Positions 1 to 31,554 of a stretch of DNA of 31,554 bases are shown one piece after another. The DNA comes from Bordetella parapertussis (GTDB lineage Bacteria; Pseudomonadota; Gammaproteobacteria; Burkholderiales; Burkholderiaceae_C). The stretch lies in assembly GCA_945861305.1 (NCBI GenBank), contig CAMATW010000030.1:1-31554 (forward strand), read 5' to 3'. The notes below the pieces were generated by a model, which saw nothing but the letters and a program-made list of their open reading frames with translations, searched no databases and was not told the origin of the DNA. Within the stretch, counting starts at the first letter, position 1; each line of letters begins with the position of its first letter. The position numbers were made by a program, and so were the translations under genes.

Positions 1-353
1 GCTTTTTTTTGTTATTGCTCAAGCCGTCATTGCAAGCGCAGCGAAGCAATCTTTCATGGCATCGAAACATGACGCAACGCCACCCGACCATGGGGACACA
101 TTTTGCTGCTCTTTCGCTCACAAAATGGTCCCCAGACCGATTGGCTTAGACGATGTATCTTGGGTTTACGAAGGACCCACTTCAGCTGCCGAGGGCAGCG
201 GATCGGCTGCGTAGCGAACGTCGCAGCTTTGCTGCGGTGAGCGGCAGGCGAACCGCTGGTCTCGGCAAGCAACCAGCAGTTTGCTTCGGCCTCGCAATGA
301 CGGGTGATTGCTTCGCTGCTCTCGCAATGACACCAATCGGGCAAAATGGGGGG
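1..353. repeat. Gene-free region upstream of moaA with dispersed short repeats
   Basis: This stretch before the moaA start holds no convincing gene. Positions 26-51 carry a 26-nt unit that begins GTCATTGC and ends GCGAAGCAATC. A copy in inverted orientation lies at 306-331 and matches at 24 of 26 positions. A shorter copy of one end (CTCGCAATGAC) lies at 291-301. Units of this kind, reading roughly CATTGCGAGCGAAGCGAAGC, are scattered between genes in many bacterial genomes. A small hairpin with arms CGCAGC/GCTGCG lies near 221-236. Open frames that cross the region are made of repeat sequence and encode nothing recognisable. Confidence 0.6.
91..134. repeat. Imperfect inverted repeat (GGGGAC-type hairpin)
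   Basis: TGGGGACACATTTTG at 91-105 and CAAAATGGTCCCCA at 121-134 are complementary apart from one bulged base and enclose a 15-nt loop. Palindromes built around GGGGAC are common REP-like elements linked to REP-associated tyrosine transposases in proteobacteria. That link is inference here, since no transposase gene is present. It could also act as a terminator for a gene left of the window, but no T-run follows. Confidence 0.45.
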
Positions 354-1511
354 ATGTCTGAACGTGTGATCCCCCTGCTTGACCAGCGCAACCGCCCTGC
401 CGTTGTTCCCGACAAAGCCATTGTGCCCAACGGTTTGTTGGGCGACCAACGCGGTCGTCCCCTGCGCGACCTGCGCATCAGCGTCACCGACCGTTGCAAC
501 TTCCGCTGCAACTACTGCATGCCCAAGGAAGTCTTCAACAACGATTACAAATACCTGCCGCATTCATCGCTTTTAAGCTTTGAGGAAATCACCCGCATTG
601 CCTCGCTGTTTGTGTCGCACGGCGTGCAAAAGCTGCGCTTGACAGGTGGTGAGCCGCTGTTGCGCAAAAACTTGGAAGTACTGATCGAACAACTGGCCGC
701 ACTTCGCACCCCCGAAGGCAAGCCCCTTGACCTGACCCTCACCACCAACGGCTCGCTGCTGCGCCGAAAAGCGGCTGGCTTGAAGGCTGCAGGTTTGCAG
801 CGCGTGACGGTCAGCTTGGACGGCCTGAATGACGACATCTTTCGCGCGATGAACGATGTGGACTTCCCTGTGGCGGATGTGCTGGACGGCATCGAAGCGG
901 CCAAAGAAGCGGGTTTAGGGCTTGATGCCAAAGGCGGTTTCAGCGGCCTGAAGATCAATATGGTGGTAAAGAAAAGCACCAACTTGAGCGAGATCATCCC
1001 CATGGCCCGACATTTCCGAGGCAGCGGCATCACTTTGCGCTTCATCGAGTACATGGATGTGGGTGAAACCAATGGCTGGCAAATGGACGAGGTGCTGCCC
1101 TCGGCTGAGCTCATTCAGTTACTGCAAACCGAATTCCCGCTGGTGCCTCTTGAGGCCTCTGCGCCAGGCGAAACCGCGCAGCGCTGGGGCTATGCCAATG
1201 TACTAGGTGTGTTTGACCCTGCCTTGGGCGAAGTCGGCGTCATCAGCAGCGTGACCCAAGCTTTTTGTGGCGACTGCAACCGCGCCCGCCTATCGACCGA
1301 AGGTCAGCTGTACCTGTGCTTGTTTGCAGCAAAAGGCCACGACCTGCGCAGCCTCTTGCGCAATGGGGCCTCGGACGCTGACATTGCCTCGGCAATTGGC
1401 CTTATTTGGAACGAGCGTGACGACCGCTACTCGGAGTTACGCGGCCTGAACCTTCAGCCCCTGCCCGCACCTGGCCAAAAGCGCGTCGAAATGAGCTACA
1501 TCGGCGGCTGA
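354..1511 (+). CDS. moaA: GTP 3',8-cyclase MoaA
   Basis: MoaA is a radical-SAM enzyme that, with MoaC, converts GTP to cyclic pyranopterin monophosphate, the first step of molybdenum cofactor synthesis. From the ATG at 354 the protein has 385 residues. The radical-SAM cluster motif is C48-x3-C52-x2-C55 within [17 protein letters not shown]. The second, GTP-binding [4Fe-4S] cluster is C305-x2-C308-x13-C322. The chain ends in Gly-Gly, the functional tail typical of MoaA. The frame stays open upstream to 153, but that part is translated repeat DNA; a G-rich Shine-Dalgarno stretch (GGGGGG) lies directly before the 354 ATG, so I chose this start. The stop overlaps the mobA start by one base (TGATG), which suggests translational coupling. 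Confidence 0.96.
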
Positions 1512-2137
1512 TGGTCGCGCCAACGCCTGACAACATCACTGGCTGGGTATTGGCCGGCGGTCAAGCTCAACGCATGGGCGGGGTAGACAAAGGCTTGCAA
1601 CTCTTCCAAGGCCAAGCCTTGGCATTACGCGCAGCCAAGCGCTTACAGACCCAAGTCCACATTGTCAAACTCAATGCGAATCGTCATCTATCAGACTATG
1701 CAAGCTGGGGCTACGAGGTCCACCCCGATAGCTTGAGCGGCTATGCAGGACCCTTGGCAGGCATGCTGACAGGTTTGCAACATTGCGATACCGAATGGCT
1801 GCTGTGCGTGCCTTGCGACAGTCCCATTTTCCCGCTGGATTTGGCTTACCGCCTTGGCATAGCGGTGGACGAAGAACAATCGTCAATGGCTGTTGCATGG
1901 GCGCCAGAGCCCAATGCAAAGGGTGACACTGTTTGCCGACCCCAACCGGTGTTTTGCTTGCTGCATCGTTCTTTGCAAATAAGCATGAGTGATTTTTTGC
2001 AAAGTGGGGGGCGCAAGATTGACGCTTGGACCACGCAACACGCCAATGCGCGAATGGATTTCAACCTGCCCCACGATACCCGCCATGCGTTTGCCAACGC
2101 CAACACATGGCAGGAATTGAAAGACTTGGAAGGCTAA
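1511..2137 (+). CDS. mobA: Molybdenum cofactor guanylyltransferase MobA
   Basis: MobA transfers GMP from GTP to molybdopterin, making the guanine dinucleotide form of the cofactor used by DMSO-reductase-family enzymes. The 208-residue protein has the nucleotidyltransferase signature near its N-terminus, LAGGQAQRMGG followed by DKGL (residues 14-29), where Arg21 and Lys27 belong to the GTP-binding loop. The segment LLCVPCDSP around residue 100 holds the metal-binding Asp of the family. Length is normal for MobA. It overlaps moaA by one base and is surely co-transcribed with it. Its stop overlaps the stop of the convergent RND transporter gene by four bases (shared CTAA), so no separate terminator fits between them. 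Confidence 0.93.
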   Translation: MVAPTPDNITGWVLAGGQAQRMGGVDKGLQLFQGQALALRAAKRLQTQVHIVKLNANRHLSDYASWGYEVHPDSLSGYAGPLAGMLTGLQHCDTEWLLCVPCDSPIFPLDLAYRLGIAVDEEQSSMAVAWAPEPNAKGDTVCRPQPVFCLLHRSLQISMSDFLQSGGRKIDAWTTQHANARMDFNLPHDTRHAFANANTWQELKDLEG

Positions 2138-5100
2138 GCGGTTTTTGTTGAAACCGAGTCGTCGTCCTCGAAAACCGTTTGAATCGGCCCAGGCGTTGCC
2201 TTGCGGGCAAATAAGGAGTACATGGTGGGCACCACAAAGATAGTCAGCAAAGTACCCAAGGACATGCCGCCCACAATCACCCAACCAATTTGCTGACGGC
2301 TTTCCGAACCAGCGCCGGTAGCCAAGGCCAAGGGAATGGCCCCAAGCACCATGGCGCCGGTGGTCATCAAGATCGGGCGTAAACGCAAGGTGGCCGATTT
2401 ATGAACAGCGTCTATGGCACTCATGCCCGTCATACGCAATTGGTTGGCAAACTCGACAATCAAAATGCCGTGCTTGGTGATCAAGCCCACCAAGGTGATT
2501 AGCCCAATTTGGCTGAACACATTCAGGGTACTGCCTGTCCATTGCAAGGCCAACAAGGCCCCCACCATGGACAAAGGCACCGAGAGCAAGATGACAAACG
2601 GGTCGACAAAACTCTCGAACTGTGCAGCCAACACCAAGAAAATGAACACCAAGGCCAAGACAAACACGCTGGTCAGTGAACCTGAGGACTGCACGAACTC
2701 ACGCGAATTGCCATTGACATCGGTGGAATAACCCGTCTTAAGAACTTTGCCCGTGACTTCCTTCATGAAGCTCAGCGCCTGCCCCAAAGAATAGGTGGGT
2801 GCCAAATTGGCTGTGAAGGTGACGCTGCGACGCTGCGCAAAGTGATTGAGTTCACGCGGCACCACCACTTCCTTCATTTTGACCAAGGCCGACAAAGGCA
2901 CCATGGTGTCAGCGCGGCCTCGAACAAAAATCTTCTCCACATCCATGGGGGTGTTGCGGTTCTTGGCCTCAGTTTGCACCACCACGTCGTACTTTTCGCC
3001 TTCGCGCTTGTATTGGGTCACGCTGCGCCCGCCCATGGCGGTTTCCACCGCACGGGCGATGACGTCGACAGGGATGCCCAAATCAGCGGCACGCTCACGG
3101 TCAACCTCTAAGCTGATCTCTGGCTTATTCAAGCGCAAGTCCACATCCAAGCTGACGATGCCAGGGTTTTTGGCTACTTCATCTTGAATGGTCTTGGTCA
3201 CTTTGGCCAAGTTTTCATAGCTGTCGTTGGTCAACACCACAAAATTGAAAGGCCGCTCGCGAAAGGCTTGCCCCAAAGAAGGCGGCGTGATGGGAAAGGC
3301 CATCACACCTGACATGCCACCCATGGCGGGCATCATTTCACGCGCCATATCCAAGGTACTGCGTTGGCGTTCATCCCAAGGCAAAGCACCCAAAAACACC
3401 GCACCTTGGGCAACTGTGGGGTTGCCCACCACCGCAAAAAATTTATCGAACTCGCTGTATTTGCGGCCGATTTTTTCCAACATATTGACGTATTTTTGGG
3501 TGTAATCCAGCGTCGCGCCGTCAGGTCCATTGATGATGACCAAGATCACACCACGGTCTTCCATGGGGGCTAACTCGCTCTTGGCATTGATGAACAAATG
3601 GTAAGAGCCATAGGCCGCCAACACCATGACGCCCACCACCAACCAACGGCGTGAAAACTCGAAACCCCCAAAGCGCCAACCGGTCAGAGTCCAGCGCAAT
3701 AATTGGCCATAGCCTCGGGTAAGTGAGTCAAGCATGCGCCCCATGCCACGGTCAAATAACGAGGGCTTGGGGATGTGTTTGAGGAGTTTGGAACACATCA
3801 TGGGCGAAAGCGACAAGGCCACCACGCCGGACACCATGACAGATCCGGCCAAGGCCAAAGCAAATTCGGCAAACAACCTGCCGGTACGCCCTGGGGTGAA
3901 GGCCAAGGGGGCGAATACCGCCACCAAGGTCAGTGTCATGGCAACTACTGCAAAGCCAATTTCGCGCACGCCCTTGATAGAAGCAGCAAATGGCTCCATG
4001 CCCTCTTCGATGTAGCGGTAAATGTTCTCGAGCACAACGATGGAATCGTCGACCACCAAACCAATGGCCAGAACCAGCGCCAACAGGGTAAGTGAATTGA
4101 TGGAAAAGCCAAACAAGGCCATCAGCGCAAAAGTGCCGATCAGTGACACCGGAATGGTGATGAGCGGGATGATGGAGGCTCTGAGGGTTCGCAAAAACAC
4201 AAAGATAACCAAAGAAACCAAGGCGGCGGCCTCGAAGATGGTTTTAAAAACCGCTTCAATAGATTTTTCAATGAACACCGATGAGTCGTTGGCGACCTCG
4301 ATGTTGACCCCAGGCGGCAGGCTTTCCTTGATGCGCGGCATCATGGCAGTGATGGCTTTGCTAAGTTCCAAAGGGTTGGCGGTGGAGTTGCGAAGAACGC
4401 CCAACGCAATTGATTCGTTGCCGTTGTAGCGAACCGAATACCGCTCCGCCAAGGGACCTTGCTCTATGCGGGCAACGTCACTCAGTCGAATAGCCATGCC
4501 ATTGACATTACGAATCACAATATCGCCAAACTCTTCGGGCTTGCGCAAATCGGTGGCTGTAGTGATATTGAACTCACGCATCTGGCTCTCTACCCTGCCA
4601 GCAGGTACCTCCACATTCGACTTGCGCAAAGCATCCTCAATGTCTTGGGTGGTCAAGCGGTAGGCAGCGAGTCGATCGGTATCGAGCCAAACCCGCATGG
4701 CGTACTTGCGCTCACCAAAAATACGCACATCCGCCACACCAGGCGCGGTTTGCATCATTGGCTTGGCAATGCGGTTGGCCAAGTCAGTGAGTTGCAAGGT
4801 GTTCATGGTGTCGGAACTGAAGGACAACCAAATGACTGGTTGTGCATCCGCTTCGACCTTGGCAATAACGGGCTCATCGATACCCACGGGTAGGCGCTGG
4901 CGAACACGTGACACTTTGTCGCGCACATCAGAGGCAGCAGCATCGGGGTCACGCGTTAACAAAAATTTAACGGTGATTTGGCTTTGCTCTTGGCGGCTGA
5001 TGGAGGTGATGACGTCCAAGCCCTCCACACCCGAAAGCGAGTCTTCCAGTACTTTGCTGACTTGCGACTCCACCACTGCGCTTGACGCACCGACGTAACG

Positions 5101-5247
5101 GGTTTCCACCGTCACCGTGGGGTTGTCAATCTTGGGGTACTCACGAATCACCAAGCGGTTGAAAGACACCACGCCGACCAACACAATCAGCAAGGACAAG
5201 ACGGTGGCGAATACCGGCCGGCGTATCGACAGCTCTGGCAGTTGCAT
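2134..5247 (-). CDS. RND efflux transporter, inner-membrane subunit (HAE1/AcrB type)
   Basis: This is a proton-driven inner-membrane pump of the resistance-nodulation-division family, 1037 residues from the chosen start. The protein begins MQLPELSIRRPVFA, the usual N-terminus of AcrB/MdtB-like pumps. Residues Asp400-Asp401 in TM4 (AIGLVVDDSIVVLENI) match the proton-relay aspartates of AcrB, and LITKHGILIVEFANQLR near residue 930 carries the TM10 lysine. This supports the HAE1 (drug and amphiphile) class over heavy-metal pumps. The frame is open 22 codons further upstream, but that extension lies inside the adaptor gene; the ATG at 5247 follows the adaptor stop after one base. No outer-membrane TolC-like gene is adjacent, so the pump probably uses one encoded elsewhere. 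The substrate cannot be told from sequence. Confidence 0.95.
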   Translation of the reverse strand: MQLPELSIRRPVFATVLSLLIVLVGVVSFNRLVIREYPKIDNPTVTVETRYVGASSAVVESQVSKVLEDSLSGVEGLDVITSISRQEQSQITVKFLLTRDPDAAASDVRDKVSRVRQRLPVGIDEPVIAKVEADAQPVIWLSFSSDTMNTLQLTDLANRIAKPMMQTAPGVADVRIFGERKYAMRVWLDTDRLAAYRLTTQDIEDALRKSNVEVPAGRVESQMREFNITTATDLRKPEEFGDIVIRNVNGMAIRLSDVARIEQGPLAERYSVRYNGNESIALGVLRNSTANPLELSKAITAMMPRIKESLPPGVNIEVANDSSVFIEKSIEAVFKTIFEAAALVSLVIFVFLRTLRASIIPLITIPVSLIGTFALMALFGFSINSLTLLALVLAIGLVVDDSIVVLENIYRYIEEGMEPFAASIKGVREIGFAVVAMTLTLVAVFAPLAFTPGRTGRLFAEFALALAGSVMVSGVVALSLSPMMCSKLLKHIPKPSLFDRGMGRMLDSLTRGYGQLLRWTLTGWRFGGFEFSRRWLVVGVMVLAAYGSYHLFINAKSELAPMEDRGVILVIINGPDGATLDYTQKYVNMLEKIGRKYSEFDKFFAVVGNPTVAQGAVFLGALPWDERQRSTLDMAREMMPAMGGMSGVMAFPITPPSLGQAFRERPFNFVVLTNDSYENLAKVTKTIQDEVAKNPGIVSLDVDLRLNKPEISLEVDRERAADLGIPVDVIARAVETAMGGRSVTQYKREGEKYDVVVQTEAKNRNTPMDVEKIFVRGRADTMVPLSALVKMKEVVVPRELNHFAQRRSVTFTANLAPTYSLGQALSFMKEVTGKVLKTGYSTDVNGNSREFVQSSGSLTSVFVLALVFIFLVLAAQFESFVDPFVILLSVPLSMVGALLALQWTGSTLNVFSQIGLITLVGLITKHGILIVEFANQLRMTGMSAIDAVHKSATLRLRPILMTTGAMVLGAIPLALATGAGSESRQQIGWVIVGGMSLGTLLTIFVVPTMYSLFARKATPGPIQTVFEDDDSVSTKTA

Positions 5248-5248
5248 C

Positions 5249-6565
5249 TCAGTTCCTAGACTCGGCGACACGCAAAGCGGTGCCATCTTTTTGCAGTCGA
5301 TGCTGGCCAGCAACCACCACAGTGTCCTGGGCAGTCAAGCCAGACAAAATTTCAACCCGCCCAGGGTGGCGAGCGCCCAACTTGACCTCGGTACGCAAGG
5401 ACACTAGCTTGGTGTCTGGCGGCAAAGGGCCTGCACCAGGTATGGCTTCGGGTGGCACCACACGGATGACAAATTGCTTGCCGCCCATGGGAACGATGGC
5501 CTCTTCAGGTATGGACAAAGCCTCATTCTTAAGAGCAAACAAGGCATTAACACGGGCAAACATGCCGGGTCGCAAAGGACCCGCAGGCGTAAATTTGTCC
5601 ATGACTTGCAAAGGCCTTGGCGGGCAGGCTGCGTCGGGGGGTGTGGGGCTGGGGGTGGCCACTGCGGGCTCCAAGGGTTTAAGAGTTGCAGCGCCTTTTT
5701 TGGTGGCTGATTCACCGGGCCCGTCATTGCGCAAAACAGCTCTCACGCTGATAGAACGGCCATTGGCGTCAATCAAGGGATCAATCGCCTCGACGCGAGC
5801 TTGGTAAGTACTTCCCGACAAGGCGTCAATCACCACCTCCACGGTTTGCTTGGGTGACAGCTTGCTTTGATAGCGCTCAGGCAATCGGAAATCGACATAC
5901 AGCTGCGTGAGGTCTTCCAAGTTCACCATGTCGGCACCATCTTTGACAAAGTCGCCTAAGTTGATATTTCGCAAGCCCACAGTGCCGCTGAATGGCGCCA
6001 CGATACGCATACGCTCCCAACGCGCACAGGTGAGCGCCACCTGCGCCTGGGCCACTTGCAAAATGGCTTGGCTTTCATCCAGCGAACGTTGGGCAATAAA
6101 GCCTTTCTCCACTAAGTCTTGGTTGCGTTTGTGGTTGGCCTGCGCGATGGACATTTGCGCTTGCGCTTGTTGTATTTCAGCGCGCTGCAGGGTGTCATCG
6201 AGTTGCACCAACATCTGCCCTTTGCGCACTTGGCTGCCGTCAGCAAAACCCAAAGCGACCACGCGACCAGCGACTTCTGGGCGAAGCATGATGTTTTGGC
6301 GTGACTTCAATGTACCCACGGTTTGCGCATCGTCGCGCAAGGTGGCTTGTTCAACTTTGGCGACTTCAACGCCCATGGCGCGAGGCGGTCCAGCGGGAGC
6401 GCCACTAGGGCCGGCCCCAGGTGCAACCGAAGGTGCAACTGGTTTGGCGCCAGTAGCAGCGGGGGCAGACGACGCAACGGGTTTGTTTTGATACCACCAG
6501 CCGCCCACAGCAGCCACCGCAATGCCAGCAACCGCAAATGCGGTGATCATGTTTTTCGAAGCCAT
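5249..6565 (-). CDS. RND efflux periplasmic adaptor (membrane fusion protein)
   Basis: The 438-residue adaptor links the downstream RND pump to an outer-membrane channel. Residues 6-25 form an N-terminal membrane anchor, followed by a Pro/Ala-rich linker (about 28-64). The first half of the lipoyl/barrel-sandwich domain starts near 85 (QNIMLRPEVAGRV). A helical hairpin of Gln/Ala-rich repeats spans about 125-185, the second lipoyl half follows (APFSGTVGLRNINLGDFV, about 190-207), then the beta-barrel domain. Residues about 281-329 are a Lys/Pro-rich segment interrupting the barrel domain, and a second Pro-rich insert lies near 366-386; both make it longer than AcrA (397 residues). The stop precedes the transporter ATG by one base, indicating tight coupling. 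The rnhA gene lies 37 bases upstream on the same strand. Confidence 0.93.
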   Translation of the reverse strand: MASKNMITAFAVAGIAVAAVGGWWYQNKPVASSAPAATGAKPVAPSVAPGAGPSGAPAGPPRAMGVEVAKVEQATLRDDAQTVGTLKSRQNIMLRPEVAGRVVALGFADGSQVRKGQMLVQLDDTLQRAEIQQAQAQMSIAQANHKRNQDLVEKGFIAQRSLDESQAILQVAQAQVALTCARWERMRIVAPFSGTVGLRNINLGDFVKDGADMVNLEDLTQLYVDFRLPERYQSKLSPKQTVEVVIDALSGSTYQARVEAIDPLIDANGRSISVRAVLRNDGPGESATKKGAATLKPLEPAVATPSPTPPDAACPPRPLQVMDKFTPAGPLRPGMFARVNALFALKNEALSIPEEAIVPMGGKQFVIRVVPPEAIPGAGPLPPDTKLVSLRTEVKLGARHPGRVEILSGLTAQDTVVVAGQHRLQKDGTALRVAESRN

Positions 6566-6602
6566 AAGCGATCAAAAACCCTTGAAAGATGTCAGGTCAT
6601 TA

Positions 6603-7049
6603 TCAACCCGATTGGACCGCCGCCACACCCTGATTTGCCAAGGCATCGGCTCGCTCATTTCCGGGATCGCCAGAATGGCCTTTGACCCAACGCCAGTCAA
6701 TATGGTGTCCGCTTTGAGACACCACCTCGTCCAAAACTTGCCAAAGGTCCGCATTTTTGACAGCTTGCTTGGACGCGGTACGCCATCCCCGCGCCTTCCA
6801 ACTGGGCAGCCATTCGGTGATGCCTTTGCGAACATACTCGCTGTCTAGGTAGAGGTGCACTTGACAAGGATGCTTCAAGGCTTGCAGCGCTTGAATCACC
6901 GCCATCAATTCCATGCGGTTGTTGGTGGTGTGCAATTCACCACCAAACAAATCGCGCTCGGTTTCGCTGTAGCTCAAAAAAGCGCCCCAACCACCAGGAC
7001 CAGGGTTGCCTTTGCAAGCACCATCGGTGTAAATGGTGACCAGCTTCAT
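6603..7049 (-). CDS. rnhA: Ribonuclease HI
   Basis: RNase HI cleaves the RNA strand of RNA-DNA hybrids, removing R-loops and primers. From the ATG at 7049 the protein has 148 residues. The catalytic acids are visible at D9 ([16 protein letters not shown]), E47 (NNRMELMA), D69 (LYLDSEYV) and D135 (NERADALA), with H125 in KGHSG. This is the full E. coli-type active site. The open frame extends 23 codons upstream, but that part is out-of-frame sequence of the preceding methyltransferase gene; the chosen start overlaps its stop as ATGA. The pairing with a YafS-like methyltransferase is also found in E. coli (yafS next to rnhA), although there rnhA lies on the opposite strand. Here the two are in one transcription unit. 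Confidence 0.96.
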
Positions 7050-7819
7050 GGCCTGTGCTCGCTCGCGTTCACCGTGGGAACAGCGCTGACGGCTGTCTTG
7101 CGGGCCGCCTTTTTCCATTTTGGGCTGATGAGATGCATACCGCGTACGCGTTTAATGGCCACCAAAAAATACACTGAGCCCAAGATGGGCCACCAACGGT
7201 CACCCGCCTTGTCCATCCAAGCAAAGCGCTGCAACCATTTGTCTGACTGGAAAGAGGGTCGGTAAGCCCCAAAACATCCACCTTCAATATCAAAACTGAG
7301 CAAGCGCAACCAATCGCGCAGACGCCAAGACGCAATAAAGTCGACTTGCGGGGGCAAAAATGGGGCTTGCCAACCCAAGCGGGCATACGCCCTGGCACGT
7401 TGTTGGCGCATGCCCCAAAGACTGAGCGGGTTAAAGCCGCAAATCACCACTCGGCCATCTGGCACCAACACCCTTTCGACTTCACGCAAACAACTGTGTG
7501 GATCACGGCTGAGCTCTAGGGTGTGAGGCATGACCACCAAATCGAGGCTTTGCTCGGAGAAAGGCAAAGCCACATCATCGGTCAATAAACTGGGCACAGC
7601 GTCCTTGGCGGGCTGGTTTTCACTCACCCAGCAGTGCCGTATGCGACTGCTTTTCAGGGCTGGCAGGCTTGACAAGCCCAACTGCAAAGCGTGGTAGCCA
7701 AAGATGTCGGCAATCACCTTGTCAAACTGGCGCGACTCCCATTCGCGCAGGTAGGTGCCGGCAGGTGTTTGCAGCCAATCGTTCAAGTCCAAAGAGGTTT
7801 CTATAATTTGAGGATCCAT
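7046..7819 (-). CDS. SAM-dependent methyltransferase, YafS-like
   Basis: A 257-residue class I methyltransferase-like protein of unknown substrate. The segment [28 protein letters not shown] (about 82-109) is the methyltransferase core motif, followed by [25 protein letters not shown], the usual strand-4/5 region. A clear GxGxG motif I is not present, as is usual in this subfamily. The C-terminal tail is Lys/Arg-rich. Its place directly before rnhA and beside mltD matches the mltD/gloB/yafS/rnhA neighbourhood of gamma- and betaproteobacteria, hence the YafS-like call. The ATG (7819-7817) overlaps the ATG of divergent mltD (7818-7820), so its promoter must lie inside mltD. No good Shine-Dalgarno sequence precedes it, so the exact start is less sure than the gene. 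Confidence 0.85.
7802..7807 (+). promoter_or_regulatory. Possible -10 element for mltD
   Basis: A perfect TATAAT lies 10 bases before the mltD ATG, inside codons 5-6 of the divergent methyltransferase gene. Initiation about 7 bases downstream would give an mRNA with only a few bases before the start codon, leaving GAGGAT as a cramped ribosome site. No good -35 hexamer is seen at the right distance. This is a motif match only. Confidence 0.3.
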
Positions 7820-9248
7820 GAAAAACCAATATCACCGACAACGCTTGGGCGTTTTGTATATGCTGCCCATTCTATTCAGCCTTCTTTCGCTCTCGTCCAT
7901 CACTGCATATGCACAGTCAAGCCAAGCTGATGCACCAATAGAAACCACCGAACTGCAAGCCCTGCCGGACAAGGCGCCAAGCGGCCACATCATCACCGAG
8001 GTGGAAATTCCTGCGGACCTGTGGACGCGCATACGCCGTGGCTTTGCCATGCCAGATCTGCAAGTTGACATGGTCCAAGAGCGCGAGCAGTGGTACGCCA
8101 ACCGCCCTGATTACATCGAGCGCATGACGGCTCGCTCAAGCAAATACCTCTACCACATCGTTGAAGAAATTGAACGCCGCGGAATGCCCACCGAACTGGC
8201 TTTGCTGCCGTTTATTGAAAGTGCGTTCAATCCGCAGGCTGTGTCATCTGCCCGCGCCAGTGGTATGTGGCAGTTCATGCCGCGCACCGGCAAAGACTTT
8301 GACTTGAAACAAAACGCTTTCCGCGACGATCGCCGCGATGTGCTTGCCTCGACCCGCGCAGCACTGGACTATTTGCAGCGCCTGCATGGCATGTTCGGCG
8401 ACTGGCACCTGGCTTTGGCCGCCTACAACTGGGGGGAAGGCAATGTAGGCAAAGCTGTCAACCGTAACCAGAAAGCGGGTCAAGGCATCGCCTACACCGA
8501 CTTGCGTATGCCAGCAGAGACCCGCCTGTATGTTCCCAAATTGCAGGCGATGAAGAACTTGGTCGCCAACCCACAGGGCAAGGGTATTCAACTGCCCTAC
8601 ATTCCAAATCACCCCTACTTCAAAACCGTGCCCTTGCCTCGGGACATGGATGTGGCCTTGGTCGCTCGCTTGGCCGAAGTACCTATTGAAGATTTCAAAG
8701 CCCTCAACCCCTCGGCACACCGGCCGGTCTTGTTGGCGGGGGGTACATCTCAAATTCTTGTGCCTTGGGACAACGCCGAAATTTTCGACCGCAATATGGC
8801 TGCCTATGAAGGTCGCTTGGCGAGTTGGACAGTCTGGGTGGCGTCCAAAAACATGAAGGTTCCAGAGGCCGCCAAAAAAGTCGGCATGAGTGAAGAAGAC
8901 ATGCGCAGTGTCAACAAAATACCGCCACGCATGCTCATCAAAGCCGGCTCTGCCCTGTTGGTTCCGCGTCCTAGCAAACAAGAAAAAGACGTCACATCCA
9001 AAGTGGCGGATAACGGCCAATTGAATTTAGCCCCCGAAGTCGTTTTGCGCAAGCAAGTCATTAAGGCGCGCAAAAAAGACACTTTGGCCAGCGTTGCCAA
9101 ACGCTACAAAATCGCTGCAGCCGATGTGGCTAAATGGAACAGTATGTCGCTTGAGAGTGTCCTCAAGCCAGGTCAAAAACTGGTGTTGATGCTGCCTGGC
9201 AAAGCGGGGGGCAAAAACAAAAAAGCCATTCGGCGCAACAAAGGCTAA
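7818..9248 (+). CDS. mltD: Membrane-bound lytic murein transglycosylase D
   Basis: MltD cleaves the N-acetylmuramic acid to N-acetylglucosamine bond of peptidoglycan, forming 1,6-anhydromuramic ends. The 476-residue protein begins with a signal peptide (basic MKNQYHRQR, then a hydrophobic stretch, likely cut after AYA near residue 32). The SLT domain spans about 105-230, with the catalytic Glu134 in ALLPFIESAFNPQAVSSARASG, then GMWQFMPRTG and ALAAYNWGEGNV. Two LysM-type peptidoglycan-binding repeats follow, about 337-383 and 413-459, and the tail is very basic (GGKNKKAIRRNKG). There is no lipobox, unlike E. coli MltD, so it may be soluble in the periplasm. The start ATG shares two bases with the divergent methyltransferase ATG; AGGA lies close upstream. 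An in-frame ATG at 7860 would remove the basic n-region and is less likely. Confidence 0.94.
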   Translation: MKNQYHRQRLGVLYMLPILFSLLSLSSITAYAQSSQADAPIETTELQALPDKAPSGHIITEVEIPADLWTRIRRGFAMPDLQVDMVQEREQWYANRPDYIERMTARSSKYLYHIVEEIERRGMPTELALLPFIESAFNPQAVSSARASGMWQFMPRTGKDFDLKQNAFRDDRRDVLASTRAALDYLQRLHGMFGDWHLALAAYNWGEGNVGKAVNRNQKAGQGIAYTDLRMPAETRLYVPKLQAMKNLVANPQGKGIQLPYIPNHPYFKTVPLPRDMDVALVARLAEVPIEDFKALNPSAHRPVLLAGGTSQILVPWDNAEIFDRNMAAYEGRLASWTVWVASKNMKVPEAAKKVGMSEEDMRSVNKIPPRMLIKAGSALLVPRPSKQEKDVTSKVADNGQLNLAPEVVLRKQVIKARKKDTLASVAKRYKIAAADVAKWNSMSLESVLKPGQKLVLMLPGKAGGKNKKAIRRNKG

Positions 9249-9250
9249 GG

Positions 9251-10333
9251 CTACATTCGAAAGCGTTGCTTGGCTGCGCGAACAAATTCGTTGTTCACTG
9301 TGTCCTGCCAAGCCAGTGTGGCAGACAAGAGGCGGGGGTCAAGCAACCTGAGCATACGCAGGCTGACCTGCTGAGCCTCGGGCGTGAGCAGACCATCCAG
9401 TGAATAGCTTTCACGCAGGTTATCAACGGCATTCAAATACACCAAGCGGTCTGGCACCACGGGGTTGTCCACCATGTTGCGCAACAGATCCGAGGGACCT
9501 GCGGTTCTCAACCATTTAAGACACCGCACCACCGCTGACACAAGGGCCTGACAAGTTTTGGGGTGCTGCTGCAACAAAGCTTGGGATACAAGCAAGCAGT
9601 TGCCCGGCAAAAGACCACCAAATACCTGCTGGGTTTGCTTGAGGGTTCGAAAATTGCGGACCACGGTTAAATCGTCCTTCTTTTCCAGTGCTGTCATCAC
9701 GGGGTCTGAGGCAAACAAGGCATCCACAGCGCCACTGCGTGCAGCCACCAAGGCGCGTAGCGATGAATTGAGATAGACCCATTGGATGTCGTTGGGTTTG
9801 AGCCCCGAGCGCAGCAGACTGAACGACAGGCAACGTTGTGCAGAGCCCTCTGCATCCATCAAACCGATGCGCTTGCCACGAAGATCAACCATGGTTTTGA
9901 AATTGGGAACGTTTTTGTTTGAGACGCCCAAGGCCCATTGAGGCGTGCGGGCAATTTGTGCGATGCACACGGCATCAAACCCTTTTTGTTTAAGAATCAA
10001 TGCGCTATCGTAGGAAGAGGACATCACATCGACCGTGGCTTGCGTCAAGGCAGCCATGGCGGCGGTTTGGCTGGCCTGCTCCACCCATTCAATCTCCAAA
10101 CCTTCGGCTTTGAAAAAACCCAACTGTTCTGAAAGCAACAAGGGCAAATGGGCTAAGGATGTGCGGTCGTCTAAAACCAAAGTCAATCGGGATTTGTCAG
10201 AACTGGCCTTGGCTGCCAACGGGGCTACGCTCAAGCAGGCAGCCAAGGCAGAACAACCGAGCAGCCATTGACGCCTTAGCATGAAGGACGCAGAAAGATT
10301 GTGGAATCGCGAAACTGACATGCTTATCAGCAT
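9251..10333 (-). CDS. ABC transporter substrate-binding protein, NitT/TauT (SsuA/THI5-like) family
   Basis: A periplasmic binding protein of about 343-360 residues. The mature part begins RLTLVLDDRTSLAHLPLLLSEQLGFFKAEGLEIEWVE, the classic opening of nitrate/sulfonate/taurine and NMT1/THI5-like receptors. VDLRGKRIGLMDAEGSAQRCLSFSLLRSGL and SGAVDALFASDPV follow as expected. The start is uncertain among ATGs at 10333, 10321 and 10282; none has a good Shine-Dalgarno site. The signal region LRRQWLLGCSALAACLSV contains a twin Arg (Tat-like) and an LAAC lipobox, so Sec, Tat or lipoprotein export are all possible. It is an orphan: no permease or ATPase lies beside it. It converges with mltD with two bases between stops. 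The ligand cannot be predicted; a sulfonate-, nitrate- or pyrimidine-like compound would fit the family. Confidence 0.85.
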   Translation of the reverse strand: MLISMSVSRFHNLSASFMLRRQWLLGCSALAACLSVAPLAAKASSDKSRLTLVLDDRTSLAHLPLLLSEQLGFFKAEGLEIEWVEQASQTAAMAALTQATVDVMSSSYDSALILKQKGFDAVCIAQIARTPQWALGVSNKNVPNFKTMVDLRGKRIGLMDAEGSAQRCLSFSLLRSGLKPNDIQWVYLNSSLRALVAARSGAVDALFASDPVMTALEKKDDLTVVRNFRTLKQTQQVFGGLLPGNCLLVSQALLQQHPKTCQALVSAVVRCLKWLRTAGPSDLLRNMVDNPVVPDRLVYLNAVDNLRESYSLDGLLTPEAQQVSLRMLRLLDPRLLSATLAWQDTVNNEFVRAAKQRFRM

Positions 10334-10338
10334 AAGCA
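10321..10338. promoter_or_regulatory. Perfect inverted repeat over candidate start codons
   Basis: TGCTTAT (10321-10327) and ATAAGCA (10332-10338) form a perfect 7-bp inverted repeat with a 4-base spacer. It covers the ATG at 10333 of the binding-protein gene and touches the ATG at 10321. It may be an operator or an mRNA hairpin. Either role argues for translation starting further downstream than 10333. Confidence 0.4.
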
Positions 10339-10383
10339 GTCACAGAGATCAGCGCATCAGGTACACCCCTGTTGGTGAAAACC

Positions 10384-10980
10384 TTAGGTGCTGCGCCTGT
10401 CCATCAAAGCATGGGCAATTGTGCCTAAATCTACATATTCCAATTCGCTGCCAACCGGCACCCCACGTGCCAAGCGTGTCACCACCAAGCCTTTGCGTCT
10501 AAAGACCTCACTCAAAACGTGGGCTGTGGCCTCCCCCTCGGCAGTGAAATTGGTGGCCAAAATCACCTCTTGTACCAAGCCATCGTCCACCCTTTGAATC
10601 AGCTTTTGCATACCAATATCATTCGGTCCAACGCCTTCAATCGGGCTGAGTTTGCCCATCAACACAAAGTAAAGACCCTGATAAGCCAAGGTTCTCTCTA
10701 AAGCAGATTGATCCGCGGGCGTCTCCACCACACACAAGCGCGTGGCGTCGCGCTGCGAGTCTTGGCAGGTGGTGCAAATTTCAAATTCGGTCAGGGTATG
10801 GCAACGCTGGCAATGCTTGACGGCTTCCACGGCATTCACCAAGGTTCGCGCCAGCAACTGGGCGCCCTCGGGGTCGTGTTGCAACAAGTGGTAGGCCATG
10901 CGTGAGGCAGAGCGCTGCCCTACACCCGGCAAACGCCTGAGGGCTTGGACCAAGGCCTCTAGGGCGCTGTTATCGCGCAT
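10384..10980 (-). CDS. recR: Recombination mediator RecR
   Basis: RecR acts with RecF and RecO to load RecA on gapped, SSB-coated DNA. The 198-residue protein has the helix-hairpin-helix [19 protein letters not shown] (15-33), a C4 zinc finger with C57, C60, C69 and C72 ([16 protein letters not shown]), and a TOPRIM domain opening [16 protein letters not shown] near residue 82. The end, [21 protein letters not shown], is the Walker-B-like C-terminal motif. It is full length. Its ATG overlaps the ybaB stop by one base (TAATG), completing the conserved dnaX-ybaB-recR order. Confidence 0.97.
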
Positions 10981-11312
10981 TAAAAGGGCAGCTTCATGCC
11001 GCCTGGCAAACCGGGCATTCCACCGGTCAATTTGCCCATCTTGGCCTCGGAGGTTTCTTCGACTTTGCGAGCACCATCGTTGAATGCGGCGGCGATCAGG
11101 TCTTCCAACATGTCTTTGTCGTCGCCCATGAGGCTGGGGTCAATCGTGACGCGTTTGACTTGGTGTTTGCAGGTCATGAGGATTTGCACCATGCCGGAAC
11201 CGGCTTCACCGGTGACCTCGATGAAAGCCAATTCTTCTTGGGCTTTCTTTAAGTTTTCTTGCATGGCTTGGGCTTGTTTCATCAGGCCCGCGAGTTGTCC
11301 TTTGTTGAACAT
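10980..11312 (-). CDS. ybaB: Nucleoid-associated protein YbaB/EbfC
   Basis: A 110-residue DNA-binding dimer of the YbaB/EbfC family. Visible family features are an N-terminal amphipathic helix rich in Gln, Lys and Glu ([19 protein letters not shown]), the central [29 protein letters not shown], and the helix [17 protein letters not shown]. The tail [17 protein letters not shown] is Gly/Met/Pro-rich, as in other proteobacteria. It lies 9 bases after dnaX and overlaps recR by one base, so the three are one unit. The exact role is unsettled in the family; it bends DNA and has been linked to recombination and repair. Confidence 0.95.
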
Positions 11313-11321
11313 GGTGGTCTT

Positions 11322-12872
11322 TCAGTGGTCGAGAAGTCTTAGGGTGCCAGGAATGATCTTGGCGTCGTATTCATTCATCAGGCGTTGCACGCTGGGGTGG
11401 TTAAGGATATCTGCTTCGGCTTGCGCCATGCGTTGCTGTTGAAGCGCGGTGATGCGCCGAGCGGGTGAGTCTTGCACAGGGCCTTGCATGACTTGCAAAT
11501 TCACAGCATGACCCAAGGATTGCAGCGCCAATTGCAGTCGCTCGCGGTTGCTGGCACTGTTGAGGGACTCGCTTTCAATTTGCAAATGCCACACACCGTC
11601 GGCTTGCGCCAGCAGCTGTGACTGCATGGCCAGCTCGCGGGTCATGGCTTGAATCAATTGGGCTTTGACCATCTCTTGCACTACAGACAGCCATTGTTCA
11701 CCTAAGGGAGAGTCGCTTGGTGTCAGGGCGACTGTGACGGGTTCAGGCGCTGTTTTCAGTGTTTTTTTTTCAGCCTCGGCCTTGGCTGGTTTAAATGCCA
11801 GCAGTCGCAACAACACCATGGTGAGGGCAGCGTATTCATCGGGCGCCAAGCCTAAATCAGCGCGTCCGTGCAAGCAGATGCTGTAGAGCAACTGGGTTTC
11901 GTCAGCAGGCATTAATTGAGACAAGCCAGCGATGCGCTGCACATCAGGATCGGGGTCGTCGCTGGCAGCGGTTTGCACTGTAGCTTGGTGAACCGCCATG
12001 CGCTGCAAGACCATGCCCATCTCTTCCAACAAGGAACTGGCGGACAAGCCTAGGTGGCGCAGCGACTCGCAGGTGTTCACCACCAAAGCACCATTCCCAT
12101 GGGCCAAAGCCTCGATCAAGGTGAACACATGGCTGCGGTCCACGCTGCCCAACATATCGCGTACCACCGCTTCAGCCAAAGCGCCGTTGCCAAACGCAAT
12201 GGCTTGGTCGGTGAGTGACAAAGCGTCGCGCATGGAGCCGCGTGCTGCACGGGCCAACAAGCGCAAAGATTGCACATCGGCTTGCACCTGTTCGTCTGCC
12301 AACACCTGCGTCAGGTGCTCAACAATGGTCTCTGGCGCCATGGGCCGCAAATTGAATTGCAAGCAGCGCGACAACACAGTGACAGGTACTTTGTGTGGGT
12401 CGGTGGTGGCCAGCACAAATTTCAAATATTCAGGCGGCTCTTCCAAGGTTTTGAGCATGGCATTGAACGCGGTGTTGCTCAGCATATGCACCTCGTCAAT
12501 CATGAAGACTTTGAAGCGCCCTTGCACCGGTTTGTAGGCGGCTTGCTCAAGTAACTGCTGCACCTCATCCACGCCACGGTTAGACGCCGCATCCAGTTCG
12601 GTGTAATCCACAAACCGACCAGAATCAATGTCTAGGCAGGCAGAACAAACGCCACATGGTTCGTCTGTGATACCAGTCTCACAGTTCAAGGACTTGGCCA
12701 AGATACGAGACACCGTGGTTTTGCCCACGCCACGCGTGCCGGTGAACAAATAGGCATGGTGCAGGCGTTGTGAGCGCAAGGCATTGGTGAGCGCTTGCAC
12801 GACATGGGACTGACCCACCAATTGGGTAAAGGTCTTGGGACGGTATTTGCGAGCGAGCACCAGATAGGACAT
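11322..12872 (-). CDS. dnaX: DNA polymerase III subunit gamma/tau
   Basis: DnaX is the motor of the clamp loader and, in its long tau form, couples polymerases to the helicase. The 516-residue protein shows Walker A GTRGVGKTT (45-53), a zinc module with C64, C73, C76 and C79, Walker B VFMIDEVHML (122-131), the SRC arginine-finger motif near 168-170, and sensor 2 GSMRDALSL (212-220). Clamp-loader domains I-III end near residue 365. The rest is a tau-like region of about 150 residues, shorter than in E. coli tau (643 in all). At the domain III/IV junction (codons 368-371) the gene has a run of nine A on the coding strand, with stops close behind in both other frames; a shorter gamma form of about 371-376 residues could arise there by slippage. 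Confidence 0.96.
   Translation of the reverse strand: MSYLVLARKYRPKTFTQLVGQSHVVQALTNALRSQRLHHAYLFTGTRGVGKTTVSRILAKSLNCETGITDEPCGVCSACLDIDSGRFVDYTELDAASNRGVDEVQQLLEQAAYKPVQGRFKVFMIDEVHMLSNTAFNAMLKTLEEPPEYLKFVLATTDPHKVPVTVLSRCLQFNLRPMAPETIVEHLTQVLADEQVQADVQSLRLLARAARGSMRDALSLTDQAIAFGNGALAEAVVRDMLGSVDRSHVFTLIEALAHGNGALVVNTCESLRHLGLSASSLLEEMGMVLQRMAVHQATVQTAASDDPDPDVQRIAGLSQLMPADETQLLYSICLHGRADLGLAPDEYAALTMVLLRLLAFKPAKAEAEKKTLKTAPEPVTVALTPSDSPLGEQWLSVVQEMVKAQLIQAMTRELAMQSQLLAQADGVWHLQIESESLNSASNRERLQLALQSLGHAVNLQVMQGPVQDSPARRITALQQQRMAQAEADILNHPSVQRLMNEYDAKIIPGTLRLLDH
11762..11770 (-). promoter_or_regulatory. A9 run in dnaX, possible slippage or frameshift site
   Basis: Nine consecutive A on the coding strand span the codons GAA AAA AAA ACA (E368-T371). 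A -1 shift (or gain of one A in the transcript) reaches TGA at 11745-11743 after six more codons; loss of one A reaches TGA at 11758-11756 after one codon. Thermus thermophilus dnaX makes gamma by transcriptional slippage on a nine-A run, and E. coli uses an A-rich -1 frameshift site at a comparable place. Use here is inferred. Confidence 0.5.
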
Positions 12873-12896
12873 GACTTGATTCTACGGGGCGTACAA

Positions 12897-13001
12897 TTTC
12901 CCTCGACGGGCCTTCCCACATGGGGAAGCGGCCAACCGGGTCAGGTGGGGAACCAAGCAGCCCTAACTGTGGAGCCAGTGCTGGGGTCAAGGCTCGTCAC
13001 C
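12897..13001 (+). ncRNA. ffs: 4.5S signal recognition particle RNA (bacterial small type)
   Basis: The SRP RNA binds Ffh and directs membrane proteins to the translocon. The apical part, GGTCAGGTGGGGAACCAAGC followed by AGCC, matches the universal Ffh-binding loop with a GGAA tetraloop. The two base pairs closing the tetraloop are GG/CC instead of the common CC/GG, a compensated swap. The basal stem GACGGGCC (12905-12912) pairs with GGCTCGTC (12991-12998) with one G-U pair. Next to it CCTTCCC pairs with GGGG and AAGG on the 3' side. Ends are approximate. It is divergent from dnaX, a neighbourhood seen in many bacteria. Its 3' half from 12931 to 12982 recurs exactly at 17773-17824. Confidence 0.88.
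12931..12982 (+). repeat. 52-bp direct repeat, left copy (inside ffs)
   Basis: Identical base for base to 17773-17824, in the same orientation, 4842 bp apart. It covers the apical loop and descending 3' arm of the SRP RNA. Beyond 12982 the two copies diverge but still align (GGGGTCAAGGCTCGTCA against TGGGGAAAGCTCGTCA). It is a candidate attL for an element inserted in ffs. Confidence 0.85.
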
Positions 13002-13017
13002 TTCAACTTTCCGGGCT

Positions 13018-13047
13018 TTCAAAAACAAGCACTTACGTTGTTTTGAA
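13018..13047. terminator. AT-rich hairpin downstream of ffs
   Basis: TTCAAAAACAA and TTGTTTTGAA pair over about 10 bases with one bulged A and enclose a loop of about 9 bases. It lies 17 bases past the ffs end and could stop transcription from it. There is no clean T-run after the stem. Confidence 0.3.
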
Positions 13048-13148
13048 GGCAAGTCAGGCGCTTTTGTATCACCTGAGTGTTGTTCTGCCCCCTTGACCAT
13101 CCCCTACGAGCAGAACGTCCAACCGGGCGCATAGTCATCTCGCTAAGT

Positions 13149-13424
13149 TCAAGCAATTACCGTGAAGCACTGTCCAAGGGATATGCCAAACGTGCTGAAA
13201 TCCTTACGGGGGTCATCTATGATCCCATCTGACGTTTCAAGTATTAGGAAAATCGTTGACAAACAAAATGTAAAAGGTATTAGGCGGTAACTTTTTATAC
13301 CCAAATAATGATTTTTCGAAATAGCAAGTTTTGCTATTTTTCCAAATGAATGTTCGCTCTTGATTTTAAAACGATGAGTTGGTGTGACATATATTTTTCC
13401 ATTTGCCACAGTGGTTTTTGTCAA
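13149..13424 (-). CDS. Small hypothetical protein
   Basis: A 91-residue frame that would start with TTG at 13424 and lies 21 bases after the stop of the exported protein gene at 13446. A purine-rich GGAGGTGGG lies about 9-12 bases before the TTG, which gives some support. The protein has a basic first half and one hydrophobic stretch (RLIPFTFCLSTIFLIL, residues about 47-62), possibly a membrane segment. I recognise no family. It may be a real third gene of the minus-strand unit, a decayed remnant, or chance, since the AT-rich sequence gives few helpful codon cues. Confidence 0.3.
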   Translation of the reverse strand: MTKTTVANGKIYVTPTHRFKIKSEHSFGKIAKLAISKNHYLGIKSYRLIPFTFCLSTIFLILETSDGIIDDPRKDFSTFGISLGQCFTVIA

Positions 13425-13445
13425 AACTGTTAACCCACCTCCAAC

Positions 13446-14180
13446 TTATATAAAGTTACTACCACCTTGGCTTTGAACTCCGGCAGGTGTACTTTGCGCT
13501 TTCTTGTCTAGGTCATGATTTACCCCGTTTCTAGTGACAGTGTCCCACTTAAACACCTGTCTCAAATCCGGGGCCCACTTCAGACTTGCAATTAAAAAGA
13601 ACAACAATATGCCAAATTGAATGTAGCTAACCGTCACGTGATTGTCCTTCTTAAATAGTTTTTGTGAGTTTTCTGAGGGGGTAAAAACCAAGCTTTCCTG
13701 CTCAAGTACAGTTCCATCTTTTGCTTGAAAAGTTACAGAAGCTGTTACCGCTTTATTATTTTTAACCTCATGCGCCCATAGTCCTATAGACCAATCTGTT
13801 GGCATCAATCCTTGACGCATTGCAAACTTACCAAGTACGAGGATGCTTGGTTGCTCCAGCCAAGGGGGGTGTGCGGGCTCAAAATTTACAAAGAGCCCCC
13901 CCAACACAAGCGGACCTTTTTCATCATTTAATTGAACATGCTGAACAAAGGCTTGTTGCACTTGCATTTGATGAGCCTGAAACTCGGCGAAGGAAATGGC
14001 GCCGTTGTCGTTGTCATCAAACTTTATGCCTCCAAAAGAAGATGGCGCTAGGGAAAGCACCATATAGGCTGCACCATCACGAAAATTCAAGGTAGCTCGG
14101 TCAAGCGACATGACGTGCGCGTTTACAGCTGTTTGTGTACAAAGAACGATTAGCAGCCCTATTAAAAGTACTCTAAACAT
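13446..14180 (-). CDS. Exported protein with an EF-hand-like loop, similar to the HupE/UreJ extracellular domain
   Basis: A 244-residue protein with a signal peptide (hydrophobic 3-18, likely cut after VNA at 19-21, so the mature chain starts with His22). The mature start HVMSLDRATLNFRDG is followed by a canonical calcium-loop sequence, DDNDNGAISFAE at 55-66, with D55, N57, N59, G60, I62 and E66 in the EF-hand positions. The layout His - short beta strand - Asp loop - FAEF resembles the extracellular N-terminal domain of HupE/UreJ-type membrane proteins, but their multi-helix permease part is missing. One transmembrane segment follows (VSYIQFGILLFFLIASLKW, about residues 184-202) with a cytoplasmic tail. 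It lies 39 bases after a YHYH lipoprotein gene on the same strand. The HupE resemblance is inferred from motif layout only. Confidence 0.7.
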   Translation of the reverse strand: MFRVLLIGLLIVLCTQTAVNAHVMSLDRATLNFRDGAAYMVLSLAPSSFGGIKFDDNDNGAISFAEFQAHQMQVQQAFVQHVQLNDEKGPLVLGGLFVNFEPAHPPWLEQPSILVLGKFAMRQGLMPTDWSIGLWAHEVKNNKAVTASVTFQAKDGTVLEQESLVFTPSENSQKLFKKDNHVTVSYIQFGILLFFLIASLKWAPDLRQVFKWDTVTRNGVNHDLDKKAQSTPAGVQSQGGSNFI

Positions 14181-14219
14181 TTCAGAAAACCAAGTTCGCT
14201 AAGAATTATTTGATTGCAA

Positions 14220-15239
14220 TTAATTGAGCTTACCTTTGATACAGCGTTGCAGATAGGGATAACTTTCAGTAGCTACGTAATAGTAGGTACCTTTGGGGAA
14301 ATCTGGTGTAACACCAGTGCGGCCGTTGCACTCATCCAGATCACCGCCATTTGCAGCGCTGTATGCCCAGTCTTGCCTAAATGTTCCCAATGGGAAAATA
14401 GCGGGAGAAGGCCTGAGCGTGCTATTGGTTGCAGTTGAATTTGGACTGTAATTGCTGGCTAATTTCTTGAGGGGTGAAGTGGCATCGTTGGCCATTGCAT
14501 AACCATATTTGTAATAAATTGGATAGCCATCTGATGCCCACCCCACGATTTGCATTTTATTACCAATTAAATTGTCTTCTTGCCCCCCAAGACTTGTATA
14601 AACCCCCTTAGGTGCTCCATGGTAGTGGTACTCGCCACTGGGTTGAACGTGCGCATTGTTAAAGTCTGCACCAAAATTAAATGGGCTGTTTGGCACTATT
14701 GCTTCCAAACTCCAGTCACCACCACCCAAATAGGTACAAGGTGTTCCACCAGATGCTTGGCCAGCGCCTTGAGTTGCAGTTGAAACAGCGTTATTGATGC
14801 AGCCTCCCCCAGTGTTGGGGTCAAACTTCACGCCGTTTAAAGCGTAGCCAACTACGGGAACCGGCTTAACCATATCCAGCAGTGGCGATATAGGCGCAGA
14901 AAAATTTACTGCATAAGGAGCGATGGTATTTGGATTGTTCGGATTAGGAAAAGTTCCAACGCTATGATTTGGGATACCGTTGGAAGTTAATGTTCTCATA
15001 GTGCTACCGCAAGTCCAAGCGAATTGAAAAGGCTGGCTGCTGTTGTCTGCCAATTTGGTAACCGTAGTGCCACTACCTTTGTAATTGCAAAGAATGCTAG
15101 TTGTAGCAACACCGTCCCCAATGGAAATTGGGCTTGAATTATTGGTAGAGCTACCACTACCTCCACCGCCGCAGGCTGTTAGAAAAAAGAAAATGGAACT
15201 CAAAAACCAAGTTGGTATATGGACTTCAGTACGAAACAA
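14220..15239 (-). CDS. YHYH-domain lipoprotein
   Basis: A 339-residue protein with a lipoprotein signal ending in the lipobox LTAC (Cys23), then a Gly/Ser/Asn linker. The rest matches the YHYH domain: SNGIPNHS (about 87-93), VVGYALNGVKFDP (about 129-141), EYHYHGAP (203-210), IVGWASDGYPIY, then LDECNGRTG and GTYYYVATESYPYLQRC at the end. The molecular function of YHYH proteins is not established; the conserved His and Cys suggest metal or ligand binding. The start is TTG at 15239-15237: AAGGAG sits 7-8 bases before it, no in-frame ATG exists upstream of the lipobox, and the signal peptide needs this start. It is divergent from a second YHYH gene at 15583. Confidence 0.85.
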   Translation of the reverse strand: MFRTEVHIPTWFLSSIFFFLTACGGGGSGSSTNNSSPISIGDGVATTSILCNYKGSGTTVTKLADNSSQPFQFAWTCGSTMRTLTSNGIPNHSVGTFPNPNNPNTIAPYAVNFSAPISPLLDMVKPVPVVGYALNGVKFDPNTGGGCINNAVSTATQGAGQASGGTPCTYLGGGDWSLEAIVPNSPFNFGADFNNAHVQPSGEYHYHGAPKGVYTSLGGQEDNLIGNKMQIVGWASDGYPIYYKYGYAMANDATSPLKKLASNYSPNSTATNSTLRPSPAIFPLGTFRQDWAYSAANGGDLDECNGRTGVTPDFPKGTYYYVATESYPYLQRCIKGKLN

Positions 15240-15582
15240 TTATTTTCTCCTTATAGAAAATACCATTGGATAGAAGTTTTCTTGCAAGATCAAGACCAAC
15301 CGCTATCTGCATTAATTATGCGTATAAATCACAGGTGAAGGTTTGATTTCTGCGGGTCAAGCGTGCTGTCGGCTTGAATTGATCATCAAGCGTCACTTTA
15401 CACGACAGTAGGGAGGCTAAAACAATCCACGGCAATGAAACGCGTAAAGCACGAACCGAACGGACTGAAGGTATGCGTCGGCTTCGTGTACTAAAATAAT
15501 TGGATTATGTGTTGAAGATGATGTCGTAAATCTCCCGGATGGAAATCAAATTTAATTACTAAAAAACCTATTGGAATGATTT
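15240..15582. promoter_or_regulatory. Divergent intergenic region between the two YHYH genes
   Basis: These 343 bases separate two divergent operons and must hold both promoters. I see no RNA gene and no good sigma-70 pair. Two palindromes stand out. TATTTTCT (15241-15248) and AGAAAATA (15255-15262) form a perfect 8-bp repeat over the Shine-Dalgarno site of the minus-strand gene. TTGAT-C-ATCAA lies at 15379-15389, near the middle. The segment from about 15390 to 15480 is richer in G+C than its flanks and could be older sequence, but I recognise nothing in it. Confidence 0.5.
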
Positions 15583-17142
15583 ATGAAATCTAAGAATTTG
15601 GTATTTGCTTTTATTACTAGCGTTCTAATTACATCTTTGATTGCCTGCGGGGGCAGCGGTGGAAGTGGTGGAAGCGGTGGAAGTGGCGCACAGACTTCTT
15701 CTGGTGGAACGTTTTCATTGACCAGTAGCTTAGGAACGGCACTAACTGCAGCCTTTACTTGTGATGGTGTTGGCTCATCGCCAGATCTATCTTGGTCAAA
15801 TTTGCCATCAAACACTTCTGAGCTCGCGTTACTGATGAGCACCGAGGCTCCTGGACAAACTAAGTACAACTGGATCCTTTACAACATACCTGCTGGAATC
15901 TCACTACTAAAGCGTGACTCATTCGGGGTAGGCAAGTCTGGCGTTGGTGATGATGGGGCTTATCTTGGTTACCAGACTCCCTGCTCAAGTGGTGCTGGCA
16001 TAAAAAGTTATACATTCACGCTTTATGCTTTATCTTCGCCGCCTGTAATTAATTCAAATCCAGTTACTGGGGCCGAGCTTAAATCCGCACTTGCTTCTTT
16101 AACTTTAGGCACTGCATCCCTAACAATGTCCTATAACGCTCCCGGAGCAAGTGGGAATGGACACACGTCTGCATGTGGTTACGTCCAAGAATCAACTAGG
16201 GCATCGAAGTTCGGAACCGCGTCTGTAAGTTGTGACGGTTCATTCGCCTACATAAGCTCTAATGGCATAGCAACTCACAGCATGATGGATGGAATTACCG
16301 CTACAAATCTGCAGGTCCCTGCGGCTCAAAACTTTTTAGGTCAATACGGATGGAAAATCCCACTCGCCCCAGCAATTGCAGCATCACCCACACCTGTTCT
16401 TGATGGACCCATCGGTGTAGCGATCAATGGGGTTCCTATTTTTAATCCATGCAAGCAAGGCGGCTGTACACCTCCTGGAGGTGGCGATACTAAAGTCCTC
16501 GGAGAGTTGGATAATTGCAATGGTCACGCAGGCCGTGCAGATGATTACCACTACCATGCAGCACCTACATGTTTGATGGCGGGACAAAATGCCAACTACT
16601 GGGACACCCATCCTATAGGCTGGGCCTTGGACGGATTTGCTATTTTTGGCTACAACGATCCTAACGGGACTTCCGCCTCTCGCGACGGCGTATGTGGAGG
16701 CAACACAACTTTAAATACAAATGCCCCTGCTGCATACGCTTACCATGTAACCACGAATTCTCCTTATTTAATGTCTTGCCTTCGGGGCACGCCAAGTCCG
16801 GATTTAGCTGGCCAAGGATCCAAATACAGTCCATTAAGAAAACCGCCTGTTGATCCACTTCCAACAGTTTCTTCTATGTCACTCTCAACAGACATTAAAG
16901 GTTATTCGGTTTTGCAATTTAATAGTGCTTCTTCATTCAATACTACGCCAGACAACTCTAATTCCTACAGCACAATCAATCCAGCAGGCACGTACAAAAT
17001 TCTCTATAAACAGATGATTGGGAACTCATTGACTAGTGAATTGGCAAAATCAGCTAACTCAGGAAAAACAGCTTGCTGGGAATTCATATTTCAAAATAAT
17101 GCTAACAGTAACTCGCAACCGTCTATGAACTTTTGTAAATGA
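15583..17142 (+). CDS. Lipoprotein with PEBP-like (YbhB) and YHYH domains
   Basis: A 519-residue protein. The lipobox LIAC ends at Cys22 and is followed by a Gly-Gly-Ser repeat tether (23-35). Residues about 42-186 match the bacterial phosphatidylethanolamine-binding-protein fold (YbhB/YbcL): TCDGVGSSPDLSWSNLPSNT, then YNWILYNIPAGI, GYQTPC and YTFTLYAL. Its ligand-site motifs are degenerate: the DPDAP motif reads STEAP and the HW of the family reads NW. Residues about 205-402 form a YHYH domain with SNGIATHS, IGVAINGVPIFNP, DNCNGHAG, YHYH at 322-325, PIGWALDGFAIFGY and a final YAYHVTTNSPYLMSC. The last 117 residues are unrecognised and end in Cys-Lys. Function unknown. The stop overlaps the next ATG (ATGA). 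Confidence 0.85.
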   Translation: MKSKNLVFAFITSVLITSLIACGGSGGSGGSGGSGAQTSSGGTFSLTSSLGTALTAAFTCDGVGSSPDLSWSNLPSNTSELALLMSTEAPGQTKYNWILYNIPAGISLLKRDSFGVGKSGVGDDGAYLGYQTPCSSGAGIKSYTFTLYALSSPPVINSNPVTGAELKSALASLTLGTASLTMSYNAPGASGNGHTSACGYVQESTRASKFGTASVSCDGSFAYISSNGIATHSMMDGITATNLQVPAAQNFLGQYGWKIPLAPAIAASPTPVLDGPIGVAINGVPIFNPCKQGGCTPPGGGDTKVLGELDNCNGHAGRADDYHYHAAPTCLMAGQNANYWDTHPIGWALDGFAIFGYNDPNGTSASRDGVCGGNTTLNTNAPAAYAYHVTTNSPYLMSCLRGTPSPDLAGQGSKYSPLRKPPVDPLPTVSSMSLSTDIKGYSVLQFNSASSFNTTPDNSNSYSTINPAGTYKILYKQMIGNSLTSELAKSANSGKTACWEFIFQNNANSNSQPSMNFCK

Positions 17143-17741
17143 TTCCATTAAAAATACTCATGCACCATAAGTTAGTAAAAACATCTTTCTTTGTTTTCAT
17201 CATTTTGAATATGGTGCTATTTGTTAGAGAGGCCCAGTCGCATGAACTTCAAGAAAATCGCGCAAGCCTAGTTCTAAGAAATGAACGTCAAATTAGCGTT
17301 ACTTTTTATCTGAACTTAACAGAGCTACTGCATAAGACATTGATGCCAAAACAGGATCGTTTTGAGCATACTGCCAAGCTAGCAGCAATGAGTGAGGCTG
17401 ATTTTTCAAAACAGTATGGCGATGTAAAAAAATTAATTGAATCATCTGTTCTCTTTAATGTAACTCCCGGAAAAAAGATTAATGTTAGGGAATGGCAGTG
17501 GCCAGAGCCTAAAGTAGCACAAAAAAATATACGTGAGTTGACTATGCAATCTGTTGTTAGTTCTGGTCAGCACTTTCACGAAAATCCAATTGAAGTTCGA
17601 TTGCAAATACAAAGTGATGAGTCAATCGATCCTTTAATGCTTGAGCTTCCAGTCTCTATGAAGCCCATTACCTTAGTAGCAAGTCGGCCGAAACAAACCC
17701 GGTTTGATCTTTCCGCAAAAAAAATAACCATCAATTTTTAG
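17139..17741 (+). CDS. Exported protein, partner of the PEBP-YHYH lipoprotein
   Basis: A 200-residue protein with an N-terminal signal (hydrophobic about 16-29) probably cut near AQS, so the mature chain starts HELQENRASLVLRNERQISVTF. This resembles the mature start of the 13446 protein (HVMSLDRATLNFRDG): a leading His, then RA, L and R at like spacing. The two are probably distant relatives of the same exported domain. Unlike its relative it has no EF-hand loop and no C-terminal membrane segment. No catalytic motif is visible. The ATG at 17139 overlaps the upstream stop (ATGA), which favours coupling; an in-frame ATG at 17160 would also give a signal peptide. Base composition is markedly AT-rich. 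Confidence 0.75.
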   Translation: MIPLKILMHHKLVKTSFFVFIILNMVLFVREAQSHELQENRASLVLRNERQISVTFYLNLTELLHKTLMPKQDRFEHTAKLAAMSEADFSKQYGDVKKLIESSVLFNVTPGKKINVREWQWPEPKVAQKNIRELTMQSVVSSGQHFHENPIEVRLQIQSDESIDPLMLELPVSMKPITLVASRPKQTRFDLSAKKITINF

Positions 17742-17761
17742 TCGCTGTATGACCTAAGCGC

Positions 17762-17845
17762 AAAAATGACCTGCCAACCGGGTCAGGTGGGGAACCAAGC
17801 AGCCCTAACTGTGGAGCCAGTGCTTGGGGAAAGCTCGTCATTTTT
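17762..17845 (+). pseudogene. Partial second copy of the SRP RNA gene inside a new inverted repeat
   Basis: Positions 17773-17824 repeat the 3' half of ffs exactly, and the match continues imperfectly to about 17839. The 5' arm of the RNA is absent. The fragment is enclosed by AAAAATGAC (17762-17770) and GTCATTTTT (17837-17845), a perfect 9-bp inverted repeat that would give it a new basal stem ending in a T-run. It could therefore be a dead fragment that acts as a terminator after the 17139 gene, or a short SRP-like RNA. It lies 85 bases before the catabolic operon. Confidence 0.7.
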
Positions 17846-17930
17846 ATCACCGCCCCGCCTAGTACTTCTACCTAAATACACCCAGCTCTTTCAAGGCTAT
17901 TCTGACCCTTTGCTCAAAGGGAAAACTTAA

Positions 17931-18701
17931 ATGTCAGCAGAACTGAAACGCAGCATCATGTCCAAAGACGTTGTTGCAGGTGCGATGGTGTTTGAATTTT
18001 TCTCTCCAGGCCTGTCCAGCATCTTGCATAACGCGGGTGCCAAATTCGTTATTTACGACATGGAGCACACTGGCCTTGGCATGGAATCGCTCAAATGGTT
18101 GTTTGCCTCCTGCAGAGGCCTGCCCATTGCACCCATGGTGCGTGTGCCTGTGGGTGAATACACCTGGTTGGCCCGTGCCCTCGATCTGGGTGCGCATGGG
18201 GTGATGATTCCCATGGTCGAGTCCGCTGAACACGCCAAGTCCATCGTCCAAGCCTGCCGTTACCCGCCATTGGGGCGGCGCGGCGCAGCCTTTGGCTTTG
18301 CACAGTGCGACTACAAGGGTGGCGACATTGGTCAAAAAATCTCTGACTACCATGCCCGCACCGTGGTGATGGCGCAAATCGAAACCGAGCGTGGCTTGGA
18401 AAATGTTGAAGCTATTGCAGCAGTTGACGGCATCGATGTGCTGTGGGTAGGACACTTCGATCTCTCCAACTTCATGGGTATGCCTGCCCAGTTTGACAAC
18501 CCTGTGTTTGTTGCTGCCATGCAGCGTGTGGCGGATGTCGCCAAAAAGCACAACAAGATCGCAGGTTTCATGGCCACCGATGCTGCTTGGGCAGACCGAG
18601 TCAAAGCCATGGGCTACACCATGATTGCAACCGGCACCGATACCGGCATGCTGCAACAAGGCTTTGCCTCTCTCATCCAACATGTTGAAAAACGGGGTTG
18701 A
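17931..18701 (+). CDS. HpcH/HpaI-family aldolase
   Basis: A 256-residue class II pyruvate-type aldolase. The family residues are in place: His46 in YDMEHTG, Arg71 in MVRVP, and the divalent-metal ligands Glu151 (AQIETERGLEN) and Asp177 (GHFDLSNFMG). GRRGAAFGFAQ matches the GxRG motif. Members cleave or form 4-hydroxy-2-oxo acids with pyruvate or glyoxylate-type donors; known ones act on 4-hydroxy-2-oxoheptanedioate and 2-keto-3-deoxy-L-rhamnonate. The substrate here is not known, but the neighbours point to a sugar acid. AAGGG precedes the ATG at a good distance. The next gene starts two bases after its stop. It is the first gene of the catabolic run and lies just outside the island. Confidence 0.88.
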   Translation: MSAELKRSIMSKDVVAGAMVFEFFSPGLSSILHNAGAKFVIYDMEHTGLGMESLKWLFASCRGLPIAPMVRVPVGEYTWLARALDLGAHGVMIPMVESAEHAKSIVQACRYPPLGRRGAAFGFAQCDYKGGDIGQKISDYHARTVVMAQIETERGLENVEAIAAVDGIDVLWVGHFDLSNFMGMPAQFDNPVFVAAMQRVADVAKKHNKIAGFMATDAAWADRVKAMGYTMIATGTDTGMLQQGFASLIQHVEKRG

Positions 18702-18703
18702 CC

Positions 18704-19684
18704 ATGGTCTTCAAAATTGGACTCACACGTGATCTGCTGAAAAGCGATGGCGAACCCAGTTTCGGCCATGGCCCCATGGAGATATTAAGCGATTCGCCCG
18801 ACATTGCCTATGAATTTCTGCCTGACAACGTCAGCGAAATTACCCCTGACATCATGGCCAACTACGACGGCCTGTATGTCAACAGCCCCAAGGTGACAGC
18901 AGCATCTGTTGCCAGATCAGATTGCCGTGTGCGCATCGTGGCACGACACGGTGTGGGCTATGACAACGTGGACGTTAAAGCATTGGCGACCAAGGGCGTC
19001 ATCACCACCAACACGCCTGTAGCTGTGCGCAGACCCGTGGCGGTAGCGGCTCTCACCTTCATATTTGCCTTGGCTGGGCGCTTGGTCATCAAAGACCAAC
19101 TCACACGGCAAAACCGCTGGAACGAAAGAACCAGTCACATGGGTCTGGGCTTGACCACCCGCACCATCGGTGTGTTGGGTGTGGGCGGCATTGGCCAAGA
19201 ATTTTTGCGCATGGCCAAGCCCTTCGGTTGGCGCATGTTGGCTAGCGACCCGTATGTGGATGCTGCCACCATTGCCGCCTTAGGGGGAGAAAAAGTCAGT
19301 GAAGGAAATTTGCTCGCACAGAGCGATTTTGTGGCTGTTTTCATGATTTTGAACGAGCAGACACGGCATTTCCTGAACGCTGAAAGACTTGCCTTAATGC
19401 CAAAACACTCTTATTTGATAAACATGGCACGTGGTCCAGTGATCGATGAGGTCGCTCTCATCAAGGTTTTGCAATCAAAAAGCATTGCTGGCGCTGCCTT
19501 GGACGTGTTTGAGCAAGAGCCGGTGGCCGCCGACAACCCCCTGCTGACCATGGACAACGTCCTGCTGGCTCCGCATTCATTGTGCTGGACAGACGAATGC
19601 TTTGACCACATTGCGCGAGAGGGGTTGGGTTGTCTTGCCGCCTTTGCCAAGGGGGAGCGCCCCTTGTCTGTTGTCAAGACTTGA
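18704..19684 (+). CDS. D-2-hydroxyacid dehydrogenase (PGDH-like)
   Basis: A 326-residue NAD(P)-dependent dehydrogenase of the D-isomer-specific 2-hydroxyacid family. The dinucleotide loop is GVGGIGQEFL within TIGVLGVGGIGQ. The catalytic triad is visible as Arg in NMARGPVIDE, Glu in DVFEQEP, and His in LLAPHSLCWTDE. HGVGYDNVDV matches the substrate-domain motif. In this operon it probably oxidises the 2-hydroxyl of a sugar acid to the 2-oxo acid that an OtnI-type isomerase can use, or it reduces a 2-oxo acid; both are inference. GGGG lies 7 bases before the ATG at 18704; an in-frame TTG two codons earlier overlaps the upstream stop and is less likely. Confidence 0.9.
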   Translation: MVFKIGLTRDLLKSDGEPSFGHGPMEILSDSPDIAYEFLPDNVSEITPDIMANYDGLYVNSPKVTAASVARSDCRVRIVARHGVGYDNVDVKALATKGVITTNTPVAVRRPVAVAALTFIFALAGRLVIKDQLTRQNRWNERTSHMGLGLTTRTIGVLGVGGIGQEFLRMAKPFGWRMLASDPYVDAATIAALGGEKVSEGNLLAQSDFVAVFMILNEQTRHFLNAERLALMPKHSYLINMARGPVIDEVALIKVLQSKSIAGAALDVFEQEPVAADNPLLTMDNVLLAPHSLCWTDECFDHIAREGLGCLAAFAKGERPLSVVKT

Positions 19685-19729
19685 ATCAAAAACTGGAAAA
19701 AGAAAGCTTTTTTATACCGACAAACGAGG

Positions 19730-19759
19730 TTGACAGCCTTGTTTTTTCAAGCCTAAGAT
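19730..19759 (+). promoter_or_regulatory. Probable sigma-70 promoter before the binding-protein gene
   Basis: A perfect TTGACA (-35) at 19730-19735 is followed after 18 bases by TAAGAT (19754-19759). Transcription would start near 19766 and leave a leader of about 37 bases with AAGGGAG before the GTG. This would let the transporter be expressed apart from the two genes before it. It sits in the longest gap of the operon (118 bases). Confidence 0.55.
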
Positions 19760-19802
19760 TCCCAGGCATACTTGCATCACAACAACACAAAGGGAGACTT
19801 CA

Positions 19803-21257
19803 GTGAAATTTAAATTTGACCGCTTGAAACTCAGTTGCGCCACGGCACTTGCCTCTGCGCTTCTGCTGTCGTCTGGCATGGCGAACGCCCAAAGCGCCGC
19901 ACAAAAGGCGGTGGACGCCGCCAAAAAAATGTGCAATGGCAAGACCATCACCATCGTTTGGGAAGCAGGACTTCAGTCACTCGATCCTAAAAACTTTTCC
20001 GGCCCCATGTGGGAAAAGCTGACCAGTTGCAAGATCAATGTGGTGGAAGTACCAACCGCTGAGATGTTCACCAAAATCATGCAAGAGTTCCGTGCAGGCA
20101 CAGGCGCCTATGACGCATTGAATGTCATTCCTTCCTGGATGCCCGACCTGGTGCAAGCCGGTGCGTTAGAGCCTTTGGACACCATGGTAGACAAATACAC
20201 CTACCGCGACGAGTTGCAAAAAATCGCGTCCACCTACCGTGACAACCAGATGAAGGTCAACGGCAAGATTTACGGCTTCCCCGATGACGGCGACGTCTTC
20301 ATCATGTACTACCGCAAAGATATTTTTGCGGACGCAGCTTTGCGCAAAGACTTCAAGGCCAAGTACAGCTACGACTTGGCACCACCCACCACTTGGAAAC
20401 AATTCTCCGAAATTGGCCAGTTCCTGACTGAAAAACTCAAAGCCAAAGGTACTTACGGTGCTTCCCAGTTCCGCGAACCAGGCTACGGTAACTTCATGTT
20501 CCAAGAGCGTTTTCGCAATGAAGGCGGCAAGTTCTTTGATGCCAATATGAAGGCCACCATCAACGGTCCTGAAGGCGTGAAGGTATTCACCGAGTGGCGC
20601 AGCGAAAACAAATTTATGCCCCCAGGCGTGGAGAAATTTGGCTTCGTGGAAAACTTGGCCACCTTTGTCAAGGGCGAAAGCGCCATGACCATTTCTTGGC
20701 CTCCCTACGGTCGCTTTGCTGCCGGCTACATCAAAGATGAAGCCATGAAGTGGGTTCCCGAATCCAAAGTGGGAGGCAAAGTGGGATACGCACTTCCCCC
20801 TGGCGGTCACCCCGAGTTGGCAGCAGGTTTTGCCTTGTCGGTTGCATCCACCAGCAAGAACAAAGAACTCGCTTATTTGTTCATCCAGTGGCTCAACAGT
20901 GAAGAAATCTCGATGCAACGGGTGCAACTGCCTTACGCACTGCGCGATCCGTTCCGCGACTCTCACTTCACCAGCAAGGAATACCTTGCCAAGTGGCCCG
21001 ACGCCAAAGACTATTTGGCCGCCTTGCAAGCTGGCTCTAAATCCGGCCTGCTCGATTTGTCTTTGATTCAAACTGACAAATACGAAGAAGCGCTGCGCCA
21101 AGGTATCAGCCGCTTGTGGGCTGGAGACGACCCCAAAGCCATTTTGGATGACGTCGCCAAGTCGTGGGACGACACCACCAAAAAAGTCGGTCTTGATAAG
21201 CAAAAAGCGGTTTACAGCGCTTGGGCTGCCAAGGGTGGCGCTTATCCTAAAAAATAA
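19803..21257 (+). CDS. Sugar ABC transporter substrate-binding protein (CUT1 type)
   Basis: A 484-residue periplasmic binding protein of the extracellular solute-binding family 1. The signal peptide runs to ANA-Q near residue 29. The mature protein starts KTITIVWEAG and contains PTAEMFTKIMQEFRAGTGAYDALNVIPSW, typical of CUT1 receptors, then DGDVFIMYYRKDIF and GESAMTISWPPYGRFAAGY. The start is GTG at 19803, with AAGGGAG six bases before it. It is the receptor for the permeases and ATPase downstream. The ligand is not readable from sequence; the enzymes beside it suggest a sugar acid, its lactone, or a small branched or four-carbon sugar. A strong hairpin after its stop probably keeps the receptor in excess over the permeases. 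Confidence 0.93.
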   Translation: MKFKFDRLKLSCATALASALLLSSGMANAQSAAQKAVDAAKKMCNGKTITIVWEAGLQSLDPKNFSGPMWEKLTSCKINVVEVPTAEMFTKIMQEFRAGTGAYDALNVIPSWMPDLVQAGALEPLDTMVDKYTYRDELQKIASTYRDNQMKVNGKIYGFPDDGDVFIMYYRKDIFADAALRKDFKAKYSYDLAPPTTWKQFSEIGQFLTEKLKAKGTYGASQFREPGYGNFMFQERFRNEGGKFFDANMKATINGPEGVKVFTEWRSENKFMPPGVEKFGFVENLATFVKGESAMTISWPPYGRFAAGYIKDEAMKWVPESKVGGKVGYALPPGGHPELAAGFALSVASTSKNKELAYLFIQWLNSEEISMQRVQLPYALRDPFRDSHFTSKEYLAKWPDAKDYLAALQAGSKSGLLDLSLIQTDKYEEALRQGISRLWAGDDPKAILDDVAKSWDDTTKKVGLDKQKAVYSAWAAKGGAYPKK

Positions 21258-21260
21258 GGC

Positions 21261-21272
21261 TTAAGGCCTTAA
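21261..21272. repeat. 12-bp perfect palindrome after the binding-protein stop
   Basis: TTAAGGCCTTAA lies three bases after the stop codon. Its role is unknown. It may be part of the 3' structure that protects the binding-protein mRNA together with the larger hairpin at 21294. Confidence 0.4.
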
Positions 21273-21293
21273 CAGGCTGTTTCTGTCCTCAGT

Positions 21294-21317
21294 GCAGCGC
21301 CGTTTTGACGGCGCTGC
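21294..21317 (+). terminator. Strong hairpin between receptor and permease genes (partial terminator or mRNA stabiliser)
   Basis: GCAGCGCCGT and ACGGCGCTGC form a perfect 10-bp GC-rich stem with a four-base loop (TTTG). A T-rich but interrupted tail (CTGTTTATTCTTT) follows. The place, between a binding-protein gene and its permeases, is typical of attenuators or 3' stabilisers that raise receptor levels. Confidence 0.65.
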
Positions 21318-21359
21318 CTGTTTATTCTTTATCTCCTTCATTGATCCGGTTGTCTTCTT

Positions 21360-22256
21360 TTGCGAACAGCATCTTCCTCTTCTCAGGCCCATGAGGCGCA
21401 AAAACAGTTTGCCCGCCTGCTTGTAGCGCCCGCAATGCTGGTGTTGCTGTTGGTAGCCGTTTTCCCATTGGTTTATTTGATCTTGGTGAGCTTTCAAGGC
21501 ATCACCATGATGGACAACAGTTCCGACTTTGTGGGCTTCGTTAACTACCAAGCCATCTTGGAAGACACACGCCTGTGGCAAGCGCTGTGGCATACCGTGG
21601 TGTTTTTGGCCATTGCCCTGCCACTGGAGTTGTTACTGGGCCTGTTGATGGCGCAACTGTTTTTAGAAAAATTGCCAGGGCGACAAATCATGATCGGTTT
21701 ACTGGTCTTGCCAGTCGTTATTTCGCCGATTGTGGCGGGTACGATTTGGTCGCTGATGTTCGATAACCGCTATGGCCCCATCAACCAAGTTTTAGGCTGG
21801 ATGGTTGACCATGAGATGCCACTTTTGTGGACCATCAAGCCCGAGTTGGTCTACCCTGCGATCTTGGTGGCCGAAGTTTGGCAATGGACGCCCTTTATGT
21901 TTTTGTTGCTGTTGGCTGCTTTGGCCAATGTGGACAAGTCGCAACTCGAGGCTGCTTCCATCGATGGTGCGGGTTATTGGCGCATCTTCTTTCGCATTGT
22001 CTTGCCGTCTATTTGGCCCGTCATGGCGATTGCCCTGCTGATTCGTATGCTGGATTTATTCCGCTTGTTTGACGTGGTGTGGACGCTCACGCAAGGCGGC
22101 CCCGGTACCATGACCGAAACCATCTCCATCTTTACCTACAGCCAAGGTTTCAAGCAATTTGAAACCAGCTACACCGCTGCGGTGGCTTTGATGATCGTGG
22201 TGTTTTTGAGTGCGGTCTTGATGTGGGCCTTAAAGCGTGTGGGGTTGTCTCGGTGA
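21360..22256 (+). CDS. Sugar ABC transporter permease (MalF/UgpA-like)
   Basis: A 298-residue inner-membrane permease with about six membrane segments; the first is APAMLVLLLVAVFPLVYLILVSF. The cytoplasmic EAA loop that docks on the ATPase reads EAASIDGAGYWRIFFRIVLP. It pairs with the next permease, with which it overlaps by four bases. The start is uncertain. TTG at 21360 is the only usual start codon between the upstream in-frame stop and the first membrane segment, but no clear Shine-Dalgarno sequence precedes it. The next ATG lies inside that first segment. Length and N-terminal layout fit the family with the TTG. Confidence 0.9.
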   Translation: MRTASSSSQAHEAQKQFARLLVAPAMLVLLLVAVFPLVYLILVSFQGITMMDNSSDFVGFVNYQAILEDTRLWQALWHTVVFLAIALPLELLLGLLMAQLFLEKLPGRQIMIGLLVLPVVISPIVAGTIWSLMFDNRYGPINQVLGWMVDHEMPLLWTIKPELVYPAILVAEVWQWTPFMFLLLLAALANVDKSQLEAASIDGAGYWRIFFRIVLPSIWPVMAIALLIRMLDLFRLFDVVWTLTQGGPGTMTETISIFTYSQGFKQFETSYTAAVALMIVVFLSAVLMWALKRVGLSR

Positions 22257-23086
22257 ACAAAAGCCCCTTGTCTTATCGACTGCGTCAACACTTGCGCCTT
22301 GTGCTGGCGATTGCTGTCACGTTGGTGTTTTTGTTTCCTGTCTATTGGCTGGCAATGAATTCTTTTAAGACAGCCGACGAAATTTATTCTTCCCCACCGG
22401 TATGGTGGCCAGCCAGCCTGCAACTCAACAACTACCTTGTGCTGTTTAAAGATGGTGACGCGGTGTCTGTGTGGAACAGTTTGGTGGTATCAACCATCTC
22501 GACCGTGCTGGCCATGTCGCTGGGCACGCTTTGCGCTTACAGCCTTGCACGCTTTAAAACCGGTGGTGACCATTTGTCCAACTGGATCATCTCGCAGCGC
22601 ATGGTGCCACCCATCGCGGTAGTGTTTCCCATTTTCTTGCTGTATGTGTTCTTGGGCTGGGTAGACACCTATATTGGTATGATCTTGCTCTACACCGCTT
22701 TCAATTTGCCCTACGTCATTTGGATGATGCGCGGCTACATCCAAGATATTCCCCGTTCACTCGAAGAGGCCGCCTTGGTGGACGGCTGTACCCACTGGGA
22801 AGTGTTCTGGAAAGTCGTCATCCCGATGTGCAAAGGCGGCTTGTTTGCGACGGCCATCTTCACTTTTATCTTTGCATGGAACGAGTTTTTGTTTGCACTG
22901 GTGCTGACGCGAACCGAGGTTGTCACCTACACCGTGCAAGTGACGCATTACTTGGGTGGGCAATCGAATTTTTGGACCAAGATAGCCGCCATGTCGGTGT
23001 TGGGAACACTGCCAGTCTTTATTGCCGTGATGTTCATGCAGCGCTACTTGGTGCGTGGCATTTCTCTGGGCGCGGTCAAAGGATAG
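22253..23086 (+). CDS. Sugar ABC transporter permease (MalG/UgpE-like)
   Basis: A 277-residue partner permease with about six membrane segments, opening LRLVLAIAVTLVFLFPVYWLAMNSFKT, the usual MalG-type start. The EAA loop is EEAALVDGCTHWEVFWKVVIP. I place the start at GTG 22253, which overlaps the stop of the first permease as GTGA; TGGGGT lies at a fair distance upstream. A longer frame back to 22223 would only add codons that overlap the previous gene. Six bases separate its stop from the ATPase gene. Together the two permeases form the membrane channel of the importer. Confidence 0.9.
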   Translation: MNKSPLSYRLRQHLRLVLAIAVTLVFLFPVYWLAMNSFKTADEIYSSPPVWWPASLQLNNYLVLFKDGDAVSVWNSLVVSTISTVLAMSLGTLCAYSLARFKTGGDHLSNWIISQRMVPPIAVVFPIFLLYVFLGWVDTYIGMILLYTAFNLPYVIWMMRGYIQDIPRSLEEAALVDGCTHWEVFWKVVIPMCKGGLFATAIFTFIFAWNEFLFALVLTRTEVVTYTVQVTHYLGGQSNFWTKIAAMSVLGTLPVFIAVMFMQRYLVRGISLGAVKG

Positions 23087-23092
23087 AAACAC

Positions 23093-24205
23093 ATGGCAGA
23101 TTTACAAATTGAGACGCTTCACAAGTACTACGGTGACAACCATGTGGTCAAAGGCATAGACCTGTCTATTCCTGCGGGAGAGTTCACCGTGTTGGTGGGT
23201 CAATCCGGTTGCGGCAAAAGCACCCTGCTCAGAACCATTGCTGGGCTGGAATACGCAGACGCGGGAAGTGTTTCGATAGCGGGACAAAGAGTGAACGACA
23301 TGGCGCCCAAAGACCGAGACATCGCCATGGTGTTTCAAAACTATGCGCTCTACCCCTATATGACGGTGTTTGACAACATCGCTTTCGGCCTTCGCGCCAG
23401 AAAAACACCTGCCAAAGAGATTGCGCCCAAGGTGCAAAAAGCAGCCGATATGCTGGCCATCAGCCATCTGCTAGCGCGATATCCGCGTCAGTTATCGGGT
23501 GGACAGTTGCAACGCGTGGCGATTGGCCGCGCGGTGGTGCGCAATGCAAGGCTCTACCTTTTCGATGAACCACTGTCGAACTTGGACGCACAACTGCGTG
23601 ATGAGATGCGCGGCGAAATCAAACGCTTGCACCAAGACCTGGGCAAGACCATGATTTATGTCACCCATGACCAAATCGAGGCCATGACCTTGGCCGACCG
23701 CATTGTGCTCATGCGCGAAGGCCGTATAGAGCAACAAGGCGCTCCTTTGGAATTGTTCGAGCACCCAGACACCAAGTATGTGGCAGGCTTTTTGGGCTCG
23801 CCCTCTATGAATTTCATTCCTGTGCAACTGCACAGTGACGCATCTGGACTGTGTCTGAACCTGGCTGCGGGCCTGAGTCTGGCCCTGCCCAACTCACGCT
23901 TTGGCCATTTGCAAGACCGTGTTGGCAATGCCGTTCTTTTGGGCGTTCGCCCAGAGCATATTCAACGCAAAGGGGCCGAGCGACCAGGCATGGCAGCTAT
24001 TCATGTGGACATCGAATTGGTGCAACCTACAGGCTCTCGCACCTTTGTCGAGTTCAAGCTTGGCGACAGCACCACGGTTGCTGAGTTGCAAGCCCATGAT
24101 GTGCAGCGCAGCGGCGAACGCATTGCGCTGGACATCGACATGAACCGCGTTATTTTAATAGACCCAACCAGTGAGCAAGTCATTGCCAATGGTCGTCAAC
24201 ACTGA
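23093..24205 (+). CDS. Sugar ABC transporter ATP-binding protein (MalK/UgpC-like)
   Basis: A 370-residue ATPase that powers the importer. Walker A is GQSGCGKST (36-44), the Q-loop is in VFQNYALYPYM, the signature is LSGGQ (134-138) followed by LQRVAIGRA, Walker B is LYLFDEP (154-160), and YVTHDQIEAMTLADR holds the switch His. The usual signature is SGGQRQR, so the Leu in SGGQLQR is a mild variant. Residues from about 235 form the MalK-type regulatory domain, with LLGVRPEHIQ and a TOBE-like fold. CUT1 importers often share one such ATPase; here it is encoded with its own permeases. Confidence 0.95.
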   Translation: MADLQIETLHKYYGDNHVVKGIDLSIPAGEFTVLVGQSGCGKSTLLRTIAGLEYADAGSVSIAGQRVNDMAPKDRDIAMVFQNYALYPYMTVFDNIAFGLRARKTPAKEIAPKVQKAADMLAISHLLARYPRQLSGGQLQRVAIGRAVVRNARLYLFDEPLSNLDAQLRDEMRGEIKRLHQDLGKTMIYVTHDQIEAMTLADRIVLMREGRIEQQGAPLELFEHPDTKYVAGFLGSPSMNFIPVQLHSDASGLCLNLAAGLSLALPNSRFGHLQDRVGNAVLLGVRPEHIQRKGAERPGMAAIHVDIELVQPTGSRTFVEFKLGDSTTVAELQAHDVQRSGERIALDIDMNRVILIDPTSEQVIANGRQH

Positions 24206-24224
24206 TTTTTTTAAGGAGTACAGC

Positions 24225-26216
24225 ATGGCCTTGTCTGAACCTTCTTCTTTGCTTAAAACCACTGGTACCCAAGAAGCCGATTCGCTGGGCAAACACCTTC
24301 AGGTAGGTGCTTTGTCCGTCGAATTTGACAACGGCAATTTACGCTACATCCGCCTTCATGGCGTAGAGGTCTTACGCGCTGTGTCCTTCTTGGTGCGAGA
24401 TGAAAACTGGGGCACCTACGCTGCCACCCTGCGCAACTTGTCCATAGAACAAGACGAGCAGCATTTCAAGATCAGCTATGCCGCCACTTGCAGCCGTGCA
24501 GACCAGTCCATCGACTACGAAGCCAGTATTGAAGGTCGTGCTGATGGCTCGCTCACGTTTCGCGGCAAAGCCATTCCACGCACCGATTTTTTAACCGCAA
24601 GAACCGGTTTCGTGGTGCTGCACCCACTGACCGGCGTGGTGGGTCAAGCGCTCAAAGTTGAACATGTGGATGGCTCAGTGACGCAAAGCGAATTCCCCCA
24701 GCAGGTCAACCCTGACTGTCCATTTCGCAATGTGCGGGCCTTGTCTCACCAAGTCTTCCCTGGCGTGTGGGCGCGCTGTGAAATGCAAGGCGATGCCTTC
24801 GAGATGGAAGACCACCGCAACTGGACCGACGCCTCCTTCAAAACCTATGTGCGTCCCTTGGCTCGGCCTTGGCCCTATGTGTTGCCAGCGGGTGTGGCCG
24901 TCGAGCAATCGGTCAAGCTGGCCATTTCCGGCCAACTCCCAAGAGCACAAACTTCGTCTGCGAGTCGCTCGATTGATTTAACCGTTGGTCAAGCCAGCCA
25001 AACTTTGGTGCCACCCATTGGCATCGGGATGCCTGCAGAGGAGGTGGACGCGGCCTTGGCCAAGCCTGCTTTGATGCGTTTGTTGTCACCCCAATTTTTG
25101 GTGTGTCACTTTGACCCGCGCCAACACCACAACACCGCATTGCTTGGCAAGTACCAGCAACTGGCCTCACAACTCAATGCCGAGGTGATGTTGGAGGTGG
25201 TGGTGCAAAGCCTCACCGACTTTGCCAGCGAGTTGCAAGACGTGGCCCAAATGGCCAAAGCTGCAGGATTGCAGGTGGATATGTTGGCTGTGTGCCCTGT
25301 GGGTCATTTGAAATCTGTGCTGCCAGGTGGAACCTATCCACCAGCGCCAGAGCTTGCTGACCTGTACCAAGCTGCACGTTCAGCTTTCCCCTATGCGCAA
25401 CTCGGCGGCGGCATGTTTTCTTTCTTCACTGAACTCAATCGCAAACGCCCGCCTGCCGTTGGTTTGGACTTCGTCACCAACTCCACCAGCCCCATCGTTC
25501 ACGCGGCCGATGACCGCTCTGTCATGGAAACCTTGGAAGCTTTGCCTTGGCAAATCGAAACTGCCAAGCACTTCACCGGTGGCAAACCGCACCACGTTGG
25601 TCCCAGCGGCATAGGCGCTCGTGACAACCCGCATGGCGCGACTTTCTCACCCAACCCCCACAACACCCGTGTGTGTTTGTCTAAGATGGACCCAAGGCAA
25701 CGCGGTCTTTTTTCTGCTGCTTGGACCTTGGGCTATATCAGCACTTTGGTGCAAGCAGGGGTTGATCGCATCAGCATGGCCGCACCTACGGGGCCTTTGG
25801 GCATGATTTACACGCACCAAGCAGACTTCAAACAACCTTGGTTTGATGACTTGCCAAACAAACATTCACAGCAAGCTGTTTTCCCTGTTTTTCACACCAT
25901 GGTGTCTTTGCATTGCGCCAGCGGTCACCCGCTGCTGAAGCTGAACTGCAGCGACGCCACTCGAATCAGCAGTTTGGGCTGGTCTGACAGCAAAGGCAAA
26001 ACTCTGTTGATCGCCAACATGAGCGCACAAACAGCTGACGTACACGTCAAAGGCTTAAGCGCGCAAACTTCTTTCGGTATGCTTGACAAGTCTCACTTCA
26101 CACATGCCACCACAGATGCACATGCTTTCCGTCTTGCCAGCCAATCACTTCCCAAGAACCACACGCTCAGCTTGGGCGCCTACGCAGTGGCTTGTTTGTA
26201 CCAACCGCATGGCTAA
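24225..26216 (+). CDS. Probable D-apionate-lactonase-like protein (ApnL type)
   Basis: A 663-residue protein I assign by recall of the family, not by search. The N-terminal part (about 20-250) is a beta-rich domain ending in the striking segment FEMEDHRNWTDASFKTYVRP, followed by LARPWPYVLPAG, which I associate with D-apionate lactonases. The middle (about 275-560) looks like a TIM barrel, with LLSPQFLVCHFDPR, LGGGMFSFFTELNRKRP, VDFVTNSTSPIVHAADDRSVMETLEAL-type strands. The last 100 residues form a beta domain. ApnL opens D-apionolactone to D-apionate. In this context it may open that or another sugar-acid lactone. The start at 24225 has AAGGAG at good spacing; the frame runs 18 codons further up inside the ATPase gene. 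Alternative: an uncharacterised glycosidase-like enzyme. Confidence 0.6.
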   Translation: MALSEPSSLLKTTGTQEADSLGKHLQVGALSVEFDNGNLRYIRLHGVEVLRAVSFLVRDENWGTYAATLRNLSIEQDEQHFKISYAATCSRADQSIDYEASIEGRADGSLTFRGKAIPRTDFLTARTGFVVLHPLTGVVGQALKVEHVDGSVTQSEFPQQVNPDCPFRNVRALSHQVFPGVWARCEMQGDAFEMEDHRNWTDASFKTYVRPLARPWPYVLPAGVAVEQSVKLAISGQLPRAQTSSASRSIDLTVGQASQTLVPPIGIGMPAEEVDAALAKPALMRLLSPQFLVCHFDPRQHHNTALLGKYQQLASQLNAEVMLEVVVQSLTDFASELQDVAQMAKAAGLQVDMLAVCPVGHLKSVLPGGTYPPAPELADLYQAARSAFPYAQLGGGMFSFFTELNRKRPPAVGLDFVTNSTSPIVHAADDRSVMETLEALPWQIETAKHFTGGKPHHVGPSGIGARDNPHGATFSPNPHNTRVCLSKMDPRQRGLFSAAWTLGYISTLVQAGVDRISMAAPTGPLGMIYTHQADFKQPWFDDLPNKHSQQAVFPVFHTMVSLHCASGHPLLKLNCSDATRISSLGWSDSKGKTLLIANMSAQTADVHVKGLSAQTSFGMLDKSHFTHATTDAHAFRLASQSLPKNHTLSLGAYAVACLYQPHG

Positions 26217-26219
26217 GCC

Positions 26220-27524
26220 ATGAGCTTGCTGCTGGGTTGCATTGCCGACGACTTTACAGGTGCCACCGATTTAGCCAACAACTTGGTACGCGCAGGCATG
26301 CGGGTGGTGCAAACCATTGGCGTTCCCACCAGCCCACTTCCCGCCGATTGCAATGCGGTGGTCGTGGCGCTGAAGTCACGCACCATTGCGCCTGCTGATG
26401 CTGTGAAGCAGTCGCTTCAAGCTTTGGCTTGGCTGCAAGAACAACAAGTCGAGCAGGTGTATTTCAAATACTGCTCCACCTTTGACAGTTGGTACAGCGA
26501 CGATGTGCGCGGCAATATCGGTCCTGTCACCGAAGCGCTGATGGACGCACTGAGCTGCCCTTTCACCATTGCCACCCCCGCTTTCCCCGACAACCAACGG
26601 ACGGTATTCAAAGGCCATTTGTTTGTGGGAGACGTGTTGCTGAGCGAGAGCGGTATGAAAAACCACCCGCTCACCCCCATGCGCGACGCCAATTTGGTGA
26701 ATGTGTTGCAAGCGCAGTGCCAGCGCAAAGTGGGTTTGATTGACTTTAAAACCATTGCGCTTGGTGGGGCTGCTGTCACCGCACGTGTCGCCGAGTTGCA
26801 AGCCCAAGGCGTGTCCATAGCTGTGGTGGATGCCTTGTCGAATGAAGATTTATACAAGCTTGGTCCCGCACTTAAAGACATGCGTTTGCTCACTGCAGGA
26901 TCGGGTGTCGCTATCGCCTTACCCGCCAACTGGGGCATCAAACCCTCTGCCGCCAGCGCACAATTGCCCCCCGTAATGGGTTTGAAAGCCATCGTCAGCG
27001 GCAGCTGCTCGCTGGCCACCCAAGGGCAGGTTGCGCATTTCGTGCAACACCACCCTAAGCAAGCTTGGCAACTTGATCCTTTGAAGTGGGCACTCAACAC
27101 CCCCGTGGCCGAGCTTGCTGCACCGGTATTGCAATGGGCCCAAAAGCATCTGCAGTTGGGGCCAGTCTTGGTTTATTCCACCGACGATGCGACACAAGTG
27201 CAAGCGGTGCAAGCCCAACTCGGTCTAGCCCAGGCTGGTGAACGCATGGAGCAGGTCTTGGCGCACATTACCCAAGGCTTGGTGGCCTTGGGCGTGGGTC
27301 AGTTGGTGGTGGCAGGTGGTGAAACCTCGGGCGCTTGCGTACAGGCCTTGCAAATCACCCAAATGCATATCGGTGCGCAAATCGACCCAGGTGTTCCTTG
27401 GTGCCATGCCCACAGCCAGTCTGGTGCAGCCTCGGGACTTCACCTGACTTTAAAGTCTGGCAACTTTGGCACCCCAGACTTTTTCACCAAGGCCTTTCAA
27501 AGCTTGCACGGACCAGTGCTTTAA
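26220..27524 (+). CDS. otnK: Four-carbon acid sugar kinase, 3-oxo-tetronate kinase OtnK family (DUF1537)
   Basis: A 434-residue kinase of the former DUF1537 family. OtnK phosphorylates 3-oxo-tetronate at O4. The N-terminal substrate domain opens GCIADDFTGATDLANNLVRAG, the hallmark of the family. The C-terminal nucleotide domain has the SGSCSLATQGQVAH segment and LVVAGGETSGACVQAL, and ends with SGAASGLHLTLKSGNFG then FF, also diagnostic. Relatives act on D-threonate, D-erythronate derivatives or 3-oxo-isoapionate (OiaK); the neighbouring OtnC and OtnI favour the 3-oxo-tetronate reaction, while the ApnL-like neighbour keeps OiaK possible. It starts three bases after the previous stop and ends eight bases before otnC. 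Confidence 0.88.
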   Translation: MSLLLGCIADDFTGATDLANNLVRAGMRVVQTIGVPTSPLPADCNAVVVALKSRTIAPADAVKQSLQALAWLQEQQVEQVYFKYCSTFDSWYSDDVRGNIGPVTEALMDALSCPFTIATPAFPDNQRTVFKGHLFVGDVLLSESGMKNHPLTPMRDANLVNVLQAQCQRKVGLIDFKTIALGGAAVTARVAELQAQGVSIAVVDALSNEDLYKLGPALKDMRLLTAGSGVAIALPANWGIKPSAASAQLPPVMGLKAIVSGSCSLATQGQVAHFVQHHPKQAWQLDPLKWALNTPVAELAAPVLQWAQKHLQLGPVLVYSTDDATQVQAVQAQLGLAQAGERMEQVLAHITQGLVALGVGQLVVAGGETSGACVQALQITQMHIGAQIDPGVPWCHAHSQSGAASGLHLTLKSGNFGTPDFFTKAFQSLHGPVL

Positions 27525-27532
27525 TTGCAGCC

Positions 27533-28219
27533 ATGAACTTCTCTACGGATAACACGGCTGTTCGCGAAGAAATATGCCGCATTGGTCAAAGCCTGTTTGC
27601 GCGGGGCTATGTACACGCCAGCGCAGGCAACATCAGTGTGCGTTTGGACAATGGTTTCCTCATCACACCCACTGACGCATGCCTTGGTTTTTTGCAGCCC
27701 GATGAATTGGCTTTTGTCGATGCCCAAGGCTTACAGCTCAGCGGCCAACGTGCCAGCAAAACCCTGTCGCTGCACCAAGCTATTTATGAAGCGGCTATGG
27801 GTCTGTCGGCCAACACCCGCTGCATCATTCACACCCACAGCACGCACTTGGTGGCACTCAGCCTGCGCAATGCTGCATTGCCTGCACCCTTGGGCGCAGA
27901 GTTGCTGCCACCCATCACACCCTACTTTGTCATGAAAGTTGGTCATGTGCCCTTGATTGATTACCACCGCCCAGGTGACCCCGAGGTCGCCAAAGTGGTG
28001 GCCAGCACCATACATCGCTATGCCGAGCAAGACCTGCCCCTGCACGCAGTCATGCTCTCGCGGCTAGGTCCCAATGTGTGGCACGACACGCCAGCGCAGG
28101 CCATGGCAACCCTGGAAGAATTGGAAGAAACCGCCCGATTGCAGCTGCTCTGCCCTGCCCCCAGTTTGACGGCTGCGCAGATAGACGAAATACGCCAAAC
28201 CTTTGGCGCCCACTGGTAA
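27533..28219 (+). CDS. otnC: 3-oxo-tetronate 4-phosphate decarboxylase OtnC (class II aldolase family)
   Basis: A 228-residue member of the class II aldolase/adducin family. OtnC decarboxylates 3-oxo-tetronate 4-phosphate to dihydroxyacetone phosphate. Family features are the N-terminal [14 protein letters not shown], the site motif ITPTDACLG, the zinc-ligand segment [14 protein letters not shown] (His-x-His) and a downstream His in [46 protein letters not shown] is typical of the OtnC branch. The frame is open 66 codons upstream, but that part overlaps otnK in another frame; the ATG at 27533 gives the usual N-terminus. No strong Shine-Dalgarno precedes it, so translation probably relies on coupling to otnK, eight bases away. 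Confidence 0.88.
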
Positions 28220-28233
28220 CCCCCGGAGCCCCC

Positions 28234-29115
28234 ATGCTGCACTTTGCTGCCAACCTGTCTTTTTTGTATAACGATGTGGCGTTCACCGAGCGCTTTGCGG
28301 CGGCGGCCCAAGATGGCTTCAAGGGTGTTGAGTATTTATTTCCCTACGAATTCGACTCACTCGATTTAGCCAAGGCACTCAAGGACAACGGCTTGCAACA
28401 AGTGTTGTTCAACGCCCCGCCCGGCGGCACCGACCGCGCCAGCATGTCACACGCTTGGGAACAAGGGGTGCGTGGCACGACCTGCTTGCCCGGCCACGAG
28501 GCCGAGTTTCGCAGCGGTTTTTTGACGGCATTGGAATATGCCGAGGTCATGAACTGCCCACGCATCCATGTGATGGCCGGTTTGGTTCCCCCAGAGTTAC
28601 GGGTGGCAAGTGCATTGCCGCCAGAACTGAGCACCAGCGGCACCTATGCCCGAACCCCTGGCCCTTTGCGCGACACCTATATCAGCAACCTGCGTTGGGC
28701 CTGCGAGCAGGCCGCCAACGCGGGGCGTGATGTATTGATCGAACCCATCAACACCCGAGATATTCCGCATTTCTTTTTGAACCGCCAAGACGACGCGCAT
28801 GCCATCGTCAAAGAGGTGGGTATGGCCAATCTGAAGGTGCAGTTTGACCTCTACCACTGCCAAATAGTCGAAGGCGATGTGGAGAAAAAAATTCGCCACT
28901 ACCTGCCAATCGGCGATGTGGGGCATTTCCAAATCGCGGGTGTACCCCAGCGCCACGAACCCGACACCGGTGAGTTGCACTACGACACAGTGTTCAAGGT
29001 CATGGAAGAAGTCATTGCCGCGAACAACTGGCAAGGCTGGGTAGGTTGTGAATACCGTCCGGCGCTGGGCGCCGCTGGCACCTCGGCAGGCTTGGGTTGG
29101 ATGAGGAAACGGTGA
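28234..29115 (+). CDS. otnI: 2-oxo-tetronate isomerase OtnI (hydroxypyruvate isomerase family)
   Basis: A 293-residue TIM-barrel isomerase. OtnI turns 2-oxo-tetronate into 3-oxo-tetronate; the family also includes hydroxypyruvate isomerase. The start [20 protein letters not shown] and the segments [67 protein letters not shown] and WVGCEYRP follow E. coli YgbM/OtnI closely, including the metal-binding Glu and His positions. It is about 35 residues longer than YgbM (258). Part of this is a loop after the IHVMAGLVP strand (residues about 117-150, Pro/Ser/Thr-rich). GGAG lies before the ATG at 28234. The frame runs further upstream only as an out-of-frame reading of otnC. Confidence 0.88.
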
Positions 29116-29894
29116 ACCCTGCACTACCCGTCTTAAATATCTCGGCCTACCTGTTCACCGAACTCAAAGACACAGCGGCCTTGCGTGAGGCTTGCCATGG
29201 GCAAGCCAGCGCACTTTCCCTTAAAGGCACGGTCTTGATTGCCGAGGAAGGCATCAACCTGTTTTTGGCAGGTCCCCCACAAGCGGTGCGGGAGTTTGTG
29301 TCTTGGCTGCACCTTGACCCACGATTGGTAGCTATTAGCCCCAAAGAAAGCTGGTCAGCCAGCCAGCCGTTTCGCAAGCTGTTGGTGAAGGTGAAAAAAG
29401 AAATCATCCGCATGAACCATCCTGCCATTCAGCCGCAAACCGGCCGTGCCCCAGCGGTCGCGGCCGCCACATTAAAACGCTGGCTGGACGACGGCCATGA
29501 TGACCAAGGCCGCCCCGTGGTGACATTGGACACGCGCAACGCCTTTGAGGTCGACGAAGGCAGTTTTGTGGGTGCGTTGAACTGGCGTATCGACAAGTTC
29601 AGCGACTTTCCAGCAGCTGCCAGCCAGCACTTGGACGACTTGCGGGGCAAAACCGTGGTGAGTTTTTGCACCGGCGGCATACGCTGCGAGAAAGCGGCCA
29701 TTTACTTGCGTGAACAGGGTCTGTCGCAGGTCTACCAGTTAGAAGGCGGCATCCTGAAATATTTTCAAGAGGTGGGAAGTGCTCACTACAGTGGAAACTG
29801 CTTTGTTTTTGATGAGCGCCGAGGGGTGAACCCCGATTTATCGCCTTTGCTTAAAGAGACACTAAAGAAAACACCACCTCAAGCCGATCTTTGA
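29112..29894 (+). CDS. trhO: tRNA uridine(34) hydroxylase TrhO (YceA, rhodanese-domain)
   Basis: TrhO makes 5-hydroxyuridine at position 34 of tRNAs using O2. From GTG 29112 the protein has 260 residues. The N-terminal domain contains [17 protein letters not shown], diagnostic of the family. The rhodanese domain has [21 protein letters not shown] and the active-site loop [12 protein letters not shown], with Cys186. [13 protein letters not shown] and [18 protein letters not shown] follow. It then stops, without the Cys-rich C-terminal tail of E. coli YceA (350 residues). The GTG overlaps the otnI stop (GTGA), with GAGG a few bases upstream. It is an odd companion for a sugar operon and probably just sits at its end. 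Confidence 0.9.
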
Positions 29895-29897
29895 GGT

Positions 29898-30251
29898 ATG
29901 AAAGCTGAACAGTTTATTGAATTTGCTAACAATTTTGCAAAAGCTAGCGCCAAAACATCCAGTGTGGAAATACAGCAAGCCTTTGAGGACAACTTAGATT
30001 TGCTTGCCCGCCCCGGGGATCAAGTCGTTGTGATCCGTAAGCCTTGGCATATTGGGCGCTGGGGTACGGTCATTGCATTTCACGAATTTGACCCCTGCTA
30101 TTTCCGTGTAGAAGTTGACATAGAGGGAAAGCGCACTCACATTCCAGCTTCTGCATTAGCGCGTTGGGTAGGGGCACCCGACTGTGAAAAAGCCGAACTT
30201 CAACATATCTACCTATTGATGAAAATCAATGGTTTGAAGTTAGCACACTGA
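29898..30251 (+). CDS. Conserved-looking small protein, function unknown
   Basis: A 117-residue soluble protein that starts three bases after trhO and so is probably co-transcribed. The first half is helical (FIEFANNFAKASAKTSSVEIQQAFEDNLDLL split by short turns). The second half, PGDQVVVIRKPWHIGRWGTVIAF then CYFRVEVDIEGKRTHIPASALARW, has the alternating pattern of a small beta-barrel like SH3 or KOW domains. I recognise no named family. Its G+C is lower than that of the catabolic genes. No signal peptide or membrane segment is seen. Confidence 0.65.
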   Translation: MKAEQFIEFANNFAKASAKTSSVEIQQAFEDNLDLLARPGDQVVVIRKPWHIGRWGTVIAFHEFDPCYFRVEVDIEGKRTHIPASALARWVGAPDCEKAELQHIYLLMKINGLKLAH

Positions 30252-30264
30252 TTGATTTGTAGGT

Positions 30265-30292
30265 GTTTGAAGAGCTTGGATGTCTTCTAAAC
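30265..30292. terminator. Possible bidirectional hairpin between convergent genes
   Basis: GTTTGAAGA (30265-30273) pairs with TCTTCTAAAC (30283-30292) with one bulge, around a 9-base loop. It lies between the 30251 and 30287 gene ends and overlaps the stop of the latter. There is no T-run, so terminator function is tentative. Confidence 0.3.
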
Positions 30293-30550
30293 AGAGTTTG
30301 AGTTCTTTTGATCCTGTTTTTTGCGTTTTGCAAGTACCCAAGCCGTATTCAAACCAGTAATGACCATGATGGGCCACAGCCATGTACAAATCATCACCCA
30401 AAAAAACCGACCCTCAAGTGGCGACGCTAGATCTGAATTTTCAGGTTTTTCAGGTCCTTCGCTAAAGAGGTGACGGTATGGAAAAGTTACAAAACCAAAA
30501 CAGATGCCAAAAAATAGATATAAACCGATAACAGTAAATTCATAAGTCAT
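30287..30550 (-). CDS. Small inner-membrane protein, unknown
   Basis: An 87-residue protein with two predicted membrane segments: residues about 5-22 (FTVIGLYLFFGICFGFVTF) and about 49-70 (FFWVMICTWLWPIMVITGLNTAW). A charged loop (EGPEKPENSDLASPLEG) lies between them and a basic tail (AKRKKQDQKN) follows. GAAGGA lies at fair distance before the ATG. It sits 16 bases after bioD on the same strand and may be co-transcribed. I recognise no family. Confidence 0.65.
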   Translation of the reverse strand: MTYEFTVIGLYLFFGICFGFVTFPYRHLFSEGPEKPENSDLASPLEGRFFWVMICTWLWPIMVITGLNTAWVLAKRKKQDQKNSNSV

Positions 30551-30566
30551 GTGGGTCCTTCATGGT

Positions 30567-31250
30567 TTAATAAAAGCAAGCTGCTGCTGAAGATGCATTA
30601 GCCACTTCAAGTCGGGGAATGGATCCCAATAACGGGGCATTGATTCTTTGGGCAATGGCTTCGATATTTTCCTGTGCATACAACATATGCTTGTCTAGGC
30701 TGTTGGCCACCCACCCCATGAGCTTTAAGCCTCTTGAGGCAATTGCTTCTGAAGTCAACAAGGCCTGATTGATGCAACCAAGCCGCATTCCAACCACCAG
30801 CACGACAGGCAAGTTCAAGTCTTTGGCCATGTCTGCAGTGTCATAGTTATCGTTTAACGGCACACAAAAACCACCGACACCTTCAACCACCAAGGCATCG
30901 GCCTGCGTCTTTACCTGCTCATAACAACTCAGTATGTTTGAGCGATCTATAACCCTGTTTTCCAAACTTGCAGCGATATGCGGCGCTGCAGCTGCTTTGA
31001 ATAAATATGGAGTCGTCATTTGCTGAGGAAGTGAGACAGAAACGCATGCTGCAAGATGGTCCACATCTTCATTGCACCAGCGTCCATTGCGCCACTCTGT
31101 ACCCGCAGCCACAGGCTTCATTGCAGCCACACGATGGCCGCGCTGCGCCTGAAGGTACACCAATGCAGACGCCACCAAGGTCTTACCGATCTCCGTGTCG
31201 GTACCTGTGACAAAGCAGGAAAAGGCATGAACAGGCAATGAATTATTCAT
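30567..31250 (-). CDS. bioD: Dethiobiotin synthetase BioD
   Basis: BioD closes the ureido ring of dethiobiotin from 7,8-diaminopelargonic acid, CO2 and ATP. The 227-residue protein has the P-loop GTDTEIGKT (16-24), the substrate segment MKPVAAGTEW with its Lys, VEGVGGFCVPL as the second nucleotide-fold motif, and LVVGMRLGCINQALLTSEAI, which matches the C-terminal part of the family. The tail ends with Ala/Ser-rich residues and is unremarkable. The ATG overlaps the stop of bioF (ATGA), the usual bio operon layout. Confidence 0.95.
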   Translation of the reverse strand: MNNSLPVHAFSCFVTGTDTEIGKTLVASALVYLQAQRGHRVAAMKPVAAGTEWRNGRWCNEDVDHLAACVSVSLPQQMTTPYLFKAAAAPHIAASLENRVIDRSNILSCYEQVKTQADALVVEGVGGFCVPLNDNYDTADMAKDLNLPVVLVVGMRLGCINQALLTSEAIASRGLKLMGWVANSLDKHMLYAQENIEAIAQRINAPLLGSIPRLEVANASSAAACFY

Positions 31251-31554
31251 GTATGAACAGTACTCGAAATGGCCTGTACCAATTGGTCAACGTCTTGCGC
31301 TGTATGAGCGGCCGACAAGGTAATTCGCAATCTGGCGGTGTTGACGGGGACGGTCGGCGCACGAATCGCGCTGATCCAAATACCCTGCTGATTCAATTCT
31401 GCAGAAGCCGTCAATACCTGCTCATTGCTGCCGAGCACCATGGGTTGAATCGGCGTCATTGAATCAAGGCGCTTCCAGGATGAAGGAACAGGTGCAGTCG
31501 ACAGTTGTTGAATCAATGATTTCAAATGCGATCGCCGTCTTTGGCCCTCTTCGC
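31247..31554 (-). CDS. bioF: 8-amino-7-oxononanoate synthase BioF, C-terminal part
   Basis: The last 101 or so codons of a PLP enzyme that condenses pimeloyl-ACP or pimeloyl-CoA with alanine in biotin synthesis. The frame is open to the window end, so the gene is cut by the window. Visible family features are TPIQPMVLGSNEQVLTAS, GIWISAIRAPTVPVNTARLR and ITLSAAHTAQDVDQLVQAI, the standard C-terminal domain of oxoamine synthases with the carboxylate-binding RLR. It overlaps bioD by four bases. The active-site lysine lies outside the window. Confidence 0.92.
   Translation of the reverse strand, partial: EEGQRRRSHLKSLIQQLSTAPVPSSWKRLDSMTPIQPMVLGSNEQVLTASAELNQQGIWISAIRAPTVPVNTARLRITLSAAHTAQDVDQLVQAISSTVHT

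Follow-up and report, generated by a model that had tools for sequence, protein, structure and literature searches.

ZrgA and PA4063 are periplasmic zinc proteins. Ang-1 of HupE/UreJ-2 (PDB 9GCE) binds copper, as Cu(II), through its N-terminal histidine, according to the accessible portion of PMC12537917. The YHYH family (PF14240) is mentioned, in the accessible text of the literature searched, for phage tails or baseplates (including PMC7824862) and for diatom transcripts, and the available part of PMC7824862 predicts a zinc site and hydrolase activity for YHYH in phage tails. Neither an established function of the family nor a link to anglerases or copper was found in the accessible text of that literature, and the terms EF-hand, calcium and YHYH are absent from the main text of PMC12537917.

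The window (the whole stretch of 31,554 nucleotides that was analysed) carries two gene pairs transcribed divergently from an intergenic region at 15240-15582, where the search for promoter and terminator signals gave nothing beyond chance level. The four open reading frames lie where the original prediction had placed them, as two units made of a YHYH lipoprotein and an exported partner, and in both units the YHYH gene comes first. On the minus strand, YHYH-1 (14220-15239), a lipoprotein with a PF14240 domain, is followed after 39 bp by partner 1 (13446-14180), an exported protein with a predicted mature N-terminal histidine (His1), an EF-hand-like loop and a C-terminal membrane helix. On the plus strand, YHYH-2 (15583-17142), a lipoprotein that combines a PBP (PEBP) domain with a YHYH domain, overlaps by 4 bp with partner 2 (17139-17741), which is exported and soluble, with a predicted mature His1 and a predicted Ang-1-type fold. 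Identity between YHYH-1 and YHYH-2 is 27% over 272 residues, and BLASTP detects nothing significant between partner 1 and partner 2; in line with the original prediction, this argues against a recent duplication. Judging from the identity that persists between the YHYH domains, the two units are old relatives. The system had also been assigned to the cell surface. Two predicted lipoproteins, one membrane-anchored protein and one soluble protein are better described as belonging to the envelope. Two features had been overlooked: the PBP domain of YHYH-2 and the two SRP RNA gene copies that flank the units.

The description of YHYH-1 and YHYH-2 as YHYH-domain lipoproteins is borne out by matches to PF14240 above the Pfam cut-off of 25 (1.3e-54 and 185.5 bits for YHYH-1; 1.2e-18 and 68.2 bits for YHYH-2) and by lipobox-like motifs, LTAC at residues 20-23 of YHYH-1 and LIAC at residues 19-22 of YHYH-2. 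The start codon of YHYH-1 is TTG, preceded by AAGGAG. Like other members of the family, both proteins keep a conserved histidine triad and an aspartate (H197/H205/H207/D192 in YHYH-1, H315/H323/H325/D310 in YHYH-2). In the YHYH alignment the three histidines are invariant (78/78 rows with a residue there), two aspartates are nearly so (76/77 and 75/75), and a cysteine pair is conserved (62/65 and 62/64). The conserved histidines and aspartates agree with the zinc site predicted in the accessible part of PMC7824862. What sets the window apart from the described family is the tie to exported partners whose predicted mature chain begins with histidine (His-first partners) and, in one copy, the fusion to a PBP domain: in YHYH-2, PF01161 spans residues 54-184 (4.4e-15, 56.6 bits; cut-off 24) and precedes the YHYH domain. 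In two Rhodobacterales plasmids (Loktanella, L264, and Rhodobacteraceae SC52, L265) PEBP and YHYH lie next to each other as separate genes; therefore, the PBP fusion reflects a wider association.

Signal-peptide cleavage is predicted between VNA and H in partner 1 and between AQS and H in partner 2. The claim that both mature chains start with histidine gains weight from the invariance of this residue in both partner alignments, and the short motifs that had been quoted after it are present in the translations. The codon of the predicted mature histidine of partner 1, H22, lies at 14115-14117 on the minus strand, and the residue is invariant in 13/13 rows; over the 13 homologues, Asn32, Asp55, Ser63 and Glu66 are invariant as well. 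D55, S63 and E66 belong to the EF-hand-like loop at residues 55-66 (13983-14018, minus strand), and this element of the original prediction is only partly sustained: the loop reads well by eye, but Pfam EF-hand matches remain below the cut-off. A second hydrophobic helix of partner 1 spans residues 182-200. In partner 2, which has no match in Pfam or NCBIfam, the predicted mature histidine is H35 (codon 17241-17243, plus strand), and His35, Arg47, Pro122, His145, Pro171 and Pro184 are invariant among its relatives (7/7).

AlphaFold models of the two partners match Ang-1 (9GCE), ZrgA and PA4063 far above the rest. For partner 2, only 9GCE passes an E value of 1e-3 in Foldseek, and ZrgA and PA4063 stand out on a second comparison. 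Rather than unrelated folds, the two models display likeness to the same three metal-binding structures, with an identity of only 6-13% between the partners and ZrgA or PA4063. Comparison of profiles of the two partner families yields a moderate match (probability 52, E 1.5e-4) that starts where the signal peptide ends and reaches the first helices. Because two of the three structures, ZrgA and PA4063, belong to zinc proteins, zinc is a possible metal as well. The predicted structure is a beta-sandwich of the Ig-like kind in which three helices lie between strands 2 and 3, and in partner 2 this arrangement coincides with that described for Ang-1 in the accessible portion of PMC12537917. Other likenesses to Ang-1, as portrayed there, are a signal peptide followed by histidine and the predicted fold itself; in addition, the PF13795 permease is shared by relatives of partner 1. 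The differences are that the window partners lack a permease, that partner 1 has an EF-hand-like loop and one membrane helix, and that both partners adjoin YHYH genes.

The recurrence of such pairs was examined in genome samples. PF14240 was detected in 28/299 genomes of the family and in 28/398 genomes of the phylum (G002 being in both), which gave 64 YHYH neighbourhoods, 29 from the family sample and 35 from the phylum sample, with the G002 locus kept separate as L002. With iterated profiles, a HupE-type outer domain was found in 10/64 neighbourhoods, all of them among the 29 family-sample loci; none of the 35 phylum-sample loci had one, with a profile built on Burkholderiales-type sequences. 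Partner 2 was found in 9/64, including a weak match (L120, 2e-3) and a fragment (L087) whose YHYH neighbour lacks PBP; eight of the 64 neighbourhoods have a PBP-YHYH gene, and, counting L120, partner 2 was present in every one of them. Neither type occurred in 40 control regions. Genome contigs were also scanned with YHYH-1 as query, which detects close relatives only; this added 5 loci, titled Burkholderiales, Comamonadaceae, Rhodoferax or Comamonas MAGs, and a partner-1 homologue lies directly 3' of the YHYH gene in 5/5. Hence, YHYH genes and these partner families co-occur outside the window, if not universally. That the two sides of the intergenic region hold the same kind of pair is correct for the shared order, a YHYH gene and then a His-first gene, but the partners form two distinct classes that never appear together in the 64 other neighbourhoods. 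In one genome (G154) both types are found about 100 kb apart (L072 and L089).

So far, every observed member of the partner 2 family is encoded next to a YHYH gene, and nearly always this gene is a PBP-YHYH fusion. The profile of this partner matched in 7/299 genomes from a single family, each time at a YHYH gene; five of these genomes had supplied profile rows, and the other two (G026 and G050) were known from YHYH neighbourhoods. No match was obtained in the other genomes of the 299, with at most 8 candidates scored per genome. Among 369 class-level genomes, with at most 6 candidates scored in each, only G1003 matched; it is absent from the profile, and there partner 2 lies directly after a PBP-YHYH lipoprotein.

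A profile-free analysis was also made, in which a neighbour was considered His-first if a signal-peptide-like stretch ended just before a histidine. On the 3' side, 16/55 YHYH loci had a His-first neighbour, compared with 6/375 control genes (Fisher p 2.6e-11, with loci that are phylogenetically non-independent); on the 5' side the figure was 1/39. When other residues were considered in the same position on the 3' side, Ser, Gln and Lys were not enriched, and Asp (p 0.02) and Ala (p 0.006) were weakly enriched. In 39/55 loci with a 3' neighbour, the strict test detected no His-first neighbour. Of the 16 His-first proteins, 5 have a HupE-type Ang domain, 6 are of the partner 2 type, 4 are short and contain Cys, and 1 is a DUF6702 protein.

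The short exported Cys-containing proteins are encoded after the YHYH gene at L127:4575-4913, L129:4505-4876, L131:4578-4940 and L133:4451-4777, and that of L129 has no match in Pfam or NCBIfam. A small, probably exported, His-containing protein adjoins YHYH in four further loci (L118:5895-6404, L121:4158-4685, L125:5688-6197 and, identified by eye, L264:8421-8897), with no convincing family match for those of L118 and L121. The DUF6702 gene (PF20420) is found directly behind the YHYH gene in L132. Metal-binding proteins of the DUF6702 family resemble the window partners in being His-first; however, PF20420 matches neither of them.

The reading that we favour, with a probability of about 50%, is that the locus encodes two envelope modules, each made of a YHYH lipoprotein and a His-first partner of the Ang-1/ZrgA/PA4063 type, and that both pairs likely deal with copper or a transition metal similar to it, with transfer from the partner to the YHYH protein. 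Metal or ligand handling had been part of the original prediction as well. The gene order, the domains, the conserved residues, the recurrence of the pairs and the model matches are direct observations on which this reading builds. The partner would be exported and its signal peptide cleaved, leaving His1. The His-first chain would then capture an ion, copper being the first candidate and nickel or zinc the second, and would contact the YHYH protein and pass the ion to its predicted three-His/Asp site. Unit 1 would likely descend from an operon of YHYH and HupE/UreJ-2 that lost the permease, turning the outer domain into a membrane-anchored carrier, and unit 2 would provide a soluble carrier for YHYH-2. 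YHYH genes are followed by different His-first classes (HupE-type Ang domain, partner 2, DUF6702 and the short Cys-containing protein), and the partners therefore likely serve YHYH rather than the permease. The idea of a carrier and its client stems from the constancy of YHYH across loci that differ in partner class and in whether a permease is present. A bolder and distinctly tentative extension is that YHYH proteins form a novel class of envelope metalloenzymes, at the boldest copper enzymes, loaded by several dedicated His-first carriers, and that anglerase domains cut free of their permeases became such carriers.

The relatives of partner 1 admit another explanation, which we regard as doubtful: metal uptake as for anglerases, with the His-first domain feeding a permease, YHYH acting as a further collector and the permease of the window residing elsewhere in the genome. 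Uptake is the published anglerase model in the accessible portion of PMC12537917. Considering all loci searched, window included, 12/17 HupE-type outer domains near YHYH genes keep the permease; the homologue in L005 is a full HupE/UreJ-2 protein (PF13795, 4.7e-39), and the permease is also present in L074. However, the pairing with YHYH persists where the permease is missing. Neither partner of the window has a Pfam match to PF13795, and partner 1 is, as the original prediction proposed, an outer domain of the HupE/UreJ-2 type without permease. The same holds for L001, whose homologue is short and has one membrane helix like partner 1, for L076 and L078, and for L071, which is cut by the end of the contig. 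No permease was found in any partner-2 protein examined.

Several results weigh against the favoured reading: the loci without a His-first 3' neighbour, the phylum-sample loci without a HupE-type domain, the moderate profile match between the partner families, and the regulator and SCO1 results given below. HupE/UreJ-2 genes, moreover, are common without YHYH, being present in 168/299 genomes of the family vs 28/299 for YHYH. Two plasmids were matched by YHYH-1: one from Deinococcus carries a pair of this kind with 4 bp in between, annotated as a YHYH protein and a HupE/UreJ family protein, and one from Pacificitalea (L012) has no HupE gene beside YHYH. The YHYH gene at L005:4209-5250 is read as two ORFs and may be interrupted, and the HupE-type partner there is full length. 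In L077 one HupE-type gene is flanked by a YHYH gene on each side, an arrangement that suggests duplication within the unit.

If the two proteins were instead envelope sponges made under metal stress, the pairs would belong to copper or heavy-metal tolerance, a reading that we consider unlikely. The neighbours of YHYH genes provide some arguments for it. Response regulators are found in 6/8 PBP-YHYH neighbourhoods vs 7/40 controls (p 0.003, in a subgroup chosen after the fact), and those of five partner-2-type loci (L084, L087, L089, L092 and L093) are nearest to the heavy-metal subfamily cztR_silR_copR, at 205-219 bits; these matches are, however, below the NCBIfam cut-off of 279. In L084 and L092 the kinases have cztS_silS_copS as best match (250-259 bits), also below its cut-off (293), and the response regulators of L120, L126 and L127 have BaeR as best match, below cut-off too. 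Over all YHYH loci, response regulators show no significant excess (17/64 vs 7/40, p 0.34), and kinases are commoner (17/64 vs 3/40, p 0.02); SCO1 near YHYH is not significant (4/64 vs 0/40, p 0.30). LTXXQ-like proteins beside partner 2 also speak for tolerance, one above the cut-off of 24.3 (L086, 24.7 bits) and one below it (L092, 23.4 bits). Against tolerance, the four-gene block contains no recognised efflux pump or regulator, and the conserved residues of YHYH look more like a specific site than like a sponge. An RND-type pump is encoded at about 2.1-6.6 kb, outside the block. The LTXXQ-like proteins are large (L086:6397-7755 and L092:6528-7859, with a homologue at L089:2616-4265), and in L087 an intradiol-dioxygenase-like protein (PF00775; L087:6181-6775) comes after the YHYH gene and the partner-2 fragment.

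A further alternative, in which YHYH acts on the envelope as a zinc-dependent hydrolase and has the His-first gene merely as a co-inherited neighbour, agrees with the zinc site and hydrolase activity predicted for phage tails in the accessible part of PMC7824862 and with the conserved histidines and aspartates, but we find it quite improbable, as His-first neighbours are enriched 3' and not 5' (16/55 and 1/39), far beyond other residues and in four partner classes.

If the carrier and client reading is true, the YHYH family gains a concrete, testable hypothesis that involves metals, and anglerase-type domains occur without permease. In addition, looking behind YHYH genes for a signal peptide plus histidine would serve as a rule that finds further candidate metal carriers.

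The block that contains both units is bounded on the left by an intact SRP RNA gene (RF00169; 12905-13001, plus strand; 54.7 bits, Rfam gathering threshold 40) and on the right by a damaged second copy (17750-17834, plus strand; 34.5 bits, below the gathering threshold of 40). The two copies have in common a direct repeat of 61 nt with 95% identity (12931-12991 and 17773-17833). The GC content is 0.40-0.47 in the block vs 0.50-0.58 in most of the window; the stretch at 29.5-31.5 kb is also low. A flanking direct repeat derived from part of an RNA gene and a foreign base composition are traits of genomic islands, and on these sequence features we take the block for a genomic island of old date, located at the SRP RNA gene. 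No integrase was recognised by eye among ORFs of at least 60 aa between the SRP copies (the Pfam search covered the four genes), and no evident report of an SRP RNA gene as integration site was found in the accessible text of the literature searched. In 20 relatives, one SRP RNA gene is found beside dnaX in a stretch of 1.7-12.1 kb, recognised in 16 by a core pattern and in 4 by Rfam.
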